Both the position numbers and the translations under genes were made by a program. From contig NZ_PDYG01000134.1 of the NCBI RefSeq assembly GCF_002735305.1, positions 62,001 to 126,000 on the forward strand: a stretch of 64,000 nucleotides of DNA, read 5' to 3'. Below the pieces are notes generated by a model. It did no database searches, was not told the origin of the DNA, and saw nothing but the letters and a program-made list of their open reading frames with translations. The DNA comes from Agathobacter ruminis. GTDB taxonomy: Bacteria > Bacillota > Clostridia > Lachnospirales > Lachnospiraceae. Of the stretch, positions 1 through 64,000 are shown piece after piece (position 1 is the first letter of the stretch; every line of letters begins with the position of its first letter).

Positions 1-8
1 AGATTATC

Positions 9-1400
9 ATGTTTCAAAAAACAAACAAACAACCGTCAGGCGGACTCAAAATTATCATTGTCGGCTGCGGTAAAGTGGGAAGTACTCTTTTGGAAGAATT
101 ATCCAAGGAGGGGCATGAACTTTCCATCATAGATCAACGCAGTGAGCGCATCATGGAGATGACCAATATGTATGATATTCTGGGCATCTGCGGAAATGGT
201 GCAAGCTACAGTGTGCAAAAAGAAGCCGGAATCGAAAATGCGGATCTTGTTATTGCGGTAACAGATTCGGATGAATTAAATCTGCTTTGCTGTACCATTG
301 CAAAACGAGTGGGCAACTGTGCAACCATTGCACGCGTGCGTACTCCGGATTACAGCAAGGAAGTCGGATATTTGCGTGATAAACTTGGTCTGGCCATGAT
401 TATCAATCCGGAGCTTGAAGCGGCAAAAGAGGCATCGCATGTGCTGTTCTTACCGACTGCGCTGGAAGTGAATTCTTTCGCGCACGGGCAGGCGGAGATG
501 GTCAAATTCAAGGTCCCGGCGGGAAATGAACTGATTGATATGAGCATTGCACATCTCGGCCGCCATATCACAAATGAAATATTGATTTGCGCGGTAGAGC
601 GCGAAGGGGAAGTATATATCCCAAGCGGTAATTTTATTTTGCGCGAAGGAGATGTGGTTTCTTTTGTGTCCAATCGCAAAGTGGCGCGTGAATTTTTGCA
701 TAAGATCGGATTTGAGACACGCCGTGTCAAGAACTGTCTGATTGTCGGTGGTGGTCGCGCCGCATATTATCTTGCCAAAGAATTGTTGCGCGGTGGAATT
801 CGCGTGACCATTATCGAGCGTGATTTCAAACGCTGCGAGGAACTGAGTGTGCAGCTGCCGAAAGCGGTTGTAATCAACGGAGACGGTACGGATAAAGAAT
901 TGTTAAAAGAGGCTGGCATTGAGGAGGCAGAAGCATTTGTCGCTCTGACCGGAATCGACGAGGAGAATATCCTTTTGACATTGCATGCAAAGAAGGTTAG
1001 CAATGCCAAAGTGGTTACCAAGATCAACCGTATCACATTCACGGAAGTCATCGACAATCTTGACCTCGGTAGTGTGATTTATCCGAAATATATTACATCC
1101 GAAGCAATTATCGCATATGTGCGTGCGCGCAAAGCCTCAAAGTGTTCCAATGTGGAAACTCTGTATCATATGTTTAATCACAGAGTTGAGGCAATTGAGT
1201 TCAAAGCACAGGAAGAAAGTGCAGTGACCAATATTGCTTTCAAGGATATGCATTTGAAAAAAGACTTATTGGTTGCATGTATCGCGCGCAAAGGAAGCGT
1301 GATCATTCCTTCCGGTGATGATTGTATTCTTCCGGGAGACACCGTCATGATTGTCACCAGACATACCGGATTCAATGAATTGACGGATATCATGGCGTAG
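9..1400 (+). CDS. trkA: Trk system potassium uptake regulatory protein TrkA
   Basis: Cytoplasmic NAD(H)-binding gating subunit of the Trk/Ktr K+ channel. Two tandem RCK halves are visible: the first has a Rossmann GCGKVG at residues 19-24 and an IDQ acid after strand 2, and the second has GGGRAA at about 247-252 followed by IIERD. Each half ends in a TrkA-C type region (IPSG...GD near 204-214, IPSG...GD near the end). At 463 aa it matches the family length. The ATG at 9 gives a roughly 12-residue leader before LKIIIVGCG. The frame is open to the window edge and no ribosome site is visible, so the start is unproven and the gene may begin further left. It lies 10 bp before trkH, so the two subunits are co-transcribed. 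Confidence 0.93.
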   Translation: MFQKTNKQPSGGLKIIIVGCGKVGSTLLEELSKEGHELSIIDQRSERIMEMTNMYDILGICGNGASYSVQKEAGIENADLVIAVTDSDELNLLCCTIAKRVGNCATIARVRTPDYSKEVGYLRDKLGLAMIINPELEAAKEASHVLFLPTALEVNSFAHGQAEMVKFKVPAGNELIDMSIAHLGRHITNEILICAVEREGEVYIPSGNFILREGDVVSFVSNRKVAREFLHKIGFETRRVKNCLIVGGGRAAYYLAKELLRGGIRVTIIERDFKRCEELSVQLPKAVVINGDGTDKELLKEAGIEEAEAFVALTGIDEENILLTLHAKKVSNAKVVTKINRITFTEVIDNLDLGSVIYPKYITSEAIIAYVRARKASKCSNVETLYHMFNHRVEAIEFKAQEESAVTNIAFKDMHLKKDLLVACIARKGSVIIPSGDDCILPGDTVMIVTRHTGFNELTDIMA

Positions 1401-1410
1401 GAGGAGTAGG

Positions 1411-2874
1411 ATGAACGGTTCGATAGTTCGTGTGATTCTTGGTAATATTCTGAAAATTGCCGCAAGCTTTTTGCTGTTGCCGCTCGTAATCGCAATCGGT
1501 TACGGAGAATCAGGCTGGAAATATTTTTTGATTACCATGCTGATCGGCTGGGCGGTAGGTATTTTACTGACCATCAGAAAACCAAAGACCACTGTTTTTT
1601 ATTTAAAAGAAGGATGTGCGGCAACGGCACTCAGCTGGATTGTGATGAGTCTGCTCGGTTGTCTGCCGTTTTACCTGTCGGGAGAGATCCCGTCTTTCAT
1701 TGATGCACTGTTTGAGACGGTATCGGGATTTACCACGACGGGAGCAAGTATTCTGCCGGATGTGGAAGCACTTTCGCACGGAATGCTTTTCTGGCGAAGC
1801 TTTACGCACTGGATCGGAGGCATGGGTGTCCTGGTATTCATGCTGGCGATTATTCCGATGAGTGGCGGATCCAATATCAATCTGATGCGTGCGGAAAGCC
1901 CGGGACCGTCAGTGGGCAAGCTGGTACCGAAAATGCGTACCACAGCCAGAACCCTTTATTTGATTTATTTTGGACTGACCATTGCGGAATTTTTGATTTT
2001 GCTGATCGGAGGCATGCCATGGTTTGACGCAATCACCTCGGCACTCGGTACTGCCGGCACCGGAGGATTCGGAATCAAAGGCGACAGCTTTGCAAGTTAT
2101 GCTCCGCATCTGCAGGTGACTGTAACCATATTTATGATTCTGTTCGGAATCAATTTCAATGCCTATTATTTTATCCTTGTCGGCAACTTCAAAGATGCCT
2201 TCAAGATGGAGGAAGTCCGCGCATATCTTTTGATTATTCTCGGATCCTCTGTGTTGATTTTTGTCAATATTATGCATTCGGTAAAAGGGGTATGGGAAGC
2301 GTTAAACCAGGCGACATTCCAGGTGGCTTCCATCATTACCACAACCGGTTACGCGACGGCGGATTTTGATCAATGGAATCAGTTGTCCAAATTCCTGCTG
2401 TTTTTGCTGATGTTCTGCGGCGCATGCGCCGGCAGTACGGGCGGTGGAATCAAAGTGTCACGATTCCTGATTGTGGGCAAGAGCGTCAAGAAGGAGCTTG
2501 GCTCTTATGTGCATCCGCGCAGCGTTAAAAAAATACAGATGGACGACAAGCCGATAGAGCATGATGTCATGCGATCCGTAAATGTTTATTTTGCAACTTT
2601 TATGGCTGTGTATGTCATTTCGGTGATACTTGTGTCGATTGAAGGCTATAGTTTTGGCACAAATCTGTCTGCTGTGGCTGCGACCATCAACAATATTGGA
2701 CCGGGATTTGAACTGGTCGGTCCGACCTGTAATTTCGGATTCTTTAATCCGTTTTCCAAAGTGGTTCTCATTTTTGATATGCTTGCAGGACGTCTGGAAT
2801 TATTCCCGATGCTGATTCTGCTTTATCCGGCAATCTGGAGAAGCCGCGTGCGGAAATTGATGATACAAAATTAA
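1411..2874 (+). CDS. trkH: Trk system potassium transport protein TrkH
   Basis: Membrane pore subunit partnering the preceding TrkA. The 487-residue protein is very hydrophobic and carries the four pore-loop signatures of the SKT superfamily: SGFTTTGAS (about residue 105), GTAGTGGFG (about 213), ITTTGYAT (about 307) and NIGPGF (about 426), each supplying a selectivity-filter glycine. The family-typical STGGGIKVSR follows the third loop. The ATG at 1411 is preceded by GGAGGAGTAGG. Length is normal for TrkH. K+ uptake driven by Na+ or H+ is family knowledge. Confidence 0.95.
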   Translation: MNGSIVRVILGNILKIAASFLLLPLVIAIGYGESGWKYFLITMLIGWAVGILLTIRKPKTTVFYLKEGCAATALSWIVMSLLGCLPFYLSGEIPSFIDALFETVSGFTTTGASILPDVEALSHGMLFWRSFTHWIGGMGVLVFMLAIIPMSGGSNINLMRAESPGPSVGKLVPKMRTTARTLYLIYFGLTIAEFLILLIGGMPWFDAITSALGTAGTGGFGIKGDSFASYAPHLQVTVTIFMILFGINFNAYYFILVGNFKDAFKMEEVRAYLLIILGSSVLIFVNIMHSVKGVWEALNQATFQVASIITTTGYATADFDQWNQLSKFLLFLLMFCGACAGSTGGGIKVSRFLIVGKSVKKELGSYVHPRSVKKIQMDDKPIEHDVMRSVNVYFATFMAVYVISVILVSIEGYSFGTNLSAVAATINNIGPGFELVGPTCNFGFFNPFSKVVLIFDMLAGRLELFPMLILLYPAIWRSRVRKLMIQN

Positions 2875-2884
2875 GGACGTAATT

Positions 2885-3655
2885 ATGTCAGATTTTTTAA
2901 AAGCAAATTATCATGCGCATACCTACCGCTGTTTGCATGCTGTCGGTACGGAGCGCGAATATATCGAAGCTGCGATTGAAATGGGCGAAGAGACATTTGG
3001 ATTCTCGGATCATATTCCCTGTCCGTTTCATGACGGCTATGTTTCCAATATCCGAATGACCATGCAGCAGGCTCCGGAATATGTGCAGACATTGCGTAAG
3101 CTTGCACAGGAGTACAAAGATGACATTCGGATTCTGATTGGATTTGAGGCGGAATACATTCCGGCATTCTATAACGAGCAGATGCAAATGGTGCGGGATC
3201 TTGGTGTAGATTATCTGATCATGGGACAGCATTTTTGGACAAGCGAAAATATCGGACCGTATTCCGGCAGCCCGACGAAGGACGAAGAGCGCATTCGCCT
3301 CTATGTGGATTCGGTCATTGAGGGAATGCAGACCGGAAGCTATACCTATCTGGCACATCCGGACCTGATCAATTATCAGGGAATGGATTCCGTATATGAA
3401 TTTGAGATGGAGCGTCTGTGCAGGGCGATGCTGGCAATGGATATTCCGCTTGAGATCAATCTGCTTGGCCAGTCGGAAAAGCGCCATTATCCAAGTGACA
3501 GATTTTTTGAAATCGCTTCCCGCGTCGGCAACCGTGTCATTCTCGGACAGGATGCGCATGCACCGGAACATATCAAAAACCGCGCGGTTTACGAGGAATG
3601 CATGGACCTGGTGCAGCGTCACTCACTGAATCTGATTCATGAACTGAAAATATAA
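2885..3655 (+). CDS. PHP-family phosphatase, histidinol-phosphatase (HisK) type
   Basis: A 256-residue PHP metal-dependent phosphoesterase. The metal-binding set is visible: HAH at residues 11-13, FSDH near 40, FEAEY near 88, GQHFW near 115, AHPDL near 158 and GQDAHAP near 220. The closest family is histidinol-phosphatase of the PHP type, which would make L-histidinol. No other his genes lie in this window, so the substrate is not assured. It sits 10 bp behind trkH, with a short SD-like AAGGACG before ATG 2885. It could be a general PHP phosphatase. Confidence 0.8.
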   Translation: MSDFLKANYHAHTYRCLHAVGTEREYIEAAIEMGEETFGFSDHIPCPFHDGYVSNIRMTMQQAPEYVQTLRKLAQEYKDDIRILIGFEAEYIPAFYNEQMQMVRDLGVDYLIMGQHFWTSENIGPYSGSPTKDEERIRLYVDSVIEGMQTGSYTYLAHPDLINYQGMDSVYEFEMERLCRAMLAMDIPLEINLLGQSEKRHYPSDRFFEIASRVGNRVILGQDAHAPEHIKNRAVYEECMDLVQRHSLNLIHELKI

Positions 3656-3672
3656 TTCACACAGGAGAAGTT

Positions 3673-5070
3673 ATGGCAACAAGGGAAATCACAAAAGAAT
3701 ACGACAATCCGCATGATTTCACGACAGGAAATATTTTTTACAAACTGATTCGCTTTATGTTACCGATTCTCGGAGCATTGATTTTGCAAATTATGTATAG
3801 CGCGGTGGATGTCCTGGTGGTTGGGCAGTTTGGAACAACAGAGGGAATTTCGGCAATTTCCACCGGCAGCAGTATCATCAACCTGATCGTCTTTGTGCTA
3901 AGCGGCCTTTCGATGGGTGTTACCATTGTGATGGGCCGATATCTCGGGGAGCGCAAGGATGAAAAAATCGGCCGCGTAATCGGTGGCGCTGTGGTGATGT
4001 TTGCAGTGATTGCTGTGGTACTGACCGCCCTGCTCCTGATCTTTGCTCCATTCTGGGCAGATTTGATGCAGTCACCGGAGATTGCACATGCAAAAGCGGT
4101 GCTCTATATCAGAATCTGTGGCGGCGGAATTATTTTCATTATTGGATATAATTTGATCAGCAGCATTTTCCGCGGCATCGGTAATTCGTATTTACCGCTT
4201 TTGTTTGTCGCGATTGCCTGTGTAATCAATATTGTGGGGGACTTGCTGTTTGTCGCGGTTTTGCACTGGGATGTGGCAGGCGCGGCAGCAGCGACGGTGC
4301 TTGCACAGGCGTGCAGCCTGATTTTTTCGATTTTAATCTGTAAAAGAAAGGTGATGCCGTTTTCTCTGCGGCGCGAGGATCTGCAATGGCATAATCCGGA
4401 GATTCGAAGAGTTCTGGTATGCGGACTGCCGATGGCATTTCAGGAATTGCTGACGGAGATTTCTTTTCTGGCATTGCTTGCTTTTGTCAATGGAATGGGT
4501 ACGACGGAAGCCATCCGTCTTGCGTCCTCATCCGGCTACGGAGTGGCCAATAAGCTGGTGGGTATCGTGCTCCTCGTGCCGAGCGCCCTGATGCAGTCGA
4601 TGTCATCCTTTATCGCGCAGAATGTGGGGGCGGGAAAAGAAAAGCGTGCACAAAAGGCAATGGGATTCGGAATGCTCATCGGTGGCACCATTGGATTGTT
4701 TATGACCGCGGCAGCAGTATTTTGCGGACAGGAACTGGCGGCAATGTTTACCTCCAATGTGCAGTTCCAGCTGAAGGCTACGGAATATCTGCGCGGCTTC
4801 GGACTCGAAGCCATTGTGACCAGTGTTCTGTTTTCCTATATTGGGTATTTTACGGGGCATCACAAGACCTTGTTTGTCTTGTTACAGTCTGTGGCACAGT
4901 CGTTTCTGGTACGGTTGCCGCTGGCTTATGTCATGTCCAGAATGTTTCCGGACAATATGCTTTATGTCGGCTTTTGCGCACCGGCGGCGACCATCGTCGG
5001 CATATTGATTAATACAGCATATTTTCTGTTTTATACACGCAAGATGATGGAACCGGTGGATTTGGAATAG
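3673..5070 (+). CDS. MATE family multidrug/metabolite efflux transporter
   Basis: Inner-membrane Na+ or H+ antiporter of the MATE (MOP) superfamily, 465 aa, with about 12 hydrophobic segments in two homologous halves. The first half has VDVLVVGQFG and GLSMGVTIVMGRYLG; the second has FINGMG-like FVNGMGTTEAI and SMSSFIAQNVGAGKEKRA, which are typical MatE signatures. The substrate cannot be read from sequence. AGGAGAAG precedes ATG 3673. It sits in a same-strand run with 18 bp and 12 bp gaps on either side, so it may share the trk transcript. Confidence 0.9.
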   Translation: MATREITKEYDNPHDFTTGNIFYKLIRFMLPILGALILQIMYSAVDVLVVGQFGTTEGISAISTGSSIINLIVFVLSGLSMGVTIVMGRYLGERKDEKIGRVIGGAVVMFAVIAVVLTALLLIFAPFWADLMQSPEIAHAKAVLYIRICGGGIIFIIGYNLISSIFRGIGNSYLPLLFVAIACVINIVGDLLFVAVLHWDVAGAAAATVLAQACSLIFSILICKRKVMPFSLRREDLQWHNPEIRRVLVCGLPMAFQELLTEISFLALLAFVNGMGTTEAIRLASSSGYGVANKLVGIVLLVPSALMQSMSSFIAQNVGAGKEKRAQKAMGFGMLIGGTIGLFMTAAAVFCGQELAAMFTSNVQFQLKATEYLRGFGLEAIVTSVLFSYIGYFTGHHKTLFVLLQSVAQSFLVRLPLAYVMSRMFPDNMLYVGFCAPAATIVGILINTAYFLFYTRKMMEPVDLE

Positions 5071-5081
5071 GAGAGGGTTAA

Positions 5082-6152
5082 ATGAAAATTGTAAAAGCAA
5101 TTGCAAAGGGAATCGGAATTGTGCTCGGAGCCGCAGTACTTTCTGTGATTATTTTTGTGGCGGTGTTGACTGCAACAGAATACAATCCTTCGGATGTCGA
5201 GGCGGTTACGCCTGCCGGAGAGGCGCAGAAGACACTGTCAAAAGGGGACACATTTACCATTGCGACATGGAATCTTGGATTTGGAGCACTCGATGAGACT
5301 GCTGATTTCTTCATGGACGGCGGACAGATGGTACAGCCGGCAACCAAAGAAGAATCGATTGCCAATGTCGATGCATTCAAAAACGCATTGTCAAAGATGA
5401 ATGCGGATGTGATTTTTCTGCAGGAAGTGGACACGGATTCCAAGCGCAGCTATCATGTCAATCAGGTGGATTCGATTGCCGATGGACTGCAGGGATATCA
5501 AAATGCTTTTGCATATAATTTTAAGACCCTCTATGTGCCTTATCCGATTCCGACCATCGGAAAGGTAAACAGCGGAATAGCTACTTTTTCGCAGTATGAT
5601 ATGAGTGAGGCGGCGCGCGTGAAACTGCCTTGTCCGTTCTCCTACCCGGTCAGACTGGTCAATCTGAAGCGATGCCTGCTGGTGACAAGGATTCCGATTG
5701 CAAATTCGGATGCACAGCTGGTATTAGTCAACCTGCATCTGGAAGCATATGACGACGGAGAAGGAAAAATTGCCCAGACCAAACAGCTGAAAGAATTGCT
5801 GAACAAAGAGGTCAAAGCCGGCAATTATGTCATTGCGGGTGGTGATTTTAATCAGACTTTTTCAAATGTGGATACCTCTTCCTATCCGTTGCTCTCAGAG
5901 GATTTATGGAAGCCGGGCGCTATTGATGTGACAGGGTTTGAGGGCATGACCTTTTATGCGGACAATCGCGTGCCAACCTGCCGTTCACTGGACAGGGTGC
6001 TTGCGGAAAGTGACCGCGATGATTTTCAGTATTATATGCTCGATGGTTTTATCGTATCTGACAATCTGACGGTCAAATCGGTTGAGACAAAAGATTTTGG
6101 ATTCAAAAATACGGATCACAATCCGGTGACCCTGGAGGTACAAATCCCATAA
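5082..6152 (+). CDS. Exported endonuclease/exonuclease/phosphatase (EEP) family protein
   Basis: A 356-residue protein with one N-terminal hydrophobic segment (about residues 8-28), so it is likely membrane-anchored or secreted, followed by an EEP (DNase I/sphingomyelinase fold) domain. Visible fold markers are ATWNLGFG near 62, LQEVD near 111, GGDFNQTF near 249 and TDHNPVTLEV at the extreme C-terminus, which supply the Mg-binding Asn/Glu and the catalytic Asp/His residues. Such proteins cleave nucleic acid or phospholipid head groups; the substrate here is unknown. GGAGAGGG precedes ATG 5082. It ends a same-strand run before a probable terminator. Confidence 0.85.
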   Translation: MKIVKAIAKGIGIVLGAAVLSVIIFVAVLTATEYNPSDVEAVTPAGEAQKTLSKGDTFTIATWNLGFGALDETADFFMDGGQMVQPATKEESIANVDAFKNALSKMNADVIFLQEVDTDSKRSYHVNQVDSIADGLQGYQNAFAYNFKTLYVPYPIPTIGKVNSGIATFSQYDMSEAARVKLPCPFSYPVRLVNLKRCLLVTRIPIANSDAQLVLVNLHLEAYDDGEGKIAQTKQLKELLNKEVKAGNYVIAGGDFNQTFSNVDTSSYPLLSEDLWKPGAIDVTGFEGMTFYADNRVPTCRSLDRVLAESDRDDFQYYMLDGFIVSDNLTVKSVETKDFGFKNTDHNPVTLEVQIP

Positions 6153-6188
6153 AATCGGCATGAGCCTATTTGCCCCGTTTCGTCAAGT

Positions 6189-6220
6189 AAAAAAATTCTC
6201 AAAGAATTTTTGGGTTTTTT
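6189..6220 (+). terminator. Probable intrinsic terminator after the EEP gene
   Basis: AAAAATTC (6191-6198), a 5-nt loop and GAATTTTT (6204-6211), followed by GGG and six Ts. The stem is A/T-rich and weak, so termination may be partial. Confidence 0.5.
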
Positions 6221-6235
6221 ATAAATTATGCCAAG

Positions 6236-6264
6236 TGGTTTTCCGATACTATATATTGTATAAT
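6236..6264 (+). promoter_or_regulatory. Sigma-A-like promoter of the small Cys-rich gene
   Basis: A consensus -10 TATAAT lies at 6259-6264, 46 bp before the start codon. The hexamer 17 bp upstream (TGGTTT, 6236-6241) is only a weak -35. The position between a terminator and an isolated gene supports it. Confidence 0.6.
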
Positions 6265-6310
6265 AGGTTTCGAGTTGGAACTAAACTTTGTATGTGTGAG
6301 GAGAGCGGAT

Positions 6311-6487
6311 ATGGCAGATGAAGTAGTTGATGAAGTAATGTTACAGGGTAATTGTAAGGGCAAAGCGGACGCAATTGTGAATTGCCAATGCAATATTGAA
6401 ACAGCACCAAAGCGTTGTGAGATGGCTGACAAGTGCATGTTTTATTCATACTACAAATGTGCTAAGCAGTGGAAGCGCTTGGCTTAA
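6311..6487 (+). CDS. Small six-cysteine protein of unknown function (58 aa)
   Basis: I do not recognise this protein. ATG 6311 follows GAGGAGAG at good spacing; the upstream in-frame TTG at 6275 has no ribosome site. Six cysteines lie at residues 15, 25, 27, 36, 42 and 50, giving the pattern C-x9-C-x-C-x8-C-x5-C-x7-C. The N-terminus is acidic and the C-terminus basic (KCAKQWKRLA). There is no signal peptide, so a cytoplasmic metal or iron-sulfur site, or a redox role, is plausible. It has its own promoter and a strong terminator, making a single-gene unit. It is not the SCIFF radical-SAM precursor, whose cysteine spacing differs. Confidence 0.72.
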   Translation: MADEVVDEVMLQGNCKGKADAIVNCQCNIETAPKRCEMADKCMFYSYYKCAKQWKRLA

Positions 6488-6490
6488 AAA

Positions 6491-6523
6491 GGTTCCCATG
6501 CATTGCATGGGAGCCTTTTTTTT
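6491..6523 (+). terminator. Strong intrinsic terminator after the Cys-rich gene
   Basis: An 11-bp stem pairs 6491-6501 with 6505-6515 (GGTTCCCATGC / GCATGGGAGCC, one G-T pair) with a 3-nt loop, followed by eight Ts (6516-6523). Confidence 0.92.
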
Positions 6524-6573
6524 GTTAAAATAAGAAAAAGAGGGTATTGCGACTAGTGAAGGAGGCTGTTTTT

Positions 6574-6864
6574 ATGAGATGCAGAAGAACACCAATGGAA
6601 GCAGAAGTCCTGGAATACAAGCTTGACTGCGGAATGGAAGATGGATTTACACTTTGGTCTGAAATCGTGACGGCAGAGGGTTATATTATCACAGATAATC
6701 TGATCAAGATTCAGAGACCGAACGGCTCTATCGTTTGTCCGTATATTGCGCATCATAGAGGTCGTACATATATCAATGAAGGGGACTATATCATCATTGA
6801 TGATGACGGAACCAAACATGTATGCGGCAAGAATAAAGTATTCGAGCGCTACGAGAAATTGTAA
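6574..6864 (+). CDS. Small hypothetical protein with a phage-like GDY C-terminal motif
   Basis: A 96-residue protein starting at ATG 6574 behind GAAGGAGG; the in-frame TTG at 6547 lacks a ribosome site. The C-terminal half (NGSIVCPYIAHHRGRTYI, then EGDYIIIDDDG and FERYEKL at the end) resembles the small phage-encoded proteins that end in PGDWI-x-DxDG...FxxxYE; this is my recollection of a pattern, not a database hit. The function is unknown. It is followed after 20 bp by the phosphodiesterase gene, which could be co-transcribed. It may be a domesticated phage remnant. Confidence 0.65.
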   Translation: MRCRRTPMEAEVLEYKLDCGMEDGFTLWSEIVTAEGYIITDNLIKIQRPNGSIVCPYIAHHRGRTYINEGDYIIIDDDGTKHVCGKNKVFERYEKL

Positions 6865-6884
6865 GAATCAGACTGGAAATAACG

Positions 6885-7379
6885 ATGAAAAAGATTTTGG
6901 TACTGAGCGATTCACACGGTGAAGTGGATGCGATGGTTCAGGCGGTACATCTGGAGAATCCCGATATGGTGATTCATCTGGGTGATTGTATGCGTGATGC
7001 AACAAGATTAAAACAACAATGCCCGGAGATTGTGCTGGAACAGGTTCCGGGGAATTGCGATCTGAGCATGGATGTTTGTACGCGTGTGTTGCTGGTGAGT
7101 GGAATGCCGATTATGATCTGCCATGGGCATGAATATGGCGTGAAAATGGGCCTGCTTGGCTTGCGTCTAAAGGCAGAAGAACTGGGTGTAAAGGCGGTAT
7201 TATTCGGCCATACGCATCGCGTATTTTATGAAGACTTAAATGGAATTATCTATCTGAATCCGGGGAGCATCGGTTCTCCGCCGTATGAAATATCACCGAG
7301 TTACGGGATTTTGACTGTGGACGGGCAAAATGAAAAGATACGATATGATGTGAAATACCTGGAAGATGTGGTTTGTTAG
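6885..7379 (+). CDS. YfcE/MJ0936-family metallophosphodiesterase
   Basis: A 164-residue calcineurin-like phosphoesterase. All metal-site motifs are present in order: LSDSHGE (residues 6-12), HLGDC near 34, PGNCD near 58, CHGHEYG near 80 and FGHTHR near 107, followed by LNPGSIG. The family hydrolyses phosphodiesters with Mn2+; the natural substrate is usually unknown. The SD is weak (GGAAA about 8 nt before ATG 6885). The gene lies between two unrelated small-protein and ATPase genes on the same strand. Confidence 0.88.
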   Translation: MKKILVLSDSHGEVDAMVQAVHLENPDMVIHLGDCMRDATRLKQQCPEIVLEQVPGNCDLSMDVCTRVLLVSGMPIMICHGHEYGVKMGLLGLRLKAEELGVKAVLFGHTHRVFYEDLNGIIYLNPGSIGSPPYEISPSYGILTVDGQNEKIRYDVKYLEDVVC

Positions 7380-7420
7380 AACCCGCATCTTCCTTAATTT
7401 TTGTTTGATGAGGGAGCAGT

Positions 7421-8728
7421 ATGTATAATCAGGTATCGAGACTGTTGATGTATGGCGATCTGGCAGAAAATGAACTCCTATGGGAGCTTGCGCAGATCTT
7501 TGAAAAATTTGAAACCGGCAATTATGACAAAGTGACACTGGTGCGTGAAATTCATACGCAGATGAAGCATCTGCTGGAAATTGCGACCAATTACGGATTT
7601 GATGACAACCTTTGGCACAATTATCTGACTTTTTATCTGATGATGAACGAGAATCCGTTTTCCATCACCTGTGAAAAGACCGGTGCAAGCGACGGCAGCG
7701 TCAATGCGCTGGTACAGGGCGATCTAAAGATCATGAAAGAATTGTTTGATTATGATTTTGCTCCGATTGAAGCAGCGCTCGAAATTGACTGCTTCACACG
7801 CATCAGCAATTATCATGCGATTCAAAAGCCGGAGCTGATGTACAACAAGAATGTCAGCACCAAGGTGCGCGCACTGAGCAGACAGCTTGAAAGCGCAGCC
7901 GATGAGCAGGAATTCTTTGCCTGTCTGACAGATTTTTATCGCGATTACGGTGTCGGTATGTGGGGGCTGAACAAAGCCTTCCGTATCGAAGAAACGGATG
8001 AAAATCATATGCAATTCGTCCCAATCAACAATATGGATGCGGTGACGCTCGACGATTTGATCGGTTATGAATTGCAGAAACAGAAACTCGTCGACAATAC
8101 GGAAGCTTTTGTGCAGGGAAGAAAGGCGAACAATGTTCTGCTTTTCGGAGACTCCGGAACCGGTAAATCCACGAGCATCAAAGCGATTGTCAATGAGTAT
8201 TATGATGCGGGGCTGCGCATGATAGAAATCTATAAGCATCAGTTCCGCCATCTGTCCAATGTCATTGCACAGATTAAGAATCGCAATTACAAATTCATCA
8301 TTTACATGGACGATTTGTCTTTTGAAGAATTTGAAATCGAATATAAATATTTAAAGGCCGTCATCGAGGGCGGTGTGGAGACAAGACCGGAAAACATCCT
8401 GATCTATGCGACCTCCAACCGTCGCCACCTGATCAAGGAAAGCTGGAATGACCGCAATGACCAGGAACATCAGAACGACCGTCACCACTCCGATACGGTC
8501 GAAGAGAAGCTGTCACTGGTCAACCGCTTCGGTGTGACCATCAATTATTCAAAGCCGAGTCAGAAAGAATATTTCCATATCGTCACCGAACTTGCACACA
8601 AGGCCGGTATCGATATGCCGGATGAACAGCTGCAGGCAGAGGCCAACAAATGGGAGCTTTCGCACGGTGGCATTTCCGGACGAACGGCACAACAATTTAT
8701 CAATTATTTGTTAGGATTTAAGAGGTAA
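7421..8728 (+). CDS. DUF815-family AAA-type ATP-binding protein
   Basis: A 435-residue cytoplasmic ATPase. The N-terminal ~200 residues are helical and without recognised motif. The C-terminal part has a Walker A GDSGTGKST (about residue 246), a Walker B-like FIIYMDDLSFEEFE (about 295), a sensor-like YATSNRRH (about 330) and a later RTAQQF. This matches the DUF815 family (DnaA/ClpX-like AAA core) of unknown role. It lies 2 bp before the ABC-F gene, so the two are translationally linked. Confidence 0.85.
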   Translation: MYNQVSRLLMYGDLAENELLWELAQIFEKFETGNYDKVTLVREIHTQMKHLLEIATNYGFDDNLWHNYLTFYLMMNENPFSITCEKTGASDGSVNALVQGDLKIMKELFDYDFAPIEAALEIDCFTRISNYHAIQKPELMYNKNVSTKVRALSRQLESAADEQEFFACLTDFYRDYGVGMWGLNKAFRIEETDENHMQFVPINNMDAVTLDDLIGYELQKQKLVDNTEAFVQGRKANNVLLFGDSGTGKSTSIKAIVNEYYDAGLRMIEIYKHQFRHLSNVIAQIKNRNYKFIIYMDDLSFEEFEIEYKYLKAVIEGGVETRPENILIYATSNRRHLIKESWNDRNDQEHQNDRHHSDTVEEKLSLVNRFGVTINYSKPSQKEYFHIVTELAHKAGIDMPDEQLQAEANKWELSHGGISGRTAQQFINYLLGFKR

Positions 8729-8730
8729 TT

Positions 8731-10686
8731 ATGTTATTACAAATTTCAAACGGCGCAGTCGCATTTGGCGATGATGTCGTTTTGCATGATATTAATTTTG
8801 AAATTCGAAACACGGAAAAAATTGCAGTCGTGGGACGAAACGGTTGTGGTAAGACCACATTGCTCAAGCTGATTAACGGCGAATACGAACTCGAAAAAGA
8901 AGACGGAGAAGACTCCTTTATCGCGATGACGGGCCAGCCGGAAATCGGTTATCTCAAGCAGATTGCATTTGATGATCCGATGGTCTCGCTCGAAGACGAA
9001 ATTAAGAAAGTCTTTGCACCGATGCGTGCAAGAAAAGCAGAAGTGGAGCGCATGGCGCAGGCACTCGAGCATGATCATTCACCGGAGATGGTGGAGCGAT
9101 ATACGGCCCTGGAAGAAAAATTCCGTGAAGATGGCGGATATTATTTTGAGAAAGAAGAGGATATCCTGATCCGCAAATTCGGCTTTTCGGACGAAGAGCG
9201 CAAGAAACCGCTTGCAGAATTCTCGGGAGGTCAGCAGACCAAGATCGCATTTGTTAAATTATTGCTCAGCAAGCCGGATATTCTGCTGCTGGATGAGCCG
9301 ACCAACCACCTGGATGTCACAACCATCGAATGGCTTGAGACCTATCTCAAGAACTATCCGAAGGCGGTTGTGGTAGTATCGCATGACCGAATGTTTCTCG
9401 ACAATGTGGTGGATGTGGTTTATGAAATTGAATATGGCACAGCCAAGCGCTATCCGGGCAATTACACCGATTTCATGAAGCGCAAAGAAGAAAATTTTGC
9501 GAAGCAGATGAAGGATTACAAGGCGCAGCAAAAAGAGATTGAGCGCCTTCAACAGATGGTGGATAAGATGAAAGGTCATCCGACCAAGGTGTCCATGGCA
9601 CGGTCCAAACAAAAAGCCATCGAGCGAATGGACCTCATAGAAGCGCCGGATCGCTTTGACAATCGTACGTTCCATGCCAATTTCCAACCGGAGAAGGAGA
9701 CGGGAAATGATGTCCTCTCGGTGCAGGATCTGGCAATCGGATATGACAATGTCCTTTCGACGGTGCGTTTTGAACTCAAAAAGGGCGAAAAACTCGGTAT
9801 CATCGGGGGCAACGGCCTGGGTAAATCCACATTTATGAAGACCATCGTCGGACAGATTCCGCCGCTCGGAGGCGGATATCAATACGGCACGAATGTCGAA
9901 ATCGGATATTTCGATCAGCAGATGGCGATGTATCGAAGTGACAAGACCGTCCTGCAGGATTATTGGGATGAATTTCCGACCATGACGGAGACGCAGGTGC
10001 GCTCTGCGCTTGGCGCCTTTTTGCTTCGAGGCGATGATGTTTACAAAAATGTAAATGCACTTTCCGGAGGAGAAAAAGTACGCCTTGCACTCTGCAAGAT
10101 ATTGAAGAGAAAGCCGAATGTGCTGATTCTCGATGAGCCGACAAACCATATGGACCTGATTGGAAAAGAGACACTTGAAAAGATGCTGCGCGATTATACG
10201 GGCACGCTGATTTTTGTTTCTCATGACCGATATTTTATCAAGCGCGTGGCGAATCGTTTGCTCGAATTTGAGGGCGGCAGTACGCACATGTACGAATTCG
10301 GATACGAGGAGTATCTGGAAAAGCAGGCGGCAAAGAATCAGGAAGAGGCATCTGCAAAGACCTTCCTGGGCGGAGCAATCAGCCAAAAAGGACTGGCGGA
10401 TGCCGCAAAAGAACCGCAGAAGGAAAAGAATACACAGGCGCGCGACTCCTACGCACTCGGCAAAGAACGTTCCCGCCTGGAGAAAAAATTACAGAAGGCG
10501 GAAGCGGATTTGGCAGAAAAAGAGGCAGAGCTGGAAGAATTAAAAAAAGAGCTGCTCAATCCGGCATATCAGTCGAGCTATTCCAAACTGACCGAAATAC
10601 AGAATGCCATTGACGAAAAGGAAGCACAGATTCTCGAGGCGATGGAAGTGTGGGAAGAATTGTCTACACAATTAGAACAATTATAG
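8731..10686 (+). CDS. ABC-F family ATP-binding protein
   Basis: A 651-residue soluble protein with two ABC domains and no membrane segments. The first domain has GRNGCGKTT (about residue 37), FSGGQQTK and LLLDEPTNHLD; the second has GGNGLGKST (about 358), LSGGEKVRL and LILDEPTNHMD. Between them is the charged, coiled-coil-like ABC-F linker (about 240-310). The C-terminus (about 560-651) is a long charged coiled coil as in Uup/YdiF. ABC-F proteins act on ribosomes or, in Uup, on DNA; resistance subtypes exist but nothing here marks this as one. It follows the DUF815 gene closely. Confidence 0.9.
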   Translation: MLLQISNGAVAFGDDVVLHDINFEIRNTEKIAVVGRNGCGKTTLLKLINGEYELEKEDGEDSFIAMTGQPEIGYLKQIAFDDPMVSLEDEIKKVFAPMRARKAEVERMAQALEHDHSPEMVERYTALEEKFREDGGYYFEKEEDILIRKFGFSDEERKKPLAEFSGGQQTKIAFVKLLLSKPDILLLDEPTNHLDVTTIEWLETYLKNYPKAVVVVSHDRMFLDNVVDVVYEIEYGTAKRYPGNYTDFMKRKEENFAKQMKDYKAQQKEIERLQQMVDKMKGHPTKVSMARSKQKAIERMDLIEAPDRFDNRTFHANFQPEKETGNDVLSVQDLAIGYDNVLSTVRFELKKGEKLGIIGGNGLGKSTFMKTIVGQIPPLGGGYQYGTNVEIGYFDQQMAMYRSDKTVLQDYWDEFPTMTETQVRSALGAFLLRGDDVYKNVNALSGGEKVRLALCKILKRKPNVLILDEPTNHMDLIGKETLEKMLRDYTGTLIFVSHDRYFIKRVANRLLEFEGGSTHMYEFGYEEYLEKQAAKNQEEASAKTFLGGAISQKGLADAAKEPQKEKNTQARDSYALGKERSRLEKKLQKAEADLAEKEAELEELKKELLNPAYQSSYSKLTEIQNAIDEKEAQILEAMEVWEELSTQLEQL

Positions 10687-10707
10687 AAAAGTTATCTGAA
10701 TAAACCC

Positions 10708-10736
10708 TTGATTGAAACCACAAAATCTGCTATCAT
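10708..10736 (+). promoter_or_regulatory. Sigma-A promoter of hpf
   Basis: TTGATT (10708-10713), a 17-bp spacer and TATCAT (10731-10736), 52 bp before the hpf start. Confidence 0.72.
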
Positions 10737-10788
10737 TTTGTTAGGGCAACAAGTACCTGCCCAATAACTAGTAAAGGGGTTGATCATT

Positions 10789-11322
10789 ATGAGAATTACG
10801 ATCACAGGCAGAAACATTGAACTCACAGCAGGTATTAAGGATGCAATCAACGAACGGCTTTCCAAGCTGGATAAGTATTTTGCACCTGATACAGATGTCA
10901 GCGTTACCTTGAGTGTCGAGAAGGAGCGTCAGAAGATTGAGGTAACAATCCCTATCAAAGGTCATATCATTCGTGCAGAACAAGTCAGCAGTGACATGTA
11001 TGTTTCCATAAATATGGTTGAGGAAACCATCGAGAGACAGTTAAAGAAATATCGTACGAAATTAGTGGACAAGAAACAATCCGCTGCAAGCAGTTTCAAG
11101 ACGGAATATATTGAGGCGGATATCGAGGAAGAGGAGGAAACAGGCGAGATTGTTCGTACCAAACGAATCGGAATGAAGCCGATGTATCCGGAAGATGCAT
11201 GCATCGAAATGGAGCTGACCGGTCATGATTTCTTTGTATTCCGAAATGCAGAGACGGACGAAATCAATGTGGTATACAAGAGAAAAGGTAATAGCTACGG
11301 TTTGATCGAACCTGAAATGTAA
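10789..11322 (+). CDS. hpf: Ribosome hibernation promoting factor, long form
   Basis: A 177-residue protein that binds the ribosome decoding region and dimerises 70S into 100S particles in stationary phase. The N-terminal HPF/RaiA domain (about 1-95) starts MRITITGRNIELT and includes LSKLDKYF and the SSDMYVSINMVEETIERQLKKYR segment. The C-terminal dimerisation domain (about 120-177) holds DACIEMELTGHDFFVFRN and a final YGLIEPE. ATG 10789 is chosen because AAAGGGG lies 9 nt upstream; the in-frame TTG at 10780 is inside that site. It has its own promoter and terminator. Confidence 0.93.
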   Translation: MRITITGRNIELTAGIKDAINERLSKLDKYFAPDTDVSVTLSVEKERQKIEVTIPIKGHIIRAEQVSSDMYVSINMVEETIERQLKKYRTKLVDKKQSAASSFKTEYIEADIEEEEETGEIVRTKRIGMKPMYPEDACIEMELTGHDFFVFRNAETDEINVVYKRKGNSYGLIEPEM

Positions 11323-11345
11323 CACAGAAATATAACAATTGAATC

Positions 11346-11374
11346 AAAAAAGGCTGCATCCGCAGCCTTTTTTT
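11346..11374 (+). terminator. Intrinsic terminator after hpf
   Basis: GGCTGC (11352-11357), loop ATCC, GCAGCC (11362-11367) then seven Ts; flanking A and T runs extend the stem. Confidence 0.92.
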
Positions 11375-11496
11375 GTTCCCGAATCGCGGGAAAACCATAA
11401 AAAGACAGTGCAAAATTAAATCGTGTACTGTATAACTAAAGATAGAGTTGGAGTATGTACGGACATATGGTAACAGGAGAAAGGATAAATAGTAAG

Positions 11497-11790
11497 ATGG
11501 GGATTTTACAAGAGGGCAACGGAAACCTTGCCACAATGATTACGCATGCTTTTGCCGTGGACAGTTGGAACTGGCTTTTTGACTCAATGCTGCCGGATGA
11601 GAAGAGGGAGAAAATGACTGTCCTTCGCAAAATATTATTCGGTTCGGACGTCAGCGATGTGGAGGAACTGGAGAATCTGATTTATCATTACGGGAGTCTG
11701 CTGAATGAAAAAGATTATCTGGAACGCGAAATATTTGTCTTTTTGACTTCCATTTCCCACAATTTAAAAAATGCCGGAAGCATCATCTGA
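11497..11790 (+). CDS. Small hypothetical protein (about 97 aa)
   Basis: I do not recognise this gene. The start is uncertain: ATG 11497 has AGGAGAAAGGA about 11 nt upstream, while the earlier in-frame ATG at 11455 would add 14 residues but has only a poor ribosome site. The protein is soluble and acidic, with WNWLFDSMLPDEKREK in the middle and a helical C-terminal half (VEELENLIYHYGSLLNEKDY). It is bracketed by the hpf terminator upstream and its own terminator downstream, so it is a single-gene unit. A TATAAC at 11431-11436 may be the -10. Confidence 0.6.
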   Translation: MGILQEGNGNLATMITHAFAVDSWNWLFDSMLPDEKREKMTVLRKILFGSDVSDVEELENLIYHYGSLLNEKDYLEREIFVFLTSISHNLKNAGSII

Positions 11791-11796
11791 AAAAAC

Positions 11797-11825
11797 AAAA
11801 CCCGCCACCTTATGTGGCGGGTTTT
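11797..11825 (+). terminator. Intrinsic terminator
   Basis: AAAACCCGCCAC (11797-11808), loop CTTAT, GTGGCGGGTTTT (11814-11825): a 12-bp stem whose last pairs are the T run. Confidence 0.88.
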
Positions 11826-11854
11826 CCTGTTTATCAAACAGTCTGTGAAACTCT

Positions 11855-11885
11855 TTGTTCGGATCTGCGGGATTTGTGATATAAT
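11855..11885 (+). promoter_or_regulatory. Probable promoter of the ddl-murF operon
   Basis: A consensus TATAAT lies at 11880-11885, 35 bp before ddl. The best -35 candidate (TTGTTC, 11855-11860) is spaced 19 bp, so the -35 assignment is weak. Confidence 0.55.
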
Positions 11886-11920
11886 AGCGTGGAATAGGAA
11901 AAGAAAGAAGGCTTTAATCA

Positions 11921-12973
11921 ATGGATATAGTAGTTTTGGCAGGAGGACTGTCAACAGAAAGAGATGTTTCATTTAAGACCGGAAGCATGGTTGCACAGGC
12001 GCTCAAAGAGAATGGGCATCGCGTGATTATGCTGGATGTTTTTATGGGATATCTGGATGAAGAGACCAATCTGGGAGATGTATTTGCCAATGCAGATCAA
12101 ATCAGTGTGAAGGTAGGCAACATTACGGCTGAGGCACCGGATCTTGAAAAGGTCAAAGCAAGCCGCAAAGATCAGAGCGACTGCTTCTTTGGACCGAATG
12201 TGCTGCAGATTTGCCGCAAAGCGGATATTGTATTTATGGCATTGCACGGCGAAAACGGTGAGAACGGCAAGGTTCAGGCAACCTTTGATTTGTTTGGCAT
12301 CAAATATACAGGAAGCGATTATCTGAGCAGCGCGATTGCAATGAACAAAGATCTCGCCAAGAAGGTATTTGCAACAGAAGGCGTTCCTTCACCGAAGGGT
12401 GTTGCGCTTTCCAGAAAGAATCGACAGGATGATCCGGACTTGCTCGGCGTGTCATTGCCATGTGTGGTAAAACCGTGTGCAGGCGGCTCCAGCATCGGTG
12501 TCACCATCGCAAATACAAAAGAAGAATTCAAAGCAGCTTTGGATGATGCATTCCACTGGGAAGATGAGATTGTCATCGAGGAATATATCAAAGGCCGTGA
12601 ATTCTCGGTTGGCGTACTTGAGGGCAAGGCTTTGCCTGTAATTGAGATTGCTCCGATTACAGGATTTTATGATTACAAAAACAAATATAAGGCTGGAAGC
12701 GCAGTGGAAACCTGCCCTGCAGATCTGCCGGAAGAAACTGCAAAGCAGATGCAGGCCTATGCAGAGGCTGTGGCAAAGGCCATCGGTCTGGATACATATT
12801 CCCGCTCTGACTTTTTGTTGCAGGAAGATGGCAGCATGTACTGCCTCGAAGCCAATACGCTTCCGGGAATGACACCGACCAGTCTGTTGCCTCAGGAAGC
12901 TGCTGTGGTTGGAATGAACTTTAATCAGCTCTGCGACCATCTGATTCAGATTTCATTAAAGAAATATGCATAA
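11921..12973 (+). CDS. ddl: D-alanine--D-alanine ligase
   Basis: Makes the D-Ala-D-Ala dipeptide for peptidoglycan with ATP. The 350-residue ATP-grasp enzyme shows VLAGGLSTERDVS at the N-terminus, ALHGENGENG near 108, the SDYLSSAIAMNKDLAK block near 128, GGSSIGV near 188 and the C-terminal EANTLPGMTPTSLLPQEA with its metal-binding residues. I do not see a way to decide between D-Ala-D-Ala and depsipeptide (vancomycin-resistant) specificity by eye, but the murF context supports normal Ddl. AAGAAGG lies before ATG 11921. MurF, which uses its product, follows 21 bp downstream. Confidence 0.94.
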   Translation: MDIVVLAGGLSTERDVSFKTGSMVAQALKENGHRVIMLDVFMGYLDEETNLGDVFANADQISVKVGNITAEAPDLEKVKASRKDQSDCFFGPNVLQICRKADIVFMALHGENGENGKVQATFDLFGIKYTGSDYLSSAIAMNKDLAKKVFATEGVPSPKGVALSRKNRQDDPDLLGVSLPCVVKPCAGGSSIGVTIANTKEEFKAALDDAFHWEDEIVIEEYIKGREFSVGVLEGKALPVIEIAPITGFYDYKNKYKAGSAVETCPADLPEETAKQMQAYAEAVAKAIGLDTYSRSDFLLQEDGSMYCLEANTLPGMTPTSLLPQEAAVVGMNFNQLCDHLIQISLKKYA

Positions 12974-12994
12974 GGACCGGGTGAAGGAGACAAT

Positions 12995-14392
12995 ATGAGC
13001 AAAGATTTACCTGGAATGACACTGGAAAATATAGTTGCGGCATGTGACGGAGAATATGTCGGTGATGCGAAAAAATTAAAAGAATCCATCACGGGCGCCG
13101 TAATCGATTCGCGCAAAATCAAAGAGGACAATCTGTTTGTAGCGATTCGAGGGGAACGCGTGGACGGACATGACTTTGCCAATCAGGTGCTAAAAGACGG
13201 TGCGCTTGCTGTATTGGCAGAGCGTGATCTGCCGGACTGTAAGGGACCTTATATCAAGGTTGCATCCACGGCACTTGCGTTTCAAAAGATTGCTGCATTT
13301 TACCGCACGCAGCTCGAATGCCCAATCGTGGGTGTAACGGGAAGCGTCGGCAAGACCTCGACGAAAGAGATGATTGCAACCGTTCTGTCGGAAAAATATG
13401 AGGTGCAAAAAACTGCCGGCAATTACAACAACGAACTGGGTGTTCCACTGACGCTCTTTACCATTTCGCCGAAATACGAAGTGGCAGTTGTGGAGATGGG
13501 AATCTCTGATTTTGAGGAGATGGATCGCCTGGCGCGCATGGCGCAGCCGGATATCATGGTCATTACCAACATCGGTACCTGTCATCTGGATCATCTGAAG
13601 GACAGAGACGGCGTGCTGAAAGCAAAGACAGAGTGTTTCGCACATATGCAGCCGCGTGGTGTGGCCGTATTAAACGGCGATGACGACAAGCTGATTACGC
13701 AGAAGATGGTCAACGGAATTCCGCCGATTTTTTATGGCAAGGAATTTGAAGCATGCGACGGAAGCTTCAAGGAAATCTATGCGACTGACATCCAAAATCT
13801 CGGATTTGAAGGGATGACAGCCACGATTCATACACCTGCAGGACCGTTTGAGATTCGCACGCATATCCCGGGCGAGCACAATATTTACAATGCGATGGCT
13901 GCCACAGCGATTGCGCTTCGCATGGGACTGACCAGAGAGGAAATCGCGCGTGGAATTGAAAAGGCGCGCACGATTGAAGGACGCACGAATTTTATTCATG
14001 CAAACGGATATATCGTGATTGATGATTGCTACAATGCCAATCCAATGTCCATGAAATCTGCAATTCGTACCCTTTCGCATGCAAGCGGAAGAAGCATTGC
14101 GGTATTGGGCGACATGGGAGAACTTGGAGAAGATGCATATGCGCTGCATCAGGAAGTGGGACAGTGCGTGGCACAGGAGCGAATCGATGCCCTGTTTGCG
14201 ACCGGAACATTGGCAAAAGCATATGCGGAAGCGGCATCCGAAAATGCAGATTGTGAAATCTTTTATGAACCGCAAAAAGCGGATATGATCAACAAACTTC
14301 TCGATTATGTCAGAGAAGGAGACAGCATTTTAATCAAGGCTTCACATTTCATGGAATTCGGTGAAATTGTGGAGAGACTGACAAACAGATAG
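12995..14392 (+). CDS. murF: UDP-N-acetylmuramoyl-tripeptide--D-alanyl-D-alanine ligase
   Basis: Last cytoplasmic step of muropeptide assembly: adds the D-Ala-D-Ala made by the upstream Ddl. The 465-residue Mur ligase has an N-terminal substrate domain (VIDSRKIKEDNLFVAIRGE, about 31-49), the central ATPase P-loop GVTGSVGKTSTKE (about 110-122), AVVEMGIS, the MITNIGTCHLDHL segment, and the C-terminal domain starting near VIDDCYNANPMSMKSAI (about 345). Length is normal. AAGGAGA precedes ATG 12995. It is 10 bp from the cyclophilin gene. Confidence 0.95.
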   Translation: MSKDLPGMTLENIVAACDGEYVGDAKKLKESITGAVIDSRKIKEDNLFVAIRGERVDGHDFANQVLKDGALAVLAERDLPDCKGPYIKVASTALAFQKIAAFYRTQLECPIVGVTGSVGKTSTKEMIATVLSEKYEVQKTAGNYNNELGVPLTLFTISPKYEVAVVEMGISDFEEMDRLARMAQPDIMVITNIGTCHLDHLKDRDGVLKAKTECFAHMQPRGVAVLNGDDDKLITQKMVNGIPPIFYGKEFEACDGSFKEIYATDIQNLGFEGMTATIHTPAGPFEIRTHIPGEHNIYNAMAATAIALRMGLTREEIARGIEKARTIEGRTNFIHANGYIVIDDCYNANPMSMKSAIRTLSHASGRSIAVLGDMGELGEDAYALHQEVGQCVAQERIDALFATGTLAKAYAEAASENADCEIFYEPQKADMINKLLDYVREGDSILIKASHFMEFGEIVERLTNR

Positions 14393-14402
14393 GAGAAATA
14401 TT

Positions 14403-14924
14403 ATGGCACAAAACCCAATCGTAACAATTACAATGGCAAACGGAGATGTAATGAAAGCGGAGCTTTATCCGGAAATTGCACCGAATACCGTTAACAATTT
14501 TATCAGCCTAATCAATCATAACTTTTATGACGGCGTGATTTTTCATCGCGTGATTCGCGGTTTCATGCTTCAGGGCGGAGATCCGGACGGAAACGGAACC
14601 GGCGGCCCGGGCTATGAAATCAAGGGTGAATTTTCTTCCAACGGATTCAAGAATGATTTGAAGCATACCGCTGGTGTGCTGTCCATGGCAAGAACCATGA
14701 TTCCGGACTCTGCAGGAAGCCAGTTTTTCATCATGCACAAGGATGCACCGCATCTGGATGGCGAATATGCAGCCTTTGGAAAAATCATCGAAGGAATGGA
14801 AGTTGTGAACAAAATTGCGGAGATGCCGACAGATTACATGGATCGTCCGCTCGAAGATCAGGTGATGAAGACTGTCAGAGTGGAAACCTTTGGAGAGACA
14901 TATCCGGAGCCTGAAACGGTATAG
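14403..14924 (+). CDS. ppiB: Peptidyl-prolyl cis-trans isomerase, cyclophilin type
   Basis: A 173-residue cytoplasmic cyclophilin (no signal peptide). Catalytic and binding motifs are FHRVIRGFMLQGGDP (about 49-63), GSQFFIM (about 105) and HLDGEYAAFGKI (about 117). The mildly charged N-terminus starts directly at MAQNPIVTITM. GGAGAAATATT precedes ATG 14403. It follows murF by 10 bp and overlaps nothing; the GNAT gene begins 4 bp after its stop. Confidence 0.93.
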   Translation: MAQNPIVTITMANGDVMKAELYPEIAPNTVNNFISLINHNFYDGVIFHRVIRGFMLQGGDPDGNGTGGPGYEIKGEFSSNGFKNDLKHTAGVLSMARTMIPDSAGSQFFIMHKDAPHLDGEYAAFGKIIEGMEVVNKIAEMPTDYMDRPLEDQVMKTVRVETFGETYPEPETV

Positions 14925-14928
14925 ACAT

Positions 14929-15813
14929 ATGTTTCGCACACTCATCTGTTCCAATGAACTGAATAAAGATGAATTGATACGAGAAAAGCTGCAGTCCTGG
15001 GCAAAGTCCGGCCTGCAGCTTGTTTTGCTTCCATGCGATCCGACCGAGCTGGCAAATCTGGATCTGCAGCAGTGCCTCTGGATTGTGACCAGGGATGAAG
15101 AATGGGAACTCGGAACTGAAAAAGGGATTGCGATGCTTCCATATGTGCCTGAGCTGGAAAATGTGGACAAATGGAATTTTTGTGACAATCTGTCGAAACT
15201 GCCGAGCTTTCCGAAAGCAGAAAATATTATTTCCGGCTTTGAATCCGTGGATCTGGAATATCTGGACCGGATTTACAGAAGGGAAAAGAACCTGCCGTGG
15301 ATCATCGCTGAGACAGAGGAGTTTGTGTTGCGCGAACTGACCCTGCAGGACATGGACGGACTGTTTCGATTATATGAGGATGAGACTCTGTATCCATATG
15401 TGGAACCGCTGTTTGAATATGACAAGGAACTTGAATATGAGCAGCAGTATATATCGAATATGTATCGTCTGATGGGATTCGGAATGTGGCTGGTCTGCGA
15501 TATACATACCGGAGAAATCATAGGCCGGGCGGGACTGGAGACACATGATTACGGAGAGCAGACAGGTCTGGAAATGGGATATCTGCTGCGAAAGGATTAT
15601 CGGGGAAAAGGTCTGGCGACGCGCGTATGTCGATCCATCATCGAATTTGCGAAGCGCGAGCTGTCATATCCGGAGTTGAATTGCCTGATTCACAGCGACA
15701 ATACGGCTTCCATTGCTCTTGCAAAGAGGCTGGGAATGAAATTGGATGGCAAAATCGACAACCATGGCAAAGAAATGCTCCGATATCGCATGAAATTGCG
15801 TGGAAAGGTTTGA
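14929..15813 (+). CDS. GNAT-family N-acetyltransferase with an extra N-terminal domain
   Basis: A 294-residue protein. The C-terminal ~165 residues are a RimJ-like GNAT: FVLRELTLQDMDGLFRLY opens the fold, the acetyl-CoA loop is YRGKGLATRVCR (about 224-235), and SDNTASIALAKRLGM (about 260) is the usual helix. Residues 1-130 form a separate domain without a motif I can name; its LVLLPCDP and CLWIVTRDEE read like a degraded HAD-like or receiver-like Rossmann half. ATG 14929 is preferred because the alternative TTG at 14890 lies inside ppiB; the ribosome site is weak, so translation may be coupled. The target is unknown. Confidence 0.8.
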   Translation: MFRTLICSNELNKDELIREKLQSWAKSGLQLVLLPCDPTELANLDLQQCLWIVTRDEEWELGTEKGIAMLPYVPELENVDKWNFCDNLSKLPSFPKAENIISGFESVDLEYLDRIYRREKNLPWIIAETEEFVLRELTLQDMDGLFRLYEDETLYPYVEPLFEYDKELEYEQQYISNMYRLMGFGMWLVCDIHTGEIIGRAGLETHDYGEQTGLEMGYLLRKDYRGKGLATRVCRSIIEFAKRELSYPELNCLIHSDNTASIALAKRLGMKLDGKIDNHGKEMLRYRMKLRGKV

Positions 15814-15838
15814 CGGATAAGCATTTGCGTTTTATAAT
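15810..15838 (+). promoter_or_regulatory. Sigma-A promoter of aspartate kinase, overlapping the GNAT stop
   Basis: TTGACG (15810-15815), an exact 17-bp spacer and TATAAT (15833-15838). The -35 contains the TGA stop codon of the GNAT gene at 15811-15813. The start codon is 40 bp downstream of the -10. Confidence 0.85.
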
Positions 15839-15877
15839 ATGATGGTGTGCGTCATAGGCATTTTTAAGGAGACCAAA

Positions 15878-17197
15878 ATGATCAAAGTAGTAAAATTCGG
15901 AGGTAGCTCCCTTGCAAGTGCAGAGCAGTTTGCAAAGGTTGGTGACATTATTCGTGCGGATGAATCACGTAAATATGTGGTTCCGAGTGCACCGGGTAAG
16001 CGACATGGGAAAGACACAAAAGTAACGGATATGCTTTATGCCTGCTATGCAAAAGCAGAGGCCGGAGAAGATTTCCGTGTGGACCTTATGAAAATCAAGG
16101 AAAGATATGATTCCATTATCAACGGACTTGGAGTCAAAACCGTTCTTGATGAAGAATTTAAAACTATTTCTCAGAATTTTAAAGATAAAATCGGTGTGGA
16201 TTATGCAGCCAGCCGTGGTGAATACTTAAACGGTATCATTATGGCAGATTATCTTGGATATGAATTCATTGATGCAGCAGAAGTGATTCGTTTTGACGAA
16301 GAAGGCAACTTCGATGCTGAGACAACAGACAAGATTCTTTCCAAGAGACTGGCAAAAACCGAGCGCGCGGTTGTACCGGGATTTTACGGAGCCTATGAGG
16401 ACGGCCGTGTCAAGACCTTTAGCCGTGGCGGAAGTGATATCACAGGCTCGATTGTGGCAAAAGCATGTCACGCGAGCATGTATGAAAACTGGACGGATGT
16501 ATCCGGATGCCTGGTGACAGATCCGCGCATCATCGAGAATCCAAAACCAATCAAGGTAATTACCTATCGTGAATTGCGAGAGCTTTCTTACATGGGCGCT
16601 TCCGTACTTCATGAAGATGCGGTATTCCCGGTTCGCAAGGCCGGAATTCCAATCAATATCCGCAATACAAACGATCCGGATGCGGATGGTACTCTGATCG
16701 TTGACAGCACAGTGCAGAAACCGGAATATACCATTACCGGTATTGCGGGAAAGAAAGGCTTTGTAGCCGTAAGCATTGACAAGGATATGATGAATGCCGA
16801 AGTCGGTTTCTGTCGAAAAGCACTTGAGGCATTTGAGGAAAACGGCATTTCGATTGAGCATATGCCTTCCGGAATTGATACCATGACAGTCTTTGTTCAT
16901 CAGGCTGAATTTGAAGGCAAAGAACAGCAGGTAATCAGCGCAATCCGTCGCAATACACATCCGGATGTAATTGAACTGGAATCAGATCTGGCATTGATTG
17001 CAGTCGTTGGACGCGGTATGAGATCAACAAGAGGTACCGCAGGACGAATCTTCTCTGCATTGGCACATTCAAATATCAATGTGCGCATGATTGACCAGGG
17101 ATCTTCGGAGCTGAATATTATCATTGGTGTAGCCAATTCAGACTTCGAAGCTGCGATTAAATCCATTTATGATATTTTTGTAGTGACAAGACTATAA
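15878..17197 (+). CDS. lysC: Aspartate kinase
   Basis: Phosphorylates L-aspartate, the first step to lysine, threonine, methionine and diaminopimelate. The 439-residue protein starts VVKFGGSSLAS (residues 4-14), has FSRGGSDITGS near 184 and two C-terminal ACT domains (from about 300; GKKGFVAVSIDK and VVGRGMRSTRGTAGRIFSAL mark them) that normally give feedback inhibition. ATG 15878 follows AAGGAGA; an in-frame ATG at 15839 lies right after the -10 and is rejected. It has its own strong promoter and no other lysine genes nearby. Confidence 0.93.
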   Translation: MIKVVKFGGSSLASAEQFAKVGDIIRADESRKYVVPSAPGKRHGKDTKVTDMLYACYAKAEAGEDFRVDLMKIKERYDSIINGLGVKTVLDEEFKTISQNFKDKIGVDYAASRGEYLNGIIMADYLGYEFIDAAEVIRFDEEGNFDAETTDKILSKRLAKTERAVVPGFYGAYEDGRVKTFSRGGSDITGSIVAKACHASMYENWTDVSGCLVTDPRIIENPKPIKVITYRELRELSYMGASVLHEDAVFPVRKAGIPINIRNTNDPDADGTLIVDSTVQKPEYTITGIAGKKGFVAVSIDKDMMNAEVGFCRKALEAFEENGISIEHMPSGIDTMTVFVHQAEFEGKEQQVISAIRRNTHPDVIELESDLALIAVVGRGMRSTRGTAGRIFSALAHSNINVRMIDQGSSELNIIIGVANSDFEAAIKSIYDIFVVTRL

Positions 17198-17215
17198 ATT
17201 TGGAGAGTATTTTTT

Positions 17216-19792
17216 ATGAGTTTAATGACTAAAATTTTCGGAACACATAGCGAGCGTGAATTAAAGCGCATCATGCCTTTGGTTGACAAGGTGGAGAGCT
17301 ATCGTGATTCCATGCAGGCTTTGTCCGATGATGAATTAAAGGACAAGACCCGCGAATTCAAAGAGCGTCTCGCAAACGGAGAAACTTTGGACGATTTGCT
17401 TCCTGAAGCATTCGCAACCGTTCGGGAAGCCGCAAAGCGAGTGCTTGGAATGGAGCACTATCGTGTACAGATTATCGGTGGCATCATCCTTCATCAGGGC
17501 CGTATCGCAGAGATGCGTACCGGTGAAGGTAAGACACTTGTTTCCACCCTGCCTGCATATCTGAATGCATTGGAAGGCAAGGGAGTATGCATCGTAACGG
17601 TCAATGATTATCTGGCTAAGCGTGACTCGGAGTGGATGGGACAGGTACATGAATTCCTTGGCCTGACCGTAGGTGTGGTATTAAACAGTATGGACCACGA
17701 TGAGCGCAAAGAGGCATATGCGTGTGACATTACCTATATCACCAACAACGAGCTTGGATTTGATTATCTGCGTGACAACATGGTCATTTACAAAGAGCAG
17801 CTGGTTCAGCGTGGACTGCATTATGCAATCATCGATGAGGTTGACTCGGTATTAATCGATGAAGCGCGTACACCATTGATCATTTCCGGTTCCAGCGGCA
17901 AGTCCACGAAACTGTATGAGGCATGTGATATTCTTGCCCGCCAGCTTCAGCGTGGAGAGGATGTGCCGGAATATTCCAAAATGGATGCCCTTATGGGTGT
18001 GGTACAGGATGAGACCGGAGACTTTATTGTCAACGAAAAGGACAAGGTTGTAAACCTGACACAGCAGGGTGTCGATAAGGTAGAAAAGTTCTTCCACATC
18101 GAAAACCTCGCCGATCCGGAGAACCTCGAGATTCAGCACAATGTGATTCTTGCATTGCGTGCGCACAATCTGATGTTCCGCGATCAGGACTATGTAGTAA
18201 AAGATGACCAGGTTATGATCGTCGACGAATTTACCGGCCGTATCATGCCGGGCCGTCGCTATTCCGACGGTTTGCATCAGGCAATTGAAGCAAAAGAACA
18301 TGTAAAGGTAAAGCGCGAGTCCAAGACACTTGCCACCATTACATTCCAGAATTTCTTTAATAAATTTGACAAGAAATCCGGTATGACCGGTACCGCTTTG
18401 ACCGAGGAGCAGGAATTCCGTGATATCTATGGTATGGATGTTATCGAAATCCCGACCAACAGACCGGTTCAGCGTATCGATCTCGAGGATGTCGTATACA
18501 AGACCAAAAAGGAAAAGTTCAAGGCTGTTGTTGAAGCTGCCAAGGCGGCACATGAAAAAGGACAGCCGGTTTTGATCGGTACCATCACCATTGAGACTTC
18601 CGAACTTCTTTCCGCTATGCTCAGAAGAGAGGGCATTCAACATACTGTCCTGAATGCAAAATTCCATGAGCAGGAAGCTGAGATTGTCGCACAGGCAGGA
18701 CAGCATGGTGCGGTTACCATCGCCACCAACATGGCAGGTCGTGGTACGGATATCAAACTGGATGACGAAGCACTTGCAGCAGGCGGATTAAAAATCATCG
18801 GTACTGAGCGCCATGAATCACGCCGTATTGACAATCAGCTGCGCGGTCGTGCCGGCCGTCAGGGAGATCCGGGTGAATCCCAGTTCTATATCTCTTTGGA
18901 AGACGATTTGATGCGCCTCTTCGGCTCCGACCGTATGATGGCTGCATTTAATGCACTTGGTGTGCCGGATGGAGAACAGATTCAGCATAAGATGCTGACC
19001 AATGCCATTGAGCGTGCACAGCAAAAAATTGAGAGCAACAACTTTGGAATTCGTAAGAACCTGCTCGAATATGATCAGGTGAACAACGATCAGCGCGAGA
19101 TTATCTATGCAGAGCGCCGTCGTGTATTGGACGGTGAGAGCATGCGCGATGTCATCTTCAAGATGATTCAGGATCAGGTCGAGCTTGCAGTCGACACCTG
19201 CATCTCCGGAGAAATCGAACGCGACGAATGGGATCTGACAGAATTAAACGAATTGTTACTTCCTGTTATCCCACTTGAGAAATTGACGGAATCCAAGCTC
19301 GCCGATATCAAGAACAGCAATGCACTCAAGCAATATCTCAAGGAGCGTGCAGTCAAGCTGTATGAAGAAAAAGAAGCTGAATTCGATGAACCGGAAGCAT
19401 TCCGCGAAATCGAGCGTATCGTGCTTCTGAAAGTCATCGACAGAAAGTGGATGGACCATATTGATGATATGGATCAGCTTCGTCAGGGAATCGGACTTCA
19501 GGCATACGGACAGCGTGATCCGCTTGTGGAATACAAGATGGCCGGCTTCGATATGTTTGATGAGATGACAGCAGCAATCCAGCAGGATACCGTCCGTCTC
19601 CTCTATCATGTTCAGAACCGCCAGAAACTCGAGCGTGAACAGGTTGCGAATGTGACCGGCACAAACAAGGATGATTCTGTACAGGCAGGACCAAAGAAAC
19701 GTGAGCACGCAAAGGTATATCCAAATGATCCATGTCCATGTGGATCCGGAAAGAAATACAAGCAGTGCTGCGGCAGAATCGGAGCAGTATAA
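17216..19792 (+). CDS. secA: Preprotein translocase ATPase SecA
   Basis: Motor of Sec-dependent export. The 858-residue protein has all expected parts: Walker [10 protein letters not shown] (about 100-108), [21 protein letters not shown]-type DEAD box (about 205-225), MTGTA near 391, NMAGRGTDI near 503, [13 protein letters not shown] near 542, the helical scaffold/wing region, and a C-terminal zinc-binding SEC-C motif [13 protein letters not shown] (about 841-853). TTGGAGAG precedes ATG 17216. It follows lysC by 18 bp and is closed by a terminator. Confidence 0.97.
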
Positions 19793-19807
19793 TGTGAATG
19801 TAAAAGA

Positions 19808-19845
19808 GTCACAGAGCAGAGAAAATCTGCTGTGTGACTTTTTTT
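19808..19845 (+). terminator. Intrinsic terminator after secA
   Basis: GTCACAGAGCAGA (19808-19820), loop GAAAA, TCTGCTGTGTGAC (19826-19838), then seven Ts. One G-G mismatch interrupts a 13-position stem. Confidence 0.9.
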
Positions 19846-19915
19846 GTTTCAGTGAGGATATGCATGGGGATATTTGCACAAGAAAAAGAAGGAAATGGAT
19901 TAAATTGTGTACAAT

Positions 19916-19930
19916 AGAACAAATGTTCCT
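19916..19930 (+). promoter_or_regulatory. LexA (SOS) operator upstream of uvrB-uvrA
   Basis: GAACAAATGTTC (19917-19928) is an exact GAAC-N4-GTTC palindrome, the core of the Gram-positive LexA/DinR box. It sits about 90 bp before uvrB, whose family is a standard SOS target. Confidence 0.82.
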
Positions 19931-19937
19931 AAAACCA

Positions 19938-19966
19938 TAGACAAACAAAAATTTTGGTGTTAGAAT
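19938..19966 (+). promoter_or_regulatory. Candidate promoter of uvrB-uvrA
   Basis: TAGACA (19938-19943), a 17-bp spacer and TAGAAT (19961-19966). It starts 7 bp after the LexA box. A TACAAT at 19910-19915 directly before the box is an alternative -10, but I see no good -35 for it. Confidence 0.45.
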
Positions 19967-20019
19967 TTTAAAACAGTATAAATTGATATAACATAGGCTT
20001 CGAATAAGAGGATATCGAA

Positions 20020-22005
20020 ATGGAATTCAAATTGCATGCGCCATACGAGGCGACCGGTGACCAGCCACAGGCGATTGAGAAGCTGGTGCAGGGATTCCGG
20101 GAAGGCAACCAGTTTGAGACTTTGCTGGGAGTGACCGGCTCAGGTAAGACATTTACGATGGCGAATATTATTAAGGAATTAAATAAGCCGACCCTGATTA
20201 TTTCACATAATAAGACACTGGCCGGACAGCTGTACAGCGAGATGAAAGAATTCTTTCCGGAAAATGCGGTGGAATATTTTGTATCTTATTATGACTATTA
20301 TCAGCCGGAAGCGTATGTGCCGCAGTCGGATACCTATATTGCGAAAGATTCGTCCATCAATGATGAAATTGATAAGCTGCGCCTGTCTGCAACAGCTGCA
20401 CTGGCTGAGCGCAAAGATGTGATTATCGTGGCGTCCGTATCCTGTATCTATGGAATCGGTAGCCCGGATGACTATATGAACATGATGGTGTCGCTCAGAC
20501 CGGGTATGGAGATTGATCGCGACGATGTGATTCGGGGATTGATTGATATCCAGTATGAGCGAAATGAGATGGATTTCAAGCGTGGCAGCTTCCGTGTACA
20601 CGGGGATGTGCTTGAAATCATTCCGGCAAATGAATCGGAGAATGCGATTCGCGTCGAATTCTTTGGAGATGAGATTGACCGAATTACAGAAGTGGATGTG
20701 CTGACGGGAGAGATTAAAAGCGAATTGAACCATGCTGCGATTTTTCCGGCGTCACATTATGTTGTTCCACAGGACAAGATGAACAAAGCCTGCGAAGCCA
20801 TCGAGGCAGAGCTGGCGGAACGGGTGAAATATTTTAAGAGTGAAGATAAATTGATTGAAGCGCAAAGAATTGCGGAGCGAACCAATTTCGATGTCGAGAT
20901 GATGAGGGAAACCGGTTTTTGTTCCGGAATCGAGAATTATTCCAGACATTTGGCCGGACGCCCTGAGGGCGCAATGCCGGAGACTCTGATTGATTATTTT
21001 CCGGATGACTTTTTGATGATTGTAGATGAGAGCCACATCTCGATTCCGCAGGTGCGCGGTATGTATGCGGGTGACCGGTCGCGGAAGCAGACATTGGTGG
21101 ATTATGGATTCCGACTGCCCTCGGCATTGGACAACAGACCACTCAATTTTGAAGAGTTTGAGGGCAAGATTTCGCAAATGTTATTTGTGTCGGCAACTCC
21201 GAATGTATATGAGGAGGAGCATGAGTTGCTGCGCGTCGAGCAGATTATTCGACCGACAGGTTTGCTTGATCCGGAGATTTCGGTGAGACCTGTTGCCGGT
21301 CAGATAGACGATCTGGTGGCGGAAGTTAAGAAAGAGACGGCAGCACATAACAAAATACTGATTACTACATTGACCAAACGAATGGCCGAGGATTTGACAC
21401 AATATATGGCAGAACTGGGGATTCGCGTCAAATATCTGCACTCTGACATAGACACTTTGGAGCGTGCGGAAATCATCCGTGATTTGCGTTTGGATGTATT
21501 TGATGTGCTTGTCGGCATTAACCTACTGCGAGAGGGCCTAGATATTCCCGAAATCACACTCGTTGCGATTCTCGATGCAGATAAGGAAGGCTTCCTGCGT
21601 TCGGAGCGCTCACTGATACAGACAATCGGTCGTGCTGCGCGTAACTCGGAAGGCCGCGTCATCATGTATGCTGATACGATTACGGACTCGATGCGTGTGG
21701 CGATTGATGAGACGCAGCGTCGTCGCGAGATTCAGCAGAAATACAACGAAGAACACGGTATTACCCCGACGACCATCAAGAAGTCCGTGCGAGACCTGAT
21801 TGCAATCTCAAAGAAGGTTGCCAAGGAGGAACTCAATTTCAAGAAAGATCCGGAATCCATGAATGCAAAGGAACTCGAGAAACTGATTGCCGATATTCAG
21901 AAAAAGATGAAGAAAGCAGCAGCGGAACTCAATTTCGAAGCCGCTGCAGAATATCGCGACAAGATGGTCGAACTCAAGAATATGTTGCATGACATGGTAA
22001 AATAG
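20020..22005 (+). CDS. uvrB: Excinuclease ABC subunit B
   Basis: Damage-verifying helicase-like subunit of nucleotide excision repair. The 661-residue protein shows the P-loop [10 protein letters not shown] (about 39-48), the DNA-gripping beta-hairpin [18 protein letters not shown] (about 91-108), DESHISIPQ (about 337), the C-terminal helicase motifs ([13 protein letters not shown] and QTIGRAARN) and a final UVR domain [13 protein letters not shown] that contacts UvrA/UvrC. Start ATG 20020 has AAGAGGATATC upstream. A LexA box lies in its leader, and uvrA follows after 32 bp. Confidence 0.97.
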
Positions 22006-22037
22006 TTTTGTATCAATTCAATTAGAAAGAGAAGATT

Positions 22038-24896
22038 ATGGCTACATCAAAGAAGAATAACCCAAACCGTAAATATATCAAGATTCGGGGCGCGTCTGAG
22101 CACAATTTAAAAGCGGTCAGCCTGGATATCCCAAGAGATGAGTTTGTCGTATTGACCGGATTGTCCGGTTCCGGGAAGTCATCGCTGGCGTTTGATACCA
22201 TTTATGCGGAGGGACAGCGTCGCTATATGGAATCATTGTCTTCCTATGCGCGTCAGTTCCTTGGACAGATGGAAAAACCGAATGTGGAGAGTATTGAGGG
22301 ATTGCCGCCGGCAATTTCAATTGATCAAAAGTCTACAAACAGAAATCCGCGCTCTACAGTAGGAACGGTAACAGAAATTTATGACTATTTCCGATTGCTT
22401 TATGCGAGAATCGGAATCCCGCATTGTCCGAATTGCGGCAGGGCCATCACAAAGCAGTCTATCGATCAGATGGTGGATGCGGTGATGGCACTTCCGGAAA
22501 AGACGCGTATTCAGGTGCTTGCACCGGTTGTCAGAGGACGCAAAGGTACACATCAAAGTCTCTTTGAACGTGCGCGCAAGAGTGGATATGTGCGTGTAAT
22601 CGCAGATGGAAATCTATATGATCTGCAGGAAGAGATTCCATTGGAAAAGAATATCAAACACAATATCGATATTGTGGTAGACCGTCTTGTCATCAAAGAA
22701 GGAATCGAAAAAAGGCTGACTGATTCGCTCGAGACCGTATTTGAACTGACAAACGGCAATGCAATCATTGATATCATTGATGGCGATCAAATGACTTTTT
22801 CCCAGAATTTTGCCTGCCCGGATTGTAATATCAGTATTGAGGAAGTACAGCCGAGAAGTTTTTCGTTCAACAATCCGTTCGGTGCATGCCCGACTTGTGC
22901 GGGACTCGGATATAAGATGGAGTTCGATGAAGAACTGATGATGCCGGATCGTTCCCTTTCTTTCTCTGAGGGTGTGGTACAGGTACTGGGATGGCAGTCC
23001 TCCAATGATCCGAAGAGTTATACCTATGCGACTTTAAAAGCGCTTTCGGAAAGCTACGGTTTTTCGCTGGACACGCCGTTTCAGGATTTGCCGGCAGACA
23101 TTCAGGATATGTTTTTGCATGGCGCAAATGACAATCGGATTCTCAAAGTGCACTACAAGGGACAGCGCGGTGTCGGAGTCTATGATCTTGAATGGGAAGG
23201 ACTCGTGCGCAATGTGGAGCGTCGTTATCGCGAGGCATATACAGAGACCGCGAAAGCAGAATATGAGCAGTATATGCGGATTACCCCTTGCCCGGATTGT
23301 AAAGGGATGCGTTTGAAACCATCTTCGCTTGCAGTTACGGTTGCAGACAAAAATATATATGAAATGACCAATATGTCAGTGACTGACCTGTGTGATTTCC
23401 TTTCCGAAATGAAATTGACACAGCAGCAGGAATATATCGGCGGACAGATTTTAAAAGAAATCAAAGCACGTGTGGGATTCCTCCGTCAGGTCGGACTCGA
23501 ATATCTGACACTGACCCGTGCGACCGGTACCCTATCGGGAGGAGAGGCACAGCGCATTCGCCTGGCGACACAGATTGGCTCAGGATTGGTGGGCGTTGCC
23601 TATATTCTCGACGAGCCGAGTATCGGACTTCATCAGCGCGATAATGACAAATTGCTTGAGGCATTGATGCATTTGAAGGACCTTGGCAATACGCTGATCG
23701 TGGTGGAGCATGACGAAGACACCATGCGCGCAGCGGATTATATCGTCGATATCGGACCACGCGCGGGTGTGCATGGTGGTGAGGTGGTCGCCGCCGGCAC
23801 CGTGAATGATATCATGAAATGCAAGAAGTCCATTACCGGAGATTATCTCTCCGGCCGCAAAAAGATTGAAGTGCCGTCCGAACGGCGTCAGCCGACAGGA
23901 TGGATCAAAGTGCGCGGAGCCAGAGAGAACAATCTCAAGAATATCGATGTGGAATTTCCACTCGGGGTCATGACCTGTGTGACCGGAGTTTCCGGTTCCG
24001 GTAAGAGTTCGTTGACCAATGAGATTCTCTATAAACATCTAGCGCGCAAATTGAACCGGGCGCGCTGCATCCCGGGCAAACATGACGGTATCGACGGTCT
24101 GGAACAGCTGGACAAAATTATTGATATTGACCAGTCTCCGATTGGCCGTACCCCGCGTTCGAACCCGGCGACTTACACCGGCGTATTTGATATGATACGT
24201 GACCTGTTTGCATCTACGGCGGATGCAAAAGCAAAGGGCTATAAGAAGGGACGTTTCAGCTTTAACGTGAAAGGCGGACGCTGTGAGGCTTGCTCCGGAG
24301 ATGGAATCATCAAAATCGAGATGCATTTCCTTCCGGATGTCTATGTGCCATGTGAGGTATGCGGTGGCAAACGATACAACCGCGAGACACTGGATGTGAA
24401 ATACAAAGGCAAGAGCATCTATGATGTGCTTGATATGACTGTGGAGGATGCACTTGAATTCTTCAAAAATGTACCGCGTATCCATGCCAAGATTCAGACA
24501 TTGTATGATGTGGGACTTGGCTATGTGAAGCTGGGACAGCCGTCTACAGAATTGTCGGGCGGAGAAGCACAGCGTATCAAGCTGGCAACGGAACTCTCAC
24601 GCAAGAGCACAGGAAAGACGATCTATGTACTCGATGAGCCGACAACGGGACTGCACTTTGAGGATGTCAACAAATTGGTATCCATTTTGCGCAGATTATC
24701 AGACGGCGGCAACACGGTGGTTGTCATTGAGCACAATCTTGATGTAATCAAAACAGCAGACTATATCATCGATATGGGACCGGAAGGTGGTGCCGGCGGA
24801 GGAACTGTAATTGCAACCGGAACACCGGAAGAAATCTGTAAAGTAGAAAAGAGTTATACGGGCCAATTCCTCAAGCCGTATTTAACTCAGTCTTGA
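22038..24896 (+). CDS. uvrA: Excinuclease ABC subunit A
   Basis: ATP-dependent damage sensor that loads UvrB. The 952-residue protein has two ABC modules, each split by insertions: [14 protein letters not shown] (about 42) with [11 protein letters not shown], and [10 protein letters not shown] (about 653) with [11 protein letters not shown]. Zinc sites include CPNCG near 133, CPDC...CPTC near 256-287, and CEACSGDG...[10 protein letters not shown] near 752-783. Length is normal for type I UvrA. AGAAAGAGAAG precedes ATG 22038. It shares the SOS transcript with uvrB and ends at a strong terminator. Confidence 0.97.
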
Positions 24897-24908
24897 TATC
24901 AGGACTAG

Positions 24909-24945
24909 AATTACACCCTGCATTTTTGCGGGGTGTAATTTTTTT
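24909..24945 (+). terminator. Intrinsic terminator after uvrA
   Basis: AATTACACCCTGC (24909-24921), a 6-nt loop, GCGGGGTGTAATT (24928-24940) with a T run to 24945; a 13-bp stem with one G-T pair. Confidence 0.93.
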
Positions 24946-24956
24946 GAAAAAAGGTG

Positions 24957-24985
24957 TTGACAGTAATGTTCTGAGGGTGTATATT
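24957..24985 (+). promoter_or_regulatory. Strong sigma-A promoter of glutathione peroxidase
   Basis: Perfect TTGACA (24957-24962), a 17-bp spacer and TATATT (24980-24985), 65 bp before the start codon. Confidence 0.85.
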
Positions 24986-25050
24986 AACATCATAAAGATT
25001 GAACACAATCGAATTGCGATAAATTTAAAAACGCACAGGAGGATAAGAAA

Positions 25051-25599
25051 ATGAATTTTTATGATTTAAGCGTTGAGAGAACAGACGGAACACAGCTTCA
25101 GATGTCAGAGTTTGAGGGAAAAGTAGTATTGGTTGTTAATACCGCAACAGGATGTGGATTCACACCGCATTACAAGCCATTGGAAGAAATGTATGAGAAG
25201 TATCATGACCAGGGATTTGAAATTGTGGATGTACCTTGTAATCAGTTCGCAGGTCAGACTCCTGGCAATGACGAAGAAATTCATGAGTTCTGCACATTGA
25301 ACTACAACACACAGTTCCCACAGATGAAGAAGGCGGATGTCAACGGAGAGACTGCCATTGAATTATTCCGTTATCTGAAATCCCAGAAAGGCTTTGAAGG
25401 CTTTGGTAAGGGCGTAAAAGCACTGGCAATGAGTGCAATGCTCAAAAAGATTGATAAGGATTACAAGAACAATTCCGAAATCAAATGGAATTTCACCAAG
25501 TTCCTTGTAGACAAGAAGGGCAATGTTGTAGCACGCTTTGAGCCAACTGCCGATATGGCAAAAGTGGAAGAATGCGTTGCACAGCTGATGCAGGCATAA
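25051..25599 (+). CDS. Glutathione peroxidase family peroxidase
   Basis: A 182-residue thiol peroxidase. The peroxidatic cysteine is in NTATGCGFTPHYKPLEEMY (Cys about 36, encoded by TGT, not selenocysteine TGA). VPCNQFAGQTPGNDEEI (about 65-81) carries the usual second cysteine and the Gln, and IKWNFTKFLVD (about 149) supplies the conserved Trp-Asn. In bacteria of this type it probably uses thioredoxin rather than glutathione (family knowledge). AGGAGGATAAG precedes ATG 25051. It stands alone behind a near-consensus promoter. Confidence 0.93.
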   Translation: MNFYDLSVERTDGTQLQMSEFEGKVVLVVNTATGCGFTPHYKPLEEMYEKYHDQGFEIVDVPCNQFAGQTPGNDEEIHEFCTLNYNTQFPQMKKADVNGETAIELFRYLKSQKGFEGFGKGVKALAMSAMLKKIDKDYKNNSEIKWNFTKFLVDKKGNVVARFEPTADMAKVEECVAQLMQA

Positions 25600-25639
25600 T
25601 AATAGAATGAAGATTGTAACCCCGACTGAGATAAAAGTT

Positions 25640-25668
25640 TTGCCAAATTAGAGAGAATTGATTATAAT
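25640..25668 (+). promoter_or_regulatory. Sigma-A promoter of the zinc-ribbon membrane protein
   Basis: TTGCCA (25640-25645), a 17-bp spacer and TATAAT (25663-25668). Confidence 0.8.
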
Positions 25669-25703
25669 ATTAAATATAATCTTTCTAAGGAGGAAATAAA
25701 CAA

Positions 25704-26204
25704 ATGGAACTTACAAAAACAAAACTTGGCATTAATGCCGGACTGCTTTCTGCATTCATCCTTTTAACCGGTGTTTTCCCGGCTGGCGGAGCAATTATTC
25801 TTTTTGCAGCAGTGGTATATGCGGGATTAATCGAAGAAAACCCAATCGTAAAGAAGGCTGCTAAGATTGCAGTAGTTGCATACCTGATTCAGCTTGCATG
25901 CACACTTCTTTTCGACTTCATCAACTATTTTGTTAAATTATTCAGCATCGAGACAGGTCTTGGATATGATACAACCATGTCTAAACTGAATGACGTAGTT
26001 GCGATTGCATACCTGATTGTATTGGTTGTATTTGCAATTGTTTACCTTGTAAAGGGTCTTCCTGCAGCACCTGCACCGGTTTACACCCAGATGCCACAGC
26101 AGGCACCTCAGGCTGCTCCTCAGGGAACCAGAACCTGCCCAACCTGCAACACACTTCTTGCAGGACCTGGAATCTGCCCTAAGTGTGGAACCAAGGTAGA
26201 CTAA
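25704..26204 (+). CDS. Membrane protein with C-terminal zinc ribbon
   Basis: A 166-residue protein of unknown function. It has about four hydrophobic segments (residues 10-26, 28-45, 52-75, 93-113), a Pro/Ala/Gln-rich linker (about 115-140) and a C-terminal zinc ribbon with CPTC and CPKCG (about 145-163). The N-terminal part resembles DUF4870-like small membrane proteins. CTAAGGAGG precedes ATG 25704. It has its own promoter and terminator. Zinc-ribbon membrane proteins of this form are common in Clostridia but their role is not established. Confidence 0.78.
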   Translation: MELTKTKLGINAGLLSAFILLTGVFPAGGAIILFAAVVYAGLIEENPIVKKAAKIAVVAYLIQLACTLLFDFINYFVKLFSIETGLGYDTTMSKLNDVVAIAYLIVLVVFAIVYLVKGLPAAPAPVYTQMPQQAPQAAPQGTRTCPTCNTLLAGPGICPKCGTKVD

Positions 26205-26236
26205 TCAGAGATTTCTATTTGAGATAAAGTTGTATC

Positions 26237-26278
26237 AAAAGAGCTATCTTCCCATATTGATGGGAAATAGCTCTTTTT
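26237..26278 (+). terminator. Intrinsic terminator
   Basis: AAAAGAGCTAT then TTCCCAT, loop ATTG, ATGGGAA then TAGCTCTTTTT (26237-26278), interrupted by one mismatch. Confidence 0.9.
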
Positions 26279-26301
26279 ACAAATGCCGGAAAGGAAGAAT
26301 T

Positions 26302-27153
26302 ATGAAAACCGGATTGGTAATGGAAGGCGGTGCGATGAAGGGCATCTTCACCTGCGGCGTAATCGATGTGATGATGGAACGGGGACTGACTTTTGACGGG
26401 GCAATTGGTGTTTCGGCAGGTGCGGCATTTGGCTGCAATCTGAAATCCAATCAGCCGGGGCGACCGCTTCGCTACAATATCAAATATGTAAATGACAAGC
26501 GTTATGCAAGCTTTCAGTCGCTGTTTACGACAGGAGATTTCTATGGAGTGGATTTTTGCTATCGCAGGATTCCGGATGAGCTCGATCCGTGGGATCGCAA
26601 GGCATTTCGCGAGAACCCAATGGAGTTTTATTGTGTCGCAACCGATTGCGAAACAGGAAAGGCAGTTTATCACAAATGCAAAGACGGCGGAGAAAAGGAT
26701 TTGCAATGGATCCGTGCGTCGGCATCTGTTCCGGTGGTTTCACGCGTGGTTGAAATCGGAAATCGAAAGCTTTTGGATGGCGGTATCAGTGATCCGATTC
26801 CGCTCCGCTATTTTGAGTGGAAAGGATATTCCAAAAATGTTGTCATTACAACAAAACCTGCAGATTATGTCGATCGCATCGGATGGGGGTCCGTTGCGGC
26901 AGTGAAGGCTGCATTGCACAAATATCCGAATGTTGTGCGGGCGACAGAGCAAAGCCCGAATCATTACAACAGGACGATGGAATATTTGCGCAAGCGTGAG
27001 GAAGAGGGCGCAATCTTTACGATACGCCCACCGCAGGATCTGGAAATCGGCGCGGTCGGGAAGAACGAAGAGAATTTGCTGCGCGTATATAAAATCGGTC
27101 GTGAGACGGCAATCCGCCGCTGGAATGATCTGGTTCGTTTTTTGAATTCATAA
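26302..27153 (+). CDS. Patatin-like phospholipase
   Basis: A 283-residue patatin-fold serine hydrolase of the RssA/YchK type. The oxyanion-hole loop MEGGAMKG (residues 7-14), nucleophile elbow GVSAGA (about 38-43; Ser near 40) and catalytic Asp in LLDGGISDPIP (about 156-166) are all present, so it should be active on acyl-lipid esters. There is no signal peptide. ATG 26302 follows AAAGGAAG; the open frame further upstream runs through the terminator and is ignored. It is followed after 19 bp by the metallo-hydrolase gene. Confidence 0.9.
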   Translation: MKTGLVMEGGAMKGIFTCGVIDVMMERGLTFDGAIGVSAGAAFGCNLKSNQPGRPLRYNIKYVNDKRYASFQSLFTTGDFYGVDFCYRRIPDELDPWDRKAFRENPMEFYCVATDCETGKAVYHKCKDGGEKDLQWIRASASVPVVSRVVEIGNRKLLDGGISDPIPLRYFEWKGYSKNVVITTKPADYVDRIGWGSVAAVKAALHKYPNVVRATEQSPNHYNRTMEYLRKREEEGAIFTIRPPQDLEIGAVGKNEENLLRVYKIGRETAIRRWNDLVRFLNS

Positions 27154-27172
27154 TTAAGAGGGAGAGGGTTAT

Positions 27173-28780
27173 ATGGTATTGGAGTTTTTGGGCGCTGACC
27201 GTGAAGTGACCGGCAGCTGCCATTATCTTACATTTGAAGACAAGCATTTTGTTGTGGACTGCGGAATGGAGCAGGGCGCAGATTTGTATGTGAATCAGGA
27301 GATTCCCGTGAATCCGTCTTTGCTGGATTATGTCTTTGTGACACATGCGCATATCGACCATTCGGGACTGATTCCGCTGTTGTACAAAAATGGTTTCCGC
27401 GGCAAGATTTTTGCCACAAAAGCCACAACGGAATTGTGCCATATTATGTTGAAAGATTCTGCACACATTCAGGAATTCGAAGCGGAATGGCGTAACCGCA
27501 AAGCACGCCGCAGCGGTGCAGAGGAGATTGTGCCAATGTACACGGTCGAGGATGCAACCGCGGTCATGGAACAGTTTGTGCCGGTTGACTATCATGCCAG
27601 AATCAATATCTGCGAAGGCCTGGATGTGCGATTCGTGGATGCCGGACATTTGCTTGGATCTTCGTCAATCGAAATCTGGATAACCGAAGGCGGTCAGACC
27701 CGCAAACTTCTTTTCTCGGGAGATATCGGAAATGGAAACCGGCCATTGATCAAGGACCCGGAATATGTGACAGAGGCGGATTATGTCATTATGGAATCCA
27801 CATATGGCAACCGCATTCATGAAACACCGCCGGATTATGCGGTCGAGCTTGCAAAGGTGATGAATGCAACCTTTACACGCGGCGGCAATCTGGTCATTCC
27901 TGCATTTTCGGTCGGCCGTACCCAGGAGATGCTGTATTTTATTCGCCGTATCAAGACAGAGGGATTATTGAACGAATTTCCGAATTTTGAAGTTTATGTA
28001 GACAGTCCGCTCTCGGCAGAAGCAACCAATGTCTTTCATTCCAATGTGCGTGACTGTTTTAATGAGCAGGCGCTCGAATTGGAGCGAAAGGGAATCAATC
28101 CGCTTCAATTTCCCGGATTGCGTATTTCCGTGACATCGGATGATTCGAGAAATATTAATTTCGATCCGAATCCAAAAGTCATTCTGTCCGCTTCCGGCAT
28201 GTGCGAAGCCGGACGAATCCGTCATCATCTGAAACATAATCTCTGGCGACCGGAATGTACGATTCTGTTTGTCGGCTACCAGGTGCCGGGAACACTCGGC
28301 TATCATTTGCTTGATGGCGCAAAAAAGGTCAGACTGTTCGGAGAAGAAATTGAAGTGCGCGCGAATATTGTCAAGCTTCCGGGCATCAGTGGACATGCTG
28401 ATCGCAATCATCTGACTACCTGGATTTCAAAAGTGGAGCATCCGCAAAAAGTATTTGTCGTTCATGGTGAGGAAGAAACCGCCGTATCTTTTGCTGATCA
28501 TGTGCGAGCGGAACTGGGTCTGGATTCTTATGCTCCTTATAGCGGAGATGCGTTTGACCTGATCACCGGTGCACAGATCCGCGAAGGCAGTCGGGAATAT
28601 GTTGTCAAAAAACAGGAACAAAAGCGAATCTATTCGACAAAGAATTCCGTATATTATCGTCTGGAATCAGAAGGCGAGCGGCTGAATGCCGTCATAAAAA
28701 AATGCCAGGGCATGGCAAACAAAGATCTTGCGAAATTTGCTGACCAGATACACGCCCTGGCAGAAAAGTGGGACCGCTGA
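27173..28780 (+). CDS. MBL-fold metallo-hydrolase with beta-CASP domain (RNase-like)
   Basis: A 535-residue two-zinc hydrolase. Motifs in order: VTHAHIDHSG (HxHxDH, about 61-70), DAGHLLGS (about 156), FSGDIGN (about 182), the beta-CASP insert (about 230-370, with ASGMCEAGRIRHH and VPGTLGYHLLDG), SGHADRNHL (about 410) and FVVHGEEE (about 427). This is the architecture of CPSF73-like RNA endonucleases (Ysh1/YbeF type), so RNA cleavage is likely though the target is unknown. GGGAGAGGG precedes ATG 27173. Its stop codon lies in the loop of the terminator. Confidence 0.88.
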   Translation: MVLEFLGADREVTGSCHYLTFEDKHFVVDCGMEQGADLYVNQEIPVNPSLLDYVFVTHAHIDHSGLIPLLYKNGFRGKIFATKATTELCHIMLKDSAHIQEFEAEWRNRKARRSGAEEIVPMYTVEDATAVMEQFVPVDYHARINICEGLDVRFVDAGHLLGSSSIEIWITEGGQTRKLLFSGDIGNGNRPLIKDPEYVTEADYVIMESTYGNRIHETPPDYAVELAKVMNATFTRGGNLVIPAFSVGRTQEMLYFIRRIKTEGLLNEFPNFEVYVDSPLSAEATNVFHSNVRDCFNEQALELERKGINPLQFPGLRISVTSDDSRNINFDPNPKVILSASGMCEAGRIRHHLKHNLWRPECTILFVGYQVPGTLGYHLLDGAKKVRLFGEEIEVRANIVKLPGISGHADRNHLTTWISKVEHPQKVFVVHGEEETAVSFADHVRAELGLDSYAPYSGDAFDLITGAQIREGSREYVVKKQEQKRIYSTKNSVYYRLESEGERLNAVIKKCQGMANKDLAKFADQIHALAEKWDR

Positions 28781-28796
28781 TGCGGTCCTATTTTTT
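28771..28796 (+). terminator. Terminator overlapping the MBL stop codon
   Basis: GGACCGC (28771-28777), loop TGAT, GCGGTCC (28782-28788), then TA and six Ts. The loop holds the TGA stop, and the stem ends at the last base of the convergent minus-strand gene. Confidence 0.85.
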
Positions 28797-29000
28797 GTTT
28801 TTCTTTTGCAGCTTATAGCGGCTTCCGTCAGGATTTACAACGATTGTATTTTCAAGCTGACTGGCAAGATTGCGTTTGATATTGGCAATATATGCCTGGC
28901 GCAATTCCTGTTGTTCTGCTTTTTCTTCTTCGGTTAATCCTTCCGCTTTTGATTTGTGCGCCAATTCATTGATGCGCGCAATCATTTCATTTACAGTCAT
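28788..29000 (-). CDS. DUF896 family protein (YnzC-like)
   Basis: A 70-residue highly charged helical protein. [20 protein letters not shown] and the later [15 protein letters not shown] are the typical DUF896 helical hairpin, followed by [13 protein letters not shown] and a basic tail KLQKKNKK. In Bacillus the family member YnzC belongs to the SOS-regulated yneA operon, but its role is unclear. The start at 29000 follows GGAGGATTGC on the minus strand; the longer open frame to 29093 runs into the SulP gene. It lies 10 bp after SulP, probably co-transcribed. Confidence 0.88.
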
Positions 29001-29010
29001 GCAATCCTCC

Positions 29011-30690
29011 TTATGCATTCGTTTGTTTTTCAGATAAGATGGCCTGTGCGCGTGCCAAAGCATCGTCGATATGGGCACAGAAGTTCTCCGCACCGACTTT
29101 TTCTACCAGACGGTCTTTTACCATGACATGGTAAGGCTGTTCATTGACATGTGAGAATACGACAGTGACATTGCGTGCATGGCAGCGATCCACCAGCGCC
29201 TCAAGCGATTGCATCGCAGTTGCATCGATGGCCGGAACGCCACGCATACGGATAATCAGAACCTGCGTGAAGTCTTTGAGCGTGATATCGGTAATCAGTC
29301 CGGCTACACCAAAGAACAGAGGACCGGTAATTTCATATACACGAACTGCCTGCGGAACCTCGCGCAAATCGATGGAATCCGGATCGTTTTCGTCATCATT
29401 GACTTCGTACTTCCAGGTGGAAATATAGGTCTCCTCGCTCATGCGTTTCATGAAGAGGACGATGGCTGCAATCATTCCGACAGCAATGGCAACAACCAGA
29501 TCAAATACGACAGTAAGGACAAAGGTCAGAACCAGAACGATGATATCGCTCTTTGGTGCTTTCTGACACAGACGCTTGACATTGCGCCATCCGCACATAT
29601 TATATGCGACCATAAAAAGAATCGCAGCAATCGTCGGCATCGGAATCAGTGCTGCATACGGCATCAGTACAATCAATACAAAGACAAGCACAATTGCATG
29701 TACCATACCTGCAATCGGGGTGCGACCGCCGTTGTTGATATTCGCTGCGGTACGCGCGATTGCGCCGGTAGCAGGAATACCGCCAAACAGTGCGGAACCC
29801 ATGTTGCCGATTCCCTGTGCAATCAATTCCATATTGGAACGATGCTTGGAGTTGATCATGGAGTCTGCGACAACGGCAGACAGCAGGGATTCGATGGCTG
29901 CGAGGATGGCAATGGTAAATCCGTTGCCAAGCTCTTTGCGGATGGTCATCAGATTGATGGCTGGAATATGCAATGCAGGGAGTGCATTGCTGATGGTATA
30001 TAAATCACCGATGGTGTTGACCTTCAAATCCATCAGCTTTACAAGGGCGATGCCGGCGATGACCGCAATCAAAGATCCCGGAATGCGCTTGCTGATAAAT
30101 GGCCAGATAATCAGAATGGCAAGGCTGATGCATCCGACAATCAGTGCCTGATAATTGATGGTCGCAATATTTTTAAAGATTGCTGCCACTTTTTCGGTGG
30201 TCTCGATGGTGACGGTTCCGGCCGGATAACTTAAACCGAGGAAATCCTTGATCTGGCCAATCAGAATGGTTGCAGCGATTCCTGCGGTGAAACCGGTTGT
30301 GATGGTATATGGAATGAACTTGATCAGTGAACCGACGCGCAGCAGTCCCATCAGGATCAGCAGGATACCTGCAATCAATGTGGCGACAATCAGTCCGTCC
30401 ATCCCGTCCGTTGCAACAATTCCCGCAACGATGGTTGCAAAAGCGGCAGTCGGTCCGGCAATCTGGACACGGCTTCCGCCAAAAAATGAAATCAAAAATC
30501 CGGCAATGATTGCAGTATAGATACCCTGCTCAGGCTGTACCCCGGAAGCAAGTGCCAGTGCGATGGAAAGTGGCAGTGCAATGATTGCTACGATGATACC
30601 GGATACAAGGTCTTTCGAAAATTGATTCAGACTGTATCCTTTCATGACCGAAAACAACTTCGGTTTTAATTTGTCTGTTTTGGTTTTCAT
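29011..30690 (-). CDS. SulP family inorganic anion transporter
   Basis: A 559-residue SLC26/SulP transporter with about 12-14 membrane segments. Markers: [35 protein letters not shown]-type N-terminus (residues 28-62), the [13 protein letters not shown] substrate loop (about 79-91), and a C-terminal cytoplasmic STAS domain (about 440-545; [34 protein letters not shown]). The ion could be sulfate, bicarbonate or another anion. The start at 30690 follows AGAGAGGAAC; upstream in-frame codons to 30726 lack a ribosome site. Confidence 0.92.
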
Positions 30691-30725
30691 ATCTGTTCCT
30701 CTCTCATAAAAAAGTCTCACAGTCA

Positions 30726-30754
30726 AGTATATTATGGATTCACCGCTTTTTCAA
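30726..30754 (-). promoter_or_regulatory. Sigma-A promoter of the SulP-DUF896 unit
   Basis: On the minus strand: TTGAAA (30754-30749), a 17-bp spacer and TATACT (30731-30726), 35 bp before the SulP start. Confidence 0.78.
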
Positions 30755-30765
30755 CCTTTTGCGAC

Positions 30766-30795
30766 TTCACAAAAAAGAGGTTTTTTTGATAAAAT
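30766..30795 (+). promoter_or_regulatory. Weak candidate promoter of the PTS-IIC-like gene
   Basis: TTCACA (30766-30771), an 18-bp spacer and TAAAAT (30790-30795), ahead of ATG 30834 and diverging from the SulP promoter. Confidence 0.4.
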
Positions 30796-30833
30796 AAAAA
30801 TGTTTGGCGAATGCCAAAGAGGAAGGAGAAATC

Positions 30834-31919
30834 ATGAAGGAATTTTTGAAACGAAAAAATATCGTTATCTCGGCAAAGAGATATCTGATTGATGCATTGG
30901 GTGCGATGGCACAGGGACTGTTTTGTACGCTGTTGATCGGCACCATTTTGAACACGCTTGGTACGCAGTGTCATATCGGATTTTTGGAGAATCCGATTTA
31001 TTCAAACGGAACAGTATCATTTACGATTGGTGCGGCAGCATCGGCGATGGCAGGTCCTGCGATGGCAGCGGCAATCGGTTATGCACTGCAGGCACCGCCT
31101 TTGGTATTGTTCTCTCTGATTCCGGTCGGCTATGCGGCAAATCTGATGGGACAGGCAGGAGGACCGCTGGCGGTTCTGGTGATTGCAATTCTGGCGGCAG
31201 AATTCGGCAAGGCCGTATCAAAGGAAACCAAAATTGATATTCTTGTGACACCTGTGGTAACCATCTTGGTCGGTGTCGGTTTGTCAGCATTGATTGCAGC
31301 ACCGATTGGAAAAGCGGCAGCTTCTTTGGGCAAGGTAATCATGTGGGCGACAGACCTGCAACCGCTGTTGATGGGAATCATTGTATCTTCTGTGGTAGGA
31401 ATCGCACTGACACTCCCGATTTCATCTGCGGCAATCTGTGCGGCACTGGCATTGACGGGACTTGCCGGAGGTGCGGCAGTTGCGGGCTGCTGTGCACAGA
31501 TGGTCGGCTTTGCTGTATTGTCATTCCGTGAAAACAAATGGGGAGGCCTGGTTTCGCAGGGGCTTGGAACCTCGATGCTTCAGATGCCTAATATCATTCG
31601 CAATCCGCGCGTCTGGATTGCACCGACGCTTGCATCTGCCATTACAGGGCCGCTTGCAACCTGTGTATTCCATTTGCAGATGAACGGAGATGCGGTTGCA
31701 TCCGGAATGGGAACCTGCGGACTTGTTGGACCGATCGGTGTCTATACAGGATGGGTGCGTGATGTCGCAGACGGTGCAAAAAATGCGATTACGCCGATGG
31801 ACTGGATTGGTCTTGTCCTGATTTGCATTGTGCTTCCTGCCGTTTTGACATGGGGAATCGGTTTGGTTGTGCGCAAGCTTGGCTGGATCAAAGACGGAGA
31901 TTTAAAACTGGAATCATAA
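30834..31919 (+). CDS. PTS IIC-like membrane protein (PTS_EIIC_2 type), orphan
   Basis: A 361-residue membrane protein with about 8-10 hydrophobic segments rich in Gly/Ala. YLIDALGAMAQGLFCTLLIGTILNTLG at residues 16-42 and the GP(I/M)GVYTGW motif near 304 fit the PTS_EIIC_2 family. There are no EIIA, EIIB or sugar-enzyme genes nearby, so phosphotransfer is unproven; in this family many members stand alone. ATG 30834 is set by AAGGAGAA. The gene is followed by the GntR operon, which has its own promoter. Confidence 0.8.
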   Translation: MKEFLKRKNIVISAKRYLIDALGAMAQGLFCTLLIGTILNTLGTQCHIGFLENPIYSNGTVSFTIGAAASAMAGPAMAAAIGYALQAPPLVLFSLIPVGYAANLMGQAGGPLAVLVIAILAAEFGKAVSKETKIDILVTPVVTILVGVGLSALIAAPIGKAAASLGKVIMWATDLQPLLMGIIVSSVVGIALTLPISSAAICAALALTGLAGGAAVAGCCAQMVGFAVLSFRENKWGGLVSQGLGTSMLQMPNIIRNPRVWIAPTLASAITGPLATCVFHLQMNGDAVASGMGTCGLVGPIGVYTGWVRDVADGAKNAITPMDWIGLVLICIVLPAVLTWGIGLVVRKLGWIKDGDLKLES

Positions 31920-31925
31920 AAAGTA

Positions 31926-31954
31926 TTGACAGACCGGTGGTATAGTGATATGGT
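31926..31954 (+). promoter_or_regulatory. Promoter of the GntR-ABC operon
   Basis: TTGACA (31926-31931), a 17-bp spacer and TATGGT (31949-31954). The -10 overlaps the left end of the operator. Confidence 0.72.
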
Positions 31955-31976
31955 TAATTACACAAGTAGTTAACCA
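31951..31976 (+). promoter_or_regulatory. Palindromic operator, probable GntR (YtrA-type) binding site
   Basis: TGGTTAA (31951-31957) and TTAACCA (31970-31976) are perfect inverted arms, with TAC and GTA also matching inside, giving a 26-bp near-palindrome over the -10. This implies autorepression. Confidence 0.7.
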
Positions 31977-32030
31977 AATAACAGCATAGGTCTGGGAGAT
32001 TGGGTCATGCAGGAAGAAAGGAGGACACGC

Positions 32031-32390
32031 GTGTACGAATTATTGGCGCACGACAAATCGATTTATCTTCAAATTTCCGAAATGATTGAAACAGATATTA
32101 TGAGAGGAATTCTGGAGGAAGAATCGCGAGTGCCCAGTACCAACGAATTGGCGAAGCTCTATGCAATTAACCCTGCGACGGCTGCAAAAGGGGTGAACAT
32201 CCTGGTGGACGAGCAGATTATTTACAAGAAGCGTGGAATCGGAATGTTTGTATCGCCGGGGGCAAAGGACAGAATTTTGCAGAAACGCAGAAGTATGTTT
32301 TATGAGAATTATGTCAAAGGACTGGTTGTAGAGGCAGAAAGTCTGGGCATCAGCAAAGAAGAACTTATCAATATGATTCAGGAAAGCTAG
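32031..32390 (+). CDS. GntR family transcriptional regulator, YtrA type
   Basis: A short GntR repressor (119 aa from GTG 32031) with one N-terminal winged helix (IYLQISEMIETDIMRG, RVPSTNELAKLYAINPATAAKGVNILVD) and a short C-terminal helical dimerisation tail, as in the YtrA subfamily, which lacks a large effector domain. GTG 32031 has AAGGAGG at ideal spacing; ATG 32007, 8 codons earlier, has GGGAGA and remains possible. YtrA-type regulators control ABC exporters next to them, as here. A 26-bp palindrome lies in its leader. Confidence 0.88.
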   Translation: MYELLAHDKSIYLQISEMIETDIMRGILEEESRVPSTNELAKLYAINPATAAKGVNILVDEQIIYKKRGIGMFVSPGAKDRILQKRRSMFYENYVKGLVVEAESLGISKEELINMIQES

Positions 32391-32399
32391 GAGGATGGA

Positions 32400-33272
32400 A
32401 TGGCTACATTAGTTTGTGAAAATATAGTAAAAAATTATAAGGACAAAAAAGTGTTGGAAGGTGTTAACCTCGAAATTGAGCAAGGCAAAATCTATGGATT
32501 GATCGGCCGAAACGGAGTAGGAAAGACGACATTGCTTTCCATTATGACCGCACAGAATCCGGCCACTTCAGGTCAGGTATATTGCGACGGCGAGCGCGTC
32601 TGGGAAAACCGCAAGGCATTGGATCACCTTTGCTTTTCACGCGAAATCAATACAATGACACCGCTTGGACCGAACACGTTAAAGATTAAAGAATATTTCC
32701 GTGTGGCAAAGGCGCTGTATCCGAACTGGGATCAGAAGATGGCCGAGGAGCTGATTGAACATTTCGGAATCTCAATCAAGAAAAAGATCAATAAGTTATC
32801 AAAGGGTATGCTCTCCATGGTAACCATCGCAATCGGTCTTGCATCAAAGGCGGATATTACCATTCTTGATGAGCCGGTTGCCGGTCTTGATGTGGTTGCA
32901 CGAGAGGATTTTTATCGCATTCTTGTGGAAGAGCAGGCAAGCACAGGAAGAACATTTATTATTTCGACACATATCATTGAGGAGGCGGCAGCAGTATTTG
33001 AGGAAGTGATTTTCCTTGACCGTGGAAATGTCTTATTGAAATCCAACACAGAGGAACTGCTTTCCCGTGCCCTTCATGTAACCGGTGATGCGGATGCGGT
33101 TGATGCGGCAACAGAAGGATTGAACTGCCATCATGCTGAAATGATGGGAAGGAGTAAGGGTGTGACTGTGCTCCTTGAGCCGGGACAGCAGCTGAAAGAG
33201 GGATATGATGTGACCGTTCAGCCATTGTCATTGCAGAACCTTTTCGTGGCTTTGTGCGGAAAGGAGGCATAA
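32400..33272 (+). CDS. ABC transporter ATP-binding protein
   Basis: A 290-residue ATPase of an ABC-2 type exporter. Walker A GRNGVGKTT (about 38-46), signature LSKGMLSM (about 138, a variant of LSGGQ typical of YtrB-like proteins) and Walker B ITILDEPVAGLD (about 158). A ~70-residue C-terminal extension follows the switch histidine (STHIIEEA). It lies 9 bp after the regulator and 1 bp before the first membrane gene. Confidence 0.92.
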   Translation: MATLVCENIVKNYKDKKVLEGVNLEIEQGKIYGLIGRNGVGKTTLLSIMTAQNPATSGQVYCDGERVWENRKALDHLCFSREINTMTPLGPNTLKIKEYFRVAKALYPNWDQKMAEELIEHFGISIKKKINKLSKGMLSMVTIAIGLASKADITILDEPVAGLDVVAREDFYRILVEEQASTGRTFIISTHIIEEAAAVFEEVIFLDRGNVLLKSNTEELLSRALHVTGDADAVDAATEGLNCHHAEMMGRSKGVTVLLEPGQQLKEGYDVTVQPLSLQNLFVALCGKEA

Positions 33273-33273
33273 T

Positions 33274-33933
33274 ATGGCAGTTGGAATCAAACGAATGCTG
33301 AAATATATTACTTTCTGTGTGCAGCGAATGTATTTGTTTGGAGTCGCCTTTGTGGCTTTCATGGTACTCTATCTTGGAGTGGTAGCCGGTGATTTTCAAA
33401 AAGAGATAGGGGCGATCCCGCTTCTGTTTCTGGCTATGGGCGGTTTGATTGAGGCAATCTTTACCATGGGATATATTCCGTTGATTTCAAATGGCGTATT
33501 ATCTATGGGAGCGACCAGAAAAGAATTGTCAATCGGAGTGATTTTTGGATTTGCATTGCTTGCGGTTGAAATGAGTATAACGGGTGTACTGACCTATGTG
33601 CTGGTTCCGAATGCACTTGGTTTTGCAACATGGCAATACGCAATCAGCATGATCGGATTAAATCTTGCAGTGGCAGGTGTCGGAATCCTGATCGCATTGC
33701 TGATTGAAAAATTCGGCAAGGTTGCTTATTATATTGCAGTTGTTATCATCGCTTTGTGTGGCGGCGTCATCGGTGGTGTCGGATCAATGTATCTTTCAGG
33801 TGTTTCAACCGGCAGGATTGTCTTTGATCTCAATCATATTTTTGTCATCGTGGCTGTGATTGGTGTTGCAATTTATTGTGTGGCATCTTTGCTTTATGCA
33901 CTTGGAACACGCAAAAAAGTGGTAAATGTATAG
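33274..33933 (+). CDS. ABC exporter membrane subunit (first)
   Basis: A 219-residue integral membrane protein with about six hydrophobic segments and no catalytic motif. GATRKELSIG (about 77-86) is the charged cytoplasmic loop typical of ABC-2 like permeases of YtrC/D type, contacting the ATPase. GGAGGCAT precedes ATG 33274. It is 1 bp from the ATPase gene and 10 bp from the second permease. The cargo is unknown; relatives respond to cell-wall antibiotics. Confidence 0.75.
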   Translation: MAVGIKRMLKYITFCVQRMYLFGVAFVAFMVLYLGVVAGDFQKEIGAIPLLFLAMGGLIEAIFTMGYIPLISNGVLSMGATRKELSIGVIFGFALLAVEMSITGVLTYVLVPNALGFATWQYAISMIGLNLAVAGVGILIALLIEKFGKVAYYIAVVIIALCGGVIGGVGSMYLSGVSTGRIVFDLNHIFVIVAVIGVAIYCVASLLYALGTRKKVVNV

Positions 33934-33943
33934 GAGGCGTCCG

Positions 33944-34615
33944 ATGAAAAAAATATTATGGTATAGTCTGGAATGGAAAAATATTGTGATGAATGCCGCG
34001 ATTCTGATTGGTGTGCATCTCATGGGTGTAATCCTGCATGAGATTATCATGGCTACCTCGGGCGCAGATACCACCTTCCCGATGGGAACATTTATGTCTT
34101 TTATGGCAATTGCATTCCTTGGACTGTTTGCAAACTGGAGTGATGAGGTTTTGCGCTTTAATCTGGCAATCTCAATGGGAGAGACCAGACGCAGATTCTT
34201 CCTTTCCTTTATGATTCAGTATTTTGTATTATTGCTGTTTGACTGGGCTTTGATGTATGCGATGGCACGCATTGAAATCCTGAGACTGGAGCATATGTAT
34301 CCAAATCTGCCTGTTGAGGATTTTGCTGTCGGTGCATTTCACCCGATTTCATTCTTGCTTGTCCCGTTGGGATTGTTGGGACTTGGTATGCTGATCGGAG
34401 GACTTGGACTGAAGTTCGGATCCAATTCGAAATGGTTTATCGTTGGCGGCTGGGTTTTGATTTGCATCGGAATGAGCCGTATTGAAGAGGGAAGACTGTT
34501 GGTAAAATTTTTGAATCTTCCGGCATATGCATATGCAATCATTGCTGTTGCCATTTCGATTGCTATGATCATTGCTGCGGCTTTGATGATTCGCCGCCAG
34601 CGTGTAGATATTTAA
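33944..34615 (+). CDS. ABC exporter membrane subunit (second)
   Basis: A 223-residue membrane protein with about six hydrophobic segments and a MGETRRRFFLSF loop (about 73-84) that parallels the GATRKE loop of the preceding subunit, so the two probably form a heterodimeric pore. ATG 33944 follows TAGGAGGCG; the in-frame ATG at 33926 overlaps the previous gene and is less likely. It is the last gene of the GntR-regulated operon. Confidence 0.75.
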   Translation: MKKILWYSLEWKNIVMNAAILIGVHLMGVILHEIIMATSGADTTFPMGTFMSFMAIAFLGLFANWSDEVLRFNLAISMGETRRRFFLSFMIQYFVLLLFDWALMYAMARIEILRLEHMYPNLPVEDFAVGAFHPISFLLVPLGLLGLGMLIGGLGLKFGSNSKWFIVGGWVLICIGMSRIEEGRLLVKFLNLPAYAYAIIAVAISIAMIIAAALMIRRQRVDI

Positions 34616-34656
34616 CTCAGTCGGGGTACAAGCTCCGCGAGCGAGTCTTGACATGA

Positions 34657-34756
34657 GAAACTATTGTTTTGCAAATAGTTTCCGGCGCGAGTGAAACGGA
34701 TATGAATGAAACCCAGTGTTTTCAACGCACGCAACGCCTTGAAAATACTGGGTTTC
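34657..34756. repeat. Two consecutive stem-loops in the intergenic region
   Basis: The 237-bp gap after the GntR operon holds two hairpins: GAAACTATT/AATAGTTTC (34657-34665 with 34674-34682) and an 18-bp stem pairing 34708-34725 with 34739-34756 (GAAACCCAGTGTTTTCAA, one G-T pair, 13-nt loop). Neither has a T run directly after it. The AAATAGTTTCC at 34673-34683 recurs at 51639-51649. Nothing else is seen before the next promoter. Confidence 0.65.
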
Positions 34757-34782
34757 TGCGTGTGCACGCGGAGAGTTTCTTC

Positions 34783-34811
34783 TTGATAAAATAGGAAAAA
34801 AGGCTTATAAT
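34783..34811 (+). promoter_or_regulatory. Sigma-A promoter of the DUF5692 gene
   Basis: TTGATA (34783-34788), a 17-bp spacer and TATAAT (34806-34811), 41 bp before the start codon. Confidence 0.82.
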
Positions 34812-34852
34812 GACTTTATGAAATTTTTATAATTTATTAAGGAGGAGTTCAT

Positions 34853-35944
34853 ATGTTATTCCAAATTTATGGCAGTACATCCGGAACACAGCTTCTCGGA
34901 TGGTTAATGGTTTTCGTTGGACTAATCTTATTAAACGAAATCGCACGACGTACCAAGATTGGCGGAATTGCAATCCTTGTTGTAATCCCGATTATCTTAA
35001 CAATTTACTTTATCGCAATTCAGTGTGGAGCATTTGGTGGTCATTCAAACCAGACTTATGAATACATGAATGGCTGGTTCCATTACTTCAAGCTCTATGC
35101 TGCAACCATCGGATGCATCGGTTTCATGATGATCAAGTACGAGTGGGGCATTGGAAAATCTCACTGGTTCAAGGCTTGGCCATTCGTAATCGTAGCTGCA
35201 AACATCCTGATTGCAGTTGTATCTGATCTTGAGTCTGCATATCATGCATTCCAGGTTACCGGCGATTTGTCCGGAGCATGGTGGGCATCCAACGAAGGTG
35301 TATTCCTTTATGGTGGATGGTGGAACATCTTGAATGCACTTGCCGGCATACTGAATATCTTCTGTATGACCAGCTGGTGGAATGTATACAGCTCAAAAGA
35401 CCGCAAAGATATGTTGTGGCCTGACATGACTGTATGGTTCATCCTTGCATATGATGTATGGAATTTCCAGTATACCTATGCAAACCTTCCGACTCACTCA
35501 TGGTATTGTGGTGTTGCTCTTCTTCTTGCACCTACCTTTGCAAATGCATTATGGAACAAGGGTGGCTGGATTCAGAACCGCGCAAACACTTTGGCAATCT
35601 GGTGCATGTTCGCACAGGTTGTACCGCTTTTCCAGCTGAGCGAGAATTTCTCAGTATTGCCTTCCCTTTACAAGGGCGCTACCGGATCTGCACTTGATCT
35701 CTATGACAAGGCAATTGCTGTATACCAGAGCGGAACAAATACCGCAAACGAAGTGGTTGCAGGTATGGGCATTACCGCAAATCCAATTCCGCAGGGTGTT
35801 GTTTCAATTCTTGCACTGGCAATTAACGTGATTGTGCTTGCCGTAATCATTAAGAGAGCAAAGGCTGCACATATCAATCCGTACAAGGCAGATGTTTTTG
35901 TTGGAACAAAGGATTTTGTTGAAGCAGAAGCAAGACGTGCATAA
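34853..35944 (+). CDS. DUF5692-like multi-pass membrane protein
   Basis: A 363-residue protein with about ten hydrophobic segments and unusually many tryptophans (for example ACWW-like AWWASNEGVFLYGGWWNIL, about 142-160). I think it matches DUF5692, a family of unknown function; this is recollection, not a search. AAGGAGGAG precedes ATG 34853. It converges on the PucR regulator and, through it, neighbours the hydrolase-ACP-kinase operon, so transport of that operon's substrate is a reasonable guess, nothing more. Confidence 0.7.
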   Translation: MLFQIYGSTSGTQLLGWLMVFVGLILLNEIARRTKIGGIAILVVIPIILTIYFIAIQCGAFGGHSNQTYEYMNGWFHYFKLYAATIGCIGFMMIKYEWGIGKSHWFKAWPFVIVAANILIAVVSDLESAYHAFQVTGDLSGAWWASNEGVFLYGGWWNILNALAGILNIFCMTSWWNVYSSKDRKDMLWPDMTVWFILAYDVWNFQYTYANLPTHSWYCGVALLLAPTFANALWNKGGWIQNRANTLAIWCMFAQVVPLFQLSENFSVLPSLYKGATGSALDLYDKAIAVYQSGTNTANEVVAGMGITANPIPQGVVSILALAINVIVLAVIIKRAKAAHINPYKADVFVGTKDFVEAEARRA

Positions 35945-35966
35945 AAAGAATATAATCAATTATTTG

Positions 35967-35997
35967 ATAGAGACGGCGTATTTGCCGTCTCTATTTT
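35967..35997. terminator. Bidirectional terminator between convergent genes
   Basis: ATAGAGACGGC (35967-35977), a 6-nt loop and GCCGTCTCTAT (35984-35994), then a T run. It lies between the DUF5692 gene and the minus-strand PucR gene, whose last codons overlap it. Confidence 0.88.
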
Positions 35998-37565
35998 TGT
36001 ATGTCCGTCCAGCTGATCTCGTTTTGCATACGCATGATATTGAAGGAAATTAGTATCATCGCGTTCTGATCTGCATTGTGCGGATTGAGATTGGTCAGTT
36101 CTATGATTTTGTTAATACGGAAATAAAGTGTGTTGCGGTGAATGTGTAATTGCTTACAAACATGGCTTACATCACCGATGCATTGCGTATAAACATATAA
36201 GGTGTAAAGCAAATTGGTGTTATGATGTGTATCATATTCCTGCAACTGTTTCAGCTGTGGAAGGGAAAACATTCGTATGTCCGTATGCTGGCCAAGTGTT
36301 TGCACCATGTGCATTAGGCGATAGTGATCATAGAAAAATACATGATTACGCGCATGAAACATAATAGCGGTATCGATTGCAGCGCGGGCTTCCAGGAGAT
36401 GTCCGCGCGCTTCTGCAAGCACGGTAAATGGCGAGCCGACGCCTATATGAACATAAGGAGTGGAAACAAGCTGGTTTTCGCATTGTTCCACGATGGAATC
36501 CATGTCATAAGCCAGAGTGGCATAACTGGCCAGATAAATAATCTGATTGTGCTGAATTGTATAGATGCAATTGCCGAAGATGCGTTTGAAGGCATTGCTT
36601 AAATCGCCAAGCACATAATCTTCAGGGTTCTCCTGAGCAATATCCACCACAAAAATATATTTATAAGGAAGCATTTTGTATCCGAAGGCTTGGAATCGTT
36701 CTTCTTTTATATCATTTAAACTTGAATTTTCGCTTAAAAGCGAAGATAGCAAAGTCGTGTAGTAATTGCTGCGGCTGCTTCTCGAAAAATCCGAGCGCTG
36801 CATATATACTCCTAAGAGCGTTGCAACCTTAGACAGATATTGCTTCAAAAGGGGCGAAAGGTTTTCGGCAGGAGGAAGAAACACACTAAAATAACCCAGT
36901 GCGATATCATTAAAGACGATGGGCGTAAAATAGTTTTGAAATTGTCCACCCACATGGTTGATTACGATGGTTTTACTCTGTTGACTGTGTCTTCTTCGAG
37001 ACGCAATATTTAAATCTTTTATCACCTGAGGCGGAATAAAACCGCTTTGGTTATCACGGGCGAGGTCTTCGCTGAAAAATTCAAAATTATCGGAACTGGC
37101 AATGACCGTAAACGAATTGTCGACAATATTGATCGGATAATGGAACAGGGATGCAATCTGGTTTGCCAAAACCTGAATGCCGCCATTGTGGTAGATGCTG
37201 TCGGAGATTTTTGCGAGTTGTTCATCCGTGCGATATGCAGTGAGATAACAATTTTCAAAGCAGTCCAGGCAGGCAAAATATTCTTCCTGATTGCGAAAGA
37301 TTAATCCGCCGGAAAGGCTGCTTAAGAAACTGTCGTCGTTGTCTGCGACAGTCGGCCGGTCGTCCCACAGAATCACGGTGATTTCCGGCAGAGCTGTAAG
37401 CTCCTGCAAATCAGACCATTTACAATAATAAATAATCTGCGATGAATAATTTCCACGCGCAGGGATAAGAGACTGCATTTGAGCATAATCCGCTTTTAAA
37501 TCTGTTTTTGGCAAAATTGACATTGTGCAATCGCCTAATTCAAGAATCAGAGTGTTTAAAACCAT
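35991..37565 (-). CDS. PucR family transcriptional regulator
   Basis: A 524-residue regulator. The C-terminal PucR HTH_30 is clear: LLYTLYVYTQCIGDVSHVCK, then LHIHRNTLYFRINKI, close to the end. Ahead of it lies a GGDEF-like/CdaR middle domain (YMLPYKYIFVVDIAQ to SPFTVLAEARGHLLEARAAI), and the N-terminal ~230 residues look like a sensory (GAF or PucR N) domain. PucR proteins usually activate adjacent catabolic genes when their substrate is present. The start at 37565 follows AAAGGAGTAA on the minus strand. It diverges from the CocE operon, its likely target. Confidence 0.88.
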   Translation of the reverse strand: MVLNTLILELGDCTMSILPKTDLKADYAQMQSLIPARGNYSSQIIYYCKWSDLQELTALPEITVILWDDRPTVADNDDSFLSSLSGGLIFRNQEEYFACLDCFENCYLTAYRTDEQLAKISDSIYHNGGIQVLANQIASLFHYPINIVDNSFTVIASSDNFEFFSEDLARDNQSGFIPPQVIKDLNIASRRRHSQQSKTIVINHVGGQFQNYFTPIVFNDIALGYFSVFLPPAENLSPLLKQYLSKVATLLGVYMQRSDFSRSSRSNYYTTLLSSLLSENSSLNDIKEERFQAFGYKMLPYKYIFVVDIAQENPEDYVLGDLSNAFKRIFGNCIYTIQHNQIIYLASYATLAYDMDSIVEQCENQLVSTPYVHIGVGSPFTVLAEARGHLLEARAAIDTAIMFHARNHVFFYDHYRLMHMVQTLGQHTDIRMFSLPQLKQLQEYDTHHNTNLLYTLYVYTQCIGDVSHVCKQLHIHRNTLYFRINKIIELTNLNPHNADQNAMILISFNIMRMQNEISWTDIQK

Positions 37566-37660
37566 CTGCCGTTACTCCTTTTAGAATGATCAATTCGATA
37601 TAAATATCATAAAACATGGTGATTTCTGAGTCAATTGATTTTCTTTTTACTATTGTAATT

Positions 37661-37756
37661 TTGCACAATCAGGAGAGAAAAAAGCAAAAAAAGATCGATT
37701 ATCTTCTGATTGCTGTGCAATTGCACGATGATTTTTGCGTGGCTGCATTTTATAAT
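37661..37756 (+). promoter_or_regulatory. Regulatory region and promoter of the CocE-ACP-Ptb-Buk operon
   Basis: A TATAAT at 37751-37756 has no good -35, as for an activated promoter. Upstream lie a 12-bp palindrome GTGCAATTGCAC (37715-37726) and a further TTGCACAATCAG (37661-37672) whose half-site matches it. TTGCAC half-sites spaced this way suggest binding of the divergent PucR regulator. Confidence 0.5.
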
Positions 37757-37818
37757 CCAGTTAGAGTGGCGTTCAAACATAGCAAACGCAAATGAGACAG
37801 GAAGGCGAGGGAAAGCAA

Positions 37819-39597
37819 ATGAGCAATGATAATCGTGAACGAATCATCGTGAAAAAAACCTTTGAAGGGGAAGAATTTGATGTCATCTATATGAAGGGCA
37901 CCCCGGGCAAGACAAAAGAAGAGATGGATGCAATGCGCGCCAGCGGCAATGTCAATGTCGATCCGGCAGCTGCCACATTCAGCTACTGCCCTGCATTGAA
38001 CACCTGCACTTATCAGGCGGGCCCTGGAATTATTTGTCATCGTGATACCCCTGTTAAGATGCGTGACGGTGTGACAATTTACGCAGATATTTATGTACCG
38101 GAAAATTTAACAGAGAAAGTTCCTTGTATTGTATCATGGGGAATTTTCGGTAAGAGACCTGCAGAAGGCCAGGATGAGTGGAAGCTGATGGGTGTTCCTC
38201 CAAAGACAGTTTCCAATATGGCAAAATTCGAGTCTGCGGATCCCGGATATTGGTGCCGCAACGGATATGCTGTTGCAAACGTAGATGCGCGTGGTGTTGG
38301 TAACTCAGAAGGTTATTGCAATCTGTGGGGGACCGAGGATGCGCAGGATGGATATGATTTCATTGAGTGGGCAGCACAGCAGGATTGGTGCAATGGCAAG
38401 TGTACTTTATTCGGAAACTCCGGTGTCTGTATGGCAAACTGGAAGATTGCATCACTTCAGCCACCGCATCTTGCATGTCTGGCAGCCTGGGAAGGAACTT
38501 CCGATTTGTATCGCGAATCTTATTTCTGCGGTGGTATTCCAAACCCTGCATATGAAGAGAATATTATCAAGGAAGTTGCCTGCAAGACTTATGTAGAAGA
38601 TACCGTATCAATGGTGAACAAGTATCCTGAAATGAATGCTTACTGGCGTGATAAACAGGTGAAATTCAAAGAAGTACGCGTACCTACCTATGTAACAGCA
38701 GGATGGGTTCACCATCATTTGCGTGGTTCTGTAGAAGGTTTCCGTCGTATTCGTGCACCAAAGAAGTGGCTTAGAATTCACCGCGACTTCGAGTGGCCGG
38801 ATGCATACAACCCGGATAACCTTGAAGAATTAAAGAGATTCTTTGACCGTTACTGCAAGGATATCAACAACGGATGGGAGTTTACTCCAAAGGTTCGCGT
38901 GGATGTCCTGGATGCCTATGATTTTGATTATGCAGTACGCAGAAAAGAAAAAGAATGGCCATTAGCCAGAACCGAATATAAGAAGTTGTATCTGAATGCA
39001 GAAGCAATGGACGGCGGATTTGATACTTATGCAAATCCAAGCGAAGTTGTTTATGATCCAAATACAGAGACAACTGAATTCTTAATTCCTGTAAATGAAG
39101 ATATCGAAATCACCGGATACATGAAGCTTCACCTGGAAGTTGAATGCCGTGGATACGACAACATGGATATCTTCCCATGGGTATTAAAGTACAATGCAAA
39201 CAAGGAATATGTGCCGATTGAAGTAATGGGTGCACCATATAGAGGCGCATGGGGATTCTGCCGTGCTTCTCACCGAGACATGGATCCGACTGCAAAAGAT
39301 TTCCAGCCGATTCAGTCACATTTGTACAATGAAAGACTCGAACCGGGCAAGATTTATCCGCTTGATATTGAGATGTATCCACACAGCCGCATCTGGCACA
39401 AAGGAGAATATATCGTGGTTCGTCTCGCGGGCAAATTCATCAAGACAGAATGGTTCCACGATGCTGCCATGAATCACAACGTGGACAATGGAGACGGCAT
39501 GCATGTCATCCATACCGGAGGCGAGCATCAGTCTTATCTGCAGGTTCCTGCAATTCCACCGAAATATGTATCCGGTGATTATGTTTACAGAGGTTAA
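37819..39597 (+). CDS. CocE/NonD family serine hydrolase
   Basis: A 592-residue alpha/beta hydrolase of the CocE / X-Pro dipeptidyl-peptidase class (S15-like). TPVKMRDGVTIYADIYVP (77-94) is the family opening, NVDARGVGNSEG (154-165) follows, and the nucleophile is Ser201 in FGNSGVCMANW. His321 in WLRIHRDFEWPD is the likely catalytic His. The usual GWYD acid is GWVH here (295-298), so the acid is missing or elsewhere. The C-terminal ~230 residues form the jelly-roll domain (VVYDPNTETTEFLIPV onwards). No signal peptide: cytoplasmic. ATG 37819 has GGCGAGGGAAAG upstream; ATG 37792 is less supported. First gene of a four-gene operon. Confidence 0.87.
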   Translation: MSNDNRERIIVKKTFEGEEFDVIYMKGTPGKTKEEMDAMRASGNVNVDPAAATFSYCPALNTCTYQAGPGIICHRDTPVKMRDGVTIYADIYVPENLTEKVPCIVSWGIFGKRPAEGQDEWKLMGVPPKTVSNMAKFESADPGYWCRNGYAVANVDARGVGNSEGYCNLWGTEDAQDGYDFIEWAAQQDWCNGKCTLFGNSGVCMANWKIASLQPPHLACLAAWEGTSDLYRESYFCGGIPNPAYEENIIKEVACKTYVEDTVSMVNKYPEMNAYWRDKQVKFKEVRVPTYVTAGWVHHHLRGSVEGFRRIRAPKKWLRIHRDFEWPDAYNPDNLEELKRFFDRYCKDINNGWEFTPKVRVDVLDAYDFDYAVRRKEKEWPLARTEYKKLYLNAEAMDGGFDTYANPSEVVYDPNTETTEFLIPVNEDIEITGYMKLHLEVECRGYDNMDIFPWVLKYNANKEYVPIEVMGAPYRGAWGFCRASHRDMDPTAKDFQPIQSHLYNERLEPGKIYPLDIEMYPHSRIWHKGEYIVVRLAGKFIKTEWFHDAAMNHNVDNGDGMHVIHTGGEHQSYLQVPAIPPKYVSGDYVYRG

Positions 39598-39611
39598 AGG
39601 AGGAAAAAATT

Positions 39612-39860
39612 ATGCCAATTCGTGAGGAAGTAATTGAAATTTTAGCAAAGAAAGCACAGGCTCTTTTCGGAGTTGATCCATCAACTTTAAATGAGAATAC
39701 CAGATTCATTGAGGATTTAAATTGCAAATCTTCTAACTTTGTACAGTTCTCTGCTGCACTTGAGGATGAATATGATGTCGAGGTTCCTTATATGGAATTT
39801 CGTAAGCTGACTACCTTTGGAGAAGCCGGCGATTACATCGGTGCTATGTTCGGAGAATAA
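39612..39860 (+). CDS. Stand-alone acyl carrier protein with atypical KSS site
   Basis: An 82-residue ACP-fold protein: acidic, helical, with ENTRFIEDLN leading to the prosthetic-group helix and ALEDEYDVEVP as in ACPs. The 4'-phosphopantetheine serine should be Ser40 in NCKSSNFVQF, where the canonical DSL is replaced by KSS and there is an extra Cys38. AAAGGAGG precedes ATG 39612. It lies 14 bp after the CocE gene and 12 bp before the acyltransferase, with no fatty-acid or polyketide genes near, so it is probably a dedicated acyl carrier for this operon (inference). Confidence 0.88.
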   Translation: MPIREEVIEILAKKAQALFGVDPSTLNENTRFIEDLNCKSSNFVQFSAALEDEYDVEVPYMEFRKLTTFGEAGDYIGAMFGE

Positions 39861-39872
39861 GAGGAGAAACCT

Positions 39873-40865
39873 ATGACCTTAATCGAAGAATTAATCGAAA
39901 AAGCAAAGGGATGTCCAAAGCGCGTTGCGCTCCCGGAGTGTGACGCTGTCAAGACTTTGCTTGCGGCAAAAAAAGTATTGGATGAAAAAATCGGAATCCC
40001 GGTACTGGTATCGGATCCGGCTGTGATTGCGCGGACGGCAAAAGAAGCGGGTGTGGATGTAAGCGGAATGGAAATCGTAGACTGTACGGATGAAGCTGCT
40101 GCAGAAGCGCTGGTGTCCCGCTATTGGAAAGAAGATATGTTGATTTCCGAAAAGGCATGCAAGCGCAAAATCAAGAATCCAATGTATTACGCAATGATGT
40201 TAGAGGCGGTTGGAGAAGTGGATTGTACATTCTGTGGACATGTAAATACCACGGGAGATGTACTGCTTGCGGCATCAACGATTATCGGTATGCAGGAAGG
40301 TGTGGATGTGCCATCAATTTTTGCACTCTGCGAGATTCCGGGATTCCATGGATCGGAAGGCAACCGTATCGTATTTGCGGATTGCGGACTCAATCCGGAA
40401 CCGACACCAGGAGAACTTGCAAGCATTGCAATTGCATCGGCTGACAATGTTCATGCGCTGATGGGATGGGAGCCGAGAGTGGCATTTCTGTCATTCTCAA
40501 CCTGTGGATCCGGAACGGCCGGATCGGTTGACCGTATTCTTGAGGCGCTCGCCATTGCAAAGGAGCGCCGTCCTGATTTGAAAATGGACGGAGAATTCCA
40601 GCTGGATGCAGCAATCGATCCTGAAGTGGCAGCCAAAAAGATTACGCGTCCGTCAGATGTGGCCGGCAAGGCCAATATTCTGATTTTCCCGGAACTGAAT
40701 GCGGCTAATATCGGTGTCAAGATGATGCAGAAATTCGCCGGCGGAGCCGGATATGGTCATACGCTTTCCGGATTTGCAAAGCCGGTCGCAGACAGCTCAA
40801 GAGGCGCAACCGTGGAAGAGATTGTCGGAGATATCGCGATGGTGATTCTTGCGGCAAACAAATAA
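39873..40865 (+). CDS. Phosphate acyltransferase (Pta/Ptb family)
   Basis: A 330-residue enzyme that exchanges an acyl thioester with phosphate. It shows ALPECDAVKTLLAAKKVL (residues 19-36), GHVNTTGDVLLA (about 118), MDGEFQLDAAI (about 238) and LIFPELNAANIGVKMMQKFAG (about 270), the Pta/Ptb hallmarks. The butyrate-type kinase behind it points to a Ptb-like substrate rather than acetyl-CoA. PlsX is a precedent for a related reaction on acyl-ACP. GAGGAGA precedes ATG 39873. Substrate chain length is not readable. Confidence 0.85.
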   Translation: MTLIEELIEKAKGCPKRVALPECDAVKTLLAAKKVLDEKIGIPVLVSDPAVIARTAKEAGVDVSGMEIVDCTDEAAAEALVSRYWKEDMLISEKACKRKIKNPMYYAMMLEAVGEVDCTFCGHVNTTGDVLLAASTIIGMQEGVDVPSIFALCEIPGFHGSEGNRIVFADCGLNPEPTPGELASIAIASADNVHALMGWEPRVAFLSFSTCGSGTAGSVDRILEALAIAKERRPDLKMDGEFQLDAAIDPEVAAKKITRPSDVAGKANILIFPELNAANIGVKMMQKFAGGAGYGHTLSGFAKPVADSSRGATVEEIVGDIAMVILAANK

Positions 40866-40883
40866 GATTAGGAGACTTCATTC

Positions 40884-41990
40884 ATGGGATATAAAATTTT
40901 TACACTCAGTCCGGGATCAACCTCAACAAAGCTTGCGGTGTTTGATGGGGATGAGATGCTTTTTAAAGCAAATGTGACACATGACCCACAGAAACTGAAA
41001 AGCTTCAAAAGAGTCAATGATCAAAAACCTTATCGCCTGGAAACTATTTTGGAAGAATTGAAGGCAAACCGGATTGACCTTCATGATATGGATGCCTTTG
41101 CCGCTTATTCCGGCGGCCTGGTATCAACTCCGGGCGGAATCTTTCCTGTCAATGACAAGATTTTGGAAGACTGTACATCCGGTCGTCTGATGGAACATCC
41201 GGCCATCCTTGGTGCACAGATTATTGATGCATTTGCAAAGGAAGTCGGAGTACCGGCATATCTGGTCAATCCGCCTGATGTGGACGAGTTTGAAGATGTG
41301 GCCCGTCTGACAGGAATGAAAGGCATTTATCGAGAATCACATGTGCATGTGCTCAATCAAAAAGAAGTGGCCATGCGTGCAGCCGCCGAACTCGGAAAGA
41401 AATACGAAGACTGCAATTTTGTAGTCTGCCATGTCGGTGGAGGACTCTCCATCACGGCGCAAAAGCACGGCCGCATTGTTGACGGCAATGATGTCTTAAA
41501 CGGGGAAGGCCCATGTGCGCCGAACCGCTCCGGCTATGTTCCGCTGATGCCTGTCGTAAAGGATTGCTTCTCCGGAAAATATACGCTCGACGAGATGAAA
41601 GCGCGTATTTCAAAGACCGGAGGATTAATTTCCCTCATGGGAACCGACGATATGCGCATTATCGATCAAAAGATTGACGAGGGAGATCAATGGGCGGAAC
41701 TTGTGATGCACTTCTTTGGTTATCAGCTTGCCAAATACATTGGTTCTTATGCCTGTGTCATGGAAGGCAAAGTTGACGCAATTGTAATGACCGGTGGCGC
41801 ATCCAATGACAAACGCTTCATCGAAATTGTCAAGAAGTACGCCGGCTGGATCGCACCATTTATCATCTATGGCGGTGACTTTGAAATGGAGGCACTTGCT
41901 GCCGGCGCCATTCGCGCACTTTCCGGCGAGGAAGCCACCAAAGAATATACCGGAATCCCTGTCTGGTCAGGATTTGATTTCGAACCATAA
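40884..41990 (+). CDS. buk: Butyrate kinase family carboxylate kinase
   Basis: Converts an acyl phosphate and ADP to the acid and ATP. The 368-residue ASKHA enzyme has TLSPGSTSTKLAVFDG (residues 6-21), YSGGLVSTPGG (about 74), ESHVHVLNQKEVAMRAAAELGKKY-type segment (about 151), CHVGGGLSITA (about 180), LNGEGPCAPNRSG (about 206) and MTGGASND (about 300). These are Buk rather than AckA signatures. AGGAGAC precedes ATG 40884. Last gene of the operon, closed by a terminator. Substrate may be butyrate, isobutyrate or another small acid. Confidence 0.87.
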   Translation: MGYKIFTLSPGSTSTKLAVFDGDEMLFKANVTHDPQKLKSFKRVNDQKPYRLETILEELKANRIDLHDMDAFAAYSGGLVSTPGGIFPVNDKILEDCTSGRLMEHPAILGAQIIDAFAKEVGVPAYLVNPPDVDEFEDVARLTGMKGIYRESHVHVLNQKEVAMRAAAELGKKYEDCNFVVCHVGGGLSITAQKHGRIVDGNDVLNGEGPCAPNRSGYVPLMPVVKDCFSGKYTLDEMKARISKTGGLISLMGTDDMRIIDQKIDEGDQWAELVMHFFGYQLAKYIGSYACVMEGKVDAIVMTGGASNDKRFIEIVKKYAGWIAPFIIYGGDFEMEALAAGAIRALSGEEATKEYTGIPVWSGFDFEP

Positions 41991-42002
41991 ACCCAGTCCA
42001 TC

Positions 42003-42031
42003 AAGGAGTCGCCATTTGGCGGCTCCTTTTT
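42003..42031 (+). terminator. Intrinsic terminator after the kinase
   Basis: AAGGAGTCGCC (42003-42013), loop ATTT, GGCGGCTCCTT (42018-42028), ending in a five-T run; 11-bp stem with one G-T pair. Confidence 0.92.
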
Positions 42032-42033
42032 GG

Positions 42034-42063
42034 TTGTGAAAATGGGGGCAGGAGTGATAAAAT
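42034..42063 (+). promoter_or_regulatory. Candidate promoter of pncB
   Basis: TTGTGA (42034-42039), an 18-bp spacer and TAAAAT (42058-42063), 36 bp before the start codon. Confidence 0.55.
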
Positions 42064-42098
42064 AGGAGAATAAAGGACGAAACAAGAAGGGCGGAATT

Positions 42099-43328
42099 AT
42101 GAAACCGATTATTACAAGTCTGTTGGAGACAGATGCATACAAATTTTCGATGGGGCAGGCAATTTATCACCAGTTTAGTGATTACAAGACGACATGGAGC
42201 TTCAAGTGCCGCAATCAGGGCGTCACATTTACGCCGGAGATGGTGGAAGAGATTCGCACGCAAATTCAGCACTACTGCAGTTTGCGATTTACGGAAGATG
42301 AGCTGGCCTATTTGAATAATATTACCTGGATTAAGGGCTCGTATATTGATTTTCTGAGATTATGGCAACCACGCTATGAAGACTTTGAGATTTCAAACGA
42401 GGGACCGTGCGGCCTGAATATCGAGACGAGAGGAACCTGGCTGAATACTTCGATGTATGAGATTGCGACATTGGCGATTGTCAATGAAGTTTATTTCAGA
42501 ATGGCCTATGACTATGAGGATTTGTTTGAGAGTTTCAAAAATCGTTTGCAGGCCAAAATTGAGAAACTGGAAAAAGGAGAGTATGTGGCAGGTGCGTTCA
42601 GTGAGTTTGGACTGCGCAGAAGACTCTCTGCGGAGGCACAGGATCTGGCAGTGGCAGCTTTGAAAGCGGCGGATTTTGGCGCCGGAGATTCAAAGTTTGT
42701 CGGAACCAGCAATGTGTATCTGGCAAAAAAGCATGGCGTGACTCCGGTCGGAACCATGGCGCATGAGTGGATTATGTGTGTGGGACAGGGCAATCATAAG
42801 CACAATCCGGCATATTCCAACTGGTATGCATTGGATGCATGGGTTAAAGAATATGGGGTGCTCAATGGAACCGCATTGACGGATTGCATCACGACAGATT
42901 GTTTCCTGAAGGATTTTCAGCTGACCTTTGCGACACTTTTCAGTGGCGTGCGTCATGACAGTGGTGATCCAATCGCCTGGGGCGAAAAGATGATTGCGCA
43001 TTATGAATCTTTGGGCATTGATCCGCAGACAAAGACGTTGCTTTTTTCGGATAGCCTGAATCTGGAAAAAGCGTCCGCAATTTATCGGCATTTCAAAGGA
43101 CGCGTTCGTGTTGCTTTTGGAATCGGAACATATTTTGCAAATGATACCAAGGTTGATGCGCTCAATATTGTAATGAAGACAACCAGCTGTAATGGGATGG
43201 ATGTGGCGAAAATCTCTGATGTGGAAGGCAAGGGAATGTGCAAAAACCCGGATTATATCCATTATCTGGAGCGCTGCATAGAGTGGCGCATGAAAAATGA
43301 CAATGGAAACAATTCGCTTCATGTTTGA
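42099..43328 (+). CDS. pncB: Nicotinate phosphoribosyltransferase
   Basis: Salvages nicotinate into NAD via nicotinate mononucleotide. The 409-residue protein opens SLLETDAYKFSMGQAIYHQF (residues 7-26), and has GNHKHNPAYSNWYALDAWV-type region (about 230), SGVRHDSGDPIAWGEKM (about 282-298, phosphate/PRPP site) and FGIGTYFAND (about 335). This is the bacterial PncB group. The sequence is complete. An AGAAGGGCGG sits before ATG 42099. PilZ and TrmH genes follow. Confidence 0.94.
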   Translation: MKPIITSLLETDAYKFSMGQAIYHQFSDYKTTWSFKCRNQGVTFTPEMVEEIRTQIQHYCSLRFTEDELAYLNNITWIKGSYIDFLRLWQPRYEDFEISNEGPCGLNIETRGTWLNTSMYEIATLAIVNEVYFRMAYDYEDLFESFKNRLQAKIEKLEKGEYVAGAFSEFGLRRRLSAEAQDLAVAALKAADFGAGDSKFVGTSNVYLAKKHGVTPVGTMAHEWIMCVGQGNHKHNPAYSNWYALDAWVKEYGVLNGTALTDCITTDCFLKDFQLTFATLFSGVRHDSGDPIAWGEKMIAHYESLGIDPQTKTLLFSDSLNLEKASAIYRHFKGRVRVAFGIGTYFANDTKVDALNIVMKTTSCNGMDVAKISDVEGKGMCKNPDYIHYLERCIEWRMKNDNGNNSLHV

Positions 43329-43344
43329 TTAAAAGGGGAAGATT

Positions 43345-44001
43345 ATGCGTATTGATGAAATTCGCCATGGAACAGTGGTGAATCTGGAAATGGTAAAGGA
43401 TGAGAAAGTCTATGAAGTTGCAACCACAGCGGTTGGAACGCATGAGGACAAAATCCTGTTGCGCCCGTTTGTCTATAAAGGACAGGTGCTGGATCTGGGC
43501 AATAAGGGATTCAAAGGAATATCTTTCAATATTTATTGCGATGATCCGGAAGGCAATCGCGTGGCATGGAAATCAGTTCGCATTCGCATGGTAGAATATC
43601 GGGGGAATCATTATTACGCGGTAGAAGCAACACATTTTCACGCATTATCGGTGCGTGCAGAGCGGCGCAAGCAAATGCGTGCACCGGTCAATATCTCCGG
43701 ATATCTGGTGTGCGAATCCGCAGCGGTTGAGAGTATTGTCAATATTCGTGACATCAGTGATACCGGAATCGCTGTGATTTCCAAGCACCGGTTGCCAATC
43801 CGTGGAATCCGTTGCGAAGTGCAATTTTCTGATTATGTAAACGGAACCGATTATGAACTGCAGGTTGAATGCAGATGTGTACGTGAAGAAGAATTGCCAA
43901 AAGGAGAATATCTGTATGGCTGTGCAATTTCGGATGCATCGCACGAGATGCTGAGCTATGTATATATTCAAAAAATATTGGAAAGGTCTGCAAAAAGATG
44001 A
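43345..44001 (+). CDS. PilZ domain protein, YcgR-like
   Basis: A 218-residue cytoplasmic protein. Residues 1-100 look like a YcgR N-terminal (flagellar-brake) barrel. The C-terminal PilZ domain begins at the RAERRKQMRAPV linker (about 110-121; arginines for c-di-GMP) and has the second motif DISDTG (about 139-144). Both c-di-GMP motifs are intact, so it should bind the second messenger; output (motility, exopolysaccharide) is unknown. AAAAGGGG precedes ATG 43345. It overlaps the next gene by 4 bp (ATGA). Confidence 0.85.
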   Translation: MRIDEIRHGTVVNLEMVKDEKVYEVATTAVGTHEDKILLRPFVYKGQVLDLGNKGFKGISFNIYCDDPEGNRVAWKSVRIRMVEYRGNHYYAVEATHFHALSVRAERRKQMRAPVNISGYLVCESAAVESIVNIRDISDTGIAVISKHRLPIRGIRCEVQFSDYVNGTDYELQVECRCVREEELPKGEYLYGCAISDASHEMLSYVYIQKILERSAKR

Positions 44002-44813
44002 ATATCATAGAGATAGACCGCTTGGATACACCTGAAATGGAGGTCTATTCCGGGCTAAATGAAGCACAATTAGCGCATTACTATGAGCCGGATTTGGGAC
44101 TTTTTATCGCAGAGAGTCCCAATGTGATTCTGCGTGCGCTCGAAGGCGGATATGAAGCAGAATCTGTTTTGTGTGAAAAAAGATATCTCGAAGGAGAAAC
44201 CAGACAGTTGGTGGATCGACTCGGAGAGGTTCCGGTATATGTGGCGCCGATCGAGCTGCTAAAGCAAATAACGGGATATGGCATGACACGCGGGCTACTT
44301 TGTGCCATGCGGCGGCGTAAACATCCGGATGTGGCGGAACTGATCAAAGATATGCGACGCATTGTAATCCTCGAGGATGTCGTGAATCCAACCAATGTAG
44401 GCGCGATTTTTCGTTCCGCTGCTGCATTGAATATGGATGCGGTGCTTTTGACCGGACCGTGTGCAGATCCGCTTTATCGCAGGGCAAGTCGCGTGAGTAT
44501 GGGAACCGTATTTCAGATTCCATGGACTTATCTGCAGGCAGACTGGCCTAAGAATGGCATGCAGCAGTTGAGAAAATTGGGATTTAAGACAGTCGCAATG
44601 GCGCTCCGGAATGATTCGGTCAGCATCACGGATGACAAACTAAAAGCAGAAGAAAAGCTTGCGATTATCATGGGCACGGAAGGCGCAGGCCTGCGTTCGG
44701 AAACCATTGTAGCTTGCGATTATACCGTCAAAATCCCAATGTCACATCAGGTGGATTCTCTGAATGTGGCAGCTGCATCAGCGATTGCATTCTGGGAGCT
44801 TGCAGGGAAATGA
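43998..44813 (+). CDS. TrmH-family RNA 2'-O-methyltransferase (SPOUT)
   Basis: A 271-residue SPOUT methyltransferase. An N-terminal substrate-binding part (about 1-105; PNVILRALEGGYEAESVL) is followed by the knotted catalytic domain: EDVVNPTNVGAIFRSAAAL (about 117-135, motif 1), IIMGTEGAGL (about 221-230, motif 2) and VDSLNVAAASAIAFWEL (about 250, motif 3). It methylates tRNA or 23S rRNA; which one cannot be read. The start overlaps the PilZ stop by 4 bp, so they are translationally coupled. Confidence 0.9.
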   Translation: MNIIEIDRLDTPEMEVYSGLNEAQLAHYYEPDLGLFIAESPNVILRALEGGYEAESVLCEKRYLEGETRQLVDRLGEVPVYVAPIELLKQITGYGMTRGLLCAMRRRKHPDVAELIKDMRRIVILEDVVNPTNVGAIFRSAAALNMDAVLLTGPCADPLYRRASRVSMGTVFQIPWTYLQADWPKNGMQQLRKLGFKTVAMALRNDSVSITDDKLKAEEKLAIIMGTEGAGLRSETIVACDYTVKIPMSHQVDSLNVAAASAIAFWELAGK

Positions 44814-44828
44814 CATGAATGATCTGCA

Positions 44829-44857
44829 TTGACTTTACATTTTTTCGAGGTTATAAT
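44829..44857 (+). promoter_or_regulatory. Strong sigma-A promoter of the AT-rich ABC operon
   Basis: TTGACT (44829-44834), an exact 17-bp spacer and TATAAT (44852-44857). The predicted transcript has a leader of about 145 nt that contains the hexamer repeat. Confidence 0.85.
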
Positions 44858-44927
44858 ACAAACATAAATTCGTTTATGGGGACAAATCGAGTGTGAAATA
44901 ATAATTTTTCTGAATGTATATCTATGT

Positions 44928-44975
44928 TATCACTATCACTATCACTATCTCTATCTCTATCTCTATCTCTATTTC
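44928..44975 (+). repeat. Hexanucleotide tandem repeat in the operon leader
   Basis: Eight head-to-tail 6-mers: three TATCAC, four TATCTC and one TATTTC, ending about 20 nt before the AAAGGAGGG ribosome site of the next gene. The sequence is pyrimidine-rich and unlike its surroundings. Confidence 0.95.
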
Positions 44976-45006
44976 TCCCCTAGCTATATTTTTAAAGGAG
45001 GGTTTT

Positions 45007-45423
45007 ATGAAACGATTTATTGCAAAGGCGTCAGCGATGGTGCTTGTATTTTTGATGTCCGCAACAACTGTTCATGCGTTACCAACATCATTTAGAGGAA
45101 CTGTTTACTTGAAGCTAGATCAAAAGTGGATAAGGACTTCAACGCAAGAAAGATCGGGAAAGCGGAGCTTTGGAAGAGCGCGTACATATGCGGTCTATCC
45201 GGCTGATAATTCAAAAGATACATTCGAAAAAATGCAGACACAGCTGTACAATCAAGAAAAAGGGATACCTATTTCGAGTGTTTATGTATTGTCTGAATTG
45301 GAGGGATTTCGAGATATAAAAGTTTGGGAAGGCTATCTGGATGCGAAAAGAGTATATTTTATGGTTAGGGGAAACAAGCCGAAGTACGATGCATATGCAG
45401 ATTTTTATGGAACAGGAAATTAA
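45007..45423 (+). CDS. Small secreted protein of unknown function
   Basis: A 138-residue protein with a Sec signal peptide (KRFIAKASAMVLVFLMSATTVHA, residues 2-24, likely cut after HA-L). The mature part has WIRTSTQERSGKRSFGRARTY (basic) and later VWEGYLDAKRVYFMVRG, with no cysteine and no motif I recognise. ATG 45007 follows AAAGGAGGG; the open frame to 44914 just translates the hexamer repeat. It lies 2 bp before the first membrane gene, so it is part of the ABC operon and may be a cargo, sensor or protective protein. Confidence 0.72.
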   Translation: MKRFIAKASAMVLVFLMSATTVHALPTSFRGTVYLKLDQKWIRTSTQERSGKRSFGRARTYAVYPADNSKDTFEKMQTQLYNQEKGIPISSVYVLSELEGFRDIKVWEGYLDAKRVYFMVRGNKPKYDAYADFYGTGN

Positions 45424-45425
45424 AA

Positions 45426-46241
45426 ATGAAAGAGGCAATTATTAGATTATTTGAGCGTAGAATGACGCGAATTGCGTTTGTTATTTATTGCGCATTTATT
45501 ACCGTTCATTATGTTTCAACGATGATTTATTATTATGGAATGGATGTGTGGAAAGTTCCAATTCCTGCGCTGTTGACATTGTGTACGGATATGTCGACAT
45601 ATGGGTATTATTTTATTCAAATGTTTCCGGTTATTGCTGTGGTGCCAGGAGCTTTTTTGTTTATGGCAGATTGGAAAAGTCGTGAAATTGTATATTTGCA
45701 GGCACGAAGTGGAAGAAAGAAATATGTCTGGAATACGGTTGCAGCGTGCTTTTGGGGAACAATTATATTTTATGCGATTCCGATGCTGGTGCAGCTTTTC
45801 ATGTTTTGTATTATGATTCCGTCCGGTGCTCGTCATAATTTAATGCTGAGCGAGCCATATAATAGAGAATATCTTTCGTTGACGGAGCGTTATCTTTTTC
45901 CGGATTTGTACAATTATAATGTGACCTTATATATGGTGGCTATGATATTACTTTTTTCAATCCTGACAGCGATATTGGCATGTTTTGCGTTGCTTTTGTC
46001 GATGATCATTCGATATTATTACACCATTTTGGTCTTTTTACCGGTCTATTTGCTATTGATGGGAGGCGTTTGGCTGAAAGAAATTGTGAAATTGCCATTT
46101 GAAACAAATTATTATTTTTATTTAAATTTCCTGGAATCAATAGACGAACGAATCTATCCATTGATTGGGTTTGTGTTGATATTGTGTATCCTCAATCTAT
46201 TGATGACGCTCTTTGTCATAAGGCGTGATGAGGTGATTTAG
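45426..46241 (+). CDS. ABC-2 type membrane subunit (first)
   Basis: A 271-residue membrane protein with about six hydrophobic segments. A long loop (about residues 130-155) separates TM segments, and ADWKSREIVYLQARSGRKKYVWNT (about 82-105) is a charged cytoplasmic loop of the ABC-2 permease kind. It is AT-rich in base composition. Start ATG 45426 comes 2 bp after the preceding stop, with GGAAATTAAA before it. Together with the next gene and the ATPase it makes an exporter. Confidence 0.72.
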   Translation: MKEAIIRLFERRMTRIAFVIYCAFITVHYVSTMIYYYGMDVWKVPIPALLTLCTDMSTYGYYFIQMFPVIAVVPGAFLFMADWKSREIVYLQARSGRKKYVWNTVAACFWGTIIFYAIPMLVQLFMFCIMIPSGARHNLMLSEPYNREYLSLTERYLFPDLYNYNVTLYMVAMILLFSILTAILACFALLLSMIIRYYYTILVFLPVYLLLMGGVWLKEIVKLPFETNYYFYLNFLESIDERIYPLIGFVLILCILNLLMTLFVIRRDEVI

Positions 46242-46242
46242 A

Positions 46243-46932
46243 TTGTTTGAGCGGGTAAATTATTTTGCAATGTCTTCCTTTGCAATTTTTGAAGGCAAAT
46301 TTATCGATTTCTTTTTTTGCTATGCACACATATTACTGATTCAGGTGATATTTGGCATTTTCATTTATCGACATTTTTGTTCGTCGAGCGCATATTACTT
46401 TACACGAGTGAACAATCGTAGAGTCTGGTGGTTACATGAATGTATGCGTTTGCTTGTACGTATATTTCTGGTGATGCTGGCTTTTTTGTGCCTGATCTGT
46501 ATCATCCCGCTTTTACGGGGAGATATTGATTTGCCTGGAGTTATTCTGGCTTTCTATTACTGGATTATTTATGGGCTGTGGACATATGCCATGACATGCA
46601 TGATTAACATTCTGGCGATTACATTTGGCAGTTATGTATCATTTGTGATTGTAACAGGATTTCAATTTTTTTGGCTGGTTATGTTTTTGCCGGTCAAAAC
46701 GACCATTTTTCACAATAAAATCTTATTGCATACGAATCCACTGTCGCACTTGATTTTTGATTGGCATAGCAGTATCTGGAATGATTTGAATCTGCTTATA
46801 AATGAAGAGGAATTGGCCTTTGATTTGAATGAGTCGGTAATTTTTATGTTTGTGTTGGCACTGTTGCTTACATTGATAGGAATGGAAGTGGTGCAGCGGG
46901 TAGAATTTGTGAAGTTAAACAGGGAGGAATAG
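46243..46932 (+). CDS. ABC-2 type membrane subunit (second)
   Basis: A 229-residue membrane protein with about six hydrophobic segments rich in Phe. The start is taken as TTG 46243 because AGGTGAT sits about 7 nt upstream; the next ATG (46270) has no ribosome site. It lies 1 bp after the previous stop. Its CSSSAYYFTRVNNRRVWWLHE segment (about 47-67) is a charged loop that could meet the ATPase coupling groove. Confidence 0.7.
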   Translation: MFERVNYFAMSSFAIFEGKFIDFFFCYAHILLIQVIFGIFIYRHFCSSSAYYFTRVNNRRVWWLHECMRLLVRIFLVMLAFLCLICIIPLLRGDIDLPGVILAFYYWIIYGLWTYAMTCMINILAITFGSYVSFVIVTGFQFFWLVMFLPVKTTIFHNKILLHTNPLSHLIFDWHSSIWNDLNLLINEEELAFDLNESVIFMFVLALLLTLIGMEVVQRVEFVKLNREE

Positions 46933-46936
46933 ATAT

Positions 46937-47566
46937 ATGATATTGCGTGCTGATAATCTTGTGAAAAAGATAAAAGGCAAAACAATTTTAGATCATATCA
47001 GTATAGAGTTCGAGTCCGGAAAAGTCTATGGCATTGTTGGACGAAACGGCTCAGGAAAAACCATGCTTTTTCGCGCCTTATCGGGATTGATGAAATGCGA
47101 TGAAGGAGCAGTATATCTGGATGACCAACAATTGGGAAAGGATTTTCCGGTATTACCGGATCTTGGTATCGTCATTGAAAATGCCGGATTGTATCCGGAA
47201 TATTCAGGAAAGAAAAATCTGAAATTGTTGTCTGCGTTGAAGGGTAAAATATCTGATGAAGAGATTGAAGAAGCAATTCGCAGAGTTGGTTTGGACCCAA
47301 ATGACAAACGCCCTGTTCGTAAATATTCTCTTGGAATGAAACAGCGTATTGTGATTGCGCAGGCAATTATGGAGCATCCGATGATTTTTATGCTGGATGA
47401 GCCGACAAATGCCATTGACGAGAATGGAGTAAAAGAGTTGCGCAAACTAATCGAGCAGGAACGACAGAGAGGAGCAATGGTTTTGCTTGCAAGTCATAGC
47501 AAAGAAGACATTGAACTGTTGGCCGATGTAGTGATTCATATGAATGAGGGGAAGATAATCTCATGA
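46937..47566 (+). CDS. ABC transporter ATP-binding protein
   Basis: A short (209-residue) ATPase. Walker A GRNGSGKTM (about 36-44; Thr-Met where Thr-Thr is usual), signature YSLGMKQRI (about 132), Walker B IFMLDEPTNAID (about 150) and switch ASHSKED. It resembles bacteriocin-immunity and lantibiotic-type exporter ATPases of the BcrA/NatA group. AGGGAGGAATAG precedes ATG 46937. It overlaps the next gene by 4 bp. Confidence 0.88.
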   Translation: MILRADNLVKKIKGKTILDHISIEFESGKVYGIVGRNGSGKTMLFRALSGLMKCDEGAVYLDDQQLGKDFPVLPDLGIVIENAGLYPEYSGKKNLKLLSALKGKISDEEIEEAIRRVGLDPNDKRPVRKYSLGMKQRIVIAQAIMEHPMIFMLDEPTNAIDENGVKELRKLIEQERQRGAMVLLASHSKEDIELLADVVIHMNEGKIIS

Positions 47567-48300
47567 AAAAATATTTGTTTTATTCAATACCGTTTTTGGT
47601 AGTGATGCTTGTGACAGGGTTGATTTGCAGATTCTCGATTCATCAAACCAATCTTGATGATTATAACGTGGCATTTATCTGGGAACAGGAAAAAGACGAG
47701 TCCGATGATGCAAAAGAGGAATCAAGTTTTAATTTGGTGGATAATGTGATAGAGGTTTGGCAAGAGGATCTCAATCCGGAGATGACGCCATATGTTTTTA
47801 CAGCGACATGTCTTTCTGAGCCGGTTGTGGATGCCTGCGTAGTTGACCAATTGGTTCGTGTGGAAAAGGTAATTTCAGGAGATGATGTCACCGAGGGAGA
47901 AGAGTTTTATCTTTCCAGCTATAATGTTGGTTTGATGGGAGATGCGGAAACAGAACATGAGCTGAACAGGGCGGTGACTTCGCTCAACATGGGATTTACC
48001 AATTTTATGAAAGTTGGGAAAGAGTATTTGGTATTTGTGCAGTATTTTTCTTATTCCCATGAGTTAAAAAAACAATTTGCCATTACAGGAGAAGCTCTTG
48101 CGACGACTTATTTCGCATTAGAGGATGATAAGTGTGAGCCGGTATCGAAGGCACAGGTGGTGGACGACGAAACAGGCCATTATGTGAAATATTCAGATGT
48201 GAAGGATTATGAATATTTTGTCGGTTCTGAGGAAATTAAAAAGAAACTTTATGATGAGAAACATAAGATTATTGAAAAATATCTGAGGGATGCTTTTTAG
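47563..48300 (+). CDS. Membrane-anchored extracytoplasmic protein of unknown function
   Basis: A 245-residue protein with an N-terminal membrane anchor or uncleaved signal (YLFYSIPFLVVMLVTGLI, 4-21; CRF follows at 22, so a lipobox is conceivable but not canonical). The outer part is strongly acidic (EQEKDESDDAKEESS, about 41-55). I recognise no domain. Overlap of 4 bp (ATGA) with the ATPase gene shows co-translation. It could be an accessory or sensor of the exporter. Its stop overlaps the convergent hypA stop by 4 bp. Confidence 0.7.
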   Translation: MKKYLFYSIPFLVVMLVTGLICRFSIHQTNLDDYNVAFIWEQEKDESDDAKEESSFNLVDNVIEVWQEDLNPEMTPYVFTATCLSEPVVDACVVDQLVRVEKVISGDDVTEGEEFYLSSYNVGLMGDAETEHELNRAVTSLNMGFTNFMKVGKEYLVFVQYFSYSHELKKQFAITGEALATTYFALEDDKCEPVSKAQVVDDETGHYVKYSDVKDYEYFVGSEEIKKKLYDEKHKIIEKYLRDAF

Positions 48301-48308
48301 CATCCCTC
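48285..48308. terminator. Bidirectional terminator between convergent genes
   Basis: GAGGGATGC (48285-48293), loop TTTTTA, GCATCCCTC (48300-48308), followed on the plus side by TATTTCTTTT. It covers the overlapping stop codons (TTAG, 48297-48300) of the two genes. Confidence 0.8.
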
Positions 48309-48644
48309 TATTTCTTTTATATTAAATTCATTTCCCTGTAGCAAATAGGTCTTTTTGCTTCCGCAATGCGGGCAGGTTTTACCAAATTCAACGGTGGGAT
48401 ATTCCTGCTGACAATCTTCACAGAAGGTGACAGCAGGAATGGTCTCCACGATTAATTTGGCTGTTTTCATATGCTCGGATTTTTTGAGCACGGCCCAGTT
48501 CCACACATCATGCAGATAATCTTCGATGACTGTGGATACTTCGCCGAGTTCTAAGGTCACAGAGGAAATCTCTGTGAGATCATTCTCGACACAGATTTCC
48601 TCCACTTGTTTGATTACATGAAATACAACACCTAATTCGTGCAC
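48297..48644 (-). CDS. hypA: HypA-like metallochaperone
   Basis: A 115-residue protein with the HypA features: MHE at the N-terminus (His2 is the nickel ligand), SSVTLELGEVS (about 27-37), and a zinc site CEDC...CPHC (about 75-94). Normally HypA delivers nickel to [NiFe] hydrogenase or urease, with HypB. Neither hydrogenase, urease nor hypB occurs in this window. It follows the FeS flavoprotein gene by 12 bp on the minus strand and is likely in its operon. Confidence 0.88.
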   Translation of the reverse strand: MHELGVVFHVIKQVEEICVENDLTEISSVTLELGEVSTVIEDYLHDVWNWAVLKKSEHMKTAKLIVETIPAVTFCEDCQQEYPTVEFGKTCPHCGSKKTYLLQGNEFNIKEIEGC

Positions 48645-48656
48645 AATGAATTCTCC

Positions 48657-51422
48657 TTATTTGGTCTTGCGGACGAACGGACGCGCAAGCTTTTGCTTTA
48701 AGCCGTTGCCAAGTACATATTTTAATTTGTCTTCGCTCTTACGCATCACACTTGCACGAGGCAGGTCACGCTCCAGATGAATTGCATCAAATTCGCACTT
48801 GGTGGTGCAGATTCCGCATCCAACACACTGGTTCTCATCTACAATGGTTGCACCACATCCGAGACAACGCTTGGTCTCAATCTGAATCTGCTCTTCTGTC
48901 AGCGTACATGCTGCTGAACGGAAGCTGTCTTTTCCCACACCCGGCTTGGTTGCAGGTCTTTGACGCTTGGAATTATCATAATTTTCAACCAGAATATCTT
49001 CCTTATCCAACTCGACATAGTAATGTGGATCACGACCGATGGTCAATGAAGAATGTGGCTGTACGAAGCGATGGATGGAAATGGCTCCTTCCTTGCCGGC
49101 TGCAATTGCATCGATTGCGAATTTCGGTCCGGAATAAACATCACCACCGACAAAGATATCAGGCACACGGGTCTGATAGGTTACTTTGTCCGCAACCGGA
49201 TAATTGCCATGCCAGAATTCTACATCTTCTCCGTCGAGAAGACCGCCCCATTCGATTGCCTGTCCGACTGAAAGCAGGATATTTGAGCAAGGAATGGTCA
49301 TAGTATCATTCTCGTCATACTGTGGATTGAATCGTCCGTCAGCATCCTTGACACTGGTACACTTCTTGAATACAATTCCGGTTACATTGCCGTTTTCGGT
49401 GAGGATTTCCTTTGGTCCCCAGCCGCCCTGGATGAGAATGTCTTCGCTTTCGGCAATTTCGATTTCATCCGGAGATGCCGGCATGATATCACGGGTCTCA
49501 AGAGATACCTGATGTACTTTTGGAGATCCGCAACGGATTGCAGAGCGTGATACATCGATTGCAACGTTTCCGCCACCGATGACCACGGTATCACCGTTTA
49601 ATTTATAATCTTCGTTTTCTGTTGTGATATGAAGGAATTCAACACCGGTCATAACACCGTTTGCGTCTTCTCCCGGGACTCCAACCTTGCGGCCGCCCTG
49701 GCATCCGATTCCGATATAGAATGCTTTGTAGCCCTGTTCACGGAGCTGTGCGATGGTGATATCTTTTCCGACTTCGACACCGCACTTGAATTCAACACCC
49801 ATTTCTTTTAATACATCGATTTCTGCCTGTACGATATCCTTTTCCAAAACAAAGGAAGGGATACCATAGACAACCATACCACCCGGCTGTGCATTCTTCT
49901 CGAATACGGTAGGCTTGTAACCTTTTTCAGCCAGATAGAATGCGCAGGAAAGTCCGGCAGGACCGGCACCGATGACTGCGATTTTCTCTGTGAATTCACC
50001 CTTTAAGGATGGCACTACCTTCTTTGGAATGTAGCGTGTATCTGCATTCAAATCCTGCATTGCGATGAATTTCTTGATTTCATCGATGGATACCGCTTCG
50101 TCGATGGTTCCGCGTGTACATGCATCTTCGCAGCGGCGGTTACATACATAACCGCAAATTGCAGGAAGCGGATTGTTCTTCTTGATCAAAGCAAGTGCAT
50201 CCTGATATCTGCCCTGTGATGCCATCTTGATATAACCCTGTACTGCAATATGTGCAGGACAAGCGGTTTTACATGGAGCAGTTCCGGTTTCGTGCGTGTT
50301 GATACGGTTCTTGTCACGATAATCCTCGGTCCACATTTCCGGACCCCACTTTTTTTCGGCAGGAAGCGGCATTTTTGGATATTTCACCTGGCTGCCGTCC
50401 TTCTTGCATAATTTCTGTCCCAATGTGACAGCACCGGCCGGGCAATATTCTACACAGCGTCCGCAGGCAACACAGTTTTCGGTGTTGACATGTGCCACAT
50501 AAGCAGAACGAGACATGTTTGGTGTGTTGAAAAGCTGAGAAGTACGAAGTGCATAGCATACATTGACATTACAGTTACAAATCGCAAAAATCTTGTTTTC
50601 GCCATCGATGTTGGTAATCTGATGAACGAAACCATTGTCCTCAGCCTGCTTCATGATAGCAAGTGCTTCTTCTCTTGTGATATAGCGACCGCCTTTATTG
50701 GTCTCAACAACGTAATCAGCCATATCGCCGACTGCAATACACCAGCCTTCCGGGTCATCTGCACAACCTTCATCGAAGGTCTTGCGTGACTGACGGCAGG
50801 AACATGGGCTTGCGGCATATTTGCCATCATATTTGTCAAGCCAGTGTGAGATGTGCTCAACAGAAACAGATTCGTTTTCCATCTCAATTGCTTTCTCCAC
50901 CGGGATTACATGCATCCCGATTCCGGCACCGCCAAGCGGAACCATCGGAGTGATTTTCTCGAGTGGAAGTCGACTCATGCGCTCGAAGAAACGACCTTCT
51001 TCAGGATGAGCAGCCAGTACATCTGCATTCATGTTTGCAAATTCTGCAGCACCCGGTACATACATTGGGAGGATCCACTGCTTTTCATGCTTTTCGTTTT
51101 CCCAGTTGTACTCGATGATACCCACTTCAGACATTTTGTCTAACTGCTCGAGCAGGTATGCCTCGTCGAGCCCTGTCAGTTTCTTCATGTCCTCAAGCGT
51201 GCGAGGTTTACGCTTTTTCATCTTGATGGCAATTTCTGCCTGCTCGTCCGTAATCAATGGAGCGATACCCCAATATTCCGGAGATTCTTTTGTGATTTTT
51301 TCTTTTCCAAGCAAGATTTCAGCTCGGTCTGTTACGACCTTACCGAGACGAATGATCGCGTCTCTTGCCGGTTCGTCATTCTTGACGGTGTCTGGTACAT
51401 ATCCACCTAATGGATCAGCCAT
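48657..51422 (-). CDS. Large FeS flavoprotein: 4Fe-4S region fused to a glutamate-synthase-small-subunit-like NAD(P) oxidoreductase
   Basis: A 921-residue electron-transfer protein. Residues 1-180 are helical with a possible winged helix (PRTLEDMKKLTGLDEAYLLEQLDKM). Then come CSCRQSR...C...CIAVGD (about 207-230), CNCNVNVC (about 279-286) and a ferredoxin-type CVACGRCVEYCPAG (about 312-325). Next follows the GltD-like half: CKTACPAH, CGYVCNRRCEDAC, FAD-binding VIGAGPAGLSCAFYLAEKGY (about 476-495) and the NAD(P) site VVIGGGNVAIDVSR (about 616). A C-terminal pair CLGCGAT...CVGCGICTTKCEFDA (about 860-885) completes it. The partner substrate is unknown. ATG 51422 is preferred over TTG 51428. It is followed by hypA. 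Confidence 0.88.
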   Translation of the reverse strand: MADPLGGYVPDTVKNDEPARDAIIRLGKVVTDRAEILLGKEKITKESPEYWGIAPLITDEQAEIAIKMKKRKPRTLEDMKKLTGLDEAYLLEQLDKMSEVGIIEYNWENEKHEKQWILPMYVPGAAEFANMNADVLAAHPEEGRFFERMSRLPLEKITPMVPLGGAGIGMHVIPVEKAIEMENESVSVEHISHWLDKYDGKYAASPCSCRQSRKTFDEGCADDPEGWCIAVGDMADYVVETNKGGRYITREEALAIMKQAEDNGFVHQITNIDGENKIFAICNCNVNVCYALRTSQLFNTPNMSRSAYVAHVNTENCVACGRCVEYCPAGAVTLGQKLCKKDGSQVKYPKMPLPAEKKWGPEMWTEDYRDKNRINTHETGTAPCKTACPAHIAVQGYIKMASQGRYQDALALIKKNNPLPAICGYVCNRRCEDACTRGTIDEAVSIDEIKKFIAMQDLNADTRYIPKKVVPSLKGEFTEKIAVIGAGPAGLSCAFYLAEKGYKPTVFEKNAQPGGMVVYGIPSFVLEKDIVQAEIDVLKEMGVEFKCGVEVGKDITIAQLREQGYKAFYIGIGCQGGRKVGVPGEDANGVMTGVEFLHITTENEDYKLNGDTVVIGGGNVAIDVSRSAIRCGSPKVHQVSLETRDIMPASPDEIEIAESEDILIQGGWGPKEILTENGNVTGIVFKKCTSVKDADGRFNPQYDENDTMTIPCSNILLSVGQAIEWGGLLDGEDVEFWHGNYPVADKVTYQTRVPDIFVGGDVYSGPKFAIDAIAAGKEGAISIHRFVQPHSSLTIGRDPHYYVELDKEDILVENYDNSKRQRPATKPGVGKDSFRSAACTLTEEQIQIETKRCLGCGATIVDENQCVGCGICTTKCEFDAIHLERDLPRASVMRKSEDKLKYVLGNGLKQKLARPFVRKTK

Positions 51423-51616
51423 ATTCAATCCCTCTCTTTCCCTTTTCTAGGACAAATGCTCTATATAAATTATGGTTATAAAATCCCTTATAAAAATTTT
51501 AACATGGTTTAACTAGGGGTGTCAAAAGCTTCTTCCCAGTTTCCGTGTTCTTTTCTTGGTGCAACCAAAACCCCTATAAACACTGACTTTAGCCCTGTTT
51601 TTAAATGTAGATTTTC

Positions 51617-51655
51617 GTTAGTGGAAACTAATTCCACGAAATAGTTTCCACTAAC
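51617..51655. repeat. Perfect 14-bp stem-loop flanking the long inverted repeat
   Basis: GTTAGTGGAAACTA (51617-51630) and TAGTTTCCACTAAC (51642-51655) with an 11-nt loop. No T run follows, so it is unlikely to be a simple terminator. The TAGTTTCC end (51642-51649) also closes the right end of the large inverted repeat as GGAAACTA (52080-52087). Confidence 0.85.
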
Positions 51656-51667
51656 AAACATGATTTT

Positions 51668-52080
51668 CGATTTACAGCTCCCCAAATCGCTTGCTCCATG
51701 CCCGCCGCCCGTGCCTGCCCATCTCTGCCCCTCCCTTCACTCACGGCATTCAAAGGCAAGATTCTCAACAAAGCCGCGCACAGCTTCTTTGATTGAGGTT
51801 GTTCTTTCAACTATTTGCACTTCTCCGCACTGTCTTTTCCACGCAAACACCCGAAAGTCCTGATTCCTTTCCTGGTTCATATCAATTTGAAACACTTCAA
51901 GGTGTTTGCGATGAAAAGACAGTTTGTCGAAGTGCAAAATCGGTGAAAGTACAACCTCTTGAAGCAGTGCGTACGGTTTTGGAGAATCTAAGCCTTATCG
52001 CCGAACGAGTGAAGGGAGGGGCAGAGACGGGCAGGCACGGGCGGTGGGCATACGACAGGCGGGATAGGAGCTGTGAATCG
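51668..52080. repeat. 413-nt imperfect inverted repeat (large hairpin element)
   Basis: Left arm 51668-51851 and right arm 51901-52080 pair as an imperfect palindrome around a 49-nt loop. Outer ends are CGATTTACAGCTCC and GGAGCTGTGAATCG (one mismatch), the middle has CCGCCCGTGCCTGCCC / GGGCAGGCACGGGCGG and CCCCTCCCTTCACTC / GAGTGAAGGGAGGGG, and the inner ends are GCAAACACC / GGTGTTTGC. The centre is near 51875. Base composition is much more C- or G-skewed than the neighbours. It is not a known family to me. It could be a non-autonomous element or structured RNA. Confidence 0.85.
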
Positions 52081-52117
52081 GAAACTAGGTAATTAGCCTT
52101 ATTTTTGAGGAAACGCA

Positions 52118-52146
52118 TTTACATTGAATTGTCAATCAATTATAAT
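52118..52146 (+). promoter_or_regulatory. Sigma-A promoter of the NUDIX gene
   Basis: TTTACA (52118-52123), a 17-bp spacer and TATAAT (52141-52146), 57 bp before the start codon. Confidence 0.75.
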
Positions 52147-52202
52147 TTTTACAAATTAATATCCGTCAATTAGAGCTGAATGTGTCACATAGGAGAGATG
52201 AT

Positions 52203-52724
52203 ATGGAAACACTGTTTACGCTGGATAAGAAGGATTACAGCCCGGATATGCCGATTCAGGAACGCCATGCCGTACGCGGAATCATAGAGCGCGACGGCAA
52301 GTTCATTATGCAACAAAGCAAAGAGGGGGATTTCAAAATACCCGGCGGCGGAATCGAACCGGGTGAGACGCATGTACAGGCATTGGCACGGGAAGTACGG
52401 GAAGAAGTCGGATTGCTGGTGATTCCGGAATCGGTTCGTCCCATTGGTGAGATTGTGGAGAAGCGGAGAGACATTTTTGATCCGACTCGGACCTATATTG
52501 CACATTCCTATTTCTATGCATGTGATGTGGGGGAACAGTCTGTAGAACCACAGATGACGGAGAGCGAATTGCGGCTGGGATATCATCCGGTATGGGAAGA
52601 TTTAGAGCAGATTATCGAAACCAATGATCGTTTTCTGAATCAGGATTGGCAGAAACGAGATCATCTTTTCATGAGATGGATGAGAGATCGCAGAGAGAAG
52701 AGAATAGAATTGAAAGCGGAATAA
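52203..52724 (+). CDS. NUDIX hydrolase
   Basis: A 173-residue NUDIX pyrophosphohydrolase with a complete NUDIX box: GGGIEPGETHVQALAREV then REEVGLLV (about residues 47-72, matching Gx5Ex7REUxEExGU). The first ~20 residues (ETLFTLDKKDYSPDMP) precede the domain. Substrate (a nucleoside diphosphate derivative) is not readable. ATG 52203 follows AGGAGAGATGAT; the GTG at 52182 is not used. It stands alone, with its own promoter and terminator. Confidence 0.9.
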   Translation: METLFTLDKKDYSPDMPIQERHAVRGIIERDGKFIMQQSKEGDFKIPGGGIEPGETHVQALAREVREEVGLLVIPESVRPIGEIVEKRRDIFDPTRTYIAHSYFYACDVGEQSVEPQMTESELRLGYHPVWEDLEQIIETNDRFLNQDWQKRDHLFMRWMRDRREKRIELKAE

Positions 52725-52730
52725 AAAAAT

Positions 52731-52760
52731 GGAGCGTACCCTGTACGCTCCTTTATGTTT
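52731..52760 (+). terminator. Intrinsic terminator after the NUDIX gene
   Basis: GGAGCGTAC (52731-52739), loop CCT, GTACGCTCC (52743-52751), then TTTATGTTTT. The run of As before it would pair with Ts to serve the opposite strand in part. Confidence 0.85.
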
Positions 52761-52793
52761 TGTCCCTTGTTAGACTAGATAATAGCAATATTA

Positions 52794-53981
52794 TTAGCGG
52801 TTGTTACCGGTTTCTTCATTGTAACGGGTAACTGCATTGTGAATACGATCGGAAGGATCAAGCAGATCGCTGATAGAAACATCATGATTCAATGCATCGA
52901 TGATATAGGCAATATATTTGCTCATGTCACAATTGATATAGTAATCCTTGGAAAGCATTTCTTCGGTCTGATAGCAAAGGTTTGTTGTAACAACACGATA
53001 AATCAAGCCTTCTTCATGCGCTTTATCAAATGACTCCCAACCGTTGGTGAAGAGTCCGAAAGTAGCAACAACGAAAATGCGTCCTGCACCGCGCTTCTTT
53101 AATTCGCGCGCTGTATCAATCATACTTTCGCCGGAAGAAATCATATCATCAATAATCATGACATCTTTTCCGTTGATGTCGCTGCCGAGGAATTCGTGAG
53201 CGACAATCGGATTACGACCGTTGACAACCTTTGAGTAATCGCGTCTCTTGTAGAACATACCCATGTCTACACCAAGTACGCTGGCAAGGTAGATTGCACG
53301 GCTGGTTGCACCCTCATCAGGGGAAATAATCATCAAATGATCAGAATCGATTTTCAGATCCTTGACATTTTTCAGAATTCCCTTCATGAACTGATAAGAA
53401 GGCATTACATTTTCAAATCCATTGAGTGGAATTGCATTTACGACACGAGGGTCATGTGCATCGAAGGTAATGATATTATCGACACCGATTGATACAAGTT
53501 CTTTTAATGCCAATGGGCAATCAAGAGACTCTCTTGCGGTGCGTCGATGCTGACGACTTTCATATAAGAATGGAAGGATGACGGTGATTCTGCGAGCTTT
53601 TCCACCAATGGCGGCAATGATTCGCTTCAAATCTGCCCAGTGATCATCCGGAGACATATGATTTTCATGACCAGATACAGAATAAGTAAGGCTATAGTTG
53701 GTTACATCAACCATAATATAAAGATCATATCCGCGTACTGACTGATTAATGACACATTTTGCTTCGCCGGTACCAAAGCGAGGGGTATATGGGCGAATAA
53801 TATAGCTGTCTTTTGCGTAGTCTACAAATCCTGCTTCACTCTTGTGCTGATGGTTGCGTTTCTCTCTCCAGACAGTCAGATAACTGTCGACTTTCTCTGC
53901 CAGACCAATGCAGCTTTCTGTTGCAATCAAGCCCAGACGGCCTTGCGGCATGGTTTCCAGCATTCTTTCATCATTTGGCAT
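52794..53981 (-). CDS. prs: Ribose-phosphate pyrophosphokinase (long form)
   Basis: Makes PRPP from ribose 5-phosphate and ATP for nucleotide, His and NAD synthesis. At 395 residues it is longer than the usual ~315, with an N-terminal extension of about 70 residues. Catalytic-core markers: VILPFLYESRQHRRT (about 134-148, in place of the usual PY-x-YARQDR), TFDAHDPRVVNAIP (about 172), ISPDEGATSRA (about 223) and the PRPP loop VMIIDDMISSGESMIDTAREL (about 275-295). It is a recognisable variant of the family. GGAGGACATGATATC precedes the start. The pncB product NAPRT uses PRPP. Confidence 0.9.
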   Translation of the reverse strand: MPNDERMLETMPQGRLGLIATESCIGLAEKVDSYLTVWREKRNHQHKSEAGFVDYAKDSYIIRPYTPRFGTGEAKCVINQSVRGYDLYIMVDVTNYSLTYSVSGHENHMSPDDHWADLKRIIAAIGGKARRITVILPFLYESRQHRRTARESLDCPLALKELVSIGVDNIITFDAHDPRVVNAIPLNGFENVMPSYQFMKGILKNVKDLKIDSDHLMIISPDEGATSRAIYLASVLGVDMGMFYKRRDYSKVVNGRNPIVAHEFLGSDINGKDVMIIDDMISSGESMIDTARELKKRGAGRIFVVATFGLFTNGWESFDKAHEEGLIYRVVTTNLCYQTEEMLSKDYYINCDMSKYIAYIIDALNHDVSISDLLDPSDRIHNAVTRYNEETGNNR

Positions 53982-54028
53982 GATATCATGTCCTCCATTA
54001 AAACTTTATTTTAGGCAAAGGGTTGGGG

Positions 54029-55015
54029 TTAGACCTTTTGCAATTTGCACTGAATTCGAATGTCATTGGCGGACAGCTTAATGATGTTATATGCGGAGCT
54101 GAGTCGTGATGCGATTCGCTCGCTGTATACATTAGCCAGATTGCCAAGATTTAAATTCGTTGAAATAATAGTAGACTTTTGACGCAGGATGCGTTCATTT
54201 ATACATAAAAACAACTGAGATACGGTAAAACTGTTGGTTGTTTCCGTTCCCAAGTCATCAATAATCAATAAATCACAATCAAAAATATTTTTATTTGCTT
54301 CAATGGCATCGCTGTCCCGGTCGAAACGACTCCTGCTGAGGTTTTCAAACAGCATTGCAGCGGAAAAATAAATTACGGAATGTCCGCGATCGAGCAATTC
54401 TTTCGCTATGCAATTGGACAGAAATGTCTTTCCTGTACCGGTGTTACCCATCAATAACAGGTTGTTTGGCTGATTGCGGAATGTGTCCACAAACCTATGA
54501 CATTCTGCCACGGCAGAGCGCATGTTGTCAAGTTCTGAAATGCCATTTTCAAAAGAATTTGGTGCATCTGAATAAAAATCATATCGCAGAGTCGAGAAAT
54601 TTTCACGCGAAAGGATATGACTGAGATTGGATTGTGCATACACCTTATTCAGAATCGCCTGCTGAAGACAGTGACACTTCTTGCCGTTGATATATCCTGT
54701 GTCCTTACAATCAGGGCAGCTGTATACCGGTTCAAAGAAATCTTTGGAATAGCCGAGCGTGGAGAGGATGTCCTCTCTTTGCTGATGCATTTCTGCAATG
54801 ATATTCTTCAAATCCGATACGGCATTCTGATCACCGTTTAACAGTCGACGGGCTGCAGCGACGGAATAGCGCGCAATGGAATCATCGATTTCTTTCAGGC
54901 GTGGATCCTTCTCGTATGCTTCGGCAATATGCTCCTCGGTTTTGTGACGGTTCGCAATCTGACGGCTGTCATAGTTGCGCATGATTTCATCATATTGAGA
55001 ATTTGTCAATCCCAT
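54029..55015 (-). CDS. dnaI: Primosomal/helicase-loader ATPase, DnaC/DnaI type
   Basis: Loads the replicative helicase. The 328-residue protein has an N-terminal helical part with a zinc-finger-like CPDCKDTGYINGKKCHC (about residues 94-110), and an AAA+ domain: Walker A GNTGTGKTFL (about 192-201), Walker B LLIIDDLGTE (about 250) and sensor-1 STNLNLG. TDIRIQCK closes the C-terminus. It follows dnaD by 14 bp. The gene order dnaD-dnaI is the reduced Firmicute primosome pair. GAAGGGGC precedes the start. Confidence 0.9.
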   Translation of the reverse strand: MGLTNSQYDEIMRNYDSRQIANRHKTEEHIAEAYEKDPRLKEIDDSIARYSVAAARRLLNGDQNAVSDLKNIIAEMHQQREDILSTLGYSKDFFEPVYSCPDCKDTGYINGKKCHCLQQAILNKVYAQSNLSHILSRENFSTLRYDFYSDAPNSFENGISELDNMRSAVAECHRFVDTFRNQPNNLLLMGNTGTGKTFLSNCIAKELLDRGHSVIYFSAAMLFENLSRSRFDRDSDAIEANKNIFDCDLLIIDDLGTETTNSFTVSQLFLCINERILRQKSTIISTNLNLGNLANVYSERIASRLSSAYNIIKLSANDIRIQCKLQKV

Positions 55016-55029
55016 AGATTTGCCCCTTC

Positions 55030-56094
55030 TTATTGTGCGGTTGATTTAATCAACATCTTTTCCAATTGATCATAATCATTGTTGCGACCTTCGAAATTAC
55101 TGAATTTGGTCGGTCGGATATTTTCACTGGCATTTACGGAAATCTTTTGTGCTTCGGAATGCTTTGCATCAAGTTTCTGTACATCTGCCAAAGTGTGAAC
55201 ATCATTCTTGAACCAGGTTTCCAGAATTTTATTGATATAGGAAAAGCTTGGCTCGTGGATTGCTTCAATGGTTCTGCGACATGCCTCTTCGATCAAAGGC
55301 AACTCGAAGTTCCATTCGTCGGTCCAGCGGTTTAAGTCAGCCAGCTCTGTCTTTGCCAGGTCACGACCGCGAATCCCCAATGCTTTCATCACGGTATAAA
55401 CCGGCTTGCTTCTCGCACGGAATTGTTCGCGCGCCTGCTCGATGGTGACAATTCCTTCCTCGGCCCAGTTGATTGCAATGCGGTTCATATAGCGGAATGA
55501 GGTATGTCCCTTGCTGATGCAGGCCTCGGCCAGATACTCGATGAGCTCCGGTGCCAGTTGTAACTGATCGAACCAGAACAGGCAGAATTGTACATCCGTC
55601 TGTGTAATCGGTTTTTTCAAATAGCTTTCAATTACAAATAACAATTCACGGACTTCCGGATTGCGACGGAACTCTTCAACTTCGGTGACTGAATATTCGC
55701 GCGGCTGAGGCACGGAAACTGTCGGAACAGGTGTTGCCGGAACAGATGCTGCAGATACAGGCACTGTCTGAGCAGGTGCAGCCTGGGAAATTTCCTGTGT
55801 CAAAGGTAAAAGCGCAATCCCTGTCAATTGTCTGCGTTCATCCAGGTCAAGACGAATGACACCAACGCGGCTCCAGTAAAGCAATGCACGAGTGACATCA
55901 TTTTCTGTGTGGTTAAAATAATCAGCGATGGCAGAGACACTGCACTCTTTGCTCGGATCATTTAAACTGCGCAAAAGATATAAATATACTTTTACGAATT
56001 CTCCATTGGCCTCCGGCATATACTGATCTAAAAAAATGTTTGAAATTCCGGTAAAGGACATTGCGCCTTCACTGTACAATTTCACACTCGCCAT
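55030..56094 (-). CDS. dnaD: DnaD domain primosome protein
   Basis: A 354-residue replication-initiation protein. An N-terminal winged helix (residues about 30-95; YLYLLRSLNDPSKECSVSAIADYFNHTENDV) precedes a Pro/Ala/Val-rich linker (about 100-140) and two DnaD-type C-terminal helices (VEEFRRNPEVRELLFVIESYLKKPIT and, further on, AYINK-like SYINKILETW). In Bacillus DnaD acts with DnaB and DnaI at oriC and at restart. ATG 56094 has AGAGGAA; the GTG at 56103 is too close to that site. A cluster of DnaA boxes lies just upstream. Confidence 0.87.
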   Translation of the reverse strand: MASVKLYSEGAMSFTGISNIFLDQYMPEANGEFVKVYLYLLRSLNDPSKECSVSAIADYFNHTENDVTRALLYWSRVGVIRLDLDERRQLTGIALLPLTQEISQAAPAQTVPVSAASVPATPVPTVSVPQPREYSVTEVEEFRRNPEVRELLFVIESYLKKPITQTDVQFCLFWFDQLQLAPELIEYLAEACISKGHTSFRYMNRIAINWAEEGIVTIEQAREQFRARSKPVYTVMKALGIRGRDLAKTELADLNRWTDEWNFELPLIEEACRRTIEAIHEPSFSYINKILETWFKNDVHTLADVQKLDAKHSEAQKISVNASENIRPTKFSNFEGRNNDYDQLEKMLIKSTAQ

Positions 56095-56213
56095 AACATA
56101 CACTTCCTCTTTCTTTTAACTGAAACGAATTATATCACTTAAATTCAAAAAAGAGAAGAGCACAAATGCCAAAAAACGCAGTAAAATCAAGGGATTACAG
56201 CCCTTGTGAAGTC

Positions 56214-56388
56214 TGTGGATAATGTGGATAAATATCTTTTGAAAAACAATATTTTGATTAAATTTTAACGATAAAATGAGTAATAACAAGCACGGAAATC
56301 ATTTTCGAAATCGTTTTCAAAGGACACAAAAAAATCCACAGATTTGGGAGGAAGATTTCCACCCCAAAACTGTGGATAATGTGGATAT
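56214..56388. promoter_or_regulatory. Cluster of DnaA boxes upstream of dnaD-dnaI
   Basis: Four perfect or near-perfect TGTGGATAA boxes in two tandem pairs: 56214-56222 plus 56223-56231 and 56371-56379 plus 56380-56388 (last base T). A fifth weaker, inverted one lies at 56332-56340. The 18-nt CTGTGGATAATGTGGATA is an exact direct repeat at 56213-56230 and 56370-56387. AT-rich sequence lies between. It separates murC from dnaD. Confidence 0.85.
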
Positions 56389-56389
56389 G

Positions 56390-57772
56390 TTATTTTTGGA
56401 CGAGCTTCTCGCCAATTTCTACAACATTTCCGGCACCCATAGTTATCAACAGGTCGCCGTGCATACATTTTTTTTGCAAAAATTTTTCGATTTCTTCAAA
56501 TGTAGGAAAATAGTACGATTCCGTACCGCATTCCTGAAGTCGCTTCAAAATATCCTCCGAAGAGATATTGTAAGTGTTCTTCTCGCGGGCTGCATAAATG
56601 TCTGCGAGCACAACCGTATCTGCGACAGAAAGCGCTTTCGCAAAATCATTGAGAAAGGCCTTTGTGCGGGAATAGGTATGCGGCTGAAAACAGACAATCA
56701 GTCTGTTGTGCGGATAATTCTGTGCTGCGGTCAAAGTGGCGCGAATCTCGGTTGGGTGATGTGCATAATCATCGATGACAGTGACGCCGTCAAAACTGCC
56801 TTTAAGCTGGAAACGGCGATCGGCACCGCCAAACTGCAATAATCCTTTTATGATGGATTCGGTGTCGATGCCAAGCGAGATGCAAAGTGCTGCTGCCGCA
56901 ACGGCATTTGAAATATTGTGTTTTCCCGGTACAGATAATGCAATTTCAGCGATGGCCCGTCCCTGATGCATGAGCGTAAACTGACCGCAGGCCTTCTCGT
57001 CAAAACGGATATCTTCGGCATAATAGTCGGCCTTGTCATCCAGCCCGTATGTGATAATCTGCTGTGGCAAATCCTTTACGATTTCTTCATAATTGCAAAT
57101 ATCATGATTGATTAATGTGATACCGTCTGCTTTTGTATTTTGCGCAAACAGTCGGAACGAATGACGAATATCTGCAAGATCTTTAAAGAAGTCCATGTGG
57201 TCTTCTTCTATATTAAGAATCAGACTGTAACGCGGACGGAAATTCAAAAAGCTGTTTGTATATTCACAGGCTTCACTGAGAAAAATCTCTGATTTGCCGA
57301 CGCGGATATTGCCGCCGATGGATTCAAGAATTCCTCCGACGGTGATGGTCGGATCTTTTTTTGCCTGCAAAAAGATTTCGCTGAGCATGGAGGTGGTTGT
57401 CGTCTTTCCGTGCGTTCCGGACACAGCAACTGAATTCTGATAATTATCCATGATCTGTCCGAGCAGCTGGGCTCTTGTCAGCATCGGAAGACCTGCTTCT
57501 TTTGCTGCAATAAATTCCGGATTGGTTTCGGAAATTGCTGCGGTATAAACAACAACATCCGTGTTATCTGCATCGATGTTTTCGGCGCACTGTCCAATCA
57601 TGACTTTGGCGCCAAGTGCTTCTAAATGCTTTGTCAGTTCGGACTCTTTTGCATCCGAACCTGTGACGGTGAATCCTTCTTCCATCAAAATTTCAGCAAG
57701 ACCGCTCATGCTGATTCCACCAATTCCCATAAAATGAATTGATACCGGTTTTTCAAAATCTATCTGATACAT
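56390..57772 (-). CDS. murC: UDP-N-acetylmuramate--L-alanine ligase
   Basis: First amino-acid addition in peptidoglycan precursor synthesis. The 460-residue Mur ligase has the N-terminal MGIGGISMSGLAEIL (about residues 15-29), P-loop VSGTHGKTTTTSM (about 115-127), YTNSFLNFRPRYSLILNIEEDHMD-type core (about 170-195), and C-terminal IDDYAHHPTEI (about 334-344). Length is typical. AAAGGAAC precedes the start at 57772. It has its own promoter; ddl and murF lie elsewhere in the window. Confidence 0.95.
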   Translation of the reverse strand: MYQIDFEKPVSIHFMGIGGISMSGLAEILMEEGFTVTGSDAKESELTKHLEALGAKVMIGQCAENIDADNTDVVVYTAAISETNPEFIAAKEAGLPMLTRAQLLGQIMDNYQNSVAVSGTHGKTTTTSMLSEIFLQAKKDPTITVGGILESIGGNIRVGKSEIFLSEACEYTNSFLNFRPRYSLILNIEEDHMDFFKDLADIRHSFRLFAQNTKADGITLINHDICNYEEIVKDLPQQIITYGLDDKADYYAEDIRFDEKACGQFTLMHQGRAIAEIALSVPGKHNISNAVAAAALCISLGIDTESIIKGLLQFGGADRRFQLKGSFDGVTVIDDYAHHPTEIRATLTAAQNYPHNRLIVCFQPHTYSRTKAFLNDFAKALSVADTVVLADIYAAREKNTYNISSEDILKRLQECGTESYYFPTFEEIEKFLQKKCMHGDLLITMGAGNVVEIGEKLVQK

Positions 57773-57804
57773 AATATGTTCCTTTGCCTTTCATATTCCT
57801 ACCT

Positions 57805-57832
57805 ATTATAGCACCAAAATGATTCACTTCAA
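57805..57832 (-). promoter_or_regulatory. Sigma-A promoter of murC
   Basis: On the minus strand: TTGAAG (57832-57827), a 16-bp spacer and TATAAT (57810-57805), 32 bp before the murC start. Confidence 0.72.
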
Positions 57833-57979
57833 GTCCATCCCCCATTTTTTCCTTACCATTCACAGCCCATAGACCCGGTAAGCCCTTCACCTTTGCAAGA
57901 AACACCCGGAAGCGGAGCATGGGATATGGTTATTATCACGAAAAAAGCGGAAAAACAGTATGCATCTTTGTACAGAATG

Positions 57980-58008
57980 TTGAAGTGGTGGTGGGTCTGT
58001 GATAAAAT
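57980..58008 (+). promoter_or_regulatory. Sigma-A promoter of the glgC-glgD operon
   Basis: TTGAAG (57980-57985), a 17-bp spacer and TAAAAT (58003-58008), 42 bp before the start codon. The other 190 bp of this murC-glgC gap hold nothing else I can identify. Confidence 0.68.
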
Positions 58009-58050
58009 GATGATAACTAGATTTTACGGGGGACTAGAAGGGGTGAGCAC

Positions 58051-59319
58051 ATGAGAAAAGAAATGATTGCAATGTTGTTGGCTGGAGGACAGGGTAGCCG
58101 ACTCGGCGTGTTGACACAGGATGTGGCAAAGCCGGCGGTACCGTTTGGCGGAAAGTACAGGATTATTGATTTTCCGCTGAGTAATTGTATCAATTCGGGA
58201 ATTGATACAGTCGGTGTGCTGACGCAGTATCAGCCGCTGCTGCTGAATTCGCATATCGGAATCGGAATACCGTGGGACCTTGACCGGAACAACGGAGGTG
58301 TGACCATTCTGCCGCCGTACGAGCAGACGGGCAACAGCGAGTGGTATACGGGCACGGCGAATGCGATTTATCAGAATATCAAATATATTGACTCGTATAA
58401 CCCGGAATATGTGCTGATTTTATCAGGCGATCATATTTATAAGATGGATTATGAGGTGATGCTTGATTTTCATAAGCAAAATGATGCGGATGTCACAATT
58501 GCAACGATGCCGGTGCCGATTGAGGAGGCAAGCCGCTTTGGAATTGTAATTGCTGATGATGAGAAACGGATCGAGGACTTTGAGGAAAAGCCGAAGCAGC
58601 CAAGAAGCAATCTGGCATCCATGGGTATTTATATCTTTACATGGAGCGTTTTGCGGGATGCGCTTGTCAGCATGAAATGTCAGAAGAATTGTGACTTCGG
58701 CAAGCATATCATTCCGTATTGTTTCAAAAATGAAAAGCGTATGTTTGCATACGAATTCAACGGTTACTGGAAGGATGTCGGCACATTGGGTTCTTACTGG
58801 GAAGCCAATATGGAACTGATCGATCTGATTCCGGAATTCAACCTCTATGAAGAATTTTGGAAAATTTATACGCGCACGAATGCGATTGAACCGCAGTATC
58901 TCGGACCGGAGGCAAACTGCGAGAAATGTATTATCGGCGAAGCTTCCGAGATTTTCGGTGCAGTCATCAATTCGGTGATCGGACCGAATGTCAAAATCGG
59001 CAGGGGAACGGTGGTTCGCGATTCCATCATAATGCAGGATACGGTAATCGGAGATAATTGTACCATTGATCATACAATCATCGCAGAGAATTGCACCATT
59101 GGCGAGAATTGTACGATTGGATACGGAGAACCGGTTGAAAATAAATTAAATGCATCTGTCTATTCCTTTGGACTGGCGGTAATTGGAGAAAAATCCGTGA
59201 TTCCGGAAAAGGTTCGGATAGGTAAGAATACCGCAATAGCAGGAGTTACGACGCATGAGGATTATCAGGACGGCGCACTCGCAGACGGGGATGTAATCAT
59301 TAAGGCAGGTGAAGAATAA
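58051..59319 (+). CDS. glgC: Glucose-1-phosphate adenylyltransferase, catalytic subunit
   Basis: Makes ADP-glucose for glycogen. The 422-residue protein has the nucleotidyltransferase domain ([15 protein letters not shown] at residues 8-22, [11 protein letters not shown] about 42-52, GTANAIYQN about 100, [11 protein letters not shown] about 124) and a C-terminal left-handed beta helix (repeats such as [23 protein letters not shown], about 335-357). Catalytic residues are present, unlike in the following GlgD. Start ATG 58051 has AAGGGGTGAG. It overlaps glgD by one base. Confidence 0.95.
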
Positions 59320-60437
59320 TGAAAGCGATAGGAATCATTTTGGCAGGTGGCAGCAATCACCGCATGAAAGAATTGACGAGAAAGAGAGCGATTCCGGCGA
59401 TGCCGGTCGGCGGCAGTTTCCGCTGCATTGATTTTGCACTGAGTGCAATGAGCAACTCGCATATACAGACGGTTGCGGTACTGACCCAATACAATGCGCG
59501 AAGTCTGAACGAGCATCTGAATTCCTCAAAATGGTGGGATTTCGGACGCAAACAGGGCGGACTCTATCTGTTTACACCGACGGTGACTGCGGACAACCAG
59601 GACTGGTACCGCGGCACGGCAGATTCGATTTATCAGAATATTGATTTTTTGAAAAAACATCATGAGCCTTATGTGATTATCTCAAGCGGCGATCTGGTAT
59701 ATAAAATGGATTTCAACAAATTGCTGGAGTATCATATTGAGAAGCAGGCGGATATCACCGTGGTTTGCAAAGATATGCCGGCGCAGACGGATGTATCCCG
59801 TTTTGGAGTAATCAGGATGAATGAAGAATTCCGGATTGTCGATTTTGAAGAGAAGCCGCTGCAGGCGCATTCGAATACCATTTCGGCAGGAATCTATGTC
59901 TTCCGCAGACGCCAGCTGATAGAGATGCTTGAGCGTTCCGCTGAGGAAAACAGATATGATCTGGTGCAGGATATCATCGTCCGCTATCGCGATGTGAAGC
60001 GGGTATATGGATATAAACACAAAGAATATTGGGCAAATATTGCGGATACACAGGATTATTTCAAAACCAATATGGAATTTTTGAAGCAGGGAATTCGCAA
60101 TTATTTCTTCCGTGAAGAGCCAAAGACTTATTCTAAGATTGCCGATTTGCCTCCGGCGAAGTATAATATAGGTTCAAAGGTAACCAATTCGATTGTTGCG
60201 AGTGGCTGTATCATCAACGGAACCGTGGAATCTTCAGTGCTGTTTAAGAAAGCTTTTGTCGGCAAGAATTGTGTCATCAGGAATTCGATTATTCTCGATG
60301 ATGTATATATAGGAGACAATTCGCATATCGAAAATTGTATTGTGGAAAGCAAGAGTACACTCCGGCCGAACAGTTATTATTGTGGGGAAGGAGAAGTGCA
60401 GGTTGTCTGTGAACAGTTTGAGCGTTACATGTTGTAG
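59319..60437 (+). CDS. glgD: Glucose-1-phosphate adenylyltransferase regulatory subunit GlgD
   Basis: A 372-residue GlgC paralogue. ILAGGSNHRMKELTRKRAIPAM (residues 7-28) has lost the GxGxRL loop of GlgC, and ISSGDLVYKMDF (about 120) keeps the rest of the site, in line with a mainly regulatory role. A C-terminal beta-helix (GTVESSVLFKKAFVGKNC, about 305-322) is retained. In Firmicutes GlgC and GlgD form a heterotetramer. Its ATG overlaps the glgC stop by one base, so the two are translated in a coupled way. Confidence 0.92.
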   Translation: MKAIGIILAGGSNHRMKELTRKRAIPAMPVGGSFRCIDFALSAMSNSHIQTVAVLTQYNARSLNEHLNSSKWWDFGRKQGGLYLFTPTVTADNQDWYRGTADSIYQNIDFLKKHHEPYVIISSGDLVYKMDFNKLLEYHIEKQADITVVCKDMPAQTDVSRFGVIRMNEEFRIVDFEEKPLQAHSNTISAGIYVFRRRQLIEMLERSAEENRYDLVQDIIVRYRDVKRVYGYKHKEYWANIADTQDYFKTNMEFLKQGIRNYFFREEPKTYSKIADLPPAKYNIGSKVTNSIVASGCIINGTVESSVLFKKAFVGKNCVIRNSIILDDVYIGDNSHIENCIVESKSTLRPNSYYCGEGEVQVVCEQFERYML

Positions 60438-60446
60438 GAGGTATAT

Positions 60447-60704
60447 ATGGAGATAACCGATATCAGAATACGAAAATTTGAAGGTGAAGGCAAGAAAAAA
60501 GCGGTTGCATCCATTACAATCGATCATGTATTTGTCATACATGAAATTAAGATAGTGGAAGGCGCAAAAGGATTGTTTATCGCAATGCCAAGCCGCAAAG
60601 CGACGGACGGGAATTATCGGGATATCGCACATCCGATCAATACCGAGACACGCGAGATGTTACAAAATTTAATTATTCAGAAATACCTGGAGGAGTCGGA
60701 TTAA
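60447..60704 (+). CDS. spoVG: Septation regulator SpoVG
   Basis: An 85-residue SpoVG with the family core: [42 protein letters not shown] and [15 protein letters not shown]. It is a nucleic-acid-binding regulator that affects septation, sporulation and capsule in other Firmicutes. It ends LEESD, shorter than in Bacillus. TAGGAGG precedes ATG 60447. It lies 9 bp after glgD, so the glycogen operon may read into it. Confidence 0.93.
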
Positions 60705-60713
60705 CCGACTCCT
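60691..60713 (+). terminator. Possible terminator or attenuator after spoVG
   Basis: AGGAGTCGG (60691-60699), loop ATTAA, CCGACTCCT (60705-60713). The following T run is poor (TATTGG), so read-through to pth is likely. Confidence 0.5.
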
Positions 60714-60748
60714 TATTGGTGTTACAGAAACAAAGACGGAGGAATAAC

Positions 60749-61336
60749 ATGTTTTTGATAGTAGGTCTGGGAAATCCCGGAGACAAATATGAGCACACGA
60801 GACACAATGCGGGATTTGATACCATTGATTGTCTGGCAGATCAATATGGGATTTCCATTCGGGAGAAGAAGCACAAAGCACTCTTGGGACAGGGAATGAT
60901 TGAGGGGAACAAGGTGATTTTGGCAAAGCCACAGACCTTTATGAATTTAAGCGGAGAAGCGGTTGCGGAGATTTTGAATTATTACAAGATGGATCCGGAG
61001 ACGGAGTTGATTGTAATCTTTGATGATATTTCACTCGATGCGGGAAATATCAGAATTCGCAAAAAAGGATCGGCCGGCGGACACAACGGCATCAAAAATA
61101 TCATTGCAATGACCGGAACACAGAATTTCATGCGCATCAAAGTCGGCGTCGGCATGAAACCGGCCGGAGGAGATCTGGTGGCTCATGTGATGGGGCGCCT
61201 GCCAAAGGATGAAGGCGAATATTTTGATCTTGCAAAAAAGAATACCTGCGAAGCAATCGCCATGATTCTGCGCGGCGAGATTGATCGTGCAATGAATGCA
61301 TACAACAAAAAAGTTCGGGAGAAAGAAGAGGCATAA
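60749..61336 (+). CDS. pth: Peptidyl-tRNA hydrolase
   Basis: Recycles peptidyl-tRNA. The 195-residue protein opens FLIVGLGNPGDKYEHTRHNAGF (residues 2-23, catalytic His at about 19), has LAKPQTFMNLSGEAV (about 57), DDISLDAGNIRIRKKGSAGGHNG (about 93-115, catalytic Asp and His) and MRIKVGVGMK. Length is normal. ATG 60749 follows GGAGGAATAAC; the TTG/ATG frame from 60716 is not preferred. It lies directly before mfd (1 bp), a common gene pair in Firmicutes. Confidence 0.95.
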   Translation: MFLIVGLGNPGDKYEHTRHNAGFDTIDCLADQYGISIREKKHKALLGQGMIEGNKVILAKPQTFMNLSGEAVAEILNYYKMDPETELIVIFDDISLDAGNIRIRKKGSAGGHNGIKNIIAMTGTQNFMRIKVGVGMKPAGGDLVAHVMGRLPKDEGEYFDLAKKNTCEAIAMILRGEIDRAMNAYNKKVREKEEA

Positions 61337-61337
61337 C

Positions 61338-64000
61338 ATGCGTGCATTTGTTGAACCAATTCTTCAAATGGGGCAATACCCACAATTAAAAAAAGCATTG
61401 AGTCAAAAAGGGCTCTTTCCGGTCACCGGCTGTATCGATTCTCAGAAATCTCATCTGATCTATGCAGCCGGCAATGGTCGTGCCCATAAACTGGTAGTAA
61501 CCTTCCATGAACAGCGTGCAAGGGAACTCGCAGATGAATTGTCATTTTATGACGCATCGACGGTTTTTTATCCGGCAAAGGATGTCCTGTTCTATCAGTC
61601 GGATATTCGAGGCAACATGCTGACTTCAGAGCGCATCAAGGCGCTCAAAATGATTGAGGAATCAAAGCAGATTACGGTAGTGACGACATTCGATGCGCTG
61701 ATGAATACGATGGCGATTGATGGCTTTTTAAATGCGATTCTGATGCTGTCGGTCGGCCAGTCCGTCATGCTTGATGAGATACAAAAGACACTGGTACGAA
61801 TGGGATATGAAAAAGAATATCAGGTTGAAAACATGGGACAGTTTGCCATGAGAGGAGGAATCCTTGATGTATATCCTCTGACGGAGGACAATCCGATTCG
61901 AATCGAATTTTGGGGAGATGAGATTGACAGCATCCGTACCTTTGATGCGGAGAGCCAGAAATCCATTACAAACCTGGATGATATCATGATTTATCCGGCT
62001 TCCGAGCTGGTGTTAACGGAGGAGGATCTCGAGTCCGGAATCGAAAAAATACAGGAAGAGACGGAGCGCATTTATGAGCAGTATCGTTCGGAATTTAAGA
62101 CCGAGGAAGCGCATCGTCTGCGTCAGCACTCGGAAGAACTGATTGAAGAATGGAGAGAACTGTCGGTTTATTCCGGAATCGATGCCTATCTGTCCTATTT
62201 TTGTGAGAGACCTTCGTCGCTGTTGCAATTGTTTGACGCAAAGGATACGACCATCTTTTTTGATGAACTTGCAAGATGTATTGAGCGCGGTGATTCTACA
62301 GAGACAGAGTTTGCAGAGAGTATGAAGCAGCGTCTTGCGCTTGGATACATTTTGCCGGGACAGATGCGTGAATTGTATTCCTGCAAGGAGACGCTGGCAC
62401 GATGTATGTCATTTGCGTGTATTTCGCTTGCGGCGCTCGACAATAAATCGCATGGCTTTAAGCTGACGGGCGAATTGGATCTGCATGTCAAGAGCATCAG
62501 CGGTTACAGCAGCAGTTTCGAATTGCTGGTCAAGGATATCCGCCAGTACAGCAAGAATCATTATCGCATGATATTGATGTCGAATTCGCGCACCAGGGCA
62601 AAACGCCTTTGCGAAGACTTGCTTAACGAAGGAATCTCCGCTTTTTACACCGAGGATTATGACCATGAACTGCCGGAAGGCATGGTAATGGTCTGCCGTG
62701 GCAGTCTGTCGCGCGGATTTGAATATCCGGTTTTGCGTTTTGCAATCATTACGGAATCGGATATCTTCGGTTCTCAACATGCAAAGAAAAAGAAAAAGCG
62801 CGTGCGCGCCTACGAGGGCGAAGCAATTTCTTCTTTTTCGGATTTGTCGGTCGGCGATTATGTCGTACATGAAAATCACGGCCTCGGTGTCTATCAGGGA
62901 ATCGAAAAAATTGAAGTCGATCATACGATTAAAGACTATATCAAAATCCAGTATGCGGGCAGCTCAAATCTTTATATTCTGGCGACTCAGCTGGATCTGA
63001 TTCAAAAATATGCCGGTAAAGATGCCAAAAAGCCAAAGCTGAACAAGCTTGGCGGACAGGAATGGGAACGGACCAAGTCGCGTGTGCGCGGTGCGGTCAA
63101 AGAGATTGCAGCCGACCTGGTACGCCTGTATGCGCTGCGCGAATCCAATACCGGTTTCGTCTACGGAGAGGACACTCCATGGCAGAAAGAATTTGAAGAA
63201 CTGTTTCCATATGAGGAAACGGAAGATCAGCTTTCGGCAATCGCGGATACCAAACGCGATATGGAAAGCACCAAGATTATGGATCGTCTGATTTGCGGAG
63301 ATGTCGGATACGGCAAGACCGAAATCGCGATTCGTGCGGCCTTCAAAGCAGCTCAGGAAGGCAAGCAGGTTGCATATCTGGCACCGACCACCATTCTGGC
63401 GCAGCAGGTATATAACAATTTCGCGGAGCGCATGAAAGAATTCCCGGTTCGTGTGGATCTGTTATGCCGTTTTCGCTCTGCGGCACAGCAGAAGCAGTCC
63501 ATCGCCGACTTGCGGAAAGGACAGGTGGATATCATTGTCGGAACACATCGTCTCCTGTCAAAAGATGTGGTGTTCAAAGACCTCGGTCTGCTGATCATCG
63601 ATGAAGAGCAGCGGTTCGGCGTGGCTCACAAAGAAAAAATCAAACAGATGAAGACCAACGTTGATGTCCTGACACTGACAGCAACACCGATTCCGCGTAC
63701 GCTTCACATGTCGCTGATCGGAATTCGCGATATGAGTGTGCTCGAGGAGCCGCCGATGGACCGACTTCCAATTCAGACATATGTGTTGGAATATAATGAT
63801 GAACTCGTGCGCGAAGCGATTCTGCGTGAACTTGCAAGGGACGGACAGGTTTATTATGTCTACAACCGCGTGCGTGATATCGCGGATGTCGCGGCCAGAA
63901 TCCAGTCGCTCGTACCGGACGCATCGGTGGCCTATGCCCATGGTCAGATGAAGGAGACGGAGCTTGAACGCATCATGTACAGCTTTATCAACGGTGAAAT
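61338..64000 (+). CDS. mfd: Transcription-repair coupling factor Mfd (partial, right edge)
   Basis: Removes stalled RNA polymerase and recruits UvrA. The reading frame is open from ATG 61338 to the window end, about 887 residues, so roughly 250-300 are missing. Visible: the UvrB-like N-terminal domain ([25 protein letters not shown], about 174-198), the RNAP-interacting Tudor-like region ([18 protein letters not shown], about 505-522), and helicase motifs: P-loop [12 protein letters not shown] (about 654), [16 protein letters not shown] (about 755) and TATPIPRT. No ribosome site is strong; pth is 1 bp upstream, so translation is probably coupled. It works with the uvrBA genes in this window. 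Confidence 0.95.

Follow-up and report, generated by a model that had tools for sequence, protein, structure and literature searches.

A four-gene operon of Agathobacter ruminis that may conserve the energy of deacylation through a dedicated acyl carrier protein

Results and Discussion

The window, i.e. the whole stretch of 64,000 nucleotides of Agathobacter ruminis DNA that was analysed, contains an operon which, on balance, probably serves the ACP-dependent, energy-conserving deacylation of a polyphenol-derived compound. This reading, drawn from sequence comparisons, is favoured by the recurrence of the gene linkage in changing orders, by phosphopantetheinyl transferase (PPTase) genes near half of the dedicated acyl carrier proteins (ACPs), and by the absence of CoA-site arginines from every ACP-linked phosphate acyltransferase (Pta) compared. 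It is further favoured by a clade of CocE hydrolases that tracks the ACP, by a sister set that reuses the ACP, Pta and butyrate kinase (Buk) genes, by the position of the only high-scoring ACPs of a large genome sample next to CocE genes, and by the phloroglucinol genes that accompany the set, also in the genome of the window.

Organization of the operon and proposed mechanism

The first gene encodes a CocE/NonD-family alpha/beta hydrolase of 592 aa (37819..39597; TIGR00976, PF02129, PF08530), the proposed acyl-transfer head. It is followed by genes for a dedicated ACP of 82 aa with its serine in a K-S motif (39612..39860; PF00550), a Pta-like phosphate acyltransferase of 330 aa without the CoA-site arginines (39873..40865; PF01515), and a Buk-family kinase of 368 aa (40884..41990; TIGR02707). 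All four genes lie on the + strand with spacings of 14, 12 and 18 bp, so that coordinates and family profiles together confirm the tight operon of the preliminary description. A gene for a PucR-type regulator (35991..37529, - strand; PF13556, PF17853) is divergent from it.

In the proposed mechanism, an acylated compound of polyphenol origin would donate its acyl group to Ser201 of the CocE protein. Candidate substrates are aryl esters, dearomatised 1,3-diketones, and compounds of the C-acylphloroglucinol or dihydrochalcone type. From the serine the acyl group would move to the ACP, on the thiol of its phosphopantetheine. Phosphorolysis of the acyl-ACP by the Pta-like enzyme would then give an acyl phosphate, from which the kinase would form ATP with release of the free acid. 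Any phloroglucinol-type product would pass to PGR, DPGC, TfD and TAL where these are present, and would otherwise be excreted. The substrate, direction and chemistry of this pathway are what we infer from the families and their gene context.

The two ends of the operon are assigned to their families by profile. The kinase scores 400.6 bits with the butyrate kinase model TIGR02707 (cut-off 289.1), and the solved "probable butyrate kinase 2" (1x9j) matches it with an E value of 6e-94. The hydrolase scores 202.5 bits with TIGR00976 (CocE_NonD; cut-off 66.3), its closest solved structure is the CocE/NonD hydrolase 3ib3, and its Ser201 and His321 are conserved without exception across the 23 homologs aligned. 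It thus resembles cocaine esterase and other CocE-NonD hydrolases in its profile and in the nucleophile serine, but may differ from cocaine esterase in its catalytic acid: the catalytic Asp259 of the latter aligns with His298, albeit only within a weak pairwise stretch (-3.4 bits). His298 is invariant within the CocE clade of the window protein.

The dedicated carrier protein

The dedicated ACP is clearly distinct from housekeeping ACPs. The window protein scores 23.3 bits with PF00550 (cut-off 20.8), lies below the cut-offs of the fatty-acid ACP equivalogs and lacks the canonical D-S-L motif of fatty-acid ACP. Relatives were found in 7 of the 12 CocE genomes searched, with 105.8-153.7 bits as against 49.5 for the best other ACP, using a profile that included 4 of these 7 relatives, and in an order-level sample of 392 genomes only two ACPs exceeded 56 bits, both beside a CocE gene. 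The attachment serine is kept in all ten ACPs compared, in a K-S motif in the eight of the CocE type and as A-S and G-S in the two of the thiolase type. PPTase genes, which may include housekeeping ones, lie about 3.5 kb or less from 4 of the 8 ACP genes. The serine and the nearby PPTase genes go some way towards supporting the phosphopantetheinylation which the earlier proposal presupposed.

The CocE tree is consistent with an association of hydrolase and carrier. The window protein falls inside a 100/100 clade in which 10 of the 11 rows belong to genomes with the dedicated ACP, and no dedicated ACP was found in the four of four searched genomes with a distant CocE; the label "noacp" given in this tree to L014-L018 and L057-L061 is an assumption, as those genomes lay outside the ACP search. 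Positions that mark the clade (e.g. His298, Arg322, Arg344, Trp478, Arg524 and Trp545) were rejected as marks of the ACP, because L010, from a genome without the ACP, has them too.

The phosphate acyltransferase and its carrier

The acyltransferase scores 292.7 bits with PF01515 (PTA_PTB; cut-off 24), but reaches neither the pta equivalog TIGR00651 (255 vs. 311.2 bits) nor the ptb equivalog TIGR02706 (74.8 vs. 410.5 bits). Of its former designation as Pta/Ptb, what stands is a protein nearer to Pta than to Ptb and below the cut-offs of both; Ptb identity was rejected on the TIGR02706 score. PlsX, an enzyme serving phospholipid synthesis, performs the phosphorolysis of acyl-ACP to acyl phosphate that is proposed for the window enzyme, but the latter is a PTA_PTB protein, and PlsX identity was rejected with the PlsX-type profile (PF02504) at 16.6 bits, below its cut-off of 29.1.

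Compared with M. thermophila Pta, the window protein has a gap at Arg87, Leu132 for Arg133 and Lys287 for Arg287, and keeps Ser309 and Arg310; the missing arginines are numbered 87, 133 and 287 by Methanosarcina Pta. Across 25 aligned Ptas (8 Ptb-like hits of 33 having been left out), arginine is found at window positions 88, 132 and 287 in 16/16 ordinary Ptas vs. 0/9 ACP-linked ones, and the active-site Ser309 and Arg310 are kept in 25/25. Glu in place of Asp316 was rejected as a mark of linked Ptas, being also present in 7 of the 16 ordinary ones. Since Arg87 and Arg133 are CoA-binding residues, their absence from the linked Ptas makes ACP rather than CoA a plausible carrier, and the earlier claim that the acyltransferase uses ACP thereby gains partial support. 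The CocE-linked Ptas do not form a single clade (AU p 0.0046, with long branches) and are placed outside the ordinary Pta clade, in a tree that took in 5 of the 8 Ptb-like hits; the arginines may therefore have been gained in ordinary Ptas rather than lost in the ACP-linked ones.

Alternatively, the Pta could still use CoA, which would receive the acyl group from CocE or ACP and deliver it to a somewhat unusual Pta-Buk pair. No Pta other than the linked one was found in genomes G1148, G1149 and G1152, where it may therefore serve general metabolism, but the lack of both CoA ligands in 9/9 linked Ptas makes this alternative very improbable. As a separate observation, some ordinary Ptas lie about 4 kb or less from another ACP (G001, G246, G1151), so that proximity of Pta and ACP is by itself weak evidence.

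Recurrence in other genomes

The dedicated ACP is present in eight genomes, that of the window and the seven others mentioned above; the compared genomes are mostly MAGs of partial (G138, 73%) or unknown completeness. Within 4 kb of the ACP, CocE is found in 7/8, Buk in 7/8 and Pta in 6/8 of these genomes, and the linkage expected from the preliminary description does therefore occur elsewhere, with exceptions. At CocE-linked loci the ACP is 41-63% identical to that of the window (93% in a near relative), and one of the genomes with linked ACP and CocE is an Atopobiaceae MAG; linkage at such distances is more than chance.

This distribution bears on the possibility that CocE acts simply as a hydrolase and is only co-regulated with ACP-Pta-Buk, which would be a separate device for acid activation or short fatty acids. 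Such an arrangement would fit the combination of ACP-Pta-Buk with a different head elsewhere in the genome of the window (see below), as well as several exceptions: G1150 encodes a CocE that belongs to the clade but has neither a dedicated ACP nor a PF01515 match at E 1e-10, and the CocE proteins nearest to that of the window outside its near relative (L008 and L009, 67-68%) stand alone, ACP, Pta and Buk being absent from the fetched loci. The genomes of L008 and L009 have the set beside a second CocE (G1148) or with the ACP about 45 kb from CocE, on a contig equal in length to that of CocE (G1149), and their Buk nearest to that of the window (63-64%) is not the one adjoining ACP-Pta (49-50%). 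Against it, CocE and ACP are direct neighbours in 6/8 ACP genomes in two orders, CocE-ACP (window, G1147, G1151) and ACP-CocE (G138, G756, G1152), and the CocE clade tracks the ACP, so that we consider an independent hydrolase improbable. G756 has the order Buk-ACP-CocE, Pta being absent from its 17.55-kb contig.

A PucR-like gene is divergent beside the set in 5/8 ACP genomes; such a neighbour is not specific to the set, as one also adjoins the phloretin hydrolase gene of G262. DUF5692, which had been considered as a further companion, was rejected as a member of the set: it was detected in no more than 2 of 26 long loci, namely the contig of the window and its near relative L007, and in the latter it lies about 4.2 kb away from PucR, with other genes in between.

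Phloroglucinol genes, sister set and direction of the pathway

Anaerobic phloroglucinol degradation proceeds through PGR, DPGC, TfD and TAL (Zhou et al. 2023, PMC10470551), in an account whose main text makes no mention of CocE or of an acyl carrier protein. Relatives of these four genes are present in the genome of the window on a contig other than that of the operon. In G138 and, without TAL, in G756 they share a contig with the set, and G1147 has phloroglucinol genes on another contig.

Elsewhere in the genome of the window lies a second set, Buk-thiolase-DUF35-ACP-Pta, with thiolase/DUF35 in place of CocE, i.e. the ACP-Pta-Buk unit with another head. It shares thiolase and DUF35-type genes with the PhlACB acetyltransferase, but differs in its linked ACP, Pta and Buk and in that its thiolase matches other thiolases better (best 102.8 bits) than the PhlC structures (58-62 bits). 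Together with the phloroglucinol genes and with flavin and iron-sulfur reductases also seen in the gene context, this second kind of head suggests that the substrates are acyl compounds of polyphenol type, perhaps with C-C cleavage rather than the ester or amide cleavage first proposed. The original idea of an ACP-based, ATP-yielding deacylation is, as a whole, partly supported.

Phloretin hydrolase cleaves the acyl group from acylphloroglucinol, and the phloretin/DAPG hydrolases (PF18089) thus offer a parallel in their reaction and, in G262, in a PucR-like neighbour; they differ from CocE in protein family, and we know of no ACP partner for them. PF18089 gave matches in G262, G756 and G1150; it was not found in 7/8 ACP genomes, and G756 has two. 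Replacement of phloretin hydrolase by CocE is not a clean pattern, since the two occur together in G756 and, in the absence of the ACP, also in G1150.

The same gene context bears on the direction of the pathway. Kinase and Pta reactions run both ways, and the two enzymes could instead spend ATP on charging the ACP with an acid, with CocE acylating a small molecule for activation or detoxification. DPGC was not found in 4/8 ACP genomes, and the degradation pathway is therefore not a constant partner of the set, as such a reversal would allow. However, the linkage to phloroglucinol degradation in G138 and G756 and the PucR-type control look catabolic, and the thiolase/DUF35 head of the sister set also fits cleavage, although thiolases can run both ways too; we therefore hold the reverse direction to be unlikely.

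Implications for anaerobic metabolism

Standard teaching ties the capture of thioester energy by fermenters to CoA. The deacylation pathway proposed here would share with Ptb-Buk and Pta-Ack, which act on acyl-CoA, the same two enzyme families and the final conversion of acyl phosphate to ATP, but would differ in an apparently dedicated ACP as carrier and in an acyltransferase without the CoA-site arginines. Among the openly licensed PMC papers that the searches listed, none was seen to describe a CocE-ACP-Pta-Buk set, which is not proof of its absence. It is tempting to go further and to suggest, more tentatively, that some anaerobes possess a modular substrate-level phosphorylation in which the thioester is held on a dedicated ACP, a core of ACP, arginine-lacking Pta and Buk is combined with interchangeable CocE or thiolase/DUF35 heads that cleave polyphenol-derived acyl compounds, and bond energy that hydrolysis would normally dissipate is recovered as ATP.

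A direct test is feasible with four small soluble proteins, and a Pta without the arginines at 87 and 133 beside an ACP would provide a residue signature for further cases. If confirmed experimentally, the ACP route would give anaerobes a source of energy of a new kind. It would explain how some of them profit from compounds whose cleavage frees the energy of only one bond, and the degradation of plant phenolics without oxygen would gain a step that conserves energy.

Composition and genomic context of the operon

The four genes at positions 37819–41990 of the window run in one direction with gaps of 14, 12 and 18 bp. Profile scores place their products, in order, among CocE/NonD hydrolases (202.5 bits, cut-off 66.3), acyl carrier proteins (ACP; PF00550, 23.3 bits, cut-off 20.8), PTA_PTB proteins (292.7 bits) and butyrate kinases (Buk; 400.6 bits, cut-off 289.1), bearing out the tight four-gene operon of the preliminary description. 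The third protein, hereafter Pta, scores too low for either equivalog model: 255 bits against a cut-off of 311.2 for pta, and 74.8 against 410.5 for ptb. The nearest named record for the hydrolase is a CocE from a Lachnospiraceae MAG (98% identity). All component families are already known; as far as literature listings reach, the combination CocE-ACP-Pta-Buk is undescribed.

A gene for a PucR-type regulator lies divergently upstream, 46 bp from a DUF5692 gene (34853–35944); in a near relative (L007, 4400–8221) about 4.2 kb of putative ABC transporter genes, recognised by eye, separate these two. On the opposite side of the operon, about 12 kb from the DUF5692 gene, a gene for a 923-residue flavin/iron-sulfur oxidoreductase and a HypA gene (48297–51428, reverse strand) resemble a putative isoprene reductase operon. 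One study (PMC10134865) lists DUF5692 as a neighbour of isoprene reductase-type homologs (co-occurrence 0.4 among 988).

Recurrence and linkage

CocE proteins of the window kind are rare. With the window genome and distant CocE proteins counted, the order sample had them in 3 of 392 genomes (E 1e-60); in the class and phylum samples, at E 1e-100, they were present in 4 of 391 and 6 of 398. In the order sample, an ACP profile made from the window and two relatives, without genome G138, scored the dedicated ACP at 167 bits in the window genome and 94.5 bits in G138, the next best match reaching 55.7. A profile built from five dedicated ACPs then recovered this protein in seven of 12 CocE genomes searched, at 105.8 to 153.7 bits (best other ACP, 49.5). 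Four of the seven (G1147, G1151, G138 and G756) had contributed rows to that profile, and the ACPs of G1148, G1149 and G1152 were first detected by it. Including the window genome, eight genomes thus carry the dedicated ACP. It was not found in G262, G534 and G461 (distant CocE), G1153 (Staphylococcus) or G1150 (close CocE).

The ACP gene adjoins the CocE gene in six of these eight genomes (window, G1147, G1151, G138, G756 and G1152). In G1148 the two are separated by a PucR gene, and in G1149 they are about 45 kb apart, assuming that two contigs of equal length are one and the same. Buk lies within 4 kb of the ACP gene in 7/8 genomes and Pta in 6/8; both are absent from the 8.5-kb G1152 contig carrying the ACP, and Pta is absent from the 17.55-kb G756 contig, where two putative CoA-transferase subunit genes (by eye) adjoin Buk. 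On the latter contig (L064, 8330–15959), two CocE genes of the close CocE clade described below have putative CoA-transferase subunit genes, again read by eye, between them. A divergent PucR-like gene flanks the set in five genomes (window, G1147, G138, G1148 and G1149). Gene orders include CocE-ACP-Pta-Buk, ACP-CocE with Pta-Buk 3–5 kb off, Buk-ACP-CocE and ACP-Pta-Buk, so that linkage has been preserved through rearrangement.

Recurrence in other genomes, which the preliminary description had proposed as a check, was found as linkage in most of the eight ACP genomes; the order itself varies, and two CocE genes stand alone. These two, in loci L008 and L009 of G1148 and G1149, encode the proteins closest to the window CocE outside its near relative (67–68% identity), and the other three genes are absent within the fetched loci. 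In the same genomes, the Buk beside ACP-Pta is 49–50% identical to that of the window, and the closest Buk (63–64%) sits about 10 kb from the ACP. The lone CocE genes favour an alternative in which CocE is a plain hydrolase and ACP-Pta-Buk a separate, co-regulated device. They slightly lower our confidence in ACP-dependent, ATP-yielding deacylation, the best explanation, which we hold to be somewhat more probable than not, and slightly raise that in the plain hydrolase, which we hold to be unlikely.

Evidence for ACP as the proposed acyl carrier

That an ACP may replace CoA in a putative ATP-yielding deacylation, as first proposed, gains independent support at the sequence level. The attachment serine is present in 10/10 ACPs; the preceding residue is Lys in all eight CocE-type ACPs, whereas one thiolase-type ACP has Ala there and the other Gly. 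Four of the eight genomes have a phosphopantetheinyl transferase gene no more than about 3.5 kb from the ACP gene. Two encode AcpS-type enzymes, in loci L062 (PF01648, 59.2 bits; TIGR00516, 67.1 vs cut-off 59.8) and L011 (TIGR00556, 69.3 vs cut-off 45.35; TIGR00516, 52.7, under 59.8), and the other two, from L098 and L099, encode longer PF01648 proteins (44.6 and 37.2 bits, respectively). A tblastn search of 21 sequences, window included, with these four proteins found no relatives elsewhere.

Twenty genomes yielded 33 PF01515 matches: 16 ordinary Ptas, nine ACP-linked Ptas and eight Ptb-like proteins, the last being left out of the residue comparison. Seven linked Ptas adjoin the ACP and two lie within 4 kb; six come from the CocE-type set and three from a thiolase-type set. 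Arginines at window positions 88, 132 and 287 are present in 16/16 ordinary and 0/9 linked Ptas, and Ser309 and Arg310 in all 25. In pairwise alignment with the Pta of Methanosarcina thermophila, Arg87 faces a gap, Arg133 and Arg287 correspond to Leu132 and Lys287 of the window protein, and Ser309 and Arg310 are kept. Iyer and Ferry (2001) reportedly assigned Arg87 to the 3′-phosphate and Arg133 to the 5′-phosphate of CoA. Read by eye, the Arg133 position is kept in six solved Ptas. The ACP arm lacks the 3′-phospho-ADP, and an ACP-using Pta is therefore expected to lack such arginines.

Ordinary Ptas form one clade (support 99/96) with the linked Ptas outside it, so the arginines may have been gained in the ordinary clade; judging from the aligned residues, the linked Ptas are without them whichever the direction of change. 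CocE-linked and thiolase-linked Ptas are mixed with one another in the tree, and a topology uniting the six CocE-linked Ptas in one clade was rejected (p 0.0046, with a long-branch warning). The linked Pta is the sole Pta found in G1148, G1149 and G1152, as would also be seen if it served general metabolism.

A second set with thiolase and DUF35

The window's own genome carries a second set, Buk-thiolase-DUF35-ACP-Pta (L138, 6607–10888 of the fetched locus), with a divergent gene that looks TetR-like by eye. G1152 has thiolase-DUF35-ACP with Pta-Buk 3.4 kb further (L139). Both Ptas lack the same arginines as the CocE-linked Ptas. G1148 and G1149 likewise have thiolase and DUF35 relatives close to ACP-Pta-Buk, the DUF35 gene of G1149 being truncated where the fetched stretch ends. 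PhlC of diacetylphloroglucinol acetyltransferase matches the second-set thiolase at 58–62 bits, worse than other thiolases do. The occurrence of these genes beside ACP-Pta-Buk suggests that the latter is a unit to which acyl-transfer heads of different kinds are joined.

The hydrolase and a proposed acyl donor

Ser201 and His321 are invariant in 23/23 aligned CocE homologs, and 11 close CocE rows form a clade with 100/100 support. Outside this clade the His298 column holds Ser, Asn, Thr or Gly. The catalytic Asp259 of cocaine esterase is paired with His298 of the window protein only in a weak stretch of alignment (−3.4 bits), so that the triad acid is left unassigned here.

In G138, relatives of the phloroglucinol-cluster cupin, SDR, 3-hydroxyacyl dehydrogenase, cyclase and BKACE genes share a contig with the set, as do all of these except BKACE in G756 (the names PGR, TfD, DPGC and TAL follow Zhou et al. 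2023, PMC10470551). In the window genome such relatives lie on another contig (L069, 7996–17667 of the fetched locus): a DPGC relative (70% identical), a BKACE (357 bits), and SDR, TfD, TAL and cupin proteins 67%, 50%, 65% and 66% identical to those of G138. They are followed there by genes for a FAD flavoprotein, an iron-sulfur protein and a NuoF-like protein; the best NCBIfam model for the flavoprotein is vinyl phenol reductase (306 bits, below the cut-off of 600). In both L011 and L010 (of G1150) the CocE gene has relatives of all three in its vicinity; L064 has relatives of two there, and L062 has part of one at its edge.

DPGC is present in four of the eight ACP genomes (window, G1147, G138 and G756) and was not found in the other four. 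Phloretin hydrolase, with two copies in G756, was not found in the remaining seven; it also occurs in G262 and G1150. From this distribution and the phloroglucinol-gene context, our best guess for the acyl donor is a polyphenol-derived acyl compound, among which a C-acylphloroglucinol would be the most attractive. CocE would then move its acyl group to the ACP, with acyl phosphate and finally ATP being formed, and four of the ACP carriers would merely cleave and then excrete the ring.
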